DNA of 64,000 bases from an actinobacterium LLX17 (lineage in GTDB: Bacteria; Actinomycetota; Actinomycetes; Propionibacteriales; Nocardioidaceae), in the NCBI GenBank assembly GCA_000471045.1, contig KI301992.1, positions 1,992,060-2,056,059 on the forward strand. Reading direction: 5' to 3'. This document shows positions 1-64,000 of the stretch, in pieces. Every line of letters starts with the position of its first letter. The stretch's first letter is position 1. The translations under genes were made by a program, and so were the position numbers. The notes under the pieces were generated by a model. That model did not search any database. It was given only the letters and a program-made list of their open reading frames with translations, and was not told the origin of the DNA.

Positions 1-1
1 C

Positions 2-484
2 CCGGTCGGCGTGCTGTGGGCACTGGGCGCCATGGTCGGCGTCGCGTCGTACTTCCTGCTCTCGGCCGACGAGACCACCGGTCTGCCGCCGCTGGCGCTG
101 GTGGGCGGCGGGCTCGTCGTCGCCGGCGTCGGACTCGGCCTGGCCTGCCTCGTCGGGGTGCTGCCGTGGGCGGCGTCGACGGCCGACGTCACCTACGCCG
201 TGGGCACCGTCCCGTGGTGGCTGCCGGTGCTGGCGCTGGGCGTGCTGGCCGGGGCCGTCTCGTACCTCACGGGCGTCGCCGCGGCACGCCGCCTCGGCTC
301 ACGCCTCGCGTCGTTCATCGCCCTGTCGGAGGTGCTCGCGGCGATGATCTTCGCCGCCCTGCTGCTCGACCAGGTGCCGACCGCCGTGCAGCTGGTCGGC
401 GCCGTGGCCGTGCTGGCCGGCGTGGTGCTGGTCAAGCTCGGAGAACCGCGCCCCGCGCCGGTGCCGAGTCAGCCGATGGTCTGA
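2..484 (+). CDS. EamA/DMT-family transporter, C-terminal part (5' end outside window)
   Basis: The reading frame is open from the left edge, so the start lies outside the window. The visible ~160 residues are strongly hydrophobic with about five membrane segments, and the last pair (around [20 protein letters not shown]) is typical of the closing helices of the second EamA repeat in drug/metabolite transporters. This is an inner-membrane carrier of unknown substrate. The 3' end overlaps the 3' end of the convergent sdhB by 16 bases. Confidence 0.75.
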
Positions 485-1218
485 CGCGACAGCGCGCCGA
501 GCAGATCGCGGTTGAGGCGGGAGATCGTGTCGAGCGGGATGCCTTTGGGACAGGCCGCCGTGCACTCACCGATGTTGGTGCAGCCACCGAAGCCCTCGGC
601 GTCGTGCTGCTCGACCATGCCCAGCACGCGGGAGTCGCGCTCCGGCTGGCCCTGCGGCAGCAGGCCCAGGTGCGTGATCTTGGCAGCGGTGAACAGCATC
701 GCCGAGCCGTTGGGGCACGCCGCGACGCAGGCGCCGCACGAGATGCACGTGGCCGCCTCGAACGCGTGGTCGGCGTCGGCCTTCGGCACGGGGATGTTGT
801 TGGCCTCGACCGCCGAGCCGGTCGGCGCGCTGATGTAGCCGCCGGCCTGGATGATGCGGTCGAACGCGCCGCGGTCGACGACGAGGTCCTTGATGACCGG
901 GAACGAGCCCGCCCGCCACGGCTCGATGTCGATGACGTCGCCGTCCTTGAACGTGCGCATGTGCAGCTGGCACGTCGTGGTGACCTCGGGACCGTGCGGG
1001 ATGCCGTTGATGACGACGCCACACGTGCCGCAGATGCCCTCGCGGCAGTCGGAGTCGAACGCCACGGGGTCGTTGCCCTCGAGCGTGAGCTGCTCGTTCA
1101 GGACGTCGAGCATCTCCAGGAAGGACATGTGCTCGCTGACCTCGTCGAGCACGTACGGGACCATCGAGCCCTTGGACTCCGCGTCCTGCTGGCGCCAGAC
1201 GTTGACGGTGATCTTCAC
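469..1218 (-). CDS. sdhB: Succinate dehydrogenase/fumarate reductase iron-sulfur subunit
   Basis: This is the electron-transfer subunit of complex II, passing electrons from the flavoprotein to the membrane anchor. The 249 residues carry a plant-type [2Fe-2S] site (C58, C63, C66, C83) and two ferredoxin-like cysteine groups for the [4Fe-4S] and [3Fe-4S] clusters (C158, C161, C164, C168 and C213, C219, C223). It is the last gene of the sdhC-sdhA-sdhB operon, 13 bases after sdhA. The sequence resembles the anchor-associated type-B enzymes, which in actinobacteria use menaquinone; that quinone assignment is from family knowledge. Confidence 0.96.
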
Positions 1219-1231
1219 TGGTGGCTCTCCA

Positions 1232-3262
<2,031 letters not shown>

Positions 3263-3266
3263 GGGA

Positions 3267-3989
3267 TCAGGCCTCCAGTCCGAGGAAGATGGCCCACGGC
3301 GGCATCAGGAAGCCGAGCGTGATGACCAGGGTGACGACGACGGCCAGGCCGGTGAGTCGCGAGTCGATGCGGTTGGACGAGCGGTTCTGGCCGAGCGTGG
3401 TGAGCGCGCTCCAGATGCCGTGCCACAGGTGGAAGCCGACGGCGAGCATCGCGATCGTGTAGGCCACCACGACGTACCAGATCTCGAACCCGTTGACGAC
3501 GCGCTCGTACGGGCTGTCGGAGGCGCCGCCCGGAGCGATGTCGTTCGTGGTCAGGTGCAGCAGGTGGTAGACGATGAACGCCAGGACGACGAGGCCGCCC
3601 CACCGCATCGTGAAAGAGGCGTAGCTGCGCTGGATGCCCGTGCGGTTCTTCTTGGAGTAGTACCGGCGCGCACCGCGGACCGCACCGGCCTTGCGGTTGC
3701 GGCGCCACAGCACCACCACGGCGTAGACGTGCACGATGATCGCCGCGAGCAGCACGACGCGCACGATCCAGAGCAGGCCCTCGTAGGGCAGCATCGGCTC
3801 GCCGAAGGTGCGCAGGTGGTGGGCGTACTCGTCGAACGCCTCCTTGCCCGCGAAGACCTTGAGGTTGCCGTACATGTGCAACAGGAGGTAGCCGATCATG
3901 ATCAGACCGGAGACCGCCATCGCGTACTTGAGCGCGACCGTCGACCGAGAGGCCGGGACTCGCTTCTTCGTCGGAGATGAAGTCACCAC
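3267..3989 (-). CDS. sdhC: Succinate dehydrogenase cytochrome b-type membrane anchor
   Basis: Single-polypeptide haem anchor of type-B complex II (b558 family), 240 residues with about five transmembrane segments and conserved histidines ([25 protein letters not shown]) suited to ligating two haems. It is the first gene of the sdhCAB operon. There is no separate SdhD, as expected for this class. The GTG start sits six bases after a TACGGT box, so the message is probably leaderless; a second GTG three bases on is an alternative start. Confidence 0.93.
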
Positions 3990-3995
3990 GGGGCC

Positions 3996-4001
3996 ACCGT
4001 A
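3996..4001 (-). promoter_or_regulatory. Leaderless -10 box of sdhCAB
   Basis: TACGGT is followed by six bases and the GTG of sdhC, the spacing expected when transcription begins at the start codon. No Shine-Dalgarno is visible. Confidence 0.55.
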
Positions 4002-4029
4002 GGACCTTTTGACGATTCACGCTAAGTCC

Positions 4030-4046
4030 GCATGAGGCTTGCTTTC
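4030..4046. promoter_or_regulatory. Candidate LysR operator between sdhC and the LysR gene
   Basis: An interrupted palindrome ATGA-N9-TCAT lies in the 86-base divergent intergenic region, about 30 bases upstream of the LysR start. The position suits autoregulation and control of sdhCAB. The arms are short (4 bp), so support is modest. Confidence 0.35.
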
Positions 4047-4075
4047 ATAGCCAACGGGCATGGGAGGATGGAGGC

Positions 4076-4951
4076 GTGCAGATCCAGCAGCTCGGCTACT
4101 TCGTCGCGGTGGCCCGCACGCGGCACTTCACCCGCGCCGCGGAGCTCACCGGTGTGTCGCAGCCCAGCCTCTCCAAGCAGATCCGGGTGCTGGAGAACTC
4201 GCTCGGCACACCCCTGTTCGTGCGCAACCGCGGGGCCATCGAGCTGACCAGCGCCGGCGAGGCCCTGCTCCCCCACGCGCAGCGCATCCTCATCGACGTC
4301 GAGGGCGCACAGAAGGCCGTCCACGAGGTGGCCGGTCTGCGCCGCGGACGCGTGCGCCTGGGGGCCACGCCGTCGTTGTGCGACGGCCTGCTGCCCGACG
4401 TGCTGACGACCTTCCACCGGCGGCACCCCGACATCGACCTCGAGATCCAGGAGGCCGGGTCGCAGCTGCTGACCCGCGAGCTGGAGCAAGGCCGGCTCGA
4501 CATCGCACTGCACATCGTGCCCCTGCACGGCGACCCCCGCGACATCGTGACCACCGAGCTGCTCGACGAGGAGCTGGTGCTGGCCAGTCCACCGGACTCG
4601 ACCCTGCCCGACCAGATCCGGCTGGCCGAGCTGTGCGACCTGCCGCTCGTGATGTTCCGCGACGGCTACGACCTGCGCGAGGTGACGCTGGCGGCGTGCC
4701 ACGAGGCCGGGTTCGAGCCGCGGCTCGCGATCGAGGGCGGCGAGATGAGCGCGGTGCTGCGCTTCGTCGAGGCCGGTCTGGGACACGCCGTGGTGCCCGA
4801 GATGGTCATGGCCACCCGCCCCAACCTGCAGGCGTCACGTCTCGAGGACCCCGTGCTGCGCCGCACCATCGGCATCTCGCACCGGACCGAGGCGACCCTC
4901 CCCCTGGCCGCCCGCGCGTTCCGCGACGACCTGCTCGACCACCTGCGCTAG
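4076..4951 (+). CDS. LysR-family transcriptional regulator, divergent from sdhCAB
   Basis: 291 residues with the classic N-terminal winged helix-turn-helix (MQIQQLGYFVAVARTRHFTRAAELTGVSQPSLSKQIRVLE) and a two-lobed effector-binding domain from about residue 90. The GTG start has GGAGG one base upstream and also a GAGGAT box six bases upstream. Its divergent placement next to sdhC suggests it controls succinate dehydrogenase; that target is inferred from position. The effector is unknown. Confidence 0.9.
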   Translation: MQIQQLGYFVAVARTRHFTRAAELTGVSQPSLSKQIRVLENSLGTPLFVRNRGAIELTSAGEALLPHAQRILIDVEGAQKAVHEVAGLRRGRVRLGATPSLCDGLLPDVLTTFHRRHPDIDLEIQEAGSQLLTRELEQGRLDIALHIVPLHGDPRDIVTTELLDEELVLASPPDSTLPDQIRLAELCDLPLVMFRDGYDLREVTLAACHEAGFEPRLAIEGGEMSAVLRFVEAGLGHAVVPEMVMATRPNLQASRLEDPVLRRTIGISHRTEATLPLAARAFRDDLLDHLR

Positions 4952-4961
4952 GTGGGGGGCG

Positions 4962-5474
4962 CTAGCTGAGCGGGAAGCTGTGGCGCGGGGTCCAGCCCGC
5001 GCCGTCCTCGTGCACGTAGAGGCAGACCGCGTCGACGGTGAACTCGCACCGGAAGTCGGCCAGCTCGTCGTAGGCGCGGTCGAGCGCGGGCTCGGCCACC
5101 TCCTGCGCCACCGTCACGTGCGGGTGGAACGGAAAGCGTGGCTGCTCGACCTGGAGCCGCTCACGGACGGCCTCGGCCAGCCGCTCGGTCTCGGCGATGC
5201 CCTTGCTGACCGCCACGAAGACGACGGGCGAGACGGGCCGGAACGTGCCGGTGCCCTTCAGCGCCATGTCGAAGGACGACGTGCCGCAGACGGCGTCCGT
5301 CAGTGCCTCGCACACGCCGGCCAGCCCGGCCTCGTCGGTCTCGGTGGGCGGCACGAGTGTCACGTGGGTCGGCACCGAGGCGGCCTGGGGGTCACCGAAC
5401 CCGGCACGGCACCCCCGCAGGTGGCTGCCGTGCGGCTCGGGCACCGCGATGGCGACCCCGTACGTCAACGTCAT
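4962..5474 (-). CDS. 2'-5' RNA ligase / cyclic phosphodiesterase family protein
   Basis: The two HxT signatures of the 2H phosphoesterase fold are present (THVTLVPP near the N-terminus and HPHVTVAQ in the second half). These enzymes act on 2'-5' linkages or 2',3'-cyclic phosphates in RNA; the physiological substrate here is unknown. I chose the ATG at 5474 because a GGAGGG/GAGGGT purine run sits just before it. A second in-frame ATG at 5501 overlaps the trpS stop (ATGA) and would add nine residues. It follows trpS in the same transcription unit. Confidence 0.85.
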   Translation of the reverse strand: MTLTYGVAIAVPEPHGSHLRGCRAGFGDPQAASVPTHVTLVPPTETDEAGLAGVCEALTDAVCGTSSFDMALKGTGTFRPVSPVVFVAVSKGIAETERLAEAVRERLQVEQPRFPFHPHVTVAQEVAEPALDRAYDELADFRCEFTVDAVCLYVHEDGAGWTPRHSFPLS

Positions 5475-5497
5475 CGGCCCACCCTCACCCTCCAACG

Positions 5498-6535
5498 TCA
5501 TCGGGGAGCGACGAAGCCGGAGCGGTCGTAGACGGCCGCCAGGGTCTCGGCGGCGACCTCGCGGGCCCGCTCGGCGCCGGCCGCGAGCACGCGGTCGAGC
5601 TCGGCGCGGTCGTCGAGCAGGGCCCGGGTGCGGTCACCGAACGACTGCACGAAGTCGCCCACCAGCTCGCCGAGGTCGACCTTGAGGTGGCCGTACTGCT
5701 TGTCGGCGTACTCGGTCTCGAGCGACTCGATCGTGCGATCGGTCAGCGCGGCGTAGATCGACAGCAGGTTGGAGATGCCGGGCTTGGACTCGCGGTCGAA
5801 GCGGATCTCGGTGCCAGAGTCGGTCATCGCCGAGCGGATCTTCTTCGCCGCCTGCTTCGCGGTGTCGTCGAGATCGACCACTCCGGCGTGCGACGGGTTC
5901 GACCCGCTCATCTTGGCCGTGGGGTCCTGCAGGTCGTAGATCTTGGCGGTCGCCTTGACGATGTGCGCCTGGGGCACCGTGAACGTCTCACCGAAGCGGT
6001 GGTTGAACCGTTGCGCGAGATTGCGGGTGAGCTCGACGTGCTGGCGCTGGTCCTCGCCGACCGGCACCTTGTCGGCCTGGTAGACGAGGATGTCGGCCGC
6101 CATGAGGATCGGGTAGGTGAACAGGCCCACGCTCGAGGCGTCCTGACCGCCCTTGGCGCTCTTGTCCTTGAACTGCGTCATGCGCGACGCCTCACCGAAG
6201 CCGGTGATGCCGCCCAGCACCCACGCCAGCTGGGCGTGCTCGGGCACGTGGCTCTGCACGAACAGGGCGCTGCGCGCAGGGTCGACGCCCGCTGCCAGCA
6301 GCTGCGCAGCCGCGATGTAGGTGCGCTCCCGCAGCTGCGCCGGGTCGTACTCGACCGTGATGGCATGCAGGTCGGGGATGAAGTAGAACGCCTCGAAGTC
6401 GTCCTGCAGGGCGACCCACTGCCGGAACGCGCCGAAGTAGTTGCCGAGGTGGTAGGAGTCCGCGGTCGGCTGCGCGCCGGAGAGGACACGCTCGCGCCGA
6501 CCGGTGCTCGACGGATGGGGGGAAGCGTCGGACAT
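5498..6535 (-). CDS. trpS: Tryptophanyl-tRNA synthetase
   Basis: Class I aminoacyl-tRNA synthetase charging tRNA-Trp, about 345 residues. Near the N-terminus is [20 protein letters not shown], the HIGH-type region of Trp[13 protein letters not shown] is the KMSKS-type loop, in the KMS-G variant seen in many TrpRS. The start at 6535 ([10 protein letters not shown]) precedes the conserved domain by ~20 residues. ATGs at 6544 and 6547 are alternatives, the latter overlapping the fdhD stop. It lies downstream of fdhD and upstream of the RNA ligase-like gene, all apparently coupled. Confidence 0.96.
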
Positions 6536-6543
6536 GGCCTGCA

Positions 6544-7383
6544 TCATGCCAGTCGGCGGATCCGATCGGCCCGGGCGTACACGTTCATCGACCGGCCGCG
6601 CAGGAATCCCACGAGCGTCATGCCCGACGACTCCGCCAGCTCGACCGCGAGCGACGACGGCGCGGACACGGCCGCGAGCATCGGGACGCCCGCCATCGTC
6701 GCCTTCTGCACCAGCTCGAAGCTGGCCCGACCGGACACCTGCAGCAGCACGCCGCGGAGCGGGAGCCGGTCGTTGAGAACGGCCCAGCCCAGGACCTTGT
6801 CGACGGCGTTGTGCCGGCCCACGTCCTCGCGGGCCACGAGCAGCTCGCCGGTGGCGGTGTCGAACAGCGCGGCGGCGTGCAGTCCTCCGGTCTTGTCGAA
6901 GACGGCCTGCACCTCCCGCAGCCGGTCGGGGAACGTCACGAGGTCCTCGGCGTCGACGGTGGCGGGGTCCTCGGCGACGTCGTAGGTGGAGACGGTCGTG
7001 ACGGCGTCGATGCTCGCCTTGCCACACACTCCGCACGAGCTCGTCGTGTAGAAGCTGCGGGCCAGGTCCGGCGACGGTGGTTCCACGTCCGGCCCGAGGG
7101 TGACGTCGAGGACGTTGTAGGTGTTCTCGACGCCCCCGGTGCCCGGCCCGCCGCAGTGGATCGCCGCCCGGAAGTCGGGTCCCCGCGCGATCACGCCCTC
7201 GGAGAGCAGGAACCCAGCGGCGAGCTCGACGTCGTGGCCCGGCGTGCGCATCGTGACGGCCAACGGCACGCCGCCGATGCGGATCTCCAGCGGCTCCTCG
7301 ACGGCGAGGGTGTCGGTCCGACGGCGGACGCCGTCGTCGAGCGAGATCGTCGTGACCGCTCGACGAGCCGTGATGCGTCCCAT
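6544..7383 (-). CDS. fdhD: Formate dehydrogenase accessory sulfurtransferase FdhD
   Basis: FdhD transfers sulfur from a cysteine desulfurase to the molybdenum cofactor of formate dehydrogenase-type enzymes. The 279-residue protein has the hallmark loop TSSCGVCGK with C117 and C120, the sulfur-carrying cysteines. Its probable client, the FdhF/YdeP-type molybdoenzyme, is the adjacent gene upstream on the same strand, 30 bases away. The ATG follows TAGGCT by seven bases, which suggests a leaderless transcript of its own. Confidence 0.95.
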
Positions 7384-7390
7384 GCGCTCG

Positions 7391-7396
7391 AGCCTA
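7391..7396 (-). promoter_or_regulatory. Leaderless -10 box of fdhD
   Basis: TAGGCT, then seven bases, then the fdhD ATG. It lies in the 30-base gap after the molybdoenzyme gene and would allow independent transcription of fdhD-trpS. Confidence 0.5.
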
Positions 7397-7413
7397 CGAG
7401 CCCCCTCGCAGGA

Positions 7414-9696
7414 TCACGGGTCGGGGACGGGCTCCAGCCGGACGATGACGCCCTTCGACGTGGGGGTGTTGCTGCCCTCGGCCACGCTGTCGAGCGGCAC
7501 CAGCACGTTGGTCTCGGGGTAGTAGGCGGCAGCCGAGCCGCGGGCCGCCGGGTACGCCACGACGCGGAACCCCGGGGCCCGGCGCTCGATGCCGTCGTGC
7601 CAGACGCTGACGATGTCGACGAGCTGACGGTCGGCGAGGCCGAGCTCGGCGACGTCGTCCGGGTTGACCATGACGACCCGTCGGGCGTCGTGGATGCCGC
7701 GGTAGCGGTCGTCCATCGCGTACGGGATGGTGTTCCACTGGTCGTGCGAGCGCAGTGACTGCAGCACGAGGTGCCCCGGCGGGGCGACCAGCATCGTCAG
7801 CTCGTTGCAGGTGAACACCGCCTTCCCGCTCGGCGTCGGGAAGACCCCCGCGTTGACCGGGTTCGGCAGCCGGAAGCCGCCGGGCTCGCCGACGCGGGCG
7901 TTGAAGTCCTCGAAGCCGGGCACGACCCGGGCGATACGGTCGCGGATCAAGTCGTAGTTGCCCTCGAACGCCTCCCAGGGGATCGAGCCGCCCTCGCCCA
8001 GCGTGCGGCGCGCGAGCCGGGAGATGATCGCGACCTCGCTCAGCAGGTCGGGAGAGGCGGGTTCCAGCTTCCCCCGGGACGCGCTGACCTCGCTCATCGA
8101 GTTCTCGACCGTGATGTACTGCTCGCCGCTGGCCTGGACGTCGCGGTCGGTGCGTCCCAGCGTGGGCAGGATCAACGCCGTCTCGCCGCACACGGTGTGG
8201 GAGCGGTTCAGCTTGGTCGAGACCTGCACCGTCAGCCGGCAGCGGCGCAGCGCGGCCTCGGTGACGTCGCTGTCGGACATCGCCCGGACGAAGTTGCCCG
8301 CCAGGCCGAGGAACACGCTGGCCTTGCCGTCGCGCATGGCCCGCACGCCCTCGACGGAGTCGTACCCGTCATGGGCCGGGGGCTCGAAGTCGAACTCCGC
8401 GCCGAGGGCCTGCCGGAAGGCCGGCGGCATCTTCTCCCAGATCCCCATCGTGCGGTCGCCCTGCACGTTGCTGTGCCCGCGCACCGGGCAGACACCCGCG
8501 CCGGGGCGACCCAGGTTGCCGCGCAGCAGCAGGAAGCTGACGATCTCGCGGATCGTCGGCACGCCGTGCTTGTGCTGGGTCAGGCCCATCGCCCAGCAGA
8601 CGATGACCTTCTTGCTGGCGAGCACCCGGCGCAGCGTCTCCTCGATCTCCTCGCGGGTCAGCCCGGTCGCGAGCAGCGCCTCGTCCCACGAGATGGCGGA
8701 GACGTGCTTCGCGAACTCGTCGAAGCCGATGGTGTGGGCGCCGATGTAGTCGTGGTCGAGCACCGTGCCGGGCGCCTCCGCCTCGGCCTCCAGCAGGAGC
8801 CGGTTGAGCATCTGGAACAGCGCCAGGTCTCCCCCGGGGCGGATCTGCAGGTACTGGTCGGCGATGACGGTGCCGCGCCCGACGAGGCCGCGCGCCTTCT
8901 GCGGGTTCTTGAACCGGATCAGGCCCGCCTCGGGCAACGGGTTGATGGCAATGACCTGCCCGCCGTTGCGCTTGGTCTCCTCGAGCGCCGAGAGCATGCG
9001 GGGGTGGTTCGTGCCGGGGTTCTGCCCTGCCACCAGCACGAGGTCGGCCTCGTGGATGTCGTCGAGCGACACGGTGCCCTTGCCGATGCCCAGCGTCTCG
9101 CCGAGCCCCGACCCGCTGGACTCGTGACACATGTTCGAGCAGTCCGGCAGGTTGTTGGTGCCGTACGCCCGGACGAACAGCTGCAGCAGGAACGCGGCCT
9201 CGTTGCTGACGCGACCGGAGGTGTAGAACATCGCCTCGTCGGGCGAGTCGAGTCCGCGCAGCTCGTCGGCGACCAGGCCCAGGGCGTCGTCCCAGCCGAT
9301 GGGCTCGTAGTGCGTGGCGCCGGGCCGCTTGACCATGGGCTCGGTCAGCCGGCCCTGCTGGTTGAGCCAGAGATCGGACGCGGCGTCGAGGTCGGCCACC
9401 GAGTGCTCGGCGAAGAACTCGCGCGTGACACGGCTGGAGGTGGCCTCGTCGTTGATGTGCTTGGCGCCGTTCTCGCAGTACTCGTTGCGGTGCCGGTGCT
9501 TCGGGTCGGGCCAGGCGCAGCCCGGGCAGTCGACCCCGCCGACCTGGTTGATGTTCAGCAGGTTGAGCGCCGTGCGGCGCGGGCTGGTCTGGCCGAGCGA
9601 GTACCCCAGGGCGTGGGCGACAGCAGGAAGTCCGGCCGCGTACGTCTTGGGCGACGTCACGGACAGGTTCTCGCGCGGCTCCTCGCGCTCGGCCAT
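7414..9696 (-). CDS. FdhF/YdeP-family molybdopterin oxidoreductase
   Basis: A 760-residue large-subunit molybdoenzyme related to formate dehydrogenase alpha subunits and E. coli YdeP. The N-terminus has CPGCAWPDP (C57, C60), a short cysteine pair typical of YdeP rather than the full CxxCxxxC cluster site. Molybdopterin-binding segments follow, then a C-terminal dinucleotide-binding domain (MVNPDDVAELGLADRQLV onward). The ATG at 9696 is preferred over one nine codons upstream because AGAGGTGG precedes it. The electron donor is unknown; formate is plausible given fdhD next door, but YdeP relatives are not all formate dehydrogenases. Confidence 0.88.
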   Translation of the reverse strand: MAEREEPRENLSVTSPKTYAAGLPAVAHALGYSLGQTSPRRTALNLLNINQVGGVDCPGCAWPDPKHRHRNEYCENGAKHINDEATSSRVTREFFAEHSVADLDAASDLWLNQQGRLTEPMVKRPGATHYEPIGWDDALGLVADELRGLDSPDEAMFYTSGRVSNEAAFLLQLFVRAYGTNNLPDCSNMCHESSGSGLGETLGIGKGTVSLDDIHEADLVLVAGQNPGTNHPRMLSALEETKRNGGQVIAINPLPEAGLIRFKNPQKARGLVGRGTVIADQYLQIRPGGDLALFQMLNRLLLEAEAEAPGTVLDHDYIGAHTIGFDEFAKHVSAISWDEALLATGLTREEIEETLRRVLASKKVIVCWAMGLTQHKHGVPTIREIVSFLLLRGNLGRPGAGVCPVRGHSNVQGDRTMGIWEKMPPAFRQALGAEFDFEPPAHDGYDSVEGVRAMRDGKASVFLGLAGNFVRAMSDSDVTEAALRRCRLTVQVSTKLNRSHTVCGETALILPTLGRTDRDVQASGEQYITVENSMSEVSASRGKLEPASPDLLSEVAIISRLARRTLGEGGSIPWEAFEGNYDLIRDRIARVVPGFEDFNARVGEPGGFRLPNPVNAGVFPTPSGKAVFTCNELTMLVAPPGHLVLQSLRSHDQWNTIPYAMDDRYRGIHDARRVVMVNPDDVAELGLADRQLVDIVSVWHDGIERRAPGFRVVAYPAARGSAAAYYPETNVLVPLDSVAEGSNTPTSKGVIVRLEPVPDP

Positions 9697-9769
9697 GTGG
9701 GCCACCTCTCTCGACGAGGTCAACCGTACGCCTGTGGACGAGCCTTCCGGCGGCGGCTGCCCCCTCCCC

Positions 9770-9775
9770 TAGGCT
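9770..9775 (+). promoter_or_regulatory. Leaderless -10 box of galactokinase gene
   Basis: TAGGCT followed by six bases and the GTG start, with no ribosome-binding site between them. Confidence 0.55.
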
Positions 9776-9781
9776 CGCCGG

Positions 9782-10870
9782 GTGGTCGAGATCAAGCAGT
9801 GGCACGTGCCGGGTCGGGTCAACCTGATCGGTGAGCACCTCGACCACAACGGCGGCCCCACCCTCCCCTTCGCGATCGGGTCCGGACTGACCGTCAAGGC
9901 CCGGCGCCGCGACGACGACCGCGTCGCGGTCTGGAGCGGCGGCGAGCGCGCCGACCTCAGCACCGCCGTCGCCCCCGGCGACGCGGACGGGTGGGCCGCG
10001 TACGTCGCCGGGGTGGTCTGGGCGCTGGGCCGCGCCGGGCACCGGGTCGTGGGTGCCGACGTCGTGGTCGAGTCGGCCCTCCCGCAGGGCGCGGGGCTCT
10101 CCTCGTCGGCTGCGCTGACGTGTGGGGTGACGCTCGCCCTGGCCGATGTCGCCGGCATCGAGCTGGATCCTCATGCGGTCGCGGTCATCGCGCAGCAGGC
10201 CGAGTCCGAGTTCGTCGGGGTGCCCGTCGGACGCATGGACCAGCTGGCCGTCCTGCTGTCGCAGCCCGGCCACGCCCTGTTGATCGACCACCGCACCGAC
10301 CCGCCCGCCACGAGCGACGTCGAGCTCGATCCGGCGTCGGCGGGACTCGCGCTCGCGCTCATCGACACCCGGGTGAAGCACGAGCTGGCCGCCGGCGAGT
10401 ACGCCGCACGGCGTGACGAGTGCGCCGCTGCCTGCGCCGAGCTCGGCCTCGAGCACCTCAGCGCCGCCCCCGTCGACGCGATCTTCCGCCTCGACGACCC
10501 GACCCTGCTCAAGCGCACCCGCCACGTCATCACCGAGACGACCCGTGTCCGCGGTGCGGTCAAGGCTCTGCGGTCCGGCAGCTGGGCCCAGCTCGGCACG
10601 ATCCTCACCTCGTCGCACGAGTCGCTGCGCGACGACTTCGAGGTCAGCTGTCCCGAGCTCGACCTCGCCGTCGAGGTGGCTCTGGAGCACGGCGCCCTCG
10701 GCGCACGACTGACGGGCGGTGGGTTCGGCGGCAGCGTCCTCGCCCTCGTGCCCACCGACCGAGCGGCCGGCATGGCCGCCGCCGTCACGGAGGCCTTCGC
10801 TGCCCGCACCTGGGCCGAGCCGGCCATCGCTCCGGTCCGTCCTTCGGGCGGCGCCCGCCGCGTCCCCTGA
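9782..10870 (+). CDS. galK: Galactokinase (GHMP kinase family)
   Basis: The 362-residue protein has all three GHMP signatures: GRVNLIGEHLDHNGG at residues 11-25 (sugar site), the ATP-binding loop PQGAGLSSSAAL at 101-112, and LTGGGFGGSVL near the C-terminus. VGRMDQ supplies the catalytic-base aspartate region. It would phosphorylate galactose at C1 in the Leloir pathway. No galT or galE is adjacent, so a related sugar is possible. The reading frame begins with GTG directly after a leaderless-type box. Confidence 0.9.
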   Translation: MVEIKQWHVPGRVNLIGEHLDHNGGPTLPFAIGSGLTVKARRRDDDRVAVWSGGERADLSTAVAPGDADGWAAYVAGVVWALGRAGHRVVGADVVVESALPQGAGLSSSAALTCGVTLALADVAGIELDPHAVAVIAQQAESEFVGVPVGRMDQLAVLLSQPGHALLIDHRTDPPATSDVELDPASAGLALALIDTRVKHELAAGEYAARRDECAAACAELGLEHLSAAPVDAIFRLDDPTLLKRTRHVITETTRVRGAVKALRSGSWAQLGTILTSSHESLRDDFEVSCPELDLAVEVALEHGALGARLTGGGFGGSVLALVPTDRAAGMAAAVTEAFAARTWAEPAIAPVRPSGGARRVP

Positions 10871-10878
10871 GCGGGTGC

Positions 10879-10884
10879 CACACT
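10879..10884 (+). promoter_or_regulatory. Possible leaderless -10 box of pheA
   Basis: CACACT, six bases, then GTG. The first base deviates from TANNNT; the spacing is identical to the stronger examples. Confidence 0.35.
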
Positions 10885-10890
10885 GGCCGC

Positions 10891-11736
10891 GTGAGCAGCC
10901 AGCGCATCGCCTACCAGGGCGAACCGGGATCGAACTCCCACATCATCTGCCGTCAGGCCTATCCCGACCACGAGGCGGTCGCGTGCGCGTCGTTCGAGGA
11001 CGCCTTCGCCGCCGTGCGCACCGGTCAGGCCGAGCTGGCGATGATCCCGATCGACAACACGCTGGCCGGCCGGGTCGCCGACATCCACCACCTGCTGCCG
11101 ACGTCCGGGCTGCACATCGTGGCCGAGCAGTTCCTGCGCATCCAGTTCCACCTGTTGGCCGCGCCAGGGGCCACGATGGACACGATCAAGACGGTGCACA
11201 GCCACGTGCACGCGCTGGGCCAGTGCCGCGCCATCATCCGCGAGCACGGCTTCACGACCGTCATCTCCGGTGACACCGCCGGCGCCGCCCGCGAGATCGC
11301 CGAGGCGCAGGACCCCACGCAGGCCGCCATCTCGCCCCCGCTGGCCGCCGAGATCTACGGGCTCGACGTGCTGGCCACCGACGTCGAGGACGAGGACCAC
11401 AACACGACCCGCTTCGTGGTGCTGTCGCGCGACTTCACCCAGGCCGCCGCCGATGCCGGGCACGTCGTGACGACCTTCGTGTTCAACGTCCGCAACATCC
11501 CGGCCGCCCTGTACAAGGCGCTCGGCGGGTTCGCGACCAACGGCGTCAACATGACCAAGCTGGAGTCGTACATGGTCGGCGGCGAGTTCACCGCCACGCA
11601 GTTCCTGGCCGAGGTCGACGGGCACCCGGACGACCCGGGCCTCGCGCGGGCCCTGGAGGAGCTGAGGTTCTTCACCACCGAGGTCACGATCATCGGGGTG
11701 TACGAGGCTTCCCAGCACCGGTCCTCATCGGCATGA
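10891..11736 (+). CDS. pheA: Prephenate dehydratase
   Basis: Converts prephenate to phenylpyruvate in phenylalanine synthesis. The 281-residue monofunctional enzyme opens with RIAYQGEPGSNSH and has the catalytic-domain segments AMIPIDNTLAGRV and HNTTRF (the TRF motif). A C-terminal regulatory ACT domain follows (NIPAALYKALGGFATNGVNMTKLESY), where phenylalanine normally binds. The GTG at 10891 is chosen because the conserved sequence begins three codons later. It overlaps the next gene by four bases (ATGA). Confidence 0.95.
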   Translation: MSSQRIAYQGEPGSNSHIICRQAYPDHEAVACASFEDAFAAVRTGQAELAMIPIDNTLAGRVADIHHLLPTSGLHIVAEQFLRIQFHLLAAPGATMDTIKTVHSHVHALGQCRAIIREHGFTTVISGDTAGAAREIAEAQDPTQAAISPPLAAEIYGLDVLATDVEDEDHNTTRFVVLSRDFTQAAADAGHVVTTFVFNVRNIPAALYKALGGFATNGVNMTKLESYMVGGEFTATQFLAEVDGHPDDPGLARALEELRFFTTEVTIIGVYEASQHRSSSA

Positions 11737-12857
11737 GCGCGGGACTGCCCTGGCCCCTGTCGGTGCCGGTGCTGTCCGACGGGGTCGTGACGCTGCGGGC
11801 CCACGTGCCGGGCGACGTGGACCCGATGCTCGAGATGGCCCACGACCCCGACATGGTGCGCTTCACCCAGGTACCCACCCCGCACACGCGCGAGATGAGC
11901 ACCGACTTCGCCCTGCGCCACGTGCCGGAGGGCTGGGACACGGGCACCGCTCGCGGGTGGGCGATCGAGGCCGAGGGTGGCGCGGGCCCCAGCCGGTTCG
12001 CGGGCAACATCGACCTGCGCGGTCCGGTCGTCGCCGACCTCGGCTACGCCCTGCACCCCGTCGCGCGCGGCCGCGGCATCATGACGCGCGCCGTGCGACT
12101 GGCCACCGACTGGTGCTTCACCGAGGGCGGCGTGCAGGCGATCCACTGGCGCGCCCACGTGGGCAACGTCGCCTCGCTCCGGGTGGCCCACGCGTGCGGC
12201 TTTCTGCTCACTGCGGTCGTGCCGTCGCTGCTGCACGAGCGCGGCCGCGTGCTCGACGCCTGGACCGGCGTCCTGCGCTTCGGCGAGGTCCCCTACCCGC
12301 GCGGGCCGTGGACCGAGACCGGCGCCGTCGACGGCCGGTCGGTGAGCCTGCGCCCCATGCGCGAGGACGACGCCCCCCGTGTCGCCGAGGCCTATCGCGA
12401 CCCCGAGCTGCTGCACTGGATCGTGGGCATCCCGGGTCCCATGACCCCGGACCTGGCGCGCGGCGTCGTGGCGGCGACGGCCTGGCACGCCGCCCGGGGC
12501 GAGCGCGCCACCTGGACGGTGGCCGACCGGGCGACAGACCAGCTGCTGGGCAACGTCTCGGTGCTCGACCTCGCGGGAGTCGACCCGACCGCGGGTGAGG
12601 TCGCCTACTGGACGCACCCCGACGCCCGCGATCGCGGCGTGCTGCGCGAGGCACTGCCGCTGGCGATCGAGACGGCCTTCTCGCCCGACGGTCTGGGGCT
12701 GCGCCGACTGACGGTCGCGGCGGCCGCAGGCAACACCGCGAGCCTGCGACTGATCGAGCAGAACGGCTTCGTCCGGACCGGCCGGCAGACCGCCGCGGAG
12801 CCGCTGGGCGACGGCACCTACGCCGACCTGCTGGAGTTCGAGCTGCTCCGCGACTGA
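11733..12857 (+). CDS. Tandem GNAT-domain N-acetyltransferase
   Basis: The 374-residue protein contains two consecutive GNAT domains. Domain 1 (~residues 8-180) has the acetyl-CoA region VARGRGIMTRAVRLATDWCF. Domain 2 (~200-374) has a similar fold with DARDRGVLREALPLAIETAF, where the pyrophosphate loop is less canonical. Each half ends with the N-A-S-L-R helix typical of RimJ/RimL-like enzymes (NVASLRVAHACGF and NTASLRLIEQNGF). The substrate is unknown. It is translationally coupled to pheA. Confidence 0.85.
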   Translation: MSAGLPWPLSVPVLSDGVVTLRAHVPGDVDPMLEMAHDPDMVRFTQVPTPHTREMSTDFALRHVPEGWDTGTARGWAIEAEGGAGPSRFAGNIDLRGPVVADLGYALHPVARGRGIMTRAVRLATDWCFTEGGVQAIHWRAHVGNVASLRVAHACGFLLTAVVPSLLHERGRVLDAWTGVLRFGEVPYPRGPWTETGAVDGRSVSLRPMREDDAPRVAEAYRDPELLHWIVGIPGPMTPDLARGVVAATAWHAARGERATWTVADRATDQLLGNVSVLDLAGVDPTAGEVAYWTHPDARDRGVLREALPLAIETAFSPDGLGLRRLTVAAAAGNTASLRLIEQNGFVRTGRQTAAEPLGDGTYADLLEFELLRD

Positions 12858-12954
12858 GGCGGGACGATTTTCGTCACTGGCGGTGTTGAGGATGGTTGCG
12901 CGGTGGGACGATGATTCCCCCGCTCCCGCCGTTGCCAGCAGAATCAGGAACACC

Positions 12955-14469
12955 ATGAGCGCTCCCGCCCCCCTGCGCCCCACTCCTGAGGGCACCGACC
13001 TGCCGGCCGACTACAAGCCGTGGCCGGCGCTGCTCGCCATGGTCATCGGGTTCTTCATGATCCTGGTCGACAACACGATCGTCTCGGTCGCGACGCCCGC
13101 GATCATCGCCGACCTCGGCACCGACTTCACGACCGGCATCTGGGTCACCAGCGCCTACCTGCTCGCCTACGCCGTGCCGCTGCTGATCACCGGGCGGCTC
13201 GGCGACCGCTCCGGCCCGAAGAACGTGTACCTCGTGGGTCTCGTCATCTTCACGCTCGCGTCCCTGTGGTGCGGGCTGACCGACTCGATCGGCGGACTCA
13301 TCACCGCCCGCGTCGTGCAGGGCCTGGGCGCCGCCCTGATGACCCCGCAGACGATGGCGGTCATCACGCGCACGTTCCCGGCGGCCAAGCGCGGCAGCGC
13401 CATGGCGCTGTGGGGCGCCACGGCGGGCGTCGCGACGCTCGTCGGACCGATCCTCGGCGGCGTGCTGGTCGACACCGCCGGCTGGGAGTGGATCTTCATC
13501 GTCAACGTGCCGATCGGCGTGGTCGCCTTCGTGCTGGCGTGGCGTCTCGTGCCGACCCTCCCCACGCACACCCACTCGTTCGACCTCGTCGGTGTCGCGC
13601 TCAGCGCGCTCGGCATGTTCTGCCTGGTCTTCGGCCTGCAGGAGGGCGAGCGCTACGACTGGGGCACCATCGCCGGCCCCATCTCTGTGCCGCTGCTGAT
13701 CGGCGGCGGACTGCTCGTGCTGGCGCTGTTCGTGGCGTGGCAGGCCCGCATCAAGCGCGAACCGCTCGTGCCGCTTGGTCTGTTCCGCGACCGCAACTTC
13801 TCGATCGGCAACGTCGGCATCGCCCTCGTCTCGATGTCCATCACCTCGATGTCGCTGCCGTTCATGTTCTACGCGCAGGGCGCTCGCGGCTGGACGCCCA
13901 CCGAGGCCGCGCTGCTGCTCGCGCCCATGGCCGTCGTGATGCTCGTCCTCTCGCCCTTCGTGGGCCAGCTCGTCGACCGCACCCACCCTCGCAACATCAC
14001 GGTGGTCGGCTTCAGCACGGCCGCGGTGGCGATGTGGTGGTTGCTGTCCGGCATCGAGCCCGGCACGCCCGTCTGGCAGCTGGCGCTGCCCATGGCGATG
14101 TTCGGTGTGTCCAACGCGTGCCTCTGGGCGCCGCTCAGCGCCACGGCCACCCGCAACCTGCCGATGGCGTCGGCCGGCGCCGGTGCGGGCGTCTACAACA
14201 CGACCCGCCAGGTCGCGGCAGCCATCGGCAGTGCTGCGATCGCGGCGCTCATCGGCGCCCGCCTGGCCGCGAACGGCCTCACCGGCGACGCCGACTCCTT
14301 CCAGGAGGGCTCGGGCGCCCTGCCCGCGGTCGTCCAGGAACCGTTCTCGCGGGCCATGTCGGAGTCGCTGTGGTTGCCGGTCGCGGCCTTCGTGATCGGT
14401 GTGGTGCTGGTGCTGTTCTTCGAGCGGCCCACCCACGAGGGTCACGGGGTCCGGCGGGTCAAGGCCTAG
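12955..14469 (+). CDS. MFS transporter, EmrB/QacA (DHA2, 14-helix) type
   Basis: A 504-residue inner-membrane proton-coupled exporter, probably for drugs or other amphiphiles. The sequence has the DHA2 helix-1 motif (FFMILVDNTIVSVATPAI) and the motif GRLGDRSGPKNVYLVG between helices 2 and 3, with about 14 hydrophobic segments overall. I start at ATG 12955 because AGGA lies five bases upstream; an in-frame ATG at 12883 would add 24 residues unlike family members. No regulator is adjacent. Confidence 0.9.
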   Translation: MSAPAPLRPTPEGTDLPADYKPWPALLAMVIGFFMILVDNTIVSVATPAIIADLGTDFTTGIWVTSAYLLAYAVPLLITGRLGDRSGPKNVYLVGLVIFTLASLWCGLTDSIGGLITARVVQGLGAALMTPQTMAVITRTFPAAKRGSAMALWGATAGVATLVGPILGGVLVDTAGWEWIFIVNVPIGVVAFVLAWRLVPTLPTHTHSFDLVGVALSALGMFCLVFGLQEGERYDWGTIAGPISVPLLIGGGLLVLALFVAWQARIKREPLVPLGLFRDRNFSIGNVGIALVSMSITSMSLPFMFYAQGARGWTPTEAALLLAPMAVVMLVLSPFVGQLVDRTHPRNITVVGFSTAAVAMWWLLSGIEPGTPVWQLALPMAMFGVSNACLWAPLSATATRNLPMASAGAGAGVYNTTRQVAAAIGSAAIAALIGARLAANGLTGDADSFQEGSGALPAVVQEPFSRAMSESLWLPVAAFVIGVVLVLFFERPTHEGHGVRRVKA

Positions 14470-14472
14470 GAT
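14467..14472 (+). promoter_or_regulatory. Leaderless -10 box of purU
   Basis: TAGGAT, six bases, then GTG. The box overlaps the stop codon (TAG) of the preceding MFS gene, so the promoter is embedded at the gene junction. Confidence 0.5.
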
Positions 14473-14478
14473 CGGCGG

Positions 14479-15348
14479 GTGAGCGCCCCGACCACCAGCT
14501 TCGTCCTGACCCTGACCTGCCCCGACCGCCCCGGGCTGGTCTACGCCGTCACGCGGTGGGTCGCCGAGTCGGGCGGCAACATCCTCGACAGCCAGCAGTT
14601 CACCGACACCAGCACCGATGTGCACGCGTCCGGCGAGTTCTTCCTGCGGGTGCACTTCGACCACCCCGAGCCGCACGACCCCGAGGTGCTGGCACAGGGC
14701 TTCCACAGCGTCGCCGAGGAGCTCGGCATGGCGTTCCGCCTGGTGGCGGCCGACCGGCCGACACGCACGCTGGTCATGGTCTCGCGCGAGGCGCACTGCC
14801 TCAACGACCTGCTGTTCCGCACCTCCACGGGCGCGCTGCCGATCGAGGTGGCGGCCGTGGTGTCGAACCACCCCGACCTCGAGCGGCTCACCACGGGCTA
14901 CGGCGTGCCGTTCCACCACGTGCCAGCCACTGACAAGCCGGCCGCGGAGGCCAAGATGCTGCGGCTGGTCGACGACCTGCAGGTCGACCTCGTCGTGCTG
15001 GCTCGCTACATGCAGATCCTGTCCGACGACGCCTGCCGCGCCCTGGCCGGCCGCGCCATCAACATCCACCACAGCTTCCTGCCCAGCTTCAAGGGCGCCC
15101 GTCCGTACCACCAGGCCCACGACCGCGGCGTCAAGCTGATCGGCGCCACGGCGCACTACGTGACGGCCGACCTCGACGAGGGCCCGATCATCGACCAGGA
15201 CGTCCAGCGCGTCGACCACCGGCTGCGGCCGGTCGACCTCGCACGCGTCGGTCGCGACGTCGAGGCCCGCACGCTGTCGCGCGCGGTGCGACTGCACGCG
15301 GAGTCGCGCGTGCTGATGAACGGCCCGCGAACGGTCGTCTTCGACTGA
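14479..15348 (+). CDS. purU: Formyltetrahydrofolate deformylase
   Basis: Hydrolyses 10-formyl-THF to formate and THF, balancing one-carbon pools. The 289 residues have an N-terminal ACT-like domain (LTCPDRPGLVYAVTRWVAE) and a C-terminal formyltransferase-fold catalytic domain with NIHHSFLPSFKGARPYHQA and the ATAHYVTADLDEGPI segment. The conserved Asn-His-Asp catalytic arrangement is visible (NIHH, and D in DLDEGPI). The GTG start is followed directly by conserved sequence. Confidence 0.95.
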   Translation: MSAPTTSFVLTLTCPDRPGLVYAVTRWVAESGGNILDSQQFTDTSTDVHASGEFFLRVHFDHPEPHDPEVLAQGFHSVAEELGMAFRLVAADRPTRTLVMVSREAHCLNDLLFRTSTGALPIEVAAVVSNHPDLERLTTGYGVPFHHVPATDKPAAEAKMLRLVDDLQVDLVVLARYMQILSDDACRALAGRAINIHHSFLPSFKGARPYHQAHDRGVKLIGATAHYVTADLDEGPIIDQDVQRVDHRLRPVDLARVGRDVEARTLSRAVRLHAESRVLMNGPRTVVFD

Positions 15349-15369
15349 AGGCCGTCGGTGTGCGTCATT

Positions 15370-15375
15370 TAGGCT
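15370..15375 (+). promoter_or_regulatory. Leaderless -10 box of the DedA-family gene
   Basis: TAGGCT followed by seven bases and GTG. Confidence 0.5.
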
Positions 15376-15382
15376 TCCCGCC

Positions 15383-16045
15383 GTGGGCGACATCCTGGAA
15401 CAGCTCAACCAGTACGCCGTCGACCTCGGAGGCTCCGACTGGGTCTACGGGCTGACGTTCGCGCTGTCGGCGATCGATGCGGTCTTCCCGCCCCTGCCGA
15501 GCGAGTCGGTCGTGGTGGCGCTCGCCGCCATCGGCGCCAGCACCGGCGAGCCGGCGCTGATCCTGCTCGGGCTCGCTGCGGCCCTCGGCGCGTTCATCGG
15601 CGACAACGCGGCCTTCCACCTCGGCCGGGCCATCGGCGTCGAGCGGTTCAGGCCCGAGGACCGTCCGCGGCTGGCGCGCACCATCGCGCGGGCTCGGCTG
15701 GAGCTGGACCGTCGCGCCGCCCTGCTGATCCTCACCGCGCGCTACATCCCGGTGGGCCGCGTCGCCGTCAACATGACGGCCGGCGCCACCGGCTTCTCCT
15801 ACCGCCGCTTCGTGCCGCTCTCGGCAGTCGCCGCCATCTCCTGGGCGGCCTACTCGGTGCTCATCGGCATGCTGGCGGGGGCTTGGATGGAGGAGAATCC
15901 ACTGCTGGGCGCTGCCGCCGCCGTCGTCGCAGCGTCGATCGTCGGCTTCCTGATCGACCGCTTCCTGCAGGGCCGTCGACCGCCCGTGGACGTCGAGGCC
16001 GAGCTGGACGCTGCCGTCGAGGAGCAGGGACACGAGGAGTCGTAG
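15383..16045 (+). CDS. DedA-family (SNARE-associated) membrane protein
   Basis: A 220-residue polytopic membrane protein with the DedA/VTT signature: an early PPLPSESVVVALAAIGA stretch, GAFIGDNAAFHLGRAIG, and a conserved arginine region (TARYIPVGRVAVNMTAGA) followed by SYRRFVPLSAVAAISWA. DedA proteins act as lipid (undecaprenyl-phosphate or phospholipid) flippases or support membrane homeostasis. Which lipid is not evident. The C-terminus is acidic and probably cytoplasmic. It stands alone under its own promoter. Confidence 0.9.
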   Translation: MGDILEQLNQYAVDLGGSDWVYGLTFALSAIDAVFPPLPSESVVVALAAIGASTGEPALILLGLAAALGAFIGDNAAFHLGRAIGVERFRPEDRPRLARTIARARLELDRRAALLILTARYIPVGRVAVNMTAGATGFSYRRFVPLSAVAAISWAAYSVLIGMLAGAWMEENPLLGAAAAVVAASIVGFLIDRFLQGRRPPVDVEAELDAAVEEQGHEES

Positions 16046-16118
16046 CCCAGACGCCTGTCCGACATGTGGCGCCGGGTCCCACATCGTGAGAAATGTCAGG
16101 CGCCCCCGGGGACCGACC

Positions 16119-16124
16119 TAGATT
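16119..16124 (+). promoter_or_regulatory. Leaderless -10 box of the sulfate transporter operon
   Basis: TAGATT, seven bases, then GTG of the binding-protein gene. Upstream (16046-16118) are overlapping small inverted repeats, for example ATGTGG...CCACAT at 16064-16084, which could be a sulfur-regulator site. Confidence 0.5.
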
Positions 16125-16131
16125 CATCGAC

Positions 16132-17151
16132 GTGTCCGCCACGTCCCGCCTACCGCGCCGCCTCACGGCCGGCCTGACCGCCGCAGCGCTGCTGCTCGGC
16201 GGGTGCGCGAGCGCGGCCGGCGGATCGGACGAGAACGTGCTGGACCTCGTCGGCTTCGCGGTGGGCGAGGGCGCGAACGTCGCCATCGAGGAGGAGTTCG
16301 TCCGCACCGCCGCTGGCGAAGGCGTCGACGTGCGCGGGGCCTACGGCCCGTCGGGCGAGCAGAGCCGCAAGGTCGAGGCCGATCCCGAGATCGCCGACTA
16401 CGTGCACCTCTCCCTCGAGGGAGACGTCACCCGGCTCGTCGAGGCGGGCCTCGTGGACCCGGGCTGGGACGAGGGCCCCACCGAAGGCATCGTCTCCCGC
16501 TCCGTCGTCGTGCTGGTGGTGCCCGAGGGCAACCCGAAGAACATCACCGGCTGGGACGACCTCACCCGCGACGACGTCTCGATCGTGACGCCCGATCCCG
16601 ACTCGTCGGGCGCGGCCCGCTGGAACATCCTGGGTGCCTACGGCCACGCGATCGCCGCCGGCAAGAGCGACGACGAGGCCGAGCAGTTCCTCGTCGACGT
16701 CTTCGCCAACGTCGGGCAGTGGGCTGCCAGCGGCCGGGAGGCCACGACGGCGTTCGACACCGGCGAGTACGACGTGCTGATCAGCTACGAGAACGAGGCC
16801 ATCCTCGCCCGGCAGAGCGGCAAGGACCACGACTACGTCGTCCCCGACGACACCCTGCTGATCGAGAACCCCGGCGCCGTGCTGACGGGCGCCTCCGACC
16901 TCGCCACCCGCTGGATGGACTTCGTGCTCAGCGAGACCGGCCAGACCGAGATGGCGCGCACCGGCTTCCGTCCCGTCATCGACGGTGTCGACGTCGAGGT
17001 GGAGGGGGCCAACGACCCGAGCGACCCTTTCCCGGAACCCGAGCGCCTGCTGACGATCGCCGACGACTTCGGCGGCTGGGACGAGGTCGACGCGAGGTTC
17101 TTCGACGACGGTGGCCTGGTCGCCGAGCTGCGCCAGCGGGCCCGATCATGA
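16132..17151 (+). CDS. Sulfate/thiosulfate-type ABC transporter substrate-binding lipoprotein
   Basis: A 339-residue extracytoplasmic binding protein of the Sbp/CysP class. It opens with a lipoprotein signal (RRLTAGLTAAALLLGGCAS), the cysteine being the lipidation site. Family motifs include RSVVVLVVPEGNPKNITGWDDL and SSGAARWNILGAYG, where oxyanion-coordinating residues sit. The GTG at 16132 lies just before the signal peptide; an ATG at 16093 would add an unlikely 13-residue extension. It leads the operon and overlaps cysT by four bases. Confidence 0.9.
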   Translation: MSATSRLPRRLTAGLTAAALLLGGCASAAGGSDENVLDLVGFAVGEGANVAIEEEFVRTAAGEGVDVRGAYGPSGEQSRKVEADPEIADYVHLSLEGDVTRLVEAGLVDPGWDEGPTEGIVSRSVVVLVVPEGNPKNITGWDDLTRDDVSIVTPDPDSSGAARWNILGAYGHAIAAGKSDDEAEQFLVDVFANVGQWAASGREATTAFDTGEYDVLISYENEAILARQSGKDHDYVVPDDTLLIENPGAVLTGASDLATRWMDFVLSETGQTEMARTGFRPVIDGVDVEVEGANDPSDPFPEPERLLTIADDFGGWDEVDARFFDDGGLVAELRQRARS

Positions 17152-17984
17152 GCACCGGCACGAGCGCTGGCGCGATCACTGGCACGGCCACCTCTCGCTC
17201 CACGCTCACCGCGGGCAGCCGCATCGGCCTGGGCATCGCGCTGGTGTGGTTCAGCCTGCTGGTGCTGATCCCGCTCGCCGCCGTCGTGGTCACCGCCACC
17301 GAGGGCGGCTGGAGCACGTTCTGGGACACGTTGAGCGACCCCGACACGGCGTCGGCCATCCGGTTGACGGTCGTCGAGGCACTGCTGGTCACGGTCGTGA
17401 ACGTGGTGATGGGCACCGTCATCGCCTGGGTCCTGGTGCGCGACCGGTTCTGGGGCAAGCGGGCGCTCGAGGTCGTCATCGACCTGCCGTTCGCGCTGCC
17501 CACGATCGTCGCCGGCCTCGTACTGCTGAGCCTGTACGGGCCTGACAGCCCCGTCGGTGTGAACGTCGTCAACACCCGCCAGGGCATCTTCCTGGCCCTG
17601 TTGTTCGTGACCCTGCCGTTCGTCGTGCGCACCGTGCAGCCGGTGCTGATCGAGCTCGACGCCGACGTCGAGGAGGCCGCCGCCTCCCTCGGCGCGACCC
17701 GCCTCACGACCCTGCGCCGCATCATCCTGCCGAGCCTCGCGCCGGCCATCGCCGCCGGCGCCTCGCTGGCCTTCGCCCGCGCCATCAGCGAGTTCGGCTC
17801 GCTGGTGCTGATCGCCGGCAACCAGCCCGGACGCACCGAGGTCGCCTCCCTCAAGATCCTCAAGTACGTCGAGACCGGCAACCCGGCGGCTGCCGCGACG
17901 GTGGCCGTGCTGCTGCTGCTCGTGGCCGTGGCCGCGATCGTGGTGCTCGATCTCATCTCCCGGCGGGCGGCCGAGCGTGGCTAG
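17148..17984 (+). CDS. cysT: Sulfate ABC transporter permease, CysT (CysU)
   Basis: 278-residue inner-membrane permease with about six helices and the EAA loop (EEAAASLGATRLTTLRRIILPSLAPAI) that contacts the ATPase. The motif FARAISEFGSLVLIAGN is characteristic of CysT/ModB-type permeases. The ATG overlaps the binding-protein stop (ATGA), and the 3' end overlaps cysW by eight bases, so all three are translationally coupled. Confidence 0.93.
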   Translation: MSTGTSAGAITGTATSRSTLTAGSRIGLGIALVWFSLLVLIPLAAVVVTATEGGWSTFWDTLSDPDTASAIRLTVVEALLVTVVNVVMGTVIAWVLVRDRFWGKRALEVVIDLPFALPTIVAGLVLLSLYGPDSPVGVNVVNTRQGIFLALLFVTLPFVVRTVQPVLIELDADVEEAAASLGATRLTTLRRIILPSLAPAIAAGASLAFARAISEFGSLVLIAGNQPGRTEVASLKILKYVETGNPAAAATVAVLLLLVAVAAIVVLDLISRRAAERG

Positions 17985-18819
17985 CCGCACGCGTCAGCGG
18001 ACCGGTCCCGCCGGGCTGACCGCCCGCCTCGTGGTGGTGGTCTACCTGTTCCTGCTGGTGGCCTGGCCCGTCTCGGTCGTCGTCCAGCGCGCCTTCGACC
18101 CCGTGGGCCAGCCCGGCGGTGTCGGTGCCCTCTGGGAGCGCCTGTCGGCACCGGACGCCGTCTACGCCTTCTACCTGACGCTGACCGTCGCGTTCTGGGC
18201 CGTCGTCGTCAACACGATCTTCGGCGTCGGCATCTCCCTGCTCCTCGTGCGGCAGCGCTTCCGCGGTCGCCGGGCGCTGTCGGTGCTCGTCGACCTGCCG
18301 ATGAGCGTCTCCCCCGTCGTCGTCGGCCTCGCCCTCGTGCTCACCTACAGCACGGGCCTGGGCTGGTTCGGATCGATCCTCTCCGAGACCGGCGTCCGCA
18401 TCATCGGCTCGACGCCCGGGCTCATCATGGCCACGGCGTTCGTGTCGCTGCCGCTGGTCATCCGCGAGGTCGTGCCCGTGCTGGAGGAGGTGGGCACCGA
18501 CGCCGAGGTCGCCGCCCGCAGCCTCGGCGCCAACGCGCGGCAGACGTTCTGGCGCATCACGCTGCCGACGATCAAGTGGGCCGTCGTCTACGGCGTCGTG
18601 CTCAGCGCGGCCCGCGCGATCGGCGAGTACGGCGCCGTGCGCATCGTCAGCCGCGGCGCGGAGTTCAACGGCGAGACCGCGACCCTGCTGATCCAGAACG
18701 AGTACCAGGCCTTCGACGAGGCAGCCGCCTACGCCGCGGCCTTCGTGCTGGTCATGGCGGCGCTCCTCGCCCTCGTCGTCGTCACCGTCGTCCGCCCCCA
18801 GGAGGGTTCTGAGTCATGA
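17977..18819 (+). CDS. cysW: Sulfate ABC transporter permease, CysW
   Basis: 280-residue partner permease with six predicted helices, an EAA loop ([30 protein letters not shown]) and the CysW-type [16 protein letters not shown] motif. With CysT it forms the heterodimeric channel for sulfate or thiosulfate. It starts with GTG inside the end of cysT. The gene order sbp-cysT-cysW-cysA is canonical. Confidence 0.93.
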
Positions 18820-18829
18820 GGGAGCTGTC

Positions 18830-19798
18830 ATGAGTATCGAGGTCGTGGGGGTGCACAAGTCGTTCGGCGACTTCGCGGCGCTGACCGACATCAACCTGAC
18901 CGTTCCGGCCGGCCAGCTGACCGCACTGCTCGGCCCCAGCGGTGGCGGCAAGTCCACGTTGCTGCGGGTCATCGCCGGGCTCGAGGACGCCGACAGCGGT
19001 TCGGTCGAGATCGAGGGCGTCGACGCCACGAGCCTGCCCGCGCAGAAGCGCAACGTCGGATTCGTGTTCCAGCACTACGCCGCGTTCAAGCACATGACGG
19101 TGCGCAAGAACATCGCGTTCGGCCTCGAGATCCGCAAGCGGCCCAAGGCCGAGATCACCGCCAAGGTCGAGGAGCTGCTCGAGCTGGTGCACCTCACGCA
19201 GTTCGCCGAGCGCAAGCCGTCGCAGCTGTCGGGCGGCCAGCGCCAGCGCATGGCCCTGGCCCGCGCCCTGGCGATCGAGCCGAGCGTCCTGCTGCTCGAC
19301 GAGCCGTTCGGCGCGCTGGACGCCAAGGTCCGCAAGGAGCTGCGCGACTGGCTGCGCCGCCTGCACGACGAGGTGCACGTGACCACCGTCTTCGTGACCC
19401 ACGACCAGGAGGAGGCCCTCGAGGTCGCCGACACGATCGTGGTCATCAACGACGGCCGCATCGAGCAGGTCGGCACCCCCGACGACCTCTACGACAAGCC
19501 GGCCAGCGAGTTCGTGCTGAGCTTCCTCGGTCCGGTGACGCGCCTGGGTGGGCAGCTGATCCGCCCCCACGACATCGAGATCTCGCGCTACGAGCAGGCC
19601 GCCACCGCCACCGGCCCCATCACCCGGTGGACGCGCGTCGGCTTCGAGGTGCGCCTGGAGGTCACCCCCGACGACGTGCTGCACCCCGAGCCGGTGCAGG
19701 TCGTGGTGACGCGGGCCGAGGCGACCGCGCTGGGCCTGCACCCCGGCGACCAGGTCTGGTTGCGCCCGCAGGTCGGCGCCCAGACCGTGTCGAGCTGA
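18830..19798 (+). CDS. cysA: Sulfate ABC transporter ATP-binding protein, CysA
   Basis: 322-residue ATPase energising the sulfate importer. It shows Walker [10 protein letters not shown], the ABC signature [15 protein letters not shown], Walker [13 protein letters not shown], and the switch histidine in [15 protein letters not shown]. After residue ~230 a short TOBE-like domain follows ([12 protein letters not shown]). GGGAG sits six bases upstream of the ATG. The gene ends one base before the convergent MFS gene, with no visible terminator between them. Confidence 0.95.
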
Positions 19799-19799
19799 G

Positions 19800-21020
19800 T
19801 CAGGCCGCGGCGCGGCGGCGGACGAGCAGGCCGCCGACGACGAAGACCACGAGTCCGGCGGCGGCGAGACCGGCGCCCACGAGGCTCGGCGAGCGGTACC
19901 CGTAGCCGGCGGCGATGGCGATGCCCCCGAACCAGGCGCCCAGTCCGTTGGCGACGTTGAGCGCCGAGTGGTTCAGGGCCGCGCCCAGCATCTCGGCGTC
20001 GCCGGCCGCCTGCATCAGTCGCACCTGGAGCGTGATGGCGAGCACCGAGCCCAGGGCACCCATGACGAACACCAGTGCAGCGAGGGCCACCGGCACGGCG
20101 GCCAGCGGCAGGACGAGCAGCAGCACCCCCACGCAGGCGGCGAATCCGGCGACGACCGACCGCGTGACGTCCCAGTCGGCGAGGCGGCCGGCCGCCCACG
20201 TGCCGAGCACCGACCCCACACCGAAGGCCAACAGGAACAGCGGGACGGAGGCCTCGGCCAGCTCGGCCTCGTCCGTGACGAGCGGGGCGATGTAGCTGTA
20301 CATCGCGAAGATGCCGCCGAAGCCGATCATCCCGGCCGCGAGAGCGACCAGGACGCGGGGCTCCTTCAGCGCCACCAGCTCGCGCCGGACCGTGGCGGTG
20401 TGGTCACCGGGCGTGTGCGGCACGAAGGTCCAGATCAGCACCGCGGCCAGCACGGCGATGGCCAGCACGACCCAGTAGGCGCTGCGCCAGCCCAGGCCCT
20501 GTCCGAGCCAGGTGCTGGCGGGCACGCCGGCGACGGTGGCCACGGAAAGACCGAGCATGACCGAGCTGATCGCCCGGCCGCGATGCTGCGGCGGCACCAT
20601 CGACGCGGCGATGAGCGAGGCGACGCCGAAGTACGCCCCGTGCGGGAGCCCAGCGACGAATCGCGCTGCCATCACCGGCAGGTAGCCGTCGGCCAGCGCG
20701 GTCGCGGCGTTGCCGAGCCCGAGCGCCAGCACCAAGCCCATGGCCAGCTCGCGGCGCGGCAGGTGGGCGCCGAGCGAGACGAGCAGCGGCGCGCCCACCA
20801 CGACGCCGAAGGCGTAGGCGGTGATGACGTGGCCGGTCGTGGGGATGGACTCCCCGATGCCGTCGGCGATGCGCGGCAGCAGGCCCATCGTCATGAACTC
20901 CGTGGTGCCGATCGCGAACCCGCCCGTGGCCAGCGCCAGCAGGGCCAGACCGAGGTGCCGTGGTCGCACGAGGGGCACGTCTGCCGACGGTGCGGTCAGG
21001 TCGGTCGTGGGAGCGCTCAC
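19800..21020 (-). CDS. MFS transporter, DHA1/arabinose-efflux (AraJ-like) type
   Basis: A 406-residue 12-helix exporter. The first helix reads ALLALATGGFAIGTTEFMTMGLLPRIA, the recognisable opening of sugar-efflux/chloramphenicol-resistance-like MFS proteins, with a motif-A loop (LLVSLGAHLPRRELAM) after helix 2. The GTG at 21020 is selected because GAGG lies a few bases upstream and the hydrophobic region begins soon after. Substrate unknown. Divergent from the winged-helix gene. Confidence 0.88.
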   Translation of the reverse strand: MSAPTTDLTAPSADVPLVRPRHLGLALLALATGGFAIGTTEFMTMGLLPRIADGIGESIPTTGHVITAYAFGVVVGAPLLVSLGAHLPRRELAMGLVLALGLGNAATALADGYLPVMAARFVAGLPHGAYFGVASLIAASMVPPQHRGRAISSVMLGLSVATVAGVPASTWLGQGLGWRSAYWVVLAIAVLAAVLIWTFVPHTPGDHTATVRRELVALKEPRVLVALAAGMIGFGGIFAMYSYIAPLVTDEAELAEASVPLFLLAFGVGSVLGTWAAGRLADWDVTRSVVAGFAACVGVLLLVLPLAAVPVALAALVFVMGALGSVLAITLQVRLMQAAGDAEMLGAALNHSALNVANGLGAWFGGIAIAAGYGYRSPSLVGAGLAAAGLVVFVVGGLLVRRRAAA

Positions 21021-21100
21021 CGCTACCTCAAGTCGCGCGTGCTGCCGGGCATTCCCGGCGTGGGCCATCTCACCAGACCCACCGTGTCCGAGGCCTCTGG

Positions 21101-21106
21101 CAGGGT
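21101..21106 (+). promoter_or_regulatory. Possible leaderless -10 box of the winged-helix gene
   Basis: CAGGGT, six bases, then GTG. Spacing matches the stronger leaderless examples, but the first base is C. Confidence 0.3.
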
Positions 21107-21112
21107 GACCGC

Positions 21113-22297
21113 GTGCGCACCATCGACGTCGCCGAGCGACGCGCCCGGATCGGCGTGCGGCACGCCCTCGCGCCGGCCCACCACGTGACCACGCCCGCCG
21201 ACGCCGCCCGCACCGTCGCGGCCCTGCACAGCACCGACCCGTCCACGGTCGTGCTGTCGGTCCTGGCCCGCACGTCGGGCCTCGCGCCGGCCGACGTCGA
21301 GCACGCGCTGTACGAGTCACGCGAGCTCGTGCGGGTCATGGCCATGCGGCGCACCGTCTTCGTGGCCGCCCGCGAGCACGCCACCCTGCTGCTCGCGGGG
21401 GCGGGTGACGACGTCGCCCGCACCCAGCGACGCCTGCTCGAGAAGCTCGTCACGCAGGAAGGACACACCGACGACGCGTCGGCTTGGGTCGCCGCGGCGG
21501 CCGATCGTCTCGTCGAGGCCGTGGCCCACCTCGGTGAGGCCACCAGCACCGAGATCGCGGCCGCCGACCCCCTCCTGGCACTCCGGGTCGACGTGGGGGG
21601 CGACGGCAGCGCGACCCCCACGGTGGCGAGCCGGCTGCTCACGGTGCTCGGCGCGGAGGGGCGCGTCGTCCGCACCCGTCCGCGCGGCGGTTGGACCAGC
21701 ACCCAGTTCCGGTGGGCCACCCACGCCCGCTGGCTGGGGTCTGCGCCACCGACCGAGACCGAGCCCACCGCCGACGACGCCGCCACGGGGCTCGCACGGC
21801 TGTGGCTGGCCACCCACGGCCCCGCCACGATCGACGACCTGCGCTGGTGGACCGGCTGGGGCGTCACCCGCACGCGCGCGGCCCTCGCCAGGCTCGACGT
21901 CGTCGAGGTCGACCTGTCGGGCGTCCCCGGCATCGCGCTGGCCGACGACCTCGAGCCCGTGCCCGCCCCCGACCCGTGGGTCGCACTGCTCCCGGCGCTC
22001 GACCCGTCGGTCATGGGCTGGAAGCAGCGCGAGTTCCTGCTCGGCCCCCACGCCGGCCAGCTCTTCGACACCACCGGCAACGCCGGGCCCACCGTCTGGT
22101 CCGACGGACGCGTCGTCGGCGGGTGGGTGCAGCGACCCGACGGCGAGGTCGTGGTCGAGCTGCTCGAGGACGTCGGCGCCGAGGTGCACGACGCCGCGCT
22201 CGCCCGGGCGGCCGCCCTCACCGACCTGCTCGGCGACGTCCGCCTCTCCGCGCGCGGCCGCCGCTACTCCCCGATCGAGGCCCGTCTTCGCTCCTGA
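21113..22297 (+). CDS. Winged helix DNA-binding domain-containing protein (HTH_42/YcaQ superfamily)
   Basis: 394 residues matching the actinobacterial winged-helix family built around a segment such as LHSTDPSTVVLSVLARTSG and YESRELVRVMAMRRTVFV early on, and WKQREFLLGPH...LFDTTGNAGPTVWSDGRVVGGWVQ toward the C-terminus. The related E. coli YcaQ is a glycosylase opening DNA interstrand crosslinks through a QxQ/QxD motif; I do not see an obvious QxQ here, so repair activity is uncertain. The gene is monocistronic and divergent from an MFS gene. Confidence 0.8.
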   Translation: MRTIDVAERRARIGVRHALAPAHHVTTPADAARTVAALHSTDPSTVVLSVLARTSGLAPADVEHALYESRELVRVMAMRRTVFVAAREHATLLLAGAGDDVARTQRRLLEKLVTQEGHTDDASAWVAAAADRLVEAVAHLGEATSTEIAAADPLLALRVDVGGDGSATPTVASRLLTVLGAEGRVVRTRPRGGWTSTQFRWATHARWLGSAPPTETEPTADDAATGLARLWLATHGPATIDDLRWWTGWGVTRTRAALARLDVVEVDLSGVPGIALADDLEPVPAPDPWVALLPALDPSVMGWKQREFLLGPHAGQLFDTTGNAGPTVWSDGRVVGGWVQRPDGEVVVELLEDVGAEVHDAALARAAALTDLLGDVRLSARGRRYSPIEARLRS

Positions 22298-22374
22298 CCT
22301 CGCCCGCCGCGCCCGGTCTCCCTGCGCTACGTTGATCGTGTCGCCCAGGTCACACGTCGCATCCAGGAGGACCC

Positions 22375-23364
22375 GTGAGCCCCACCCCCGTCAAGGTCGC
22401 CGTCACCGGAGCCGCCGGTCAGATCGGCTACAGCCTGCTGTTCCGCATCGCCGGAGGCTCGCTGTTCGGTCCCGACACCCCGGTGCAGCTGCGGCTCCTC
22501 GAGATCGAGCCGGCTCTGGCGTCGCTCGAGGGTGTCGTCATGGAGCTCGACGACTGCGCGTTCCCGCTGCTGGACTCCGTCGAGATCGGCGCCGATGCGC
22601 GCAAGGTCTTCGACGGCGTCAACCTGGCGCTGCTGGTCGGCGCGCGCCCGCGGTCGAAGGGCATGGAGCGCGGTGACCTCCTCGAGGCCAACGGCGCCAT
22701 CTTCACCGAGCAGGGCAAGGCCCTGAACGAGGTCGCGGCCGACGACGTACGCATCGGCGTCACCGGCAACCCGGCCAACACCAACGCCCTGATCGCCATG
22801 AGCAACGCCCCCGACATCCCGCGCGAGCGGTTCAGCGCCCTCACGCGCCTCGACCACAACCGCGCACTCAGCCAGCTGCACAGCAAGACCGGTGTGCCCG
22901 TGGCCGACATCCGCAAGGTCAGCATCTGGGGCAACCACTCGGCCACGCAGTACCCCGACGTCTTCCACGCCGAGATCGACGGCCGGCCCGCGGTCGACGT
23001 CATCGACGACCAGAGCTGGATCGAGAACGACTTCATCCCCACGGTCGCCAAGCGCGGCTCGGCCATCATCGAGGCCCGCGGTGCGTCGTCAGCGGCCTCC
23101 GCCGCGTCCGCCACGATCGACGCGGCCCACGACTGGCTGCTCGGCTCCCCCAGCGACGACTGGGTCTCGATGGCCGTCGCCTCCGACGGCTCCTACGACA
23201 TCCCCGAGGGCCTCGTCTACTCGTTCCCCGTCACCACGTCGGGCGGCGACTGGTCGATCGTCCAAGGACTCGAGATCAACGAGTTCAGCCGCGGCAAGAT
23301 GGACGCCACGGCCGCCGAGCTCGTCGAGGAGCGCGACGCCGTGCAGGGCCTCGGCCTGATCTGA
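22375..23364 (+). CDS. mdh: Malate dehydrogenase
   Basis: NAD-dependent oxidation of malate to oxaloacetate in the TCA cycle. The 329-residue protein has the nucleotide fold [21 protein letters not shown], the substrate-loop region [19 protein letters not shown], the [16 protein letters not shown] segment and the catalytic histidine in [13 protein letters not shown]. This is the long mesophilic (MDH-type 2) form. AGGAGG lies four bases before the GTG, and a TACGTT -10-like box is at 22328-22333, so this message has a conventional leader. Confidence 0.97.
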
Positions 23365-23371
23365 CCACTCC

Positions 23372-23436
23372 GCTCGTTGAGGCGCGAGGAGCCCTGCGAC
23401 GAGCCACGAAACGTGCGGCCGGAGGCTTCGTGGCTC
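23372..23436. repeat. Dispersed-type palindromic repeat with 10-bp stem after mdh
   Basis: The sequence beginning GCTCGTTGAGGCGCGAGGAG and ending at a perfect inverted repeat (GAGCCACGAA at 23401-23410, TTCGTGGCTC at 23427-23436) resembles the short GC-rich dispersed repeats common in Nocardioides-like genomes. It fills the gap between mdh and the convergent DUF3017 gene and could act as a transcription terminator. Confidence 0.5.
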
Positions 23437-23475
23437 CGGCGCCGAGCGCCGTCACACCTCAGCCAGCGAAGGAGA

Positions 23476-23757
23476 CTAGCCCTCCGGGCCCGGTGGCACC
23501 ACCACGGCCAGCACGGTCAGGGAGACGCCGAGGAACGCGGTCCACACGACGTCGAACGTGCGACCGCGCACGTGGAGCATGCCCGAGTGCTCCTCGGGGA
23601 TGACCAACCGCGCCACGGCACCGGCACCGAACGTGGCTCCGATGACCGCCAGTCCCTTGCGCCAGTAGCCGACACCCACCAGCACCAGGCCGACGGCGAT
23701 CGCCACCGTCATCAGCACCCAGAACTGCGAGCCGCGGCTGCGCGGCACGACACTCAC
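23476..23757 (-). CDS. DUF3017 domain-containing small membrane protein
   Basis: A 93-residue protein with about three hydrophobic segments ([53 protein letters not shown]). DUF3017 proteins sit immediately after folD across actinobacteria; function unknown. The GTG at 23757 overlaps the folD stop (GTGA), which decides the start and implies translational coupling. Confidence 0.8.
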
Positions 23758-24620
23758 GACGCGGCCGCCCCCACCAGCTTCTCGGTGGCGTCGACGACGT
23801 TGGCGAGCAGCATGGCCCGGGTCATCGGTCCGACGCCGCCCGGATTGGGAGCGACCCACCCCGCCACGCCGTAGACGTCGGGGTGCAGGTCACCCACGAT
23901 CTTGCCGGCCTCGTCACGACTCACGCCGACGTCGAGCAGCGCCGCACCCGGCTTGACCATGTCGGCCGTGATGATGCCGGGCACTCCCGCGGCCGCGATG
24001 ACGATGTCGGCGCGGCTCACCTCGGCCGCGAGGTCGCGCGTGCCGGTGTGGCAGAGCGTGACCGTGGCGTTCTCGCTGCGCCGGGTCAGCATCAGCCCCA
24101 TCGGCCGGCCCACCGTCACGCCGCGCCCCACGACCACCACGTGCTGCCCGGCGATCTCGACCTCGTGGCGCCGCAGCAGCTCGATGATGCCGCGTGGGGT
24201 GCAGGGCAACGGGGCGGGCTCGTTGAGCACCAGCCAGCCGAGGTTCGTCGGGTGCAGGCCGTCGGCGTCCTTGGCCGGGTCGATGCGACCGATGACGGCG
24301 TTCTCGTCGAGACCACGCGGCAGGGGCAGCTGCACGATGTAGAGGGTGCACTCAGGGTCGGCGTTCAGCTGGTCGACCGCCGCCTCGACGTCGGTCTGGC
24401 TGGCGGTGGCCGGCAGGTCGATGCGGATCGAGTTGATGCCGATCTGGGCGCAGTCCTTGTGCTTGGCGCCGACGTACCACTGGCTGCCGGGGTCGTCCCC
24501 GACGAGGATCGTGCCGAGTCCGGGCACGACGCCACGCTCGGCGAGAGCCGCGACCCGGACGGCCAGCTCGGACTTGATCGCGGCCGCGGCCGCCTTGCCG
24601 TCGAGGATCTGAGCAGTCAC
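23754..24620 (-). CDS. folD: Bifunctional methylenetetrahydrofolate dehydrogenase/cyclohydrolase
   Basis: Interconverts 5,10-methylene-, methenyl- and 10-formyl-THF. The 288 residues include the catalytic lysine region [14 protein letters not shown], the family signature [15 protein letters not shown], and the cofactor segment [17 protein letters not shown]. The GTG at 24620 begins [12 protein letters not shown], matching family N-termini. Together with purU, purH and purN elsewhere in the window it serves one-carbon and purine metabolism. Confidence 0.96.
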
Positions 24621-24626
24621 GCTCCG

Positions 24627-24632
24627 AGTCTC
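24627..24632 (-). promoter_or_regulatory. Possible leaderless -10 box of folD
   Basis: GAGACT, six bases, then GTG. The first base deviates from the TANNNT pattern. Confidence 0.3.
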
Positions 24633-24759
24633 CCACGCACGGCCCCTGTAGCAGCCGCGAGGCCACGGACCATCTCCGGACCATGGCCGGTGGCGAAGGT
24701 CCACCACCCCTACACTCTCCTCAGCCGGACGGACAACACTCTGCGGAAAGAGGTCAACG

Positions 24760-25392
24760 GTGTCGCGTGCCCAGCTCACCCAGGAGCGCAGTCGAGCCCG
24801 TCGGGAGGCGTTGCTGGCTGCCGCCATCGAGCTGTTCGCCGAAGGGGGTTCGCGCTCGGTGACCCACCGCGCCGTCGCCGCCCGCGCCGGCCTCCCCCCG
24901 GCCACCACGACCTACTACTTCGCCTCGATCGAGGAGCTGGTGCGCGAGGCCCTCCAGTCCCACATCAGCGGCTGGATCGCGACCCTGGAGTCGCTGGCGT
25001 CGATCGAGATCGACCCGCGGGTCGACGTCACCACCGCCAGCAGCCTGGTGACCGAGATCTTCGCCACGCGCAGTCCCGAGAAGGCCGGCACCGAGCTGGC
25101 CATCTACCTGGCCGCCGCTCGCGATCCCGAGCTGCGGGACTCCGCGGCTGCGGCCTTGCAGGCCTTGCAGGACCTCACCGTCTCGGTGCTCGGGCGCGCC
25201 GGGCTCGACGCCCCCGAGGACCTGGCCGCCCAGGTCGTCGCGCTGATCGCGGGCGTCGCGCTGCGCCGCCAGTCCGGTCAGTACGACGAGCCCGTGGAGG
25301 CACGCCTGATCACCGTCGGCGTGCGCAACCTCGTCGCCGCCCACCTGCTCGGCGAGACCGCCGTCGACGAAGCCCTCGTGCGGCCGGTCTGA
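24760..25392 (+). CDS. TetR-family transcriptional regulator
   Basis: 210 residues. The N-terminal helix-turn-helix ([40 protein letters not shown]) is intact, and the C-terminal ligand domain is all-helical. The GTG start is preceded by AAAGAGG, and TACACT at 24711-24716 is a reasonable -10 box. Target and ligand are unknown; it is divergent from folD and upstream of topoisomerase IB, neither of which is an obvious target. Confidence 0.88.
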
Positions 25393-25400
25393 ACCGCACC

Positions 25401-25406
25401 TAGGCT
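25401..25406 (+). promoter_or_regulatory. Leaderless -10 box of topoisomerase IB gene
   Basis: TAGGCT, six bases, then ATG. It lies in the 20-base gap after the TetR gene. Confidence 0.55.
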
Positions 25407-25412
25407 CGGCGC

Positions 25413-26423
25413 ATGGTTCGGCTGCGACGTGTCTCCGCCGACCAGCCGGGGTGGACCCGCAAGCGGCACGGACGCGGGTTCCGCTATCTCGGGCTCGACG
25501 GCCAGTCGCTGGCCGAGGCCGACGTCGAGCGCTGTCGACGCCTCGTCATCCCGCCGGCCTGGACCGATGTGTGGATATGCCCGGCCGACAACGGCCACCT
25601 GCAGGTCGTGGGCACCGACGACGCCGGCCGGCGCCAGTACCTGTACCACGAGGAATGGCGACGCCGCCGCGACGAGGAGAAGTTCATCGCGATGGAGTCG
25701 TTCGCGCGGTCGCTGCTGCGCAACCGGCGGGGCGCCCGTCAGGACCTCGGTCGCGAGGAGCCCGACCTCACCCGGGCGTGCGCGGTGGCGTTCGGCCTGC
25801 TCGACCTCGGCCTGTTCCGCATCGGCAACGAGCAGTACCGCGCCGCCAACGGCAGCCACGGTCTGACCACGCTCGACCGCGACCACGTCCAGGTAACGGG
25901 TCAGCGGGTCGAGCTGCACTACCCCGGCAAGTCCGGCCAGGTCGTCGACGGCGCGGTCCGCGACCAGCGCCTGGCCCACGCCGTCGGCGTCATGCTCGAG
26001 CGGGAGGGCGGTGGCGACCGGGCCTTCGTCTACCGCGACGAACGCGGGTGGCACGACCTCACCTCGGCCCACGTCAACGACTACGTGGCCCAGGTCCTCG
26101 GCCAGGGCTACACCGCCAAGGACTTCCGCACGTGGCGCGCCACCGTCATCGCCGCGCGGTCACTGGCCCTCGCCGACGACAGCACCGTGCGGGCGCGCCG
26201 GTCGGCCGTGTCGGCGGCGATGCGCGAGGTCTCCGAGCACCTCGGCAACACTCCCGCCGTGGCCCGCGCCTCGTACGTCGACCCGCGGGTCGTCGAGCTC
26301 TACGAGCAGGGCATCACGCTGGGTGACACCGCGCTCGGCTCACGACGCCGCATCGCACCCGGCGCGATGGTGCCCCGCGTGCTGGAGCGCTCGGTGCTGC
26401 GCCTCCTGCGCCGTCGCTCCTGA
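25413..26423 (+). CDS. DNA topoisomerase IB (poxvirus-like)
   Basis: A 336-residue type IB topoisomerase that relaxes supercoils through a 3'-phosphotyrosine intermediate. Family features include GRGFRYLGLDG and the IPPAWTDVWICPADNGHLQ segment near the N-terminus, RIGNEQYRAANGSHGLTTL, KDFRTWRAT with a catalytic arginine, and the nucleophile tyrosine in ARASYVDPRV (near residue 288). Bacterial homologues are accessory, non-essential enzymes. It converges on purH. Confidence 0.94.
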   Translation: MVRLRRVSADQPGWTRKRHGRGFRYLGLDGQSLAEADVERCRRLVIPPAWTDVWICPADNGHLQVVGTDDAGRRQYLYHEEWRRRRDEEKFIAMESFARSLLRNRRGARQDLGREEPDLTRACAVAFGLLDLGLFRIGNEQYRAANGSHGLTTLDRDHVQVTGQRVELHYPGKSGQVVDGAVRDQRLAHAVGVMLEREGGGDRAFVYRDERGWHDLTSAHVNDYVAQVLGQGYTAKDFRTWRATVIAARSLALADDSTVRARRSAVSAAMREVSEHLGNTPAVARASYVDPRVVELYEQGITLGDTALGSRRRIAPGAMVPRVLERSVLRLLRRRS

Positions 26424-26436
26424 CCCCTTCCGGCGG

Positions 26437-28016
<1,580 letters not shown>

Positions 28017-28020
<4 letters not shown>

Positions 28021-28661
28021 GCGGGGTCCTTCCGGGGACTGATGACGTGGCGGCCGTCGACCGTGAAGCCGTCGCGGGCGAGTCGGCCGACCCACTCGAC
28101 GAGCATGCCGCGCTCGCTGGACTTGATGCGTTCGTGCAGGGACTCGACGTCGTCGTCGGGCAGCACCGGGACAGCGACCTGCGCCACGATCGGGCCCGTG
28201 TCGACGCCGGCGTCGACGACGAACAACGTGGCACCTGTGACCTTGACGCCGTGCGCCAGGGCGTCGGCCGGCGCGTGCATGCCGGGGAACGCGGGCGACA
28301 ACGCCGGATGCGTGTTGACCGTGCGTCCACCGAACCGCTCGAGGAACTGCGCACCGGCCAGCTTCATGAAGCCGGCCAGCACCACGAGGGCGGGCCCGTG
28401 CCGCGCCACCTCGTCGGCCAGCGCGGCGTCCCAGGCGGACCGATCGGCGAAGTCAGCGGTGCGCAGCACGAAGGTCTCGATGCCGTGCCGCTCGGCCCGC
28501 GCGAGGGCCTCGATGTCGTGCCGGTCGGCCCCGACGGCGGCGATGCGGACCCCGTAGGCGGGGTCGTCGGCCGCGTCGATCAGGGCCTGCAGGTTGGTGC
28601 CGCTGCCGGAGACGAGGACGACGATCGGCGTCGCGTCAGGATCCGGTGGCACGGCCCCCAC
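28017..28661 (-). CDS. purN: Phosphoribosylglycinamide formyltransferase
   Basis: 10-formyl-THF-dependent GAR transformylase, 214 residues. It opens with [18 protein letters not shown] (phosphate-binding loop) and contains [31 protein letters not shown] with the catalytic Asn-His pair, plus [10 protein letters not shown] with the catalytic Asp. It overlaps the upstream PerM-like gene by 26 bases and purH by four. Confidence 0.96.
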
Positions 28662-29808
28662 GATAGTGGGCCAGCACGGCGCCGATCGCGGCGGCCACGG
28701 CCATGACGGGCACCACCCGCAGCAGGGGGAGCAGACCGTCGGGTCCGACCTCGCTCATGCGCCCCGGCCCGACCGATCCGCCGGAGAGCCAGACCAGCAC
28801 CGTCAGCGCCAGGGCACCGACGCCGCCGGCGACGGCCGCCACACCGACGCCTCGCCAGAAGTCGGTGCCGGTGTCGACGTGGCCGCGGCGGACGAGGCGC
28901 CACCCGGCGACCAAGGCCGCGATCGCGGGCACGAGCCCCAGCAGGAACGTCCAGGCCGGCAGGTCCCCCGGGGACGGCAGGGCCGCCAGCACCGGGAGTC
29001 CCGGGACCTCCCCGAGGTTGGCGGCCGTGAGGTCGACCGAGGTGTCGCTGCCGACACGGAAGCCGGGCCCCATCAGCGCTGACGCCGCCCAGAGCGCCAG
29101 GGTCGGCACGAGCAGCACGCAGGCCGCCGCCAGGACGATGCCCCCGCCGAACCCGGGATCGAGCAGCGCCCAGAGTCGGCCGGCGCGCTCGACGTGCAGC
29201 GCGAGCAGCACGACGACCAGCGCCAGCGACGTGACCAGCACCGCCACCACCGCCGTGCCGGCGCCACGGACGACCGCCCGCAGCTCCGGCTGGTCCTGCG
29301 GCCACCAGGCATCGGGGACCCCCTGAGCCACGACGTACCCCAGGGCCGCAGCCACCCCCACGACGACGAAGGCCATGAACGCGGCGCGGACGAACGGGAC
29401 CGACGCGTCGCCCGTGCTGGTGACGGCGGCGACGACAGCCGCCAGGACCCCGTAGGTCCCCGCAGCGGTCGCGGCGAACGCGGCGGGCTCGGCCACCGGG
29501 TCGCGCACCACCCGCCGGGTCGCGAGGACGACGAGGCCGATCACCAGGGCGACGGTGCCCCACGGGACGACGGTGATCGCGACGCCCTCGGCCTCCAGGC
29601 CGGTGCCGTGGGCGACGAGCCAGACCTGCGACGCGGCCCGTGCGGTGGACGGCGAGGGCCCGCCACCGCCTCCGGCCCACACGGCCAGCACCGCGAGGAC
29701 CCACCCCGCGACGGCGGCGGAAGCGGCGACCAGGAAACCGGGCCAGACGGACGAACCGGAGGCACTGGAGACGGCACTGGAAGCGGGGAACCGAGGAGCA
29801 GCGGGCAC
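28636..29808 (-). CDS. PerM-like/DUF6350 polytopic membrane protein
   Basis: A 390-residue membrane protein with about nine to ten hydrophobic segments, beginning WPGFLVAASAAVAGWVLAVLAVW. A gene encoding such a protein sits just before purN in many actinobacteria; the mycobacterial version (PerM) has been linked to cell division and persistence. The family call rests on position and hydropathy more than on motifs. The GTG at 29808 is preceded by GGGAGG. It shares a short promoter region with the divergent sigma-like gene. Confidence 0.75.
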   Translation of the reverse strand: MPAAPRFPASSAVSSASGSSVWPGFLVAASAAVAGWVLAVLAVWAGGGGGPSPSTARAASQVWLVAHGTGLEAEGVAITVVPWGTVALVIGLVVLATRRVVRDPVAEPAAFAATAAGTYGVLAAVVAAVTSTGDASVPFVRAAFMAFVVVGVAAALGYVVAQGVPDAWWPQDQPELRAVVRGAGTAVVAVLVTSLALVVVLLALHVERAGRLWALLDPGFGGGIVLAAACVLLVPTLALWAASALMGPGFRVGSDTSVDLTAANLGEVPGLPVLAALPSPGDLPAWTFLLGLVPAIAALVAGWRLVRRGHVDTGTDFWRGVGVAAVAGGVGALALTVLVWLSGGSVGPGRMSEVGPDGLLPLLRVVPVMAVAAAIGAVLAHYRGGRATGS

Positions 29809-29825
29809 GCCTCCATCCTCCCTTG

Positions 29826-29831
29826 TAAGGT
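29826..29831 (+). promoter_or_regulatory. -10-like box upstream of the sigma-like membrane protein
   Basis: TAAGGT lies 45 bases before the ATG, and AGGAGG at about 29864-29869 gives a normal leader. The same 68-base interval must also hold the promoter of the divergent PerM-like gene. Confidence 0.35.
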
Positions 29832-29876
29832 TGCGGCGTCGCTCAGAGCCACGCCGACTCGGTCAGGAGGCACACG

Positions 29877-31700
29877 ATGACGCGAGTCGACGAGTTCGAC
29901 AGCTTCTACCGGTCGACCTCCGAGTCCGCCCTGCGGGTGGTGTACGCCGTCACAGGCGACCGCACGGTGGCCCACGACGTGACGGTCGACGCCTACCGGC
30001 GCGCCTGGCGCGACTGGTCCAAGATTCGCGACCACGATCCCGTCCGCTACGTGCGGTCCGAGGCCTGGAAGCTCGCCGTGCTCAGCCGCGGCACGCACCC
30101 GCTGCGCCGCCGCCACGAGGAGGACTCCGACACCGAGCTGCTCGACGCGCTCGCGTCGCTCCCCTCGGACGACCGGCGCCTCGTCGTGCTCATGACGCTC
30201 GGCAGCACCGACCTCGACGAGGCCGCCGCCGAGGTCGGGGTCAGTGACGAGGAGGGCATCGAGCTCGTCACCACGGCCATCACGGCGCTCGAGGCCTCCA
30301 CGGGCCAGTCGATCGACGAGCTCGAGCGCCGGATGAACGCCCTCGGGGCGGTCACCAGCCGCCTCACGATGCCCCCGTCGGCCGACATCCGGCAGAAGGC
30401 CGTCCGCGGACAGCGTCGCAACACGGTCGGGCTGGTGCTCGCCGCGCTGGTCGCGATCGTGGCCGGCGGCCTCGTGGTCACGGAGGGCGATCCGCTCGCG
30501 GCCGTGGCCGGAGTCCCCTATCGCGAGCGTCTCGGCGCCGAGAGTCCCGACCTCGTGCTGGACTCGCGCCAGATCGACACCGACAACCTGCTCACGACCT
30601 CCCAGGTGTCGCGTCTCGCTCCCGACGGCGACTGGGCCGTCGGCGACACCGACGAGAACATCGCCGACGACACGCCGTACGCGACGTGCCCGACCCAGCG
30701 CTTCGCCACCGAGAACCCCGTCAAGGTCTTCGTCCGCACCTTCGAGTCCGCGGGCAGCGACCGCGTGGCCCAGGCGATCGAGGTGGCCGGCAGCCCCGCC
30801 GAGGCCGAGGCCGCCTACCAGCGGCTCGTGAGCTGGTACGCCGACTGCGCTCACCCCCGCGTCCAGCTGACCGAGACCTACCGGGTCGAGCGCCCCTTCG
30901 GCGACTTCCTGATCCTGCGCCTCGTGTCGCACCGCTCCCCCGAGCGCACGTTCACGGTCGGCTTCAGCTACTCCGGCACCGTGGCGAGCGCCCTCGTGCA
31001 CGAGGTCGACGGTCTCACCGGTCCGCCGATCGAGGAGTTCGCCCAGACCCTCAACGACTCCGTCGAGCGGGTGTGCGCCGACAGTGGCGGCAACTGCCGC
31101 GAGGACATCACCGTCATCCCGACCGATCCGCCGGCCACGTCCGAGGCGCCGTCCTTCCTCGGCATCGTCGACCTGCCGCCCATCGCCGCGGTCGACCAGG
31201 TCTGGGCCGGCACGACGCCGTCGACCGACTCGTCGGCCAACCCCGCCTCCACGGTCTGCGATCGCGCCTCGTTCGCGATCGAGGGGGTGTCGTCCTCGTC
31301 GCGCATCTACCTGATCCCGGAGGCCGAGACCCTGCCGGTCACCTTCGGTGTCGTCGAGACGGTCGGCACGTTCCCGACCGTCGAGGCCGCCACCGGGTTC
31401 GTCGACGGCGTGCAGGCCACGATCAACGCGTGCAGTGCCGACAACCTCGCCGCCACGGCGACACCCGGCGACGGGTTCGGCGCCGGACCCGACTTCCGTG
31501 GCTCGACGTGGCAGATCACCCTCGAGGTCGAGGGCGGCGCCCCGGTGACGTTCCGCACCGCCATCGTCCAGCGCGGCGCGGCCGTCGCCCAGGTGCTGTT
31601 CACGCCCAGCGGCGAGGCCGACATCTCGCCGCAGCAGTTCACCGCGCTGGCCCAGCGGGCCGCGCAGCGCCTCGTCTACGCCGGAGCGCCGGTCGCCTGA
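29877..31700 (+). CDS. Membrane-anchored degenerate ECF-sigma-like protein with tandem extracytoplasmic domains
   Basis: A 607-residue protein I do not recognise as a named family. Residues ~5-66 resemble region 2 of SigE-type ECF sigma factors (FYRSTSESALRVVYAVTGD...RRAWRDWSKIRDHDP). Residues ~88-140 resemble region 4 (LASLPSDDRRLVVLM...DEAAAEVGVS), but the expected recognition helix is acidic (SDEEGIELV), so DNA binding is doubtful. One membrane segment follows (~183-202). Then come two extracytoplasmic halves, ~215-410 and ~425-607, with cysteines at 271/324/400/407 and 461/519, reminiscent of PknH-type sensor domains. This suggests a fused signalling protein. Convergent with sucD across a strong hairpin. 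Confidence 0.7.
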   Translation: MTRVDEFDSFYRSTSESALRVVYAVTGDRTVAHDVTVDAYRRAWRDWSKIRDHDPVRYVRSEAWKLAVLSRGTHPLRRRHEEDSDTELLDALASLPSDDRRLVVLMTLGSTDLDEAAAEVGVSDEEGIELVTTAITALEASTGQSIDELERRMNALGAVTSRLTMPPSADIRQKAVRGQRRNTVGLVLAALVAIVAGGLVVTEGDPLAAVAGVPYRERLGAESPDLVLDSRQIDTDNLLTTSQVSRLAPDGDWAVGDTDENIADDTPYATCPTQRFATENPVKVFVRTFESAGSDRVAQAIEVAGSPAEAEAAYQRLVSWYADCAHPRVQLTETYRVERPFGDFLILRLVSHRSPERTFTVGFSYSGTVASALVHEVDGLTGPPIEEFAQTLNDSVERVCADSGGNCREDITVIPTDPPATSEAPSFLGIVDLPPIAAVDQVWAGTTPSTDSSANPASTVCDRASFAIEGVSSSSRIYLIPEAETLPVTFGVVETVGTFPTVEAATGFVDGVQATINACSADNLAATATPGDGFGAGPDFRGSTWQITLEVEGGAPVTFRTAIVQRGAAVAQVLFTPSGEADISPQQFTALAQRAAQRLVYAGAPVA

Positions 31701-31705
31701 CCATG

Positions 31706-31749
31706 CCGAAGGGCCCGCCCCCACCGCGAGGTGTGGACGGGCCCTTCGG
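31706..31749. terminator. Bidirectional terminator hairpin between the sigma-like gene and sucD
   Basis: Perfect 12-bp inverted repeat CCGAAGGGCCCG / CGGGCCCTTCGG (31706-31717 and 31738-31749) with a 20-base loop, exactly between two convergent genes. There is no U tract, as is common in high-GC actinobacteria. Confidence 0.8.
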
Positions 31750-31760
31750 GGGTGCTCAGA

Positions 31761-32672
31761 TCAGAGCGTCTTCAAGATCTCGCGCATGAGCTCGGCGGTC
31801 TCGGACGGCGTCTTGCCGACCTTGACCCCGGCGGCCTCGAGGGCCTCCTTCTTGCCCTGCGCGGTGCCCGCGCCGTCGGAGACGATGGCGCCGGCGTGGC
31901 CCATCGTCTTGCCCTCGGGAGCGGTGAAGCCGGCCACGTAGCCCACGACCGGCTTGGTGACGTTGGCCTGGATGTAGGCCGCAGCCTTCTCCTCGGCGTC
32001 GCCACCGATCTCGCCGATCATGACGATGGCCTTCGTCTCCGGATCGGCCTCGAACGCCTCGAGGGCGTCGATGTGGGTGGTGCCGATGATCGGGTCACCA
32101 CCGATGCCGATGGCCGTCGAGAAGCCGAAGTCACGCAGCTCGAACATCATCTGGTAGGTCAGGGTGCCCGACTTCGACACCAGACCGATCGGCCCCTTGC
32201 CGGCGATGTTCGCCGGCGTGATGCCCGCGAGCGCCTCGCCCGGCGTGATGATGCCGGGGCAGTTCGGGCCGATGATGCGCGTCTTCTTGCCCTCTGCTGC
32301 CTTGCTCTGGGCGTAGGCCCAGAACTCCGCGGAGTCCTGCACCGGCACGCCCTCGGTGATGATGACGAGCAGACCGATCTCGGCGTCGATGGCCTCGATC
32401 ACGGCGTCCTTGGTGAACGCCGGCGGGACGAACGCGACGGAGACGTCGGCGCCCGTCTTCTCGATGGCCTCGGCGACCGATGCGAAGACCGGCAGCTCGA
32501 CCTCGGCGCCGGAGGCGTCGGAGTGGGTGACGGTCGTGCCGGCCTTGCGGGCGTTGACGCCGCCCACGATGTTGGTGCCGGCCGCCAGCATGCGGGCGGT
32601 GTGCTTGGAGCCCTCACCGCCGGTGATGCCCTGGACGATGACCTTGGAGTCCTTGGTCAGGAAGATCGACAT
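31761..32672 (-). CDS. sucD: Succinyl-CoA synthetase (ADP-forming) alpha subunit
   Basis: Alpha subunit, 303 residues, interconverting succinyl-CoA and succinate with substrate-level phosphorylation. It has the CoA-binding Rossmann start ([20 protein letters not shown]), the [13 protein letters not shown] segment, and the active-site histidine in [21 protein letters not shown], which is phosphorylated in catalysis. The ATG at 32672 begins [13 protein letters not shown]. It lies 11 bases after sucC. Confidence 0.97.
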
Positions 32673-32683
32673 GTGAAGCCCCT

Positions 32684-33850
32684 TCAGCCGTTCGCCAGCT
32701 CGGCGGCCTTGTCGGCCGCTCCGTCCATGGTGTCCACCTGGGTCACGAGCGGGTGGTTCAGCTCGTCCAGGATCGCGCGCCCCTCGTCGACGTTGTTGCC
32801 GTCGAGGCGCACCACGAGCGGCTTGCTGGCGTCGTCGCCGAGCAGCTCGAGGGCACCCTTGATGCCGTTCGCGACCGCGTCGCACGACGTGATGCCGCCG
32901 AAGACGTTGACGAACACGCTCTTGACCTGCTCGTCGCCCAGGATGACGTCGAGGCCGTTGGCCATGACCTCCGCCGAGGCGCCGCCGCCGATGTCGAGGA
33001 AGTTGGCCGGCTTGACGTTGCCGTGCTTCTCACCGGCGTACGCGACGACGTCGAGGGTGCTCATGACGAGTCCCGCGCCGTTGCCGATGATGCCGACCTC
33101 GCCGTCGAGCTTGACGTAGTTGAGGCCCTTGGCCTTGGCCTTCGCCTCGAGCGGGTCGTCCTCCTCGTGGATGACGAAGTCCTCGTGCTCGGGGTGACGC
33201 ACCTCGGAGGCGTTGTCGTCGAGCGAGACCTTGCCGTCGAGGGCGTCGAGCTTGTCGCCCTCGAGGCGGGCGAGGGGGTTGACCTCGACCAGCGTCGCGT
33301 CCTCCTCGACGAAGACCTTCCAGAGGGCCTGGACCATCTCGACGGCCTGCTCGGCGAGCTCGGCCGGAAAACCGACCTCCTCGACGATCGAGCGGGCCTT
33401 GGCCTCGTCGACCCCGGTGCCGGGGTCGATGGCGATCTTCTTGACGGCGTCGGGGTTGGTCTTGGCGACCTCCTCGATCTCCACACCGCCCTCGATGCTC
33501 GCGATGCACAGGTAGCTGCGGTTCGAGCGGTCCAGCAGGAAGGAGAAGTAGTACTCCTCGACCGGCGGGGTCGCGGGAACGACCAGCACGCGGTTGACCG
33601 TGAGGTCCTTGATCTCCATGCCGAGGATGTTCGACGCGTGCTCGTAGGCCTCGTCGGCGGTCTTGGCGATCTTGACGCCGCCGGCCTTGCCGCGGCCTCC
33701 AGCCTTGACCTGAGCCTTGATGACGGTGACGCCACCCATCTGCTCGGCAGCGGCCTTCGCCTCGTCGGCGGTCTGCGCGACGACGCCGAGCGTCGTCGTG
33801 ACTCCATGCTTGGCGAAGAGCTCCTTCGCCTGGTACTCCATCAGATCCAC
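32684..33850 (-). CDS. sucC: Succinyl-CoA synthetase beta subunit
   Basis: Beta subunit, 388 residues, with the ATP-grasp fold. Motifs include [45 protein letters not shown] and the C-terminal [13 protein letters not shown] with the CoA-side power helix. I take the GTG at 33850 ([16 protein letters not shown]), since actinobacterial SucC usually begins MDLxEYQ and AAGGA lies ten bases upstream; the ATG three codons later is the alternative. Forms an operon with sucD. Confidence 0.96.
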
Positions 33851-34012
33851 GGTGGTGTCCGTCCTTGTTTGACGCCGCCATGACGGCGACGCGTCCGGGT
33901 GCGGGAACGACGGCCGAGACCGCCGAGAGCCGTGGGCGACTCTAGTCCCGCAGCGGCAGGGCGGCATCGTGGGGTCGGTGACTGGCCAGTAGCGTCCACG
34001 GGCCTCCACGGC

Positions 34013-34309
34013 TCAGGAGCCGGGCTCGACCGCCTCGACGAGCACCTCGCGGGCACCGGCGGCGTCCAGTGCGGATCGCAGCGCAGCGACGTCGTCGGAC
34101 GGGTCGATGGCGACCTCGTCGGCGTCCTCGGCGACGGCCACCGCGGCCATCGTCGGCGCGTCGACGCCGCCACCGAGCCAGATGACCTCGGCGCCCGCGT
34201 CGCGCGAGCGGCGAGCAGCCCGGGCCAGGGCCTCGACGGCGTCGTCCGCGCTGGCTGCGGTGCCGATCACGACACGTCGGGGCGAGGTCACCGATCCAGT
34301 CTCACGCAT
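34013..34309 (-). CDS. Small B12-binding-like/Rossmann-like protein of unknown function
   Basis: A 98-residue protein with an alternating strand-helix pattern (RRVVIGTAAS, AEVIWLGGGVDAPTMAAVAVAEDADEVAI, AREVLVEAV) resembling the cobalamin-binding domain found at the C-terminus of methylmalonyl-CoA mutases. The DxHxxG motif needed for B12 coordination is absent, so cofactor binding is unlikely. GGGAG sits five bases before the ATG. It lies 162 bases upstream of sucC on the same strand; a link to succinyl-CoA metabolism is only positional. Confidence 0.6.
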   Translation of the reverse strand: MRETGSVTSPRRVVIGTAASADDAVEALARAARRSRDAGAEVIWLGGGVDAPTMAAVAVAEDADEVAIDPSDDVAALRSALDAAGAREVLVEAVEPGS

Positions 34310-34348
34310 GTGAACTCCCGCACAACCAGACCCTCCCGTCACGCCTGC

Positions 34349-34365
34349 GCACTTGGTGAAAGTGC
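34349..34365. promoter_or_regulatory. Inverted repeat upstream of the M23 peptidase gene
   Basis: GCACTT-N5-AAGTGC, a perfect 6-bp palindrome about 43 bases before the -10-like box TAGGAT at 34408-34413. A second pair, CAACCAG (34323) and CTGGTTG (34381), flanks it. The location suits an activator or repressor of cell-wall hydrolase expression. Confidence 0.35.
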
Positions 34366-34407
34366 AACAATCTGGAGATCCTGGTTGGGGGTGGTCATCC
34401 TTTCGGT

Positions 34408-34413
34408 TAGGAT
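34408..34413 (+). promoter_or_regulatory. -10 box of the M23 peptidase gene
   Basis: TAGGAT, 35 bases before the GTG, leaving a short leader that carries GGAGG at 34439-34443. Confidence 0.5.
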
Positions 34414-34448
34414 CGCCGGAGTCTTGTCGTCCAAAGTCGGAGGTGTGC

Positions 34449-35231
34449 GTGAGCTCGTCCGCGCCCAAGCGACGCCTCGACGTCCGCCACCAGAGCACCG
34501 AACGTGCCAGCGGTCGTCGCGCCGCCGCCCCGCGTCGGGCCCGTCGCCAGTACCGGCCGTCGCTCGCGATGCTCGGTTCACTCGCGCTCGTGGTCGCCGG
34601 TGTCGGTTCCGCCGCCATCAGCACCCGCAGTGACGGCGGCTCGCTCACCACGGAGTACCAGGCCATCTCGGCGGCCTACTCCGGCGGCAGCAGCAGCCAG
34701 GTCGACGTCAGCCGCAGCTTCGACCGTGAGGTCCTCGAGCAGCAGACCAACGCGCAGGCCGAGCAGATGGTCCAGGCCACGCAGGACCTGCAGCTGGCCA
34801 CGCAGGCCCGCGCCGACCAGCTCAAGGCCAACCAGTGGGTCCTCCCGGTGGCCGGCTACAACCTCTCGGCCCGCTTCGGCCAGCGCTCCGGCCTCTGGAG
34901 CAGCGGCGTGCACACGGGCCTCGACTTCGCTGGCCCGTCCGGCTCCACGATCGTGTCGGTCGCGGCCGGCACCGTGAAGTCCGCCTCCTACGAGGGCGCC
35001 TACGGCAACCGCACCGTCATCGTGCTGGATGACGGCACCGAGATCTGGTACTGCCACCAGAGCCGCATGACCGTCACCCCCGGCGAGCGCGTCGCACCCG
35101 GCCAGCCGATCGGTTACACCGGTTCCACCGGCAACGTCACCGGCCCGCACCTGCACCTCGAGGTGCGCCCCGGCGGCGGCGAGCCGACCGATCCCGCGGC
35201 CGCGCTGCGGGCGCACAACGTCAACCCCTGA
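34449..35231 (+). CDS. M23-family metallopeptidase (LytM-type cell-wall endopeptidase)
   Basis: A 260-residue exported peptidoglycan hydrolase. A basic N-terminus (RRAAAPRRARRQYRPS) precedes a membrane/signal segment (LAMLGSLALVVAGVGSAAI), then an alanine/glutamine-rich helical linker (~residues 75-125) and a C-terminal LytM domain. Zinc-site motifs are visible: the HTGLDF histidine and aspartate, and HLHLEV. The GTG at 34449 is placed by GGAGG five bases upstream. It may be secreted or membrane-anchored. Confidence 0.9.
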   Translation: MSSSAPKRRLDVRHQSTERASGRRAAAPRRARRQYRPSLAMLGSLALVVAGVGSAAISTRSDGGSLTTEYQAISAAYSGGSSSQVDVSRSFDREVLEQQTNAQAEQMVQATQDLQLATQARADQLKANQWVLPVAGYNLSARFGQRSGLWSSGVHTGLDFAGPSGSTIVSVAAGTVKSASYEGAYGNRTVIVLDDGTEIWYCHQSRMTVTPGERVAPGQPIGYTGSTGNVTGPHLHLEVRPGGGEPTDPAAALRAHNVNP

Positions 35232-35259
35232 CGCTCACGCTCACCAGTCTTCCGACCGG

Positions 35260-37614
35260 CTAGAGCTTCTCCAGCCGCGCGTAGCGCAGGATCAGGCGCT
35301 TGACGCCGGCCGAGCCGAAGTCGACCGACGCCTGGGTGTTCTGTCCCCCGCCGTCGAGCGCCACCACCGTGCCGAGCCCGAACGTGTCGTGCGTGACCTT
35401 GTCGCCGGGTGACAGTGACGGGATGCCCGTGGTGTCGGTGGACCGCTTGCCGACCGACCGCGAGTCGAAGGACTCACGTCGTGCCGTGGCCGAGGGCCGC
35501 GACGGCATCCACTGCGTGGGACTGGTGGCCTCGCGGCGCTGGTCGACGAGGTGGTCGGGCACCTCCTCGAGGAACCGCGACGCCGGGTTGTACGACGGGG
35601 CACCCCAGGCCGAGCGGCTCGTGGCGCGCGTCAGGTAGAGGCGCTCACGGGCCCGGGTGATGCCCACGTAGGCGAGGCGTCGCTCCTCGGCGAGCTCGGT
35701 GGGGTCACCGATCGAGCGCATGTGCGGGAAGATGCCGTCCTCGAGCCCGGTGAGGAAGACCACCGGGAACTCGAGTCCCTTGGCCGTGTGCAGCGTCATC
35801 AGCGTGACGACGCCCTCGCCGGAGTCGGGGATGGAGTCGGCGTCGGCCACCAGCGAGACGCGCTCGAGGAAGGCATCGAGCGAGCCGGGGGTCAGGATGA
35901 CGTCGTCGGGGTCGGTCTCAGCCGGGTCGGCAGCGTCGTCGACCGTGGCGGCGGCGGTGACGAACTCGCGGGCCACGGCCACGAGCTCGGCGAGGTTCTC
36001 GACGCGGGTCTCGTCCTGCGGATCGGTGCTGGCCTCGAGCGCTGCGAGGTAGCCGCTGCGGGTCAGGGCCGCCTCGAGCACCTGGTCGGCCGGCGCGCCC
36101 GTGGCGGCCAGCTCGCTGAGCCCGGCCATGACGGCGGCGAACTCCCGCACGGCGTTGGCCGAGCGGGTGGCGAGCTCGTTGACCTCGTCGACCCGCTGCA
36201 TGGCCTCGCCGAACGAGATGCGCTCGCGGCCGGCGAACGCCTCGATGGCCGACTCGGCGCGCTCGCCGATGCCGCGCTTGGGCTCGTTGACGATGCGGCG
36301 CAACGAGACGGTGTCGCGCGGGTTGGCGATGGCGCGCAGGTAGGCCAGCGCGTCGCGGACCTCCTTGCGCTCGTAGAAGCGCACGCCCCCGACGACCCGG
36401 TACGGCAGGCCCACCCGGATGAAGACTTCCTCGAACACACGGCTCTGCGCATTGGTGCGGTAGAACACCGCGACGTCGGCGTGCCCCGCCGCGCCGTCGT
36501 CGGCCAGCGTGTCGATCTCGTCGGCGATGAACTGCGCCTCGTCGCGCTCGTCGTCGGCGACGTAGCCGACGATCTTCTCGCCCTCGCCCGCCGCCGACCA
36601 CAGGTTCTTCTCGAGCCGGCCCTCGTTGCGGCTGATGACCGCGTTGGCGGCCGAGAGGATCGTCTGCGTGGAGCGGTAGTTCTGCTCGAGCACGATGGTG
36701 CGGGCGTTCGGGAAGTCGTCCTCGAACTCGAGGATGTTGCGGATCGTGGCGCCGCGGAAGGCGTAGATCGACTGGTCGGAGTCACCCACCACCATGAGGT
36801 CGGACTCGGCGTCGCACAGCTCGCGGATCAGGGCGTACTGCGCGTGGTTGGTGTCTTGGTACTCGTCGACCAGCACGTGGCGGAACCGCCGCCGGTAGAC
36901 CTCGGCGATGGCCGGGAACGCCTGGAACAGATGGACCGTGTTCATGATGAGGTCGTCGAAGTCCATGGCGTTGGCCGCCGCCAGGCGCTGCTGGTAGGCC
37001 GCGTAGACCTCGGCGTACTGCGAGTCGGTGGGCGTCTCGGCCCGTCGCGCGGCCGCCTCGTGGTCGACCAGCTCGTTCTTGTGGTTGGAGACCCAGTTGA
37101 GGACGGCCCGCGGGTTGACCCGCTTGGGGTCGAGCTGCAGGTCGCGGCACACCAGCGTCATGAGACGGCGCGAGTCGGCGGCGTCGTAGACGGTGAACGA
37201 CGACGTGTAGCCCAGCGTGCTCGCCTCGCGGCGCAGGATGCGCACGCACGCGGAGTGGAAGGTGCTGACCCACATGGCGCGCGACGCCCCGCCGACGAGG
37301 TCGGCCACGCGCTCGCGCATCTCGGCCGCGGCCTTGTTGGTGAACGTGATGGCCAGGATGGACCCGGGGTGGGCGCCGCGGGCCGACAGCAGCCAACCGA
37401 TGCGGCGGGTGAGCACGCGGGTCTTGCCCGATCCGGCACCGGCGACGACGAGCAGCGGACCACCGGGGTGCGAGACGGCCTCGCGCTGGGGATCGTTGAG
37501 GCCCTCGAGCAGGGCGTCGGAGCGGGACTGACGCGGCTCGCGCGACGCGGGGTCGTCGCTGGAGGGGGAGCGCTGGGGGCGGCCACCGGCGGGCACGGGG
37601 AAAGGCAGGGTCAT
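35260..37614 (-). CDS. pcrA: ATP-dependent 3'-5' DNA helicase PcrA/UvrD
   Basis: A 784-residue superfamily 1A helicase for nucleotide excision repair, mismatch-type processing or replication-conflict resolution. Walker A is AGAGSGKT at residues 58-65, motif Ia/Ib and the DEYQDTNHAQ Walker B region follow, and QNYRST and VTLMTLHTAKGLEFPVVF are the later helicase motifs. The end (SPGDKVTHDTFGLGTVVAL...) is the Tudor-like PcrA tail that contacts RNA polymerase. The proline-rich N-terminus of ~30 residues is not conserved. A TAGGCT box lies nine bases before the ATG. Confidence 0.95.
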   Translation of the reverse strand: MTLPFPVPAGGRPQRSPSSDDPASREPRQSRSDALLEGLNDPQREAVSHPGGPLLVVAGAGSGKTRVLTRRIGWLLSARGAHPGSILAITFTNKAAAEMRERVADLVGGASRAMWVSTFHSACVRILRREASTLGYTSSFTVYDAADSRRLMTLVCRDLQLDPKRVNPRAVLNWVSNHKNELVDHEAAARRAETPTDSQYAEVYAAYQQRLAAANAMDFDDLIMNTVHLFQAFPAIAEVYRRRFRHVLVDEYQDTNHAQYALIRELCDAESDLMVVGDSDQSIYAFRGATIRNILEFEDDFPNARTIVLEQNYRSTQTILSAANAVISRNEGRLEKNLWSAAGEGEKIVGYVADDERDEAQFIADEIDTLADDGAAGHADVAVFYRTNAQSRVFEEVFIRVGLPYRVVGGVRFYERKEVRDALAYLRAIANPRDTVSLRRIVNEPKRGIGERAESAIEAFAGRERISFGEAMQRVDEVNELATRSANAVREFAAVMAGLSELAATGAPADQVLEAALTRSGYLAALEASTDPQDETRVENLAELVAVAREFVTAAATVDDAADPAETDPDDVILTPGSLDAFLERVSLVADADSIPDSGEGVVTLMTLHTAKGLEFPVVFLTGLEDGIFPHMRSIGDPTELAEERRLAYVGITRARERLYLTRATSRSAWGAPSYNPASRFLEEVPDHLVDQRREATSPTQWMPSRPSATARRESFDSRSVGKRSTDTTGIPSLSPGDKVTHDTFGLGTVVALDGGGQNTQASVDFGSAGVKRLILRYARLEKL

Positions 37615-37668
37615 CGCCGGACCAGCCTAGTTCCCGCCACCCACGAACCCGGCATCCCGCCGTCCACC

Positions 37669-37696
37669 TTGATTGTAGCAACACAATTGGTACAGT
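37669..37696 (+). promoter_or_regulatory. Promoter of the membrane protein-GntR operon
   Basis: TTGATT (37669-37674), a 16-base spacer and TACAGT (37691-37696) form a housekeeping-type promoter. Confidence 0.55.
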
Positions 37697-37705
37697 CATT
37701 GGTAC
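37672..37705. promoter_or_regulatory. Candidate GntR (YtrA-type) operator
   Basis: ATTGT-N6-ACAAT (37672-37687) adjoins two direct copies of ATTGGTAC (37686-37693 and 37698-37705) that straddle the -10 box. The operon downstream encodes its own GntR protein, so autorepression is the simple reading. Confidence 0.5.
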
Positions 37706-37722
37706 GAACCGAAGGAGGACCC

Positions 37723-38547
37723 ATGACCTTGACCCTGATCCTCGTCGTCCTGCTGCTGCTGATTGCCGTCGTGCTGCACGTCGACGCCCCCCGCCAAGCC
37801 CGTGCGCTCGCTGCGCGCACGCCGCAGCACTTGAGCCCACCCACCGAGCGCGGGCGAAGCGCGCTCCACCGTGAGCTCACGTCGCGCCTGCGATTGACCG
37901 CCGTGGGCAGCGCCCTCGGCACCACGATGGTCGGCGTCCCGCTCGTCGCCCAGGAGGTCGACACCCAGGGCCCGGCCGGCCTGACGATGGTGGCGACACT
38001 GCTGACGTCGACCGTCGTCGTTGCCGTGGCGACTGAGGCGGCCAGCGTGCTGCGGCGCACGCCACGCGCTGCCGGGGGTGTGCGGGCCGCGACGCTCAAA
38101 CCGCGGGAGAGCCACACCGGCACCGGTGAGCGCGTGGCGGAGCTCGTCCTCTGGCTGCTCGCTACCGCGGCGCTGGCGCTCGGCGTCGGTGCGGTCGCCA
38201 ACGGGGTCGACGGTGCGGCCGGGGCTGTGGGCTGTGGCGTCGGCGCGCTCGTGGTGATCGCGGCGTGCACCCTCGTGCGGGCGCGCTTCGTCCGACGACC
38301 GGTCCTGGCCCGCGACGTCGACGATCTCGCCGTCGACGCAGCTGCCGGCCGGGCGACCGTCGAGCGGTTCAGCGAGAACCTCGTGGCGAGCGGCGGTGTC
38401 CTGACGCTCGCGGCGCTGCTCGTGCCTGCCGTCAGCTGGCCGGGTGCCGCACGGACGACGGCCGTCGTGCTCGGGTTCGTCACCGTGGTGGTGATGACCG
38501 GGCTGGTGTTGCTGCGCCGCGCCCGTCGGGAGCAGGTGCACGCGTGA
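37723..38547 (+). CDS. Polytopic membrane protein of unknown function, coupled to a GntR gene
   Basis: A 274-residue protein with about six hydrophobic segments; the first is LTLILVVLLLLIAVVLHV and the last AVVLGFVTVVVMTGLVLL. I do not recognise a family, although the layout (membrane protein followed by YtrA-type GntR) recalls DUF1648-like or antibiotic-induced transporter operons. GAAGGAGG precedes the ATG. Its stop overlaps the GTG of the GntR gene, so the pair is co-expressed and probably self-regulated. Confidence 0.75.
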   Translation: MTLTLILVVLLLLIAVVLHVDAPRQARALAARTPQHLSPPTERGRSALHRELTSRLRLTAVGSALGTTMVGVPLVAQEVDTQGPAGLTMVATLLTSTVVVAVATEAASVLRRTPRAAGGVRAATLKPRESHTGTGERVAELVLWLLATAALALGVGAVANGVDGAAGAVGCGVGALVVIAACTLVRARFVRRPVLARDVDDLAVDAAAGRATVERFSENLVASGGVLTLAALLVPAVSWPGAARTTAVVLGFVTVVVMTGLVLLRRARREQVHA

Positions 38548-38897
38548 GCACGATCGCCGTCGATCCCGCGTCGGCCGAGCCACCGTTCGAGCAGGTGCGC
38601 CGCCAGGTCGCGGCCGGCGCCGCGGACGGCACGCTCGCGCCCGGGCACAAGCTGCCCACGGTGCGTCAGCTGGCCGCCGACCTCGGCATCGCCGTCAACA
38701 CCGTCGCCCGCGCCTACCGTGAGCTGGAGTCCGACGGCGTCATCGAGACGCACGGGCGGCGCGGCACGTTCGTCGCCGCGCGACGGATGGCCGAGCCCGA
38801 GGCGGTCGCCGCAGCCGTCACCTACGTCGAGGCCGTGCGCCGCGCGGGCCTGTCACGCCCCGAGGCCCTCCGTCTCGTCGACGACCACTGGGGCTAG
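38544..38897 (+). CDS. GntR-family transcriptional regulator, YtrA subfamily
   Basis: A short 117-residue GntR protein: a winged helix-turn-helix (PPFEQVRRQVAAGAADG, LPTVRQLAADLGIAVNTVARAYRELESDGVIETHGRRGTFV) with only a ~35-residue helical tail, the hallmark of the YtrA subfamily that dimerises without a large effector domain. Such regulators typically control the adjacent membrane-protein gene and often respond to cell-envelope stress. It converges on the zwf-type gene. Confidence 0.9.
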   Translation: MSTIAVDPASAEPPFEQVRRQVAAGAADGTLAPGHKLPTVRQLAADLGIAVNTVARAYRELESDGVIETHGRRGTFVAARRMAEPEAVAAAVTYVEAVRRAGLSRPEALRLVDDHWG

Positions 38898-38910
38898 CCC
38901 CAGATTCAGC

Positions 38911-40347
38911 TCAGCCGCCGGTCTCGTTGGGCTTGCGCCACTGGCGCTCGAACGGCAGCCGCCAGGCGCGGGGCGCGATGAGCTGGTGCACGGAGTTCGG
39001 GCCCCAGGTGCCAGGCTGGTACGGGCGCACCGGCGGCGGGTCATCGAGCAGGGGCTGAGAGATCTCCCAGAGCCGCTCGATGCCCTCTGCCGTCGTGAAC
39101 AGGGTGCGCTCCCCCATCATCGCGTCGTGGATGAGCCGCTCGTAGGCCTCGAGCACGTCGCCGGCGCGCGCGGTGTCCTGCATCGCGAACTGCATCGAGA
39201 GCTTGTCGAGCCGCAGCCCGGGGCCGGGGCGCTTGCCGTAGAACGACAACGACATCCGGGAGGAGTCGGCGAGGTCGAACGTCAGGTGGTCGGGTCCGGA
39301 CTTCCCGACGCCCGAGCCGGTGGGGAACATCGACTTCGGCGGCTCCCGGAAGGCGATCGAGATGATGCGGGCGCCCTCGGCCAGCTTCTTGCCGGTGCGC
39401 AGGTAGAACGGCACCCCGGCCCACCGCCAGTTGTCGATCTCGGCCCGCAGCGCGACGTAGGTCTCGGTCTCGGACTCCGGCGAGACCCCGGGCTCGTCGC
39501 GGTAGCCGGCGTACTGCCCCCGCACGACCTCGGCCGGCACGAGCGGCCGCATCGAGCGGAAGACCTTGTTCTTCTCCTCGCTGATCGCAGCGGAGTCCAG
39601 CGCGGTGGGCGGCTCCATCGCCATGAACGCCAAGATCTGGAACAGGTGCGTGACGACCATGTCCTTGAACGCGCCGGTGCCCTCGTAGAAGGCGGCACGC
39701 CCCTCGGCCGACAGCGTCTCGGGGACGTCGATCTGCACGTGGTCGATGAAGTTGCGGTTCCAGATGGGCTCGAACAGGCCGTTCGCGAACCGGAACGCCA
39801 AGATGTTGAGCGCTGCCTCCTTGCCGAGGAAGTGGTCGATGCGGAAGATCTGATCCTCGGCGAAGACCTCGTGGAGCGCCGCGTTCAACGAGCGAGCGCT
39901 GGCGAGGTCGGTCCCGAACGGCTTCTCCATGATGATGCGGGCACGATCGACCAGGTCGGCGTCGGCGAGGGTGTGCACGACGTCGAGCGCGGCCTTCGGC
40001 GGCACGCTCAGGTAGTGCAGGCGGCGCACCTCGTCGCCGAGCTCGGCCTCCAGGGTCGCAGCCTTCTCGGCCAACGCCTCGGGTCCGGCAGAGACGTTGA
40101 GGTACGAGAGCTTGCCCGCGAAGTCGGACCAGTCCTCGTCGCGCGGCTGGCGGGTGCCGAACTCACGGACCGCGTCCTGGGTGAAGGCTCGGAAGCCCTC
40201 GTCGTCGAGGTCGTCCATCGAGACCCCGATGATGCGGGCGTCGCCGACGAGGTTGGACTGGACCAGGTGCATGATGCCGGGCAGGAGCTTGCGGCGGGCG
40301 AGGTCGCCCGTGGCGCCGAACAGGACGAGCAGGTGCGGCTGCTTCAT
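38911..40347 (-). CDS. zwf: Glucose-6-phosphate dehydrogenase
   Basis: 478 residues oxidising glucose-6-phosphate to 6-phosphogluconolactone with NAD(P). The nucleotide motif is GATGDLARRK at residues 11-20, EKPFGTDLASA follows, and the active-site signature RIDHFLGKE spans 169-177. The gene is not in the usual tkt-tal-zwf-opcA cluster, so it may be a second paralogue with different cofactor preference. The ATG is six bases after TAGCCT, indicating a leaderless message. Confidence 0.94.
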   Translation of the reverse strand: MKQPHLLVLFGATGDLARRKLLPGIMHLVQSNLVGDARIIGVSMDDLDDEGFRAFTQDAVREFGTRQPRDEDWSDFAGKLSYLNVSAGPEALAEKAATLEAELGDEVRRLHYLSVPPKAALDVVHTLADADLVDRARIIMEKPFGTDLASARSLNAALHEVFAEDQIFRIDHFLGKEAALNILAFRFANGLFEPIWNRNFIDHVQIDVPETLSAEGRAAFYEGTGAFKDMVVTHLFQILAFMAMEPPTALDSAAISEEKNKVFRSMRPLVPAEVVRGQYAGYRDEPGVSPESETETYVALRAEIDNWRWAGVPFYLRTGKKLAEGARIISIAFREPPKSMFPTGSGVGKSGPDHLTFDLADSSRMSLSFYGKRPGPGLRLDKLSMQFAMQDTARAGDVLEAYERLIHDAMMGERTLFTTAEGIERLWEISQPLLDDPPPVRPYQPGTWGPNSVHQLIAPRAWRLPFERQWRKPNETGG

Positions 40348-40353
40348 GCTGTC

Positions 40354-40359
40354 AGGCTA
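40354..40359 (-). promoter_or_regulatory. Leaderless -10 box of zwf
   Basis: TAGCCT, six bases, then ATG. Confidence 0.55.
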
Positions 40360-40411
40360 GCCCGGTCGCGTTGCCTGCGCGTGAACAGCGGGACCTGATC
40401 ACGGGGACCGA

Positions 40412-41647
40412 TCAGCCCGTGGTGCGCTTGCGGTTGTCGCCGGCCTGGAACACCAGCATCAGCTGCGCACTGGCCGTCTGGCGCGCCTCCTCGATCGTGC
40501 TCCCGGCCGCCTCGATGAGGGTGTCCTCGTACACGATCCAGCAGATGTGGGTGGGCCAGACACCCTCGATGTCCTCCAGCTCACCCATCATGCAGGTGGC
40601 TTCGTCGTCCTCGAGACCCGGTGGCGGGTCGGTGACCTCGAGATTGGCCTTCTCGGCCTGGATGCGAAACGCGTCGAGGAGGATCTGGGGTCCGCCGTCC
40701 TCGCTGGTGCGGTACAGCACGGCGGCATTGGTCGCGACCCGCTCGAGGCCCGAGTCCTCATAGGCGTCGTCGAGGCCCTCGAGGTCGATCTGGTGGATGA
40801 GCGAGGCGTTCGGACCGCTGAGGTGCGCGGTGCCGGCAAGCCCACCGTTGACGTCGGTGGCCAGCGTCAGGCTCCAGAGGCCGGTGGGGTCGAGCTCTCG
40901 CTTCGTCGGGCTGTCGCTGACCACGACGGGCTCGAGGTCCGCGAGCCGCTCGGCCTGCTCGTCGAGGAAGTCGGCGGCCAGGCCGAGGGCGGCCTCCTGC
41001 TCGACGTCCTCGGAGATCCAGGCGTACATCACGAACGGCCCGGAGGCCTCGAACGCCTTGGCCGTGACCCAGTCCGCCACCAGCCGGGTGCCGGCGAGCG
41101 CCTCGGGTCGGCCCGGTACCTCGCTGGCGGCGTACGGCTCCGGCGTGAACTCCTCGGGCGCCGGGGCGAGCGCCAGCTGGTGCATCGCCGCGGCAGCCGC
41201 CTGGGCGGCAGCCTCGTCGGGGAACGCCACCACGCCGGTCGCGATCCAGTTCTCGAAGTCGGGGTCGGACTTGCGCGCGACGATGGCCGCCGTGCCCGAC
41301 TCCAGCGGCGCGGTCTCGCCCTCGAAGACGAACCCGAAGTCCTCGGGGCTGACGACCGAGCCGGAGTCGACGTTGGCCATGATCAGCTCGGGGTCGACCT
41401 CCTGCGGCTGCACCAGCAGCTCGCCGAGCTCGTAGCTGGCCGCGCGGCGGGCGAGCTCCGGGCTCGCCGCGGCGCTGAGGTCGGTGCGGGTGGGGTCGAT
41501 GCGACCGAGATCGAGCTCGGCAGGATCGAAGGCGGCCGTGGGCTCCGGCGACGGCTCGGGTCCCGGCTCGTCGTCGCCACCACAGCCAGCGAGCGGCCCC
41601 AGGACGGCCAGTGCGGCCAGGACGGCGACCGGACGACGCAGAAGCAT
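40412..41647 (-). CDS. Secreted lipoprotein, DUF7373-like
   Basis: A 411-residue lipoprotein with a clear signal peptide and lipobox (VAVLAALAVLGPLAGCGG). The mature protein is acidic and proline-rich near the N-terminus. It resembles the mycobacterial/nocardial lipoprotein family now labelled DUF7373 (segments such as ELIMANVDSGSVVSPEDFG and ANVDSG...ESGTAAIV), plus two C-terminal cysteines (CMMGELEDIEGVWPTHICW). No function is known. It is monocistronic with a leaderless-type promoter (TACGAT, six bases, ATG). Confidence 0.7.
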   Translation of the reverse strand: MLLRRPVAVLAALAVLGPLAGCGGDDEPGPEPSPEPTAAFDPAELDLGRIDPTRTDLSAAASPELARRAASYELGELLVQPQEVDPELIMANVDSGSVVSPEDFGFVFEGETAPLESGTAAIVARKSDPDFENWIATGVVAFPDEAAAQAAAAAMHQLALAPAPEEFTPEPYAASEVPGRPEALAGTRLVADWVTAKAFEASGPFVMYAWISEDVEQEAALGLAADFLDEQAERLADLEPVVVSDSPTKRELDPTGLWSLTLATDVNGGLAGTAHLSGPNASLIHQIDLEGLDDAYEDSGLERVATNAAVLYRTSEDGGPQILLDAFRIQAEKANLEVTDPPPGLEDDEATCMMGELEDIEGVWPTHICWIVYEDTLIEAAGSTIEEARQTASAQLMLVFQAGDNRKRTTG

Positions 41648-41653
41648 GCGGTC

Positions 41654-41659
41654 ATCGTA
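41654..41659 (-). promoter_or_regulatory. Leaderless -10 box of the lipoprotein gene
   Basis: TACGAT, six bases, then ATG. Confidence 0.55.
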
Positions 41660-41690
41660 TCCACGCCCGGGACGCCGGTTCGTCCTGCGG

Positions 41691-42362
41691 CTAGATCAAC
41701 CGGCGGTCGTTGGCCCAGCGGGTCAGCTCGTGACGGCTCGACAGCTGCAGCTTGCGCAGGACGCTCGAGACGTGGGTCTCGACGGTCTTGATCGAGATGA
41801 ACAGCTCCTTGGCGACCTCCTTGTACGCGTAGCCGCGAGCGATCAGTCGCATGACCTCGCGCTCCCGCTCGGTCAACCGGTCGAGGTCGGAATCGACCTG
41901 GGCCACCTCGATGTGGCCGGCGAACGCGTCGAGCACGAAGCCGGCGAGTCGCGGGCTGAAGACGGCATCTCCGGCGGCCACGCGGTCGATCGCGTCCAGC
42001 AGCTCGGTGCCGGAGATGTTCTTGGTGACGTAGCCCCGCGCGCCGGCCCGAATCACCCCGATGACGTCCTCGGCGGCGTCACTGACCGACAGCGCCAGGA
42101 AGCGGACCTCCGGGTGACGGGTCGTCGTGCGGCGCAGCACCTCGGGGCCGCCTCCTCCCGGCATGTGCACGTCCAGCAGCACGACGTCGGGCGAGGTCTC
42201 GGCGATGCGGGCGACGGCGGAGTCGACGTCCTCCGCCTCGGCCACCACCGTGACGACCGGCTCGATCTCGGCGCGCACGCCGGTGCGGAACATGGCGTGG
42301 TCGTCGACGATCACGACCCGCAGGGGCTGCGGTCCGCGCGGCGAGCTGGTGGCTTCGGTCAT
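41691..42362 (-). CDS. NarL/LuxR-type response regulator
   Basis: A 223-residue regulator. The receiver domain has the acidic pair VDDHAMF, the phospho-acceptor aspartate in VVLLDVHMPG, and the conserved lysine in GYVTKNISG. The C-terminal LuxR helix-turn-helix is LTEREREVMRLIARGYAYKEVAKELFISIKTVETHVSSVLRKL. The ATG at 42362 overlaps the stop of the kinase gene (ATGA), so the two are co-translated. Likely targets are the divergent PspC/LiaF-like genes. Confidence 0.93.
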   Translation of the reverse strand: MTEATSSPRGPQPLRVVIVDDHAMFRTGVRAEIEPVVTVVAEAEDVDSAVARIAETSPDVVLLDVHMPGGGGPEVLRRTTTRHPEVRFLALSVSDAAEDVIGVIRAGARGYVTKNISGTELLDAIDRVAAGDAVFSPRLAGFVLDAFAGHIEVAQVDSDLDRLTEREREVMRLIARGYAYKEVAKELFISIKTVETHVSSVLRKLQLSSRHELTRWANDRRLI

Positions 42363-43606
42363 CGGGGGTCCTCCTGAGGGGTGGCAGCGCGGTGGGGAGC
42401 GAGCGCCAGACGGATCTCGGTGCCCTCGCCGGGCGCGCTGCGGACGTCGACCGTACCGCCGTGGCGCTCGACGCGGCCCACGATGGACCCGCGCAGGCCC
42501 ATCCGGTCCTCGGCGACCGAGGCGGGGTCGAAGCCCACGCCGCGGTCGCGGACGAAGATCTCCAGCCCGCCGTCGGCGGACTCCGCGTAGACGTCGATCC
42601 GGTCGACGTGGGCGTGCTTGGCCGCGTTGACCATCGCCTCGCGGGCCGCTCGCACCACGGCGGCGCGGTCGTCGTCGAGGGGCGCGTCGCCCACGGCGAT
42701 GACCTCGACCGCCACCCGGTGGTCGGTCTCGACCTCGGCGGCCACGGCGCGCACGGCCGCCGCGACGGTGTCGCCCGTGGCCTGCTCGTCGCCGTACAGC
42801 CACGAGCGCAGGTCGCGCTCCTGGCGCCGGGCCAGCGTGGCGACGAGAGCGGGGTCGGCGGCGTTCTTCTGCAGCAGCGCCAGGGTCTGCAGCACCGAGT
42901 CGTGCAGGTGCGCGGCCACGTCGGCGCGCTCCTGCGAGCGCACCCGCTCGCGCCGCTCGGCCGAGAGGTCACCGACGAGCGACGCGATCCAGGGGCCGAG
43001 GATCAGCGCGACGCCCACCAGGGCCACGACCAGGAAGGCGCCGATGTCGGCGAGCGCCGCCCACCCCCGCTCGGCGGTCACGAGGTAGACAGCGGCCGCG
43101 ACGATCAGGGCGACGCCCACGACGACCCGCGCGATCGTGCGCAGCCGACCCCGCCGGCTCACGCCGCCCGACCGGGAGTCGTCGAGCCCCCGCCAGATCA
43201 CGCCCAGGCCCACACCGCCGACGACGAGCGGCACGAACAGTCCCCACCCGATGCCACGTCCGCTCACCTGCACTGCGAGCCCGAGACCGGCGCCCAGGGC
43301 CAGGACCGCGACGGCACGGACGACCTCGACGACCGACGCGGGACCGCTGGTGCGCATCCCGCGACGCGTCGCGGCCTCCAGCCCGGGTGACCGTTGGGGC
43401 TCGGCCAGGGGCAGGAAGCGCCACATCAGCAGGTAGGCGACGATGCCGGCGCCGTTGAGGACCGCTCCGATCGTGAACGCCAGCCGCACCCACAGGGCGT
43501 CGACCCCCAGGTGGTCGGCCAGGCCGGCGCTGACGCCGGAGACGATCCGTCGGTCGGCCGGTCGCGAGGCACGCCGCGGGTCGGTCGGCACGGGAGGCGG
43601 GTTCAC
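42359..43606 (-). CDS. PspC-domain sensor histidine kinase
   Basis: A 415-residue kinase in which a PspC domain (RIVSGVSAGLADHLGVDALWVRLAFTIGAVLNGAGIVAYLLMW) is fused ahead of several membrane helices, a HisKA_3 dimerisation helix (DVAAHLHDSVLQTLALLQ with the phospho-acceptor histidine) and an ATPase domain (REAMVNAAKHA, RDRGVGFDP, GLRGSI). It phosphorylates the co-translated response regulator. The PspC region suggests sensing of membrane state. The GTG at 43606 follows GACGAT by six bases. Confidence 0.9.
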   Translation of the reverse strand: MNPPPVPTDPRRASRPADRRIVSGVSAGLADHLGVDALWVRLAFTIGAVLNGAGIVAYLLMWRFLPLAEPQRSPGLEAATRRGMRTSGPASVVEVVRAVAVLALGAGLGLAVQVSGRGIGWGLFVPLVVGGVGLGVIWRGLDDSRSGGVSRRGRLRTIARVVVGVALIVAAAVYLVTAERGWAALADIGAFLVVALVGVALILGPWIASLVGDLSAERRERVRSQERADVAAHLHDSVLQTLALLQKNAADPALVATLARRQERDLRSWLYGDEQATGDTVAAAVRAVAAEVETDHRVAVEVIAVGDAPLDDDRAAVVRAAREAMVNAAKHAHVDRIDVYAESADGGLEIFVRDRGVGFDPASVAEDRMGLRGSIVGRVERHGGTVDVRSAPGEGTEIRLALAPHRAATPQEDPR

Positions 43607-43612
43607 TCCCTG

Positions 43613-43618
43613 ATCGTC
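43613..43618 (-). promoter_or_regulatory. Leaderless-type -10 box of the kinase-regulator operon
   Basis: GACGAT, six bases, then GTG. The divergent PspC gene carries the same hexamer at the same spacing. Confidence 0.4.
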
Positions 43619-43725
43619 ACACGCGCAGTGCCCGCAGGACCATGAGGGAACGACCGGCAGCACCCCGGACCCGTCTGAGGGGTCGCTCAGGGTCGAACCC
43701 GATGGTCTGGTCGTCCTCGTGACTG

Positions 43726-43731
43726 GACGAT
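43726..43731 (+). promoter_or_regulatory. Leaderless-type -10 box of the PspC/LiaF-like operon
   Basis: GACGAT, six bases, then ATG. It mirrors the box of the divergent kinase operon. Confidence 0.4.
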
Positions 43732-43737
43732 GGAGCC

Positions 43738-44883
43738 ATGGACCACACGACCACCACGCCACCTCCCCCACCCGGCCCCGACCGCACCCGCTTCCGGAGC
43801 CTCGCCGACACCCGACGCGCCACGGGTGACCGGCTCGTCGCCGGCGTCGGCGGCGGTCTCGGTCGCCACCTGGGCATCGACCCCGTGGTCGTCCGCATCA
43901 TCTTCGTGGCGCTGACCTTCGCCGGTCTGGCGGGCGTCGTGCTCTACGCCGCGTGCTGGTTCCTGCTGCCTCCCGACGACGGCCGGCCGAGCGTGGCCGC
44001 CGACTGGTTCAACCTCGACCGCAACGAGCCGCAGGTCCGCACCACCGGGCTCGTGATCGGCGGCGTCCTCGCGCTGCTCTCGATCGTCGGCGACTCGGGC
44101 TGGTTCTTCTGGGGCCTACCCGGACCCCTGCCACTGCTCTGGCTGGCCGTGCCGGCCCTGTTCATCTACTGGCTCGTGGTCGTGCTGCCCCGCGGCGCCC
44201 GTCCGCCGGCCCCGCCCGTGGGTGGGCCGGCGCCCCACGTGCCGCCCGCCGACGTGTCCGCGCCCCCGGCGCCAGCTTTCACCCCCGCCCCGCGCCCCCG
44301 CCCCGAGCCGCCGGTGCTGCTGGCCGTCACGGCCGGCGCCACCGCCGTGGTCCTCGGCGCCCTCGCCCTCTGGGGGCAGGTCACCGACCGTGACCTTGAC
44401 TGGACGACCTACGTCGTCGCCGCGGTGCTGGTGATCGGCACCGGGCTGCTGGTCGGCGCCCGGTGGGGACGCAGCTACACGCTGCTGCCGGTGGGACTGG
44501 CGCTGTGCGCGGTGCTCGCCGTGGGCTCGGCGCTGCCGAGCGCCCGGGCCGGGGAGTTCCGGCCGAGCCCGGCGACCGCCGACGCGCTCCGCGCCGAGTA
44601 CGTCTTCGGCGTGGGCTCCTTCCAGCTCGACCTGGGGGCCCTGACGGCCGACGACCTCACCGGCCGCACGGTCCGCATCGAGGGCGGGGTGGGCGAGGTC
44701 ATCGTGCTCGTCCCCCGCGACGTGCCGGTGCGCGTCGACGCCCGCGTGAACGGCGAGATCATCGTCTTCGACGAGCGGGAGGCCGGCCGGGGCGCCGAGG
44801 TGCTCGTCGCGGCCGAGGAGCGCCCGGCCCTGGTCCTCGACATCGACCACACCCTCGGACAGATCAGAGTGGAGCGCTCATGA
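43738..44883 (+). CDS. PspC-domain membrane protein with LiaF-like C-terminal domain
   Basis: A 381-residue protein. After a proline-rich N-terminus comes a PspC domain (~residues 28-85: RRATGDRLVAGVGGGLGRHLGIDPVVVRIIFV...), then several membrane helices broken by a proline/alanine-rich cytoplasmic stretch (~160-195), and a C-terminal beta-rich domain (~285-381; GSFQLDLGALTADDLTGRTVRIEGGVGEVIVLVPRDVPV) like that of LiaF, the inhibitor in LiaFSR envelope-stress systems. It is divergent from the matching kinase-regulator pair and coupled to a 61-residue membrane protein. Confidence 0.88.
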   Translation: MDHTTTTPPPPPGPDRTRFRSLADTRRATGDRLVAGVGGGLGRHLGIDPVVVRIIFVALTFAGLAGVVLYAACWFLLPPDDGRPSVAADWFNLDRNEPQVRTTGLVIGGVLALLSIVGDSGWFFWGLPGPLPLLWLAVPALFIYWLVVVLPRGARPPAPPVGGPAPHVPPADVSAPPAPAFTPAPRPRPEPPVLLAVTAGATAVVLGALALWGQVTDRDLDWTTYVVAAVLVIGTGLLVGARWGRSYTLLPVGLALCAVLAVGSALPSARAGEFRPSPATADALRAEYVFGVGSFQLDLGALTADDLTGRTVRIEGGVGEVIVLVPRDVPVRVDARVNGEIIVFDEREAGRGAEVLVAAEERPALVLDIDHTLGQIRVERS

Positions 44884-45065
44884 CCCGCCATCCCTTCAGC
44901 CCGTGGAGCCTCGTCGCCGGACTCATCCTGTGGGCGGCCGGCGCCGGCTACCTCGCCCAGCGTCACGACCTCGTCTCGACCGACCAGCTCGCGGTGGCGG
45001 TGCCCGTCACGCTCATCCTGCTCGGCGTCGGTGGCATCGCCCTGACCCTGCGCCGCACCAGCTGA
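44880..45065 (+). CDS. Small two-helix membrane protein
   Basis: 61 residues with two hydrophobic segments (WSLVAGLILWAAGAGYL and LAVAVPVTLILLGVGGIALTL). The ATG overlaps the stop of the PspC/LiaF-like gene (ATGA), so it is translated with it. Function unknown; a small accessory subunit of the stress-sensing module is plausible from position. Confidence 0.75.
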   Translation: MTRHPFSPWSLVAGLILWAAGAGYLAQRHDLVSTDQLAVAVPVTLILLGVGGIALTLRRTS

Positions 45066-45081
45066 GCCAACCCGACGCGGC

Positions 45082-46107
45082 TCAGACCCTCGCTGCGCAC
45101 CACGCGTCGATGGTGGGCACGGCGGTGCCGGTGTGGTCGGTGTGGAAGCCGTCCACCCCGGCGTCGAGGAACCGGCGGTACTCCGCCGCCGCGTCCCCGA
45201 GGGCCGCGACGTCGTCGCCGACGCGGTGGTCGGCGGGCAGGAAGTTGTTCTCGTCGCGCATGGTCCAGACGTGCACCTCCAGGCCCACGGCGTGGGCGGT
45301 GCCGACCAGGCCGGTCGGGGTGGTGAGGCGGCGCAGGCTGTCGCGGCCGATCACGAGGCTCTTGTTCGGGCCGATGCCGTCGGCGTACTCGGCGATGCGG
45401 GCCACCTCCTCGGGCCGGACCAGCGCTGCGTAGTCGCGGGGGTCGCGGGCCGCCACCAGGTCCCACGGGGCGCCCTTGCGGTCCAGCAGCTGGATGAGCG
45501 GCAGCGGTACGCGCTCGCGCAGCTCTCGCAGCAGGCCGGTCTCGAAGCACTGGACGACGACGGGCACCTCGGAGTCGGCTGCGGCCAGGCCGCGGCGTCG
45601 CAGCACGTCGACGAGCCGGTCGCCGAGGTCCAGGCCCAGCTCGCGGAAGTACGTGCGGTGCTTGACCTCGACGTAGAGGCCCACCGGCCGTCCGGCCCGG
45701 GTGGCTGCCTCGGCGATGTCGATGACCTCGTCCAGCGTCATGACCGGCTCACGACCACCGAGCGCGATGTTCTGCGGTCGCAGCTGCGGCAGCCGTTCGA
45801 TGACGCGGAGCGTGCGCAGCTCAGCCAGCGTGAAGTCCTCGGTGAACCAACCGGTGCGCGGGATGCCGTCGACGAACTTCGTCGTGTGCCGTTCCGCGAA
45901 CTCGGGGTGGTCGGCGACGTCGGTCGTGTGGCCGATCTCGTTCTCGTGCCGCACCACCAGGTGCCCGTCGGCCGAGCAGACGACGTCGGGCTCGAGGTAG
46001 TCGGCCCCCAGCTCGATCGCCAGCTCGTAGCCCGCGCGGGTGTGCTCCAGCCGGGAACCGGGCACGCCGCGGTGGGCGATGACGATCGGCTTGCGCACGC
46101 TGCCCAT
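45082..46107 (-). CDS. Glycerophosphodiester phosphodiesterase
   Basis: A 341-residue GDPD-family enzyme hydrolysing glycerophosphodiesters to glycerol-3-phosphate. It opens with VIAHRGVPGSRLEHTRAGYELAIELGADYLEPDVVCSADGHLVVRHE, which contains the catalytic histidines and metal-binding glutamates. YVEVKHRTYF and the C-terminal VHVWTMRDENNF are also family segments. No signal peptide is apparent. Some longer periplasmic GDPDs share the ~300-residue core. Confidence 0.93.
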   Translation of the reverse strand: MGSVRKPIVIAHRGVPGSRLEHTRAGYELAIELGADYLEPDVVCSADGHLVVRHENEIGHTTDVADHPEFAERHTTKFVDGIPRTGWFTEDFTLAELRTLRVIERLPQLRPQNIALGGREPVMTLDEVIDIAEAATRAGRPVGLYVEVKHRTYFRELGLDLGDRLVDVLRRRGLAAADSEVPVVVQCFETGLLRELRERVPLPLIQLLDRKGAPWDLVAARDPRDYAALVRPEEVARIAEYADGIGPNKSLVIGRDSLRRLTTPTGLVGTAHAVGLEVHVWTMRDENNFLPADHRVGDDVAALGDAAAEYRRFLDAGVDGFHTDHTGTAVPTIDAWCAARV

Positions 46108-46144
46108 CGTTGCAGTGCTGTGCCGAAGGCGCACCAGGCGCAGC

Positions 46145-47647
46145 TCAGCCGCGCACGAGACGCACCGCGCCGTCGCGGCGGGGGTCGGCGGCGGCCTCCA
46201 GGCGGCCGTCGGCACCACGGAAGGTGGCCGCGACGCCGCCGAAGTACATCGACGGCTCGCTTTCGACCTTCACCTCCTCCTCGGCGCGACCCGCACGGTG
46301 CACGTGGACCCGGGGGTGGTTGATGGCCTCCTGCAGCTCGAGGCCGCCGTTGACGAGGCCGGCCACGGCCTGGACGATCGCGGTGGTGATGCGGTCGGCG
46401 CCGGGTGAACCGATGGCGAGGGCCGAGCCGTCGACGTGGTGGCCCACGGTCGGTGCCATGTTCGACAGCAGGCGCGTGCCGGGCGGCAGGCCGTGCAGGC
46501 CCCGCGGGTTGAGCTCCTGCTCCCCCAGGCAGTTGTTGAGCCAGATGCCGGTGCCGGCGGCCACCATGCCAGACCCGTAGCCGGACGAGACGGTCAGCGC
46601 GCAGGTGGCGCCATCGGCGTCGGCCGCCGAGACGTGGGCCGTCGACCCGGACTCGAGTGCCGCGATGCCTCCGGTGTCGATCGTGTCGAGCAGCGCGGCC
46701 GCCTCGGCCACGAGGTCGTCGGTGACGTCGAGCCGGTCGAGTCGCGCGCCGAGCACGGCTCGCTGCACGCGCACGAGGTGCGCGACGTCGTCGGCCGACC
46801 AGGTGCCGTCCACCAACGGTGGCCGTGGGTGTCCGTCGAGCAGCCGCAGCATCGCCGCGACGCACACGCCACCGACCGCGGGCGGCGGGTTGGTGCCGAG
46901 GGTCCACGGTCCGAGTCGCGCGACCAGCGCCGGGCGCACCACGGGCAGGTAGGCCGCGAGGTCTTCCGGTGTCAGAAGTCCGCCGCGCCCCAGCACGTCG
47001 TCGCTGATGGCGCGCGCGAGGTCGCCCTCGTGCAACGCGCGCGGTCCCACGCCGGCCACGACCTCCAGCGTCGCCGCCAGGTCGGGCACGATGACCGGGT
47101 CGGTCGTGATGCGGCCGTCGAGGTCGTGCACGGCGGCGCGGCTCGCGGGGTCCCACCCGAAGATCGAGTCGTGCACGTGGCCCAGGTAGTACCGCGAGGC
47201 CGAGCTGAGCCGGAAGCCACCGCGCGCGACGTCGATCGCCGGGGCGACCAGCTCACGCCACGGCGCCCGGCCCCAGCGCGCATGGGCCTCCCCCATCGCG
47301 GCGATGGCGCCGTGCGTGGCGACCGAGCCCGGTCCGATCGTGACCGTGACACCACCGCCGTAGACCGTGCGGACGTCCCACGTGCCGGTGCCCCGGCGAT
47401 CGTCTCCTCGCAGACCACGGCCCGGCATGTCCATCCAGCCGTCGACCGTCTGCGGGGCGGACCCGTCGGCGGGCTGCACCGTCAGGAACCCGCCCGAGCT
47501 GGGCGAGACGATGCCGACCTCGTTGACCATCGTGACCAACCCGGCGGCGATGGCGGCGTCGACCGCGTTGCCCCCGGCCCGGGCCACCTGCTCACCGGCG
47601 TCGGCGGCCGCCTCGCTCGGCGCCGCGACCGCGACGGCGGGACTCAT
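46145..47647 (-). CDS. Gamma-glutamyltransferase family protein
   Basis: A 500-residue Ntn-hydrolase that self-cleaves at a threonine; STAHVSAADADGATCALTVSSGYGSGMV provides the T-H-V-S cleavage-site region and the GSGMV/GSPGADRITTAIVQ oxyanion segments. The N-terminal half (AVAAPSEAAADAGEQVARAGGNAVDAAIAAGLVT) is the large-chain start. There is no signal peptide, so it is probably cytoplasmic. Actinobacterial members may act on gamma-glutamyl amides or acylases rather than glutathione. It follows guaA by ten bases on the same strand. Confidence 0.9.
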   Translation of the reverse strand: MSPAVAVAAPSEAAADAGEQVARAGGNAVDAAIAAGLVTMVNEVGIVSPSSGGFLTVQPADGSAPQTVDGWMDMPGRGLRGDDRRGTGTWDVRTVYGGGVTVTIGPGSVATHGAIAAMGEAHARWGRAPWRELVAPAIDVARGGFRLSSASRYYLGHVHDSIFGWDPASRAAVHDLDGRITTDPVIVPDLAATLEVVAGVGPRALHEGDLARAISDDVLGRGGLLTPEDLAAYLPVVRPALVARLGPWTLGTNPPPAVGGVCVAAMLRLLDGHPRPPLVDGTWSADDVAHLVRVQRAVLGARLDRLDVTDDLVAEAAALLDTIDTGGIAALESGSTAHVSAADADGATCALTVSSGYGSGMVAAGTGIWLNNCLGEQELNPRGLHGLPPGTRLLSNMAPTVGHHVDGSALAIGSPGADRITTAIVQAVAGLVNGGLELQEAINHPRVHVHRAGRAEEEVKVESEPSMYFGGVAATFRGADGRLEAAADPRRDGAVRLVRG

Positions 47648-47656
47648 GGGCGGGGA

Positions 47657-49268
<1,612 letters not shown>

Positions 49269-49274
49269 CCCCCG

Positions 49275-49280
49275 ATCGTA
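49275..49280 (-). promoter_or_regulatory. Leaderless -10 box of guaA
   Basis: TACGAT, six bases, then GTG. It is divergent from the 6C-like RNA. Confidence 0.55.
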
Positions 49281-49341
49281 GCCGCCAGAAGTTTTTTGCC
49301 GGACCACGTAACCCCCATGAAGGGGCCTCGTTGATACGTAT

Positions 49342-49436
49342 GGATCCAGCAACACTCCCTCCCGCTGGATCCCAAGTGCCCGCTCCTCGTGGCACGACAG
49401 GGCCCGGTCCAGATCTCCCTCCCGACCGGGCCCTGT
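49342..49436 (+). ncRNA. 6C-type small RNA
   Basis: Three consecutive hairpins with C-rich loops. Hairpin 1: GGATCCAGC / GCTGGATCC (49342-49350, 49364-49372) enclosing CTCCCTCCC. Hairpin 2: GTGCC / GGCAC (49376-49380, 49391-49395) enclosing CTCCT. Hairpin 3: ACAGGGCCCGGT / ACCGGGCCCTGT (49397-49408, 49425-49436) again enclosing CTCCCTCCC. Two strong stems with runs of cytosine in the loops match the 6C RNA family of actinobacteria, whose loops are thought to pair with G-rich ribosome-binding regions. No protein-coding frame competes. The 5' end is not defined. Confidence 0.7.
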
Positions 49437-49483
49437 GCATTTCCCCTGGTCGGCAACCTCCCTCCCTCCCACCCGCCCAGGAC

Positions 49484-49532
49484 TGAAGCCCCGCTCCTCC
49501 GAGTCATCGTGACTCGGCGGAGCGGGGCTTCA
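49484..49532 (-). terminator. Strong terminator hairpin after the GMC oxidase operon
   Basis: TGAAGCCCCGCTCC...GGAGCGGGGCTTCA extended by CCGAGTC/GACTCGG gives a ~21-bp stem with one mismatch and a five-base loop, 20 bases after the stop of the GMC gene on the minus strand. It also separates that operon from the 6C-like RNA. Confidence 0.85.
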
Positions 49533-49551
49533 GGCGTTTCCGGGCGAAGGC

Positions 49552-51270
49552 TCAGTTCACGTCGACGATCGGCAGCCGCAGCGCGCCGGGGGCGTCGTCG
49601 GGCACCACGGGGTTCTTCGGCGCGATCGGCTCGACGCGGCGGTACTCCTCGTGCATCGCGGGACGCAGGTCGGGCTCGCCGCGGTTCGGCCACAGCGACA
49701 TCGCCCGCTCGGCCTGGGCCGTGATGGTCAGCGACGGGTTGACACCGAGGTTGGCCGTGATGGCCGAGCCGTCGACGACGTGCAGGCCCTCGTGGCCGTA
49801 GAGGCGGTGGTACGGATCGATGACGCCGGTCTCGGGGCTGTCACCGATGCTGGCGCCACCCATGAAGTGCGCGGTCAGCGGCACGTTGAACGGCTCGCCG
49901 ATCGTGCCGCCGGGCGTGCCGTCCATGTGGTGGGCCATCCGCTGCACGGCCTCGTGACCCTCGGGGATGAAGGCCGGGTTGGGCGCGCCGTGCCCCTGGC
50001 GCGAGGTCAGCCGGCGGCGGCCGAGGATGCCGCGCTTGGTGTAGGTGGTGATGGAGTTGTCGTGCGTCTGCATGACCAGCGCGATGATGGTGCGCTCCGA
50101 CCAGTGCCGTAGGTCGTACAGCTTGAACAGGTTGCGCTTCTGCCGCCACAGCTCGAGAAGCCACGTGCGCCAGCGCGGGCCGGGCAGGCTGCCGTCGGTC
50201 AGCACCGTCTGCATGAGCGACATCGCGTTCGAGCCCTTGCCGTAGCGCACCGGCTCGACGTGCGTGTGCTCGTTCGGGTGGAACGACGACGTGATGGCGA
50301 CGCCGTGGCTGTAGTCGACGTCCTTGTCGTTCGCGATGGCCCCGAGCAGCGCCTCGGAGTTGGTGCGGGTCAGCAGGCCGAGGCGCTGCGAGACGTTCGG
50401 CAGCGCTCCCTGGTCGCGCATGCGGTGCAGGAGCTTCTGGGTGCCCATCGTGCTGGCGGCGAAGACGACCTGGCGGGCCCGCAGCTTCTGGCGCGGCCGG
50501 AACCGCTTGTTGGTGGTCCGGGTCTCGACCTCGTAGCCACCACCGGGCAGGGGCCGGACCGCCGTCACTGTCGTGAGCGGGCGGATCTCGGCGCCGTTGC
50601 TCTCGGCGAGGTGGAGGTAGTTCTTGACGAGCGTGTTCTTGGCGTTGTGCCGGCACCCCACCATGCACTCACCGCAGTTCAGGCAGGCGTTGCGCTCGGG
50701 CCCGGCGCCGCCGAAGTACGGGTCGGGCACGGGGGCGCCGGGCTCGTCACCGAACAGCACACCGACCGGGGTGTGGTGGAACGTGCCCTCGACGCCCATC
50801 TCCTCGGCGACCTTCTTGATGATGCGGTCGGCCGCGGTCTCGATCGGGTAGATGGCGACGCCCAGCATCCGCTTGGCCTGGTCGTAGTACGGCGCCAGCT
50901 CGGTGCGCCAGTCGGTGATGTGGCCCCAGGCGGGATCCTCGTAGAACGGGTCGAGGGGCTCGTAGAGCGTGTTGGCGTAGACCAGCGACCCGCCACCGAC
51001 ACCGGCGCCCGAGAGGATCAGGACGTCCTTGAGCTTGTCGATGCGCTGGATGCCGTAGCAGCCGAGCTGCGGCAGCCAGAGGAACTTGCGCAGGTTCCAG
51101 GACGTCTTGGCGAAGTCCTTGTCCTCGAAGCGCTTGCCGGCCTCGAGCACTGCGACCTTGTAGCCCTTCTCGGTCAGGCGGAGGGCCGCGACGCTGCCGC
51201 CGAAGCCCGAGCCGATGACGATGACGTCGTGGTCGAAGCCGTCGTGGTCGACCGAGGTGTTGTCGCTCAT
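49552..51270 (-). CDS. GMC-family oxidoreductase, ChoD/cholesterol-oxidase-like
   Basis: A 572-residue FAD enzyme that oxidises an alcohol. The Rossmann motif is DVIVIGSGFGGSVAALRLTEKG, the second FAD motif is GAGVGGGSLVYANTLYEP, and a cysteine-rich stretch (CLNCGECMVGCRHNAKNTL) matches the ChoD-type sterol/alcohol oxidoreductases. The C-terminal FAD-binding end includes VDGSAITANLGVNPSLTITAQAERAM. Length is close to the ~578 residues of mycobacterial ChoD. It is second in an operon with the semialdehyde dehydrogenase, 11 bases downstream. The substrate (sterol or long-chain alcohol) is not decidable. Confidence 0.85.
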   Translation of the reverse strand: MSDNTSVDHDGFDHDVIVIGSGFGGSVAALRLTEKGYKVAVLEAGKRFEDKDFAKTSWNLRKFLWLPQLGCYGIQRIDKLKDVLILSGAGVGGGSLVYANTLYEPLDPFYEDPAWGHITDWRTELAPYYDQAKRMLGVAIYPIETAADRIIKKVAEEMGVEGTFHHTPVGVLFGDEPGAPVPDPYFGGAGPERNACLNCGECMVGCRHNAKNTLVKNYLHLAESNGAEIRPLTTVTAVRPLPGGGYEVETRTTNKRFRPRQKLRARQVVFAASTMGTQKLLHRMRDQGALPNVSQRLGLLTRTNSEALLGAIANDKDVDYSHGVAITSSFHPNEHTHVEPVRYGKGSNAMSLMQTVLTDGSLPGPRWRTWLLELWRQKRNLFKLYDLRHWSERTIIALVMQTHDNSITTYTKRGILGRRRLTSRQGHGAPNPAFIPEGHEAVQRMAHHMDGTPGGTIGEPFNVPLTAHFMGGASIGDSPETGVIDPYHRLYGHEGLHVVDGSAITANLGVNPSLTITAQAERAMSLWPNRGEPDLRPAMHEEYRRVEPIAPKNPVVPDDAPGALRLPIVDVN

Positions 51271-51281
51271 ACGTGATTCTC

Positions 51282-52844
51282 TCAGGCTCGGGGGGTTCGG
51301 CGCAGGAGTCGCAGCGCAAAGGTCAGGAACCGGGCGTAGATCTGGGGCTTCACGAACGCCGGACCGGCCACCGGCAGCAGGCGTTGCACGCCGACCGACT
51401 GCGTCTCGGTGTAGCGGTGGATGCCCTCGTCGCCCTGCCGCCGGCCTGTGCCGGACGTGCGCATGCCACCCATGGGGGCGTCGACGCTGCCGAAGGTGGC
51501 GGCGAAGCCCTCGTTGATGTTGACGGTGCCGGCCTTGATGCGGGGCGCGATCTCGCGGGCGAGGCTCACGGGGCCGAAGATGCTGGCGTTCAGGCCGTAC
51601 TCGCCGGCGTTGGCCAGCTCGACGACGTCCTCGACCGAGTCGTAGCGGTACAGCGACACGAGCGGGCCGAAGGTCTCGTCCTCGAAGCACTGGGCTGCCG
51701 GGGTGACGCCCTCCAGCACCGTGGGCTCGTAGAAGTACGGGCCGAGGTCCGGCCGCGCCCGGCCGCCGACCAGCACCGTGGCGCCGGAGGCGACGGCGTC
51801 GTCGACGTGCTTGGTGACCGTCTCGAGCTGGCCGGCCGAGATCAGCGAGCCGATCTCGACGTCCCAGTCGAGCGACGCGCCCAGCGCGAGCGACGAGACC
51901 CGGCGGACGAAGGCGGAGCGGAACGCGTCGTACAGCGAGTCGTGCACGTAGAGACGCTCGATCGAGACGCACAGCTGGCCGGCGGAGGAGAAGCACGCGG
52001 TGACGGCACCGGCGGCGGCCTTCTCGACGTCGGCCCCGGGCAGCACGATCATCGGGTTCTTGCCACCCAGCTCGAGGGAGTAGCCGACGAGTCGCTCGGC
52101 GGCGATCTTGGCGATGCCGGTGCCCGTGGCCGTCGACCCGGTGAAGCAGATGTAGTCGGCCTGCTCGACGATCGCGGTGCCCACGACGTTGCCGGGGCCG
52201 CTGACGACCTGCCACACGTCGGCCGGGAACCCGGCGGCACGCAGCAGCTCGGCACCCGCCAGCGCCGTGAGCGGGCTCTGGCTGTCGGGCTTGTGCACCA
52301 CGGTGTTGCCGGCGACCAGGGCCGGCAGGCCGTCGGCGATCGCCATCGTGAGCGGGTAGTTCCAGGGGCTGATGATGCCGACAACACCCTTGGGCACCCG
52401 GTTGACCGTGATGCGGGTCAGCCCGGGCAGGACGCCGGATCGCCGGTCGGGGCTCAGCTGGCGGCGCAGCCGACGGGCGTAGTACCGGGCCGTCAGCGCC
52501 AGGTGCGCGACCTCGTCGAAGGCGTGCTGACGGCTCTTGCCCGACTCCAGCTGGATGAGGTCCAGCAGCTCGTCGCGGTGCGACAGCACCAGGTCGTGCA
52601 GGCGCAGCATCATCTGCGAGCGCTCCCGCAGCGAGGTCTGCGACCAGGTGCGCTGCGCGCCACGGGCGGCGTCGAAGGCGGCGTCGACGTCGTCGAGGCT
52701 CGAGGACGGGATCTCGGCGAGCGGCTCGCCCGAGAGTGGCGTGGAGACGGTGCGGGTCTGACCCGTCGTGGAGCGCACCAGGCGCGTGAGCTCGGCGACG
52801 CGCTCAGGGCGCAGCACGGTGGAGAACGTTCCGACGGTGGTCAT
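51282..52844 (-). CDS. gabD2: Succinic-semialdehyde dehydrogenase-type aldehyde dehydrogenase
   Basis: A 520-residue NAD(P)-dependent aldehyde dehydrogenase. It has FTGSTATGTGI (cofactor), the catalytic base E258 in LELGGKNP, and the nucleophile C292 in SSAGQLCVS. The closest family pattern is the GabD2-type long form of actinobacteria. Pairing with an alcohol-oxidising GMC enzyme suggests a two-step alcohol-to-acid conversion. First gene of the operon, with ATG eight bases after TATGCT. Confidence 0.88.
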   Translation of the reverse strand: MTTVGTFSTVLRPERVAELTRLVRSTTGQTRTVSTPLSGEPLAEIPSSSLDDVDAAFDAARGAQRTWSQTSLRERSQMMLRLHDLVLSHRDELLDLIQLESGKSRQHAFDEVAHLALTARYYARRLRRQLSPDRRSGVLPGLTRITVNRVPKGVVGIISPWNYPLTMAIADGLPALVAGNTVVHKPDSQSPLTALAGAELLRAAGFPADVWQVVSGPGNVVGTAIVEQADYICFTGSTATGTGIAKIAAERLVGYSLELGGKNPMIVLPGADVEKAAAGAVTACFSSAGQLCVSIERLYVHDSLYDAFRSAFVRRVSSLALGASLDWDVEIGSLISAGQLETVTKHVDDAVASGATVLVGGRARPDLGPYFYEPTVLEGVTPAAQCFEDETFGPLVSLYRYDSVEDVVELANAGEYGLNASIFGPVSLAREIAPRIKAGTVNINEGFAATFGSVDAPMGGMRTSGTGRRQGDEGIHRYTETQSVGVQRLLPVAGPAFVKPQIYARFLTFALRLLRRTPRA

Positions 52845-52853
52845 GGAGCGTTA

Positions 52854-52870
52854 GCATACTCCCGGTATGC
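52854..52870. promoter_or_regulatory. Palindromic operator overlapping the promoter of the dehydrogenase-oxidase operon
   Basis: GCATAC-N5-GTATGC is a perfect 6-bp-arm palindrome located 10-26 bases upstream of the ATG at 52844. On the minus strand it overlaps the likely -10 box TATGCT (52853-52858). A repressor bound here would exclude RNA polymerase. It does not match the KstR sterol-regulator consensus. Confidence 0.6.
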
Positions 52871-52929
52871 GGACCTAGCCACTGTCAATGGCCCGTGAGC
52901 CCTGTCGCGTGTGCGCACCGGGGTGATGC

Positions 52930-54498
52930 CTAGGAGTCGCTGGGCGGCAACACCGTGGCACGCAGCTCTCGCTTGAGGATCTTGCCCAGCGTGTTCTTCG
53001 GCAGCGAATCGACGAAACGCACGTGCTTCGGGACGTTGTATCCCGCGATTCGCTCGCGCACGAAGGTCCTGATCGACTCGGCTAGTTCGTCGGGATCGGA
53101 CGGGAACGACATGGGCACGACGACGGCGCAGACCGCCTCCTCGTAGACCGGATCGGGCATGCCGATGATCGCCACCTCGGCGACATCGGGGTGTCCGACG
53201 AGGCAGTCCTCGATCTCCTTGCAGAAGATGTTCTGCGCGCCGCTGCGGATCATGTCCTTCATCCGATCGACGATTTTCAGGTAGCCCGACTCATCGGCCA
53301 CCGCGACGTCTCCGGTACGCAGCCAGCCGTCCACGAGGGTCTCCGCGTTCGCTTCGTCACGCCGCCAGTAGCCCTTCATGACCGGCCCCTTGATCCAGAT
53401 CTCGCCGGGCTCGCCCTGCGGCACGTCACGGCCGTCCTGCACCAGTCTGACCGCGTAGCCGGTGGAGGCCTGACCGATGAAGCCCCACCGCTCGAAGACG
53501 TCCTCGGGACGGCAGCTGATCGTGATCACCCCACCCTCGGTGATTCCGTAGCCGTGCAGCATCTGCACGGGCCCGTCCGCGGTCGCGCCGAAGGTCTCGC
53601 CGACGCGCCGCATCACGCCGGATGGGTCGAAAGCACCGAAGACGATGAGACGGATGTCGCCCAGTGCGTCACGGTCGAACTCTGGGAGGGCCAGGATCTG
53701 CTGACACATGATCGGGGCTGTGATGATGATCGTCGACCGCTCGGCCACCATCGTCGCGTAGGCCCGCTCGGCGTTGAACTCCGGGAGGATCGACACCGCC
53801 GCGCCCACCAGCAGGAACGGGTTGATGTGCCCCCAGGCGGCGATGTGGAAAGGCGTCAGCAGTGCGACGAACGAGTCGGCCTGCCGCAGCCGATACCCGA
53901 GGGAGACAGAGAACGCACTCATCACCGTGCCCTCATGGGTGAGCATGGCCCCCTTGGGCCGGCCCGTCGTCCCTGACGTGTACAAGATGAGATGCGTGTC
54001 ATCTGGGCGCGGTTGGTAGTCAATGCCCCCTTCGTCGGCCGACGCGCCGCTCGCCAGGAACTCCATCCATTCCGGCTCGGAGTCGTCCGGGGTGCCCCAC
54101 GCCGGCGTGCGCACCGTGGGCGGCCTGGCCGCTGCCTCGTCGGCCGACGCGCGCGCGAGGTCCGCGAGCTCGCCGTCGTGGAAGAAGATGACCGGCTCGA
54201 TGTCGTCCAGCACGGCGGCGAGCTCCTGGGGACGCTGCCAGTAGTTCATCGGCACCAAGATGGCGCCGAGGTTCGCCGAGGCGAAGTACAAGGTCATCAC
54301 TGCCGTCGAGTTCTTAGCCAGGCAGGCGACCCTCGTCCCGTGCTCGACGCCGGCCGCGCGGAGTGCATCCGCCACGGCATCGATCCGCCGATCCAGCTCG
54401 GCGTACGTGAGACGGAGGTCCCCGGCGATCAATGCCTCGTGATGGGGGTAGGCTCGCGCGCTGTTTCGCACGATGTCACCGACACACACTGAGCTCAT
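52930..54498 (-). CDS. Acyl-CoA synthetase (AMP-forming ligase)
   Basis: A 522-residue ANL-superfamily ligase that adenylates a carboxylic acid and thioesterifies it to CoA. The AMP motif is [17 protein letters not shown], the A5 region HGYGITEGG, the hinge [11 protein letters not shown]...[16 protein letters not shown], and the catalytic lysine is in [11 protein letters not shown]. The ATG at 54498 overlaps the thiolase stop (ATGA). It is the last gene of the low-GC cluster. A second ligase of this superfamily is encoded at its right end. Its chain-length or ring specificity cannot be read. Confidence 0.92.
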
Positions 54499-55670
54499 GC
54501 GATCTTCCCTTCTCCGGATACCTCGAACAGTCCGGCGGCTCCCATGCCGCCGCCCACGCACATCGACACCACGACGTGCCGCACACCGCGGCGCCGCCCC
54601 TCGAGCAGCGCAGTGCCGACCAGGCGTGCGCCTGTCATCCCGTAGGGATGCCCCATCGCGATCGCGCCACCGTTGACGTTGAATCGCGCCGGGTCGATCG
54701 CGAGCTCGTCACGGCAGTAGACCGCCTGCGAAGCGAAGGCTTCGTTCAGCTCCCAAAGGCCGATGTCGTCGACGCTCAGACCGGCACGCTTCAACAGCGC
54801 AGGAATCGCCAGCACCGGGCCGATCCCCATCTCGTCCGGCTCGCAACCGGAGACCGCCAGCCCGCGAAACACTCCCAACGGCTCGATCGACCGGTCGCGG
54901 CAACTTTGCGCATCCATGATGACGACCGCTGACGCGCCGTCGCAGAACTGTGACGCATTGCCGGCCGTGATCGTGGCGGTGGGCGTCACGTCGCCGTCGG
55001 TCAGCACGGTGGGCAGCTCGGCCAACCGCTCCGTAGTCGTCGCCCGGATACCTTCGTCGTGGGACACCGTGCTGCCATCGGCGGTGACCATCGGCACGAT
55101 CTCCTCGTCGAACCGGCCCGCGTCGCGCGCCTCGGCCGCCCTGGCCTGTGACTCTGCGGCGAAAGCATCCTGGCGAGCCCGGTCGACGCCGTAGCGTTCG
55201 GCGACGATCTCGGCCGTGTGCAGCATCGGCATGTAGATCGCCGGCCGATGCTCCGCTAGCCAGGGGTCCTGGAAGCGATGACGGTTCTGATGCTCGGTCT
55301 GCACGAGCGAGATCGAGTCCACCCCTCCGCCGACCACGATCGTACTCTCGCCGGTCATGATTTGTCGGGCCGCGGCGCCGATGGCCATCAAGCCCGACGA
55401 ACAGGCGCGGTCCACCGTCATCCCCGGCACCGACACCGGCAGGCCCGCGCGCAGGGCGCCCTGTCGTGCGACGTTGAGACCGGATGCCCCTTCGGGCAGG
55501 GCGCAACCGAGGACGACGTCCTCGACCTCGTCGGGAACGATGTCGGCGCGCGCGAGGGCGTTGCTGATCGCATGGGCCGCGAGGGCTTGAGGCTGCACGT
55601 CGCGCAGGCCTCCCTTGTAGGACTTGCCCAGCGGTGTCCTGGCGGTCGACACGATGACGGCCTCACGCAT
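54495..55670 (-). CDS. Thiolase-family acetyl-CoA acyltransferase
   Basis: 391 residues with the complete thiolase triad: nucleophile C90 in [12 protein letters not shown], the histidine in [19 protein letters not shown], and the second cysteine in [15 protein letters not shown]. The length is that of a degradative thiolase, consistent with beta-oxidation. The start ATG at 55670 overlaps the end of the small upstream reading frame. It sits between an APH kinase and an acyl-CoA ligase in the catabolic cluster. Confidence 0.95.
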
Positions 55671-55767
55671 GGGTCTTTCCCTTCTCTCGACGGTTGGCTT
55701 GGCGACGCAGCTCAACTGACTCGCTGGCGCGCAGTTCTTCGGTCGTGGCATCGAATGCGACGTCCAT
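55663..55767 (-). pseudogene. 34-codon reading frame, probable remnant of an acyl-CoA dehydrogenase
   Basis: [16 protein letters not shown] matches the usual N-terminal stretch of acyl-CoA dehydrogenases (MDFAFDxRTEELR-like), after which the frame continues [18 protein letters not shown] and stops inside the thiolase start. AGGAG lies nine bases before the ATG, and the frame begins six bases after the APH kinase stop, exactly where a dehydrogenase is commonly found. The ELRRQ stretch resembles acyl-CoA dehydrogenase C-termini, so an in-frame internal deletion is the simplest explanation. It could also be a genuine small protein. Confidence 0.45.
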
Positions 55768-55773
55768 CGGCGA

Positions 55774-56850
55774 TCACTCCTGGAGTTTGGTGAGTCCGAG
55801 CTCGAGCAGCGGCGCGACAACCTCGCCGATGGTGTCGAATCCATCGCCCACGGTCTGGCCCTGCAGATGGCGGTAGTGAATGCCCTCGCTGATGCCGGCA
55901 AGTTTGAACGCGGCGAGCGCGACGTAGAAGTCGAGATGGGACAGATCGCGGTCACTGCCGGCCGCATATACCTGAAGGATCTCGTCCTCGCCCAGGAACC
56001 CTTCGGCCGACGACGCATCGGAGGCGGCCGCTTTCCCCACCACCTCCGGCATCTGCCGATACAGCAGGAGCAGCGCCAGGTCGGTGAGGGGATCGCCGAG
56101 CGTGGCCATCTCCCAGTCGATGACGGCGGTCGGCCGGTCGTCCGCACCGAACAGCACGTTGTCCAACCGGTAGTCACCGTGCACGATGCCGGCCGGGCTC
56201 ACCAGCGGCACTCGGCGGGCGAGGGCCTCGTGCAGACGGTCGACTGCCGGAAGCTCGCGAGACATCGAGGCCTGAAACTGCTGGTGCCATCGGGAGACCT
56301 GCCGCTCCACGAATCCTTCGGGCCGCCCGAAGTCCTCCAGGCCGACCGCGCCCGGCTCGATGCGATGCAAGGCGGCCAGGGTCTCGACCAGGCCGGTCGA
56401 GATGGTGCAGACCCGCTGCGAGCCAAGGCCTTCGAGCTCCGCGGCATGCCGGTACGGGGTCCCGACCACGAGCTCCATCAGGTAGAAGGGCGCGCCGAGC
56501 AGCTCGGTGTCGGCGCAGTACGCGGTAGTTCCCGGCACCGGGACGTCGGTCCCGCCAAGGGCAGACATGACCCGGAACTCCCGCGCCATGTCGTGAGCCG
56601 TCGCCAGAACATGTCCCAGCGGTGGCCGGCGCAGGATCCACGAAGAAACTCCTGTGCTGACGACGTAGGTCAGATTGGACTTGCCGCCTTCGATGAGCTC
56701 TGCGCTCAGCGAGGTGACATCGGGGCAGACATGGGTCCGAATCCACGGGGTGAGCCGCTCGAGATCAAGCCCCGGTGAAGAAGCGGGCGCCTGCGCGAGG
56801 GTCTCATCCATCACGGCACCACTCACGCGATTCCGTCGCAGCCCCGTCAC
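55774..56850 (-). CDS. APH-family phosphotransferase (possible 4-hydroxyacyl-CoA kinase)
   Basis: A 358-residue kinase-fold protein of the APH/ACAD10-11 type. The catalytic loop is [14 protein letters not shown] (catalytic aspartate and asparagine), and [22 protein letters not shown] is the Mg-binding DxD-type segment. Homologues paired with acyl-CoA dehydrogenases phosphorylate the 4-hydroxyl of 4-hydroxyacyl-CoAs, as in ACAD10/11 and LvaA; assigning that here is inference. The GTG at 56850 overlaps the SDR stop (GTGA); an ATG at 56811 (MDETLAQ) is an alternative start. Confidence 0.8.
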
Positions 56851-57614
56851 GAGAACGGTCCCCCTGCGACATAGAGGGCCTGCCCGGACACGAAGCCGGC
56901 GGCCTCGCTCGCGAAGAAGGACACCGCGTGCGCGATGTCGTCGGGCACGCCGGTCCGTCGAACCGGGGTGATCGCCGCCGTGTCGCGCTTGAACTGCTCG
57001 AAATCGATACCGATCCGTCGCGCCGTTGCCGCCGTCATGTCAGTCTCGATGAAGCCGGGCGCGACGGCGTTCACTGTCACGCCGAAGGGGCCGAGTTCGA
57101 TCGCCAACGTCTTGGTGAATCCCTGCAAGCCGGCCTTCGCCGCCGAGTAGTTCGCCTGACCGCGGCTGCCGAGGGCCGAAACGCTCGACAGGTTCACGAT
57201 CCTGCCCCAGCCGGCCTGGACCATGGACGACTGGACGGCACGCGCCATCAGGAAGGCACCACGCAGGTGGATGTCCATGACCATGTCCCAGTCATCGACG
57301 GTCATCTTGAACAGCAGGTTGTCGCGGATGACACCGGCGTTGTTGACCAGCACGGTCGGCTCGCCGAGACGTTCACGCACGTCGGCCACCATCTGGTTCA
57401 CGGACTGTTCGTCCGCGACGTCACCGGTGACCGCGACGCTTCGTCCGCCACGCGCCTCGAGCTCGGCCGCCAGGACGCTGGCCACTTCTCCGTCGAGGTC
57501 GAGGATCGCCACTTCGAATCCGTCGTCGCTGAGACGCCGGGCGATACCGGCACCGATCCCTCGCGCCCCGCCGGTCACGATCGCCACGGCGGGACTCCGG
57601 GGTCGATCACTCAT
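56847..57614 (-). CDS. SDR-family oxidoreductase, FabG/3-hydroxyacyl dehydrogenase-like
   Basis: A 255-residue short-chain dehydrogenase with AIVTGGARGIGAGIAR (cofactor), NNAGVIRDN, the catalytic serine in VNLSSVSALG, and YSAAKAGLQGF (Tyr-x-x-x-Lys). The closing GGPFS and GFVSGQALYVAGG resemble FabG-type 3-oxoacyl reductases, which in catabolic operons run as 3-hydroxyacyl-CoA dehydrogenases. It heads the enzyme half of the cluster and overlaps the kinase gene by four bases. Confidence 0.92.
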   Translation of the reverse strand: MSDRPRSPAVAIVTGGARGIGAGIARRLSDDGFEVAILDLDGEVASVLAAELEARGGRSVAVTGDVADEQSVNQMVADVRERLGEPTVLVNNAGVIRDNLLFKMTVDDWDMVMDIHLRGAFLMARAVQSSMVQAGWGRIVNLSSVSALGSRGQANYSAAKAGLQGFTKTLAIELGPFGVTVNAVAPGFIETDMTAATARRIGIDFEQFKRDTAAITPVRRTGVPDDIAHAVSFFASEAAGFVSGQALYVAGGPFS

Positions 57615-57713
57615 GGTGTTCCTCCTCGTTCGTACCTGGGCTCGCCCAGCTCTGTTGCTCTCACCGCTCGCACGGCCTTCTCAGTCGGGTCCGACACGCT
57701 CCCTCGGCGGGTG

Positions 57714-57754
57714 GTCGCGGTGAGGGGCGCCACACGAGCGCCCCTCACCGCGAC
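57714..57754 (-). terminator. 17-bp hairpin terminator after livK
   Basis: GTCGCGGTGAGGGGCGC / GCGCCCCTCACCGCGAC (57714-57730 and 57738-57754) is a perfect 17-bp stem with a seven-base loop, just downstream of the livK stop on the minus strand. It splits the transport half of the cluster from the SDR-kinase-thiolase-ligase half. No U tract follows. Confidence 0.8.
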
Positions 57755-57759
57755 GTCGC

Positions 57760-59031
57760 TCACTTCGATACGGTCAGCACGTCGCCGAGCGGATCGAACC
57801 GGCCTTCGGCGGCATTCCAGCGCAACGGCTGCATCTCGGCGATGCCGAGCGACGTCTCGGGCTCCATTGACCAGTCGATACCGTCAAGGAACAGCTCCGG
57901 ATGGAACGTCTGGGTCCGAGCGGCATTGATGATGTTCTCGCGGGTCAGCCCATCCTTGTCGGCCGTCCGCAACGAGTCGATGACGATGTCCATCATCGTC
58001 CAGCCCATGATCGTGTAGTTGTCGTTCGGGTCTCCGCCGACGGCGGTGACCGCAGCGGCGTACTCCTGCCACGCCTCGTCGGACTCCAGGTCGGCCGAGC
58101 CGGGCTGCTTCGCCCAGGACATGAGGACCGCGCCATCCGTTGCCGCGCCACCGGCCTGGTAGATGCTCTTGGCATCGGCGCAGGCGGAGACCTGGATCAA
58201 CATCTCGGGCTCGATACCCGCGCGAGCGATGGCCTCCGGCACACCCAGGCAATCAGGGCCGACGGAGCCGTTGAACACCACATCCGCTCCGGCTTCCCGG
58301 ACCTGCGAGGCGGCCTCCTCGGGCGTCGTCACCGGGGCTTCCACGACGATCTCGATGCCGGCCTTCTCGGCCGCCTCCTTGAATGCCGTGCGATAAGACT
58401 CACCGGACTCGGACTGCGCGTACACCAGTCCGACCTTCGCGTCGGGCGCCTCAGAGGTGACCAGCTGAGTGATGAGCTCCATCTCGAGGGTGTTCGACGG
58501 CAGGTACGTCGTGGTCCACGGGTATGTCTGCGCGTCCCGGAACTGCGGGGCCGCCACCTGACCGGCCAGGAGCGGGACGCAGGAGTCGTTCTGGTCGTCC
58601 GCCACGGCCGCCAGCTGACCGGTGCCGGCCGCACCGAGCACGTCGACGTTGTCGCGCTCGATGAACTCGGTGACGTTCTGCTTCGCCTTCTGCGGGTCGT
58701 ACGCATCGTCCTTCATCGTGAAGTCGATCGCGCGCCCACCGATGTCCGACTCGGCCTCGTTGTAGTGGTCGATGCGGGCCTGCAAGCCGTTGTTCACGCG
58801 CACCTGTGTCGCGGCGACCGGTCCGGAGAGCGCGACGGACCACCCGAACTTGATGGTGTCTCCGATCTCCTTCGTGGCCGCTGCCGGGTCCAGACAGTTG
58901 GCGGTGTCGACCGTGAAGGATCCGTCGGCGTTGACGGAACCAGCGACGTCACCGGAATCGTCGATGCCGCACGCCGACGCCAGCACCAGTGGCACCAGAG
59001 CCGCCGGCACGAGCAACCTCAGCTTCTTCAT
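57760..59031 (-). CDS. livK: Branched-chain-type ABC transporter substrate-binding lipoprotein
   Basis: A 423-residue type-I periplasmic binding protein. MKKLRLLVPAALVPLVLAS-AC is a lipoprotein signal with its lipobox cysteine. The mature part follows the LivK/LeuI fold (FGWSVALSGPVA..., TMKDDAYDPQKAKQNV, VGLVYAQSESGESYRTAFKEAAEKAG). I take the ATG at 59031 because the ~18 codons upstream encode no signal-like sequence. Ligand unknown; in this context an organic acid fits better than an amino acid. Confidence 0.9.
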   Translation of the reverse strand: MKKLRLLVPAALVPLVLASACGIDDSGDVAGSVNADGSFTVDTANCLDPAAATKEIGDTIKFGWSVALSGPVAATQVRVNNGLQARIDHYNEAESDIGGRAIDFTMKDDAYDPQKAKQNVTEFIERDNVDVLGAAGTGQLAAVADDQNDSCVPLLAGQVAAPQFRDAQTYPWTTTYLPSNTLEMELITQLVTSEAPDAKVGLVYAQSESGESYRTAFKEAAEKAGIEIVVEAPVTTPEEAASQVREAGADVVFNGSVGPDCLGVPEAIARAGIEPEMLIQVSACADAKSIYQAGGAATDGAVLMSWAKQPGSADLESDEAWQEYAAAVTAVGGDPNDNYTIMGWTMMDIVIDSLRTADKDGLTRENIINAARTQTFHPELFLDGIDWSMEPETSLGIAEMQPLRWNAAEGRFDPLGDVLTVSK

Positions 59032-59081
59032 GATGGGCTTCTTTCTTCTCGGGAGGTGGGAGGGGGCAGCAAGTTGTGGAG

Positions 59082-60149
59082 TCATCCGCCGTCATGCCTT
59101 TCTGGGTCGTGTTTCGTTCCCCGATGTCGATGGACCGACAAGGCCTTCGGAAGACCGTTCAGCCAGCCAGCGATCCCCGACGGCATCAGGAAGACCACAG
59201 CCGCCAGGATCACGCCGAAGACCAGGCCGTAGGCCTGACCGTTCGTCAGCTCGGTCGTCACGGCCGGAATGAACACCACGGCAAAGCCGCCGATGACCGG
59301 ACCGAGTGAGGTGGCCACCCCGCCGATGATGAGTCCGGTGATCAGCTGGATCGAGGTGAACACCGTGAACGAGGACTCCGGCGAGAGCGCACCGAGGTAC
59401 ATCGCATAGAGCGCACCCGCTCCCGCAGTGATGCCGCCGGAGATCGCAAAGAGAGTGACGCGGTCACGCGCCGCCGAGACGCCGCACGCCACCGCCGCGA
59501 CCTCATGATCGCGCAGGGCACGTATGGCCAGCCCGCGCCGGCTGGACGTCAGGCTTCGCACCAGGGCAAATCCGAGGAGAAGGGCGGCCGCGGCCAACCA
59601 GTACATCCACTCACCCCGCTCGGCCCGCGTGAAGCCGCTCCACGGGGGCGGCACCAGGTCGCGGGATCGCACGATGAGGCCCCCCGCTCCGCCGGTCAGG
59701 CCGTCGAACCGCTTGAGGAACTCCGGGAACGACACCGCGAAGGCGAGGGTGACCAGTGCGAGGTAGATGCCCTTCACGCGCGAGGCGGGAAGCCCGATCA
59801 GCGCGCCGGCGAGGACACCCAGCACGACGGCCACCGGGATCGTCGACAGCGGCGTGAGCCGGGCGTCATTGATGAGGATCGCCGTCGTGTAGCCGCCGAC
59901 GCCAAGGATGGCTGAGTGTCCCAACGACAGCATCCCGCCGTACCCGGCCACGAGGTTCAACCCCATGATCGCCAGCGCGAAGATGAACACAGCCGTCAGC
60001 TGCGAGACGCGGTAGACAGGTGCCTGACTGCCCAAGAGGAGCAACGCGATGACCAGCACCATCACGGCGACGTGCCGCCTCTGGCCGCTGGGCACGCCGG
60101 GAATCCTCGTCCGTGGGGCGCCATCTGTCATCGACGATGCCGGCATCAC
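59082..60149 (-). CDS. livM: Branched-chain-type ABC transporter permease, LivM-like
   Basis: A 355-residue permease with about ten membrane segments. It has the LivM features FALAIMGLNLVAGYGGMLSLGHSAILGVGGYTTA and the cytoplasmic loop GLAIRALRDHEVAAVACGVS. The tail is hydrophilic. The start is a GTG overlapping the livH stop, with an ATG one codon later. It forms the channel with LivH. Confidence 0.93.
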   Translation of the reverse strand: MMPASSMTDGAPRTRIPGVPSGQRRHVAVMVLVIALLLLGSQAPVYRVSQLTAVFIFALAIMGLNLVAGYGGMLSLGHSAILGVGGYTTAILINDARLTPLSTIPVAVVLGVLAGALIGLPASRVKGIYLALVTLAFAVSFPEFLKRFDGLTGGAGGLIVRSRDLVPPPWSGFTRAERGEWMYWLAAAALLLGFALVRSLTSSRRGLAIRALRDHEVAAVACGVSAARDRVTLFAISGGITAGAGALYAMYLGALSPESSFTVFTSIQLITGLIIGGVATSLGPVIGGFAVVFIPAVTTELTNGQAYGLVFGVILAAVVFLMPSGIAGWLNGLPKALSVHRHRGTKHDPERHDGG

Positions 60150-61042
60150 ACACGCTCCTCGAGTCGAGATCCGAACAGTCCGGTCGGCCGGAACAGCAGC
60201 ACGATGACCATCACCGCCAGTGCCGTTGTCTGATGCATCTGCGGGCCGATCAGGTCCACGTATCCGGTGAGCAGGCTTTCGGCGAGACCGAGCGACAGTC
60301 CACCGATCACGGCGCCCCCCAAGCTGTTGAGGCCGCCGATGATGGCCGCCGCAGATCCGTAGATCAGGACCGGGAACATCGTCGCCAGACTGAGTTGCTG
60401 CGCCGAGATCGGTGCGATCAGGATGCCGGCGATGCTTCCCAGGACTGCCGCGCCTCCCCAGCCGATCGTGTAGATCCTGCCGACGTTGATCCCGGACAGC
60501 GCGGCAGACGTGGGGTTGTCAGCCGCTGCGCGCATGCGCAGTCCCAACCGGGTCTTATTGATGGCAGCGAAGACGACGGCCAGCAGCACGATCGCGGCGA
60601 CCCACACACCGATCGCCTCGAAGTAGAGGCGAGCACCCGCCACGCTGATGTAGTCGTCGATGCCGCCTGGGAACAGTCCATCCATCGAGTGGTAGTCCAG
60701 GCCCCAGATCAGCCCATCGATCGAGTTCAAGGCGGTGAAGAGCGCCACCAGCATGAGAAGTGTGGGCATCTCGCCGCGCTTCTCCATCGGCCGGATCAAG
60801 GTTCGCTCGGTGACGGCACCGATGATGAATCCGACGATGCACGCCGCGATCAGAGCGAGCCAGATCGATGCGCCCTTGGTCGTCATCCACCACGCGAGAT
60901 AGGTCGTGAAGAGAGCCATCTCGGCCTGGGCGAAGTTGACGGTGGACGAGGCGCGGAACACGACCACCAGCGCCAGAGCCATCAACGCGTAGACGAATCC
61001 ATTGGTCAGCCCGTCCGCCAACCGTTCCACCAGCAGTGTCAT
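60146..61042 (-). CDS. livH: Branched-chain-type ABC transporter permease, LivH-like
   Basis: A 298-residue permease with about eight helices, opening GLTNGFVYALMALALVVVFRASSTVNFAQAEMALF. The EAA-like loop LGLRMRAAADNPTSAALSGINVGRIY contacts the ATPases. It shares four bases with livM and lies ten bases after livF. Confidence 0.93.
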   Translation of the reverse strand: MTLLVERLADGLTNGFVYALMALALVVVFRASSTVNFAQAEMALFTTYLAWWMTTKGASIWLALIAACIVGFIIGAVTERTLIRPMEKRGEMPTLLMLVALFTALNSIDGLIWGLDYHSMDGLFPGGIDDYISVAGARLYFEAIGVWVAAIVLLAVVFAAINKTRLGLRMRAAADNPTSAALSGINVGRIYTIGWGGAAVLGSIAGILIAPISAQQLSLATMFPVLIYGSAAAIIGGLNSLGGAVIGGLSLGLAESLLTGYVDLIGPQMHQTTALAVMVIVLLFRPTGLFGSRLEERV

Positions 61043-61052
61043 CGGGTCTGCC

Positions 61053-61760
61053 TCACATTCCCAGGTAGGCGCGACGGATGGCGTCGCTGTTGACGAAGTC
61101 GCTCGTGGGCCCCGACTCGACGATGTACCCCACCTCGAGCAGATAGACGAACGACGCCAGGTTCAGCGCCAGGTTCGCGTTCTGCTCGACGAGCAACAAC
61201 GACGTGCCGGTCTCTGCGTTGACGGTGGAAAGGAAGGAGAACAGGTCACGCACGATGACCGGCGCGAGGCCCAGGCTCGGTTCGTCGCACAGCAACAGCT
61301 GAGGACGGCCGAGCAGCGCCCGGGCCAGAGCGAGCATCTGCTGCTCGCCTCCCGAAAGCGTCCCCGCCGGTTGATCGGCGCGGCGAGCGAGCGCCGGAAA
61401 CGCATCCATCCAGCGGGCGATGTCAGCCTCGACCTCCGAGTCGGCGCGGCAGGAGGCACCGACGAGCAGATTCTCACGCACGGTCAGCGAGGTCAGCGTC
61501 CCGCGCCCTTGGGGAACCGCGCGAATGCCGAGGCGCGCGATCTGATCGGGACGTAGGTTGGCGATCGACCGGCCGCCGAAGGTGATGGACCCGGACACCG
61601 GGACCTCCCCCGACAACGCCCGCATCGTGGTGGTCTTGCCGGCGCCGTTCGCACCGAGGATCACGACGACCTGGCCCGGATCGACACGCAGGTCGATGTC
61701 GTGGATCACGGCCGCGCGACCGTAGCCCGCCGACATTCCGTGGACTTCGAGGGTGCTCAT
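61053..61760 (-). CDS. livF: Branched-chain-type ABC transporter ATPase, LivF-like
   Basis: A 235-residue ATPase: Walker A GANGAGKTTTM, signature LSGGEQQMLALARAL, Walker B LLLCDEPSLGLAP, and the switch histidine is replaced by Q in LLLVEQNANLAL, as is normal for LivF. The ATG overlaps the livG stop. Confidence 0.95.
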   Translation of the reverse strand: MSTLEVHGMSAGYGRAAVIHDIDLRVDPGQVVVILGANGAGKTTTMRALSGEVPVSGSITFGGRSIANLRPDQIARLGIRAVPQGRGTLTSLTVRENLLVGASCRADSEVEADIARWMDAFPALARRADQPAGTLSGGEQQMLALARALLGRPQLLLCDEPSLGLAPVIVRDLFSFLSTVNAETGTSLLLVEQNANLALNLASFVYLLEVGYIVESGPTSDFVNSDAIRRAYLGM

Positions 61761-62515
61761 GCGTCTGCTCCGACGTACGCCCGGACAACATCCGGGTGAC
61801 TCGTGACCGCTTCTGGCGAACCCGTCACGAGAATGCGTCCGAAGTTCAGGGCGACCAGGTGGTCGCAGATCTGGCCGACGAGGCCCAGATGGTGCTCCAC
61901 CATCAGGACCGATAGACCGAATCGGTCACGAATCGCCAGCACCAGCTCCCCGAGGGTCGAGACCTCCTCGCGCGTCAGTCCGCCGGCGGGCTCGTCGAGC
62001 AGCAGAACCCGCGGCTGTGCGAGGAGCGCGCGAGCCAGCTCGATCCGCTTCAACGTCCCGAACGGCAGTCCGTTGGCCGGCGCATCGCGCAACGAGTCGA
62101 GCTCCAACCACTCCAGGACCTCGAGGGCCTCGCGGCGCACGCTCTCTCGGTCGCTGCGTACTCCGAACAGCCCCGTCAACGACCGCACGTGTCCGGGGGG
62201 CTTGCGGTGGTGGGCGCCCATCATCGCGTTCTCCAGCACGGTCATCGAGGAGAACAGGGCGACGTTCTGGTAGGTCCTGCTGACACCACGCCCCGCGATG
62301 CGATGCGCGGGCACCGTGAGCAGGTCCTCGTCGTCCAGCAGGATGCGTCCTGCCGACGGCTGGTACACCCGCGTCGCGCAGTTGAACAAGCTTGTCTTTC
62401 CGGCGCCGTTCGGGCCGATGAGACCGCAGATGCTGCCGTCAGGCACGTCGAACGTCACTCCGTCCAACGCCTTGATGCCGCCGAAGTGCAGGCTCACGTC
62501 CTGGAAGCTCAACAT
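61757..62515 (-). CDS. livG: Branched-chain-type ABC transporter ATPase, LivG-like
   Basis: A 252-residue ATPase: Walker A GPNGAGKTSLF, LivG-type insert SRTYQNVALFSSMTVLENAMMG, Walker B VLLLDEPAGGLTREE, and the switch histidine in MVEHHLGLV. The canonical signature helix reads LPFGTLKRIELARAL, a variant of LSGGxQ also usual for LivG (LPYGxQR). It overlaps the upstream acyl-CoA ligase by seven bases. Confidence 0.94.
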   Translation of the reverse strand: MLSFQDVSLHFGGIKALDGVTFDVPDGSICGLIGPNGAGKTSLFNCATRVYQPSAGRILLDDEDLLTVPAHRIAGRGVSRTYQNVALFSSMTVLENAMMGAHHRKPPGHVRSLTGLFGVRSDRESVRREALEVLEWLELDSLRDAPANGLPFGTLKRIELARALLAQPRVLLLDEPAGGLTREEVSTLGELVLAIRDRFGLSVLMVEHHLGLVGQICDHLVALNFGRILVTGSPEAVTSHPDVVRAYVGADA

Positions 62516-64000
62516 GTCGACACCTCCTCCTTCCCACTTCGTCCTGCTGCGCCATCGCGCGGAACGTGCGCGTAGCGGTCCCAGGTCCTCGACCCGACCC
62601 CGCGTTCGCGGAGCAGGTGTTTCTGCACACGGAAGGTCGCCGTCTGCGGCAAGGCGTCGACGAATTCCACGTAGCGCGGCACCATGAATGCCGGCATCAC
62701 GCCACGCAGGTACTCGATCAACCCCGCCTCGTCGAGCTCTGCGCCCTCCGTGAGCACCACGAAGACCATGACCTCCTGCTCGCCGTCAGGCGCCGGAACG
62801 CCGATTGCCGCCGCCTGCGCGACCTCGGGATGGCTCGCGACGTCGCTCTCGACCTCGAAGGAGGAGATGTTCTCGCCGCGTCGCCGCAGAGCATCCTTGC
62901 GCCGATCGACGTAGTAGTAGTTGCCGTCCTCGTCGATGCGGAACGCATCGCCCGTGTGGAACCAGAGGTCTCGCCACGCCTCGACCGTGGCCTCGGGACG
63001 TCTGAGGTAGCCGGCCATCAGTGCGTGCGGCTCGCTCGAACGAACGACGAGCTCACCGACCTCGCCGATCCGCACGGGCCGATCGCGGTCGTCCACGATC
63101 CGCAGCTCGTACCCGGGCCGCTGGCGACCGCAGCTCGCGTGGTTCGTCACGTCGAACCCACCCGAGACGATCGGAGCGGACGTCTCGGTCATGTTCCATG
63201 TCGTGCACAGGCGGACACCGAAACGGCGGCTCAACTCGGCGTGATCGGCGATCACCGGGGCGAGCAGCACGTTACGCAACTGATGATCGGTGTCCTCGGG
63301 ACCGGCCGGCTGCGACAACAAGAACTGCGCCATCGCCGGGAACAGCTGTGTCGTGGTGCAACCGAAGGTCCTGATGTCGTCCCAGAAGTCCTTCGTGCTG
63401 AATGACTCGCGAATCACGCACCGGCTGCCCAGCAGGGCCGCGATGTACGGACCCATCCGGCCGGCTACGTGGAACATCGGAAGGGCGGTGTAGTACACGT
63501 CGTCCCCGGTGAGCGCACCCTCGGGGAACACCCCCGTGGCGGTGAGCGCTGTCTGAGCCCACGTGCACATCACGCCCTTGGCCGGGCCTGTCGTGCCGGA
63601 GGTGTACAGCACCCAGGCGAGGTCGTGGGGGGCCGCTTCGGGATCGGAGACCTCCGACGGCTCCTCGGGGAGCTCGCTCAGCCAGCGTGCGCCGTCGGGC
63701 AGCGCGGGCGGCTCGATCCCGTCCTCGGGCACCACGATCACCTGGTCCGGCCACTGGGAGCGATCGATCGATGCCAGCGCCTCGACGTAGCGGACGCCGA
63801 TCACCAGACCTGCGGCCTGCGAGTCCCGCAGCACGTGCTCGAAGGTGCGACCCCGCAAAGCGGTGTTGACGGGAACCTCCAGTGCCGCCGACCACGCGAA
63901 GCCCAGCGTCAATGTCGCGTAGTCAATGCCGGTCGGCATCATCGTCGCCACCGTCCCGCGACCCTGTGCGACCGAGTCGAGCAGCACGGCCCAGCGACGA
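62509..64000 (-). CDS. Acyl-CoA synthetase (CaiC-like AMP ligase), 5' end beyond the window
   Basis: Open to the right edge, so the N-terminus is missing; about 497 residues are visible. The AMP motif is [15 protein letters not shown], the A5 region TTWNMTETSAP, the hinge LWFHTGDAFRIDEDGNYYYVDRRKDALRRRGENIS, and the C-terminal subdomain is present. The tail VPRYVEFVDALPQTATFRVQKHLLRERG resembles crotonobetaine/carnitine-CoA ligases and other small-acid ligases. It is transcribed ahead of livGFHMK, so CoA activation and uptake are co-regulated. Confidence 0.92.
   Translation of the reverse strand, partial: RRWAVLLDSVAQGRGTVATMMPTGIDYATLTLGFAWSAALEVPVNTALRGRTFEHVLRDSQAAGLVIGVRYVEALASIDRSQWPDQVIVVPEDGIEPPALPDGARWLSELPEEPSEVSDPEAAPHDLAWVLYTSGTTGPAKGVMCTWAQTALTATGVFPEGALTGDDVYYTALPMFHVAGRMGPYIAALLGSRCVIRESFSTKDFWDDIRTFGCTTTQLFPAMAQFLLSQPAGPEDTDHQLRNVLLAPVIADHAELSRRFGVRLCTTWNMTETSAPIVSGGFDVTNHASCGRQRPGYELRIVDDRDRPVRIGEVGELVVRSSEPHALMAGYLRRPEATVEAWRDLWFHTGDAFRIDEDGNYYYVDRRKDALRRRGENISSFEVESDVASHPEVAQAAAIGVPAPDGEQEVMVFVVLTEGAELDEAGLIEYLRGVMPAFMVPRYVEFVDALPQTATFRVQKHLLRERGVGSRTWDRYAHVPRDGAAGRSGKEEVSTC

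Follow-up and report, generated by a model that had tools for sequence, protein, structure and literature searches.

The window, a 64-kb stretch of DNA from a 3.0-Mb genome that is assembled as one contig and that named relatives place in Aeromicrobium (Nocardioidaceae), contains a gene for a membrane-tethered pseudo-sigma of 607 residues (29877..31700, plus strand, a single frame with an ATG start), which is preceded by an AGGAGG ribosome-binding site (29865..29870, plus strand). Divergently upstream lie, in order, a DUF6350 membrane protein gene (28636..29808, minus strand; Pfam DUF6350, 1.1e-66), purN (28017..28661, minus strand), which was recognised in the homology scan and serves as a locus marker, and purH. 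We take mycobacterial PerM to be a member of the DUF6350 family. On the other side, the pseudo-sigma gene stops 60 bases short of the end of the convergent sucD (31761..32885, minus strand; homology scan), which comes directly after it, and no sigma or anti-sigma gene adjoins the pseudo-sigma gene in the window. By eye, a TGTAAAGTT-like sequence is present about 50 bases 5′ of the start in many Aeromicrobium-like loci (the L001-L038 set), and in many loci of other genera TACCGT or TAATCT, resembling leaderless promoters, is found a few bases 5′ of the ATG.

All features of the protein are encoded on the plus strand. Residues 1-145 are predicted to adopt an ECF sigma fold, in which a region 2-like domain (residues 1-70; 29877..30086), assigned from the predicted structure and alignment, is joined to a region 4-like domain (residues 87-145; 30135..30311), assigned from domain scans and the predicted structure, by a short linker with a basic motif, RGTHPLRRRHEEDSDT (residues 71-86; 30087..30134), delimited by alignment. 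The former recognition helix occupies residues 124-142 (30246..30302; predicted structure and alignment). A segment that matches the cytoplasmic part of separate membrane partners in a profile comparison (residues 146-184; 30312..30428) leads to a transmembrane segment with its positive side inside, located from the sequence at about residues 185-203 (30429..30485); in the predicted structure, one helix spans residues 168-199, over the membrane segment. The outside part is composed of ectodomain 1 (residues 226-402; 30552..31082), assigned by structure comparison, and ectodomain 2 (residues 421-604; 31137..31688), assigned by a Pfam scan and structure comparison. In the predicted models both share the fold of the PknH sensor domain, with 12% and 18% identity in the structure-based alignments, and all six cysteines of the protein sit past the membrane helix. 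The preliminary description, which had proposed ECF-like regions 2 and 4, one membrane segment and two cysteine-bearing external halves, is thus borne out as to the gene, its layout and the predicted folds of both its N-terminus and its external part.

TIGR02983 (SigE-family ECF) scores 50.2 bits against a curated cut-off of 141.55, which is missed by all 20 matches in the window genome as well, and PF14032 (PknH_C) scores 22.5 bits against a curated Pfam cut-off of 27. The NCBIfam PhyR family matches residues 75-146 only, at an E-value of 0.0079 and far under its cut-off, and Foldseek alone gives 1 of 1112 matches at an E-value of 0.001 or less. Neither a zinc finger nor a receiver domain was matched in the window protein by Pfam at E-values up to 10. 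Compared with PknH of Mycobacterium tuberculosis, the window protein has two copies of the sensor domain in one protein and no kinase.

In ECF factors, the SRWR tryptophan, the ExxQ/DxxQ glutamine and the recognition-helix lysine contact the promoter and the core enzyme. In the window protein, the VSRWR block canonical for region 2.4 is missing, V37 stands at the position of the glutamine, and the former recognition helix carries a net charge of -4 over its motif columns. We compared 111 modules of the family with 21 intact sigmas (20 encoded downstream of the fusion in the family and one from f4); this intact set is narrow, and the printed sequences from f12, f23, f36 and f43 agree with it by eye except for the first tandem f23 sigmas. 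Both the tryptophan and the lysine are found in 0/111 modules versus 21/21 intact sigmas, the glutamine in 3/111 versus 21/21, and all five VSRWR residues are gapped in 105/111 modules. The acidic recognition helix noted in the preliminary description proved to be a family-wide trend, with a mean net charge of -2.04 in the modules versus +3.19 in the intact sigmas. The stretch between regions 2 and 4 has a median length of 32 residues in the modules versus 44 in the intact sigmas. Other positions are invariant or nearly so (R60 and R100 in 111/111 modules, W47 in 110/111), and the acidic residue adjoining the lost glutamine is retained in 99/111. Because the determinants of -10 and -35 recognition have been lost together with the main core-binding glutamine, the sigma half, judged from its sequence, very probably no longer starts transcription.

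Nevertheless, the module is constrained. A simple counting method applied to 19 independent close pairs of 75-99% identity gave dN/dS values of 0.00 to 0.32 for residues 1-145. These values lie below those of ectodomain 1 in 18 pairs (with one tie) and below those of ectodomain 2 in 18 of 19. In some pairs the membrane segment is lower even than the module, and residues 146-170 are above the module in 13 pairs, tied in 2 and below it in 4. The fold is under purifying selection; therefore, the sigma half does something else. The mean majority fraction, taken over 39 close sequences (38 from Aeromicrobium and one from g22), reaches 0.78 in region 2 (residues 1-68), 0.85 in the linker (residues 69-86), 0.74 in region 4 and 0.70 in the former recognition helix, and the two ectodomains have 0.72 and 0.62; residues 146-165 are the least conserved in the genus, at 0.59. 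The linker motif RGTHPLRRRHEED, in which R71, H74, R77 and D85 are identical in 39/39 sequences, occupies the place of region 2.4 in intact factors, whose linker is longer. Model confidence is low for residues 71-80 (mean 55), which would be in keeping with a flexible binding motif. An RHTARxWHR-like motif takes its place in many other genera.

The full-length protein is present in 34 of 37 Aeromicrobium genomes (the window genome counted), in one of the 34 as two pieces in one frame; the other three are two incomplete genomes with no match and one with fragments. In the family sample, 134 of 149 genomes match the protein and at least 124 of 149 have the sigma module, while 10 genomes among the matches listed are without it, some of them broken or at contig ends. 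The genus g30 gave no match in any of five sampled genomes at an E-value of 1e-10. Single-contig genomes carry the fusion uninterrupted, and an assembly join was rejected; the single-chain architecture first described, in which two PknH-like ectodomains follow a decayed sigma module, is conserved in relatives.

The 126 loci that we fetched are a non-random set in which odd ones were sought out. They comprise 109 loci with the fusion in one frame, two (L047, L048) in which a change of frame or an N gap separates the module from the membrane part, eight family loci without the module (one at a contig end, leaving seven with upstream DNA), and seven from outside the family. DUF6350 is divergent upstream in 124 of the 125 loci that have the membrane part, the exception stopping at a contig end; purN lies past DUF6350 in 120 of the same 125 and sucD is convergent downstream in 104. 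None of the 125 has any of these three genes on the wrong side or strand, and the misses include loci that end prematurely. In L047 (G101, 3814-5767, contig of 4.9 Mb), two overlapping frames encode the module and the membrane part, an arrangement that could be either a frameshift or a true split. Same-locus membrane proteins without a sigma module were seen in the family genera g12, g15 and g19 (L049-L054, L056), where its absence is probably a secondary loss. The membrane protein without the module is also present at the locus in f3 and f2 (three loci each). Twenty fetched family loci have an intact sigma downstream of the fusion on the same strand, its domain starting 102-167 bases past the fusion gene in 13 loci and 955-1484 bases past it in 7. 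This sigma is followed by its own membrane partner in L048, L063, L064 and L065, the loci where the next gene was read. The Aeromicrobium locus is without such a downstream sigma/partner pair.

Relatives outside the family point to the origin of the protein. A draw of 197 genomes from the class gave 60 matches, 15 of them in the window's family; we fetched 16 of the other 45 matching genomes and two more f4 genomes. Nine loci in five other families (three in f4, L045 included among the nine, one in f12, three in f23, one in f36 and one in f43) contain an intact SigE-type ECF sigma gene between sucD and DUF6350. The next gene encodes a separate membrane protein in 7/7 of the nine loci in which it was read; under the frame filter used, no partner frame was shown after the intact sigma in L188 and L190, and two loci, L186 and L187, had no such neighbours. 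These pairs share with the window protein their position, a homologous sigma domain and the partner segment, whereas they are separate genes with an intact sigma and the window protein is fused with a decayed one. A family profile of residues 138-205 matched a profile of 15 partners, which were picked and trimmed by hand and include one chosen for its motif, over 61 columns (98.4%). With only the cytoplasmic part the match is 96.5% (P 7e-10), versus 0.1-1.1% for seven segments taken from the same protein as controls. Moreover, some matches in other families cross one stop codon from the sigma into the segment (G055 1-182, G046 4-205, G049 4-183), as a neighbouring gene pair would give. Because intact sigmas with separate partners occupy the same locus, and because of the profile and stop-crossing matches, we read the window protein as a fused sigma and membrane-partner pair, which refines the single-chain signalling protein with a decayed sigma proposed at the outset. 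Rv0954 of Mycobacterium, which presumably lies on the opposite strand, was dropped as a counterpart for that reason.

Two further groups differ from these pairs. The f23 loci L183 and L184 have two tandem sigma/partner pairs; with its shortened linker and altered recognition helix, the first sigma is perhaps a step towards decay. In f22/g59, a genus with Streptomyces-sized genomes and 14 matching genomes in the class draw, 8/8 fetched loci (L177-L182, L193, L194) hold a fused sigma that has decayed in a different way and is followed by one membrane helix and a short tail; sucD and purN are present in all eight and DUF6350 was recognised in two. The one f22/g59 fused protein that was scanned had no Pfam match at E-values up to 0.01. 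In a tree of 66 sequences, which has long branches, 24 of 25 family modules form one group with an unstarred support of 92/91, from which the 25th, L115, is excluded, the eight f22/g59 modules group at 100/100, and both tandem f23 sigmas fall inside one f23 group (92/92). Fusion and decay may have occurred separately in the window's family and in the Streptomyces-sized genus.

We propose that a SigE-type ECF sigma fused to its downstream membrane partner became a membrane receptor, whose decayed sigma half would be a constrained mimic that binds a protein normally binding a sigma, either an anti-sigma or a membrane partner. The two PknH-like ectodomains would alter the exposure or conformation of the mimic upon a signal beyond the membrane, and by taking up or letting go of the partner the mimic would exert an indirect control on a real sigma, freeing or restraining it. 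We give this reading a probability of about 0.5; the protein-binding use of the module and its control by the ectodomains are inferred. The closest precedent for the mechanism is PhyR of the Alphaproteobacteria, whose sigma-like domain has, like the window module, an ECF fold in which the promoter and core regions are degenerate; it titrates the anti-sigma NepR (PMC8103513). In PhyR the switch is a phosphorylated receiver domain, whereas the window module is tied to the membrane and ectodomains and is not known to have a NepR-like partner.

Sigmas fused to membrane anti-sigma segments are also known, namely ECF48, ECF52 (SCO4117), ECF53 and IutY (ECF243) (PMC8999054, PMC5826349). They too unite in one chain a sigma domain, a cytoplasmic regulatory segment, a membrane helix and an outside part. 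However, proteolysis is reported or expected to release these as working sigmas, while the window protein has lost its promoter-reading parts. ECF48, ECF52 and ECF53 also carry a zinc finger, for which the window protein gave no match, and its outside part consists of two PknH-like domains. Searches of open-licence PMC papers gave no description of a membrane-tethered, degenerate yet constrained sigma fused to its partner; membrane fusions and a sigma mimic are already known, and among these papers such a combination appears new.

The known fusions suggest that the window protein, too, might be an active sigma of altered specificity freed by proteolysis, which is shown for IutY and expected for ECF48, ECF52 and ECF53 (PMC8999054). 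We regard this as distinctly improbable: the region 2.4 block, the recognition-helix residues and the core glutamine are gone in nearly all 111 modules, and the zinc-finger segment described for ECF48, ECF52 and ECF53 was not matched. Among the roles first suggested, a decoy or partner-binding domain stands as the best reading, and a tether of RNA polymerase to the membrane is the least favoured because the core-binding glutamine is also lost. The retained acidic residue beside that position and the retained region 2 fold would suit such a tether or a titration of the core enzyme, which remain improbable given the glutamine in only 3/111 modules and a polymerase-entering stretch that is 12 residues shorter at the median.

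A passively decaying relic travelling with useful ectodomains would explain the missing promoter-reading residues and the seven family loci that have upstream DNA and no module. The selection result largely refutes it, with tighter constraint on the module than on the ectodomains in 18/19 pairs and the module present in at least 124 of 134 matched family genomes, and we consider it hardly credible. A rather unlikely alternative is that the sigma half is held intramolecularly by segment 146-184, as a plug that passes the ectodomain conformation to a cytoplasmic protein outside sigma control, perhaps cell-division proteins near DUF6350/PerM. The partner's cytoplasmic segment remains attached, DUF6350 adjoins the gene in nearly every locus, and PerM of Mycobacterium is a cell-division modulator. 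Nonetheless, both the low conservation of residues 146-165 (0.59 versus 0.78 for residues 1-68) and the elevated dN/dS of residues 146-170 are odd for a tight internal interface, and the former argues mildly against a purely internal clasp.

A more specific form of the preferred sigma-mimic reading, which we offer tentatively, is a single-protein transmembrane partner switch, in which the ectodomains would expose or hide a tethered mimic able to capture the partner that a real ECF sigma has in the membrane; the route from sigma to mimic may be a recurrent one. In the 20 loci with a downstream intact sigma, the captured partner would be that sigma's, and the membrane partners seen in L048, L063, L064 and L065 are possible targets there. 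The membrane fusions known so far are regarded as functional sigmas awaiting proteolysis, and PhyR, the known mimic, belongs to the response regulators; a tethered sigma that is degenerate yet under selection across a whole family would join both. If true, this shows a transcription regulator turned into a protein-binding signal relay, and its route is traceable through the intact, partly altered and fused states at one locus in related genomes. We would guess that such proteins are easily miscounted as ordinary sigma factors. For sigma partners in the window genome, we looked at the neighbourhoods of the best 8 of 20 SigE-type matches. At L200 (G000, about 329 kb), the gene after a sigma encodes a membrane protein whose juxtamembrane motif, DVRRRARRAR, is similar, and this membrane protein is a possible target of the mimic.
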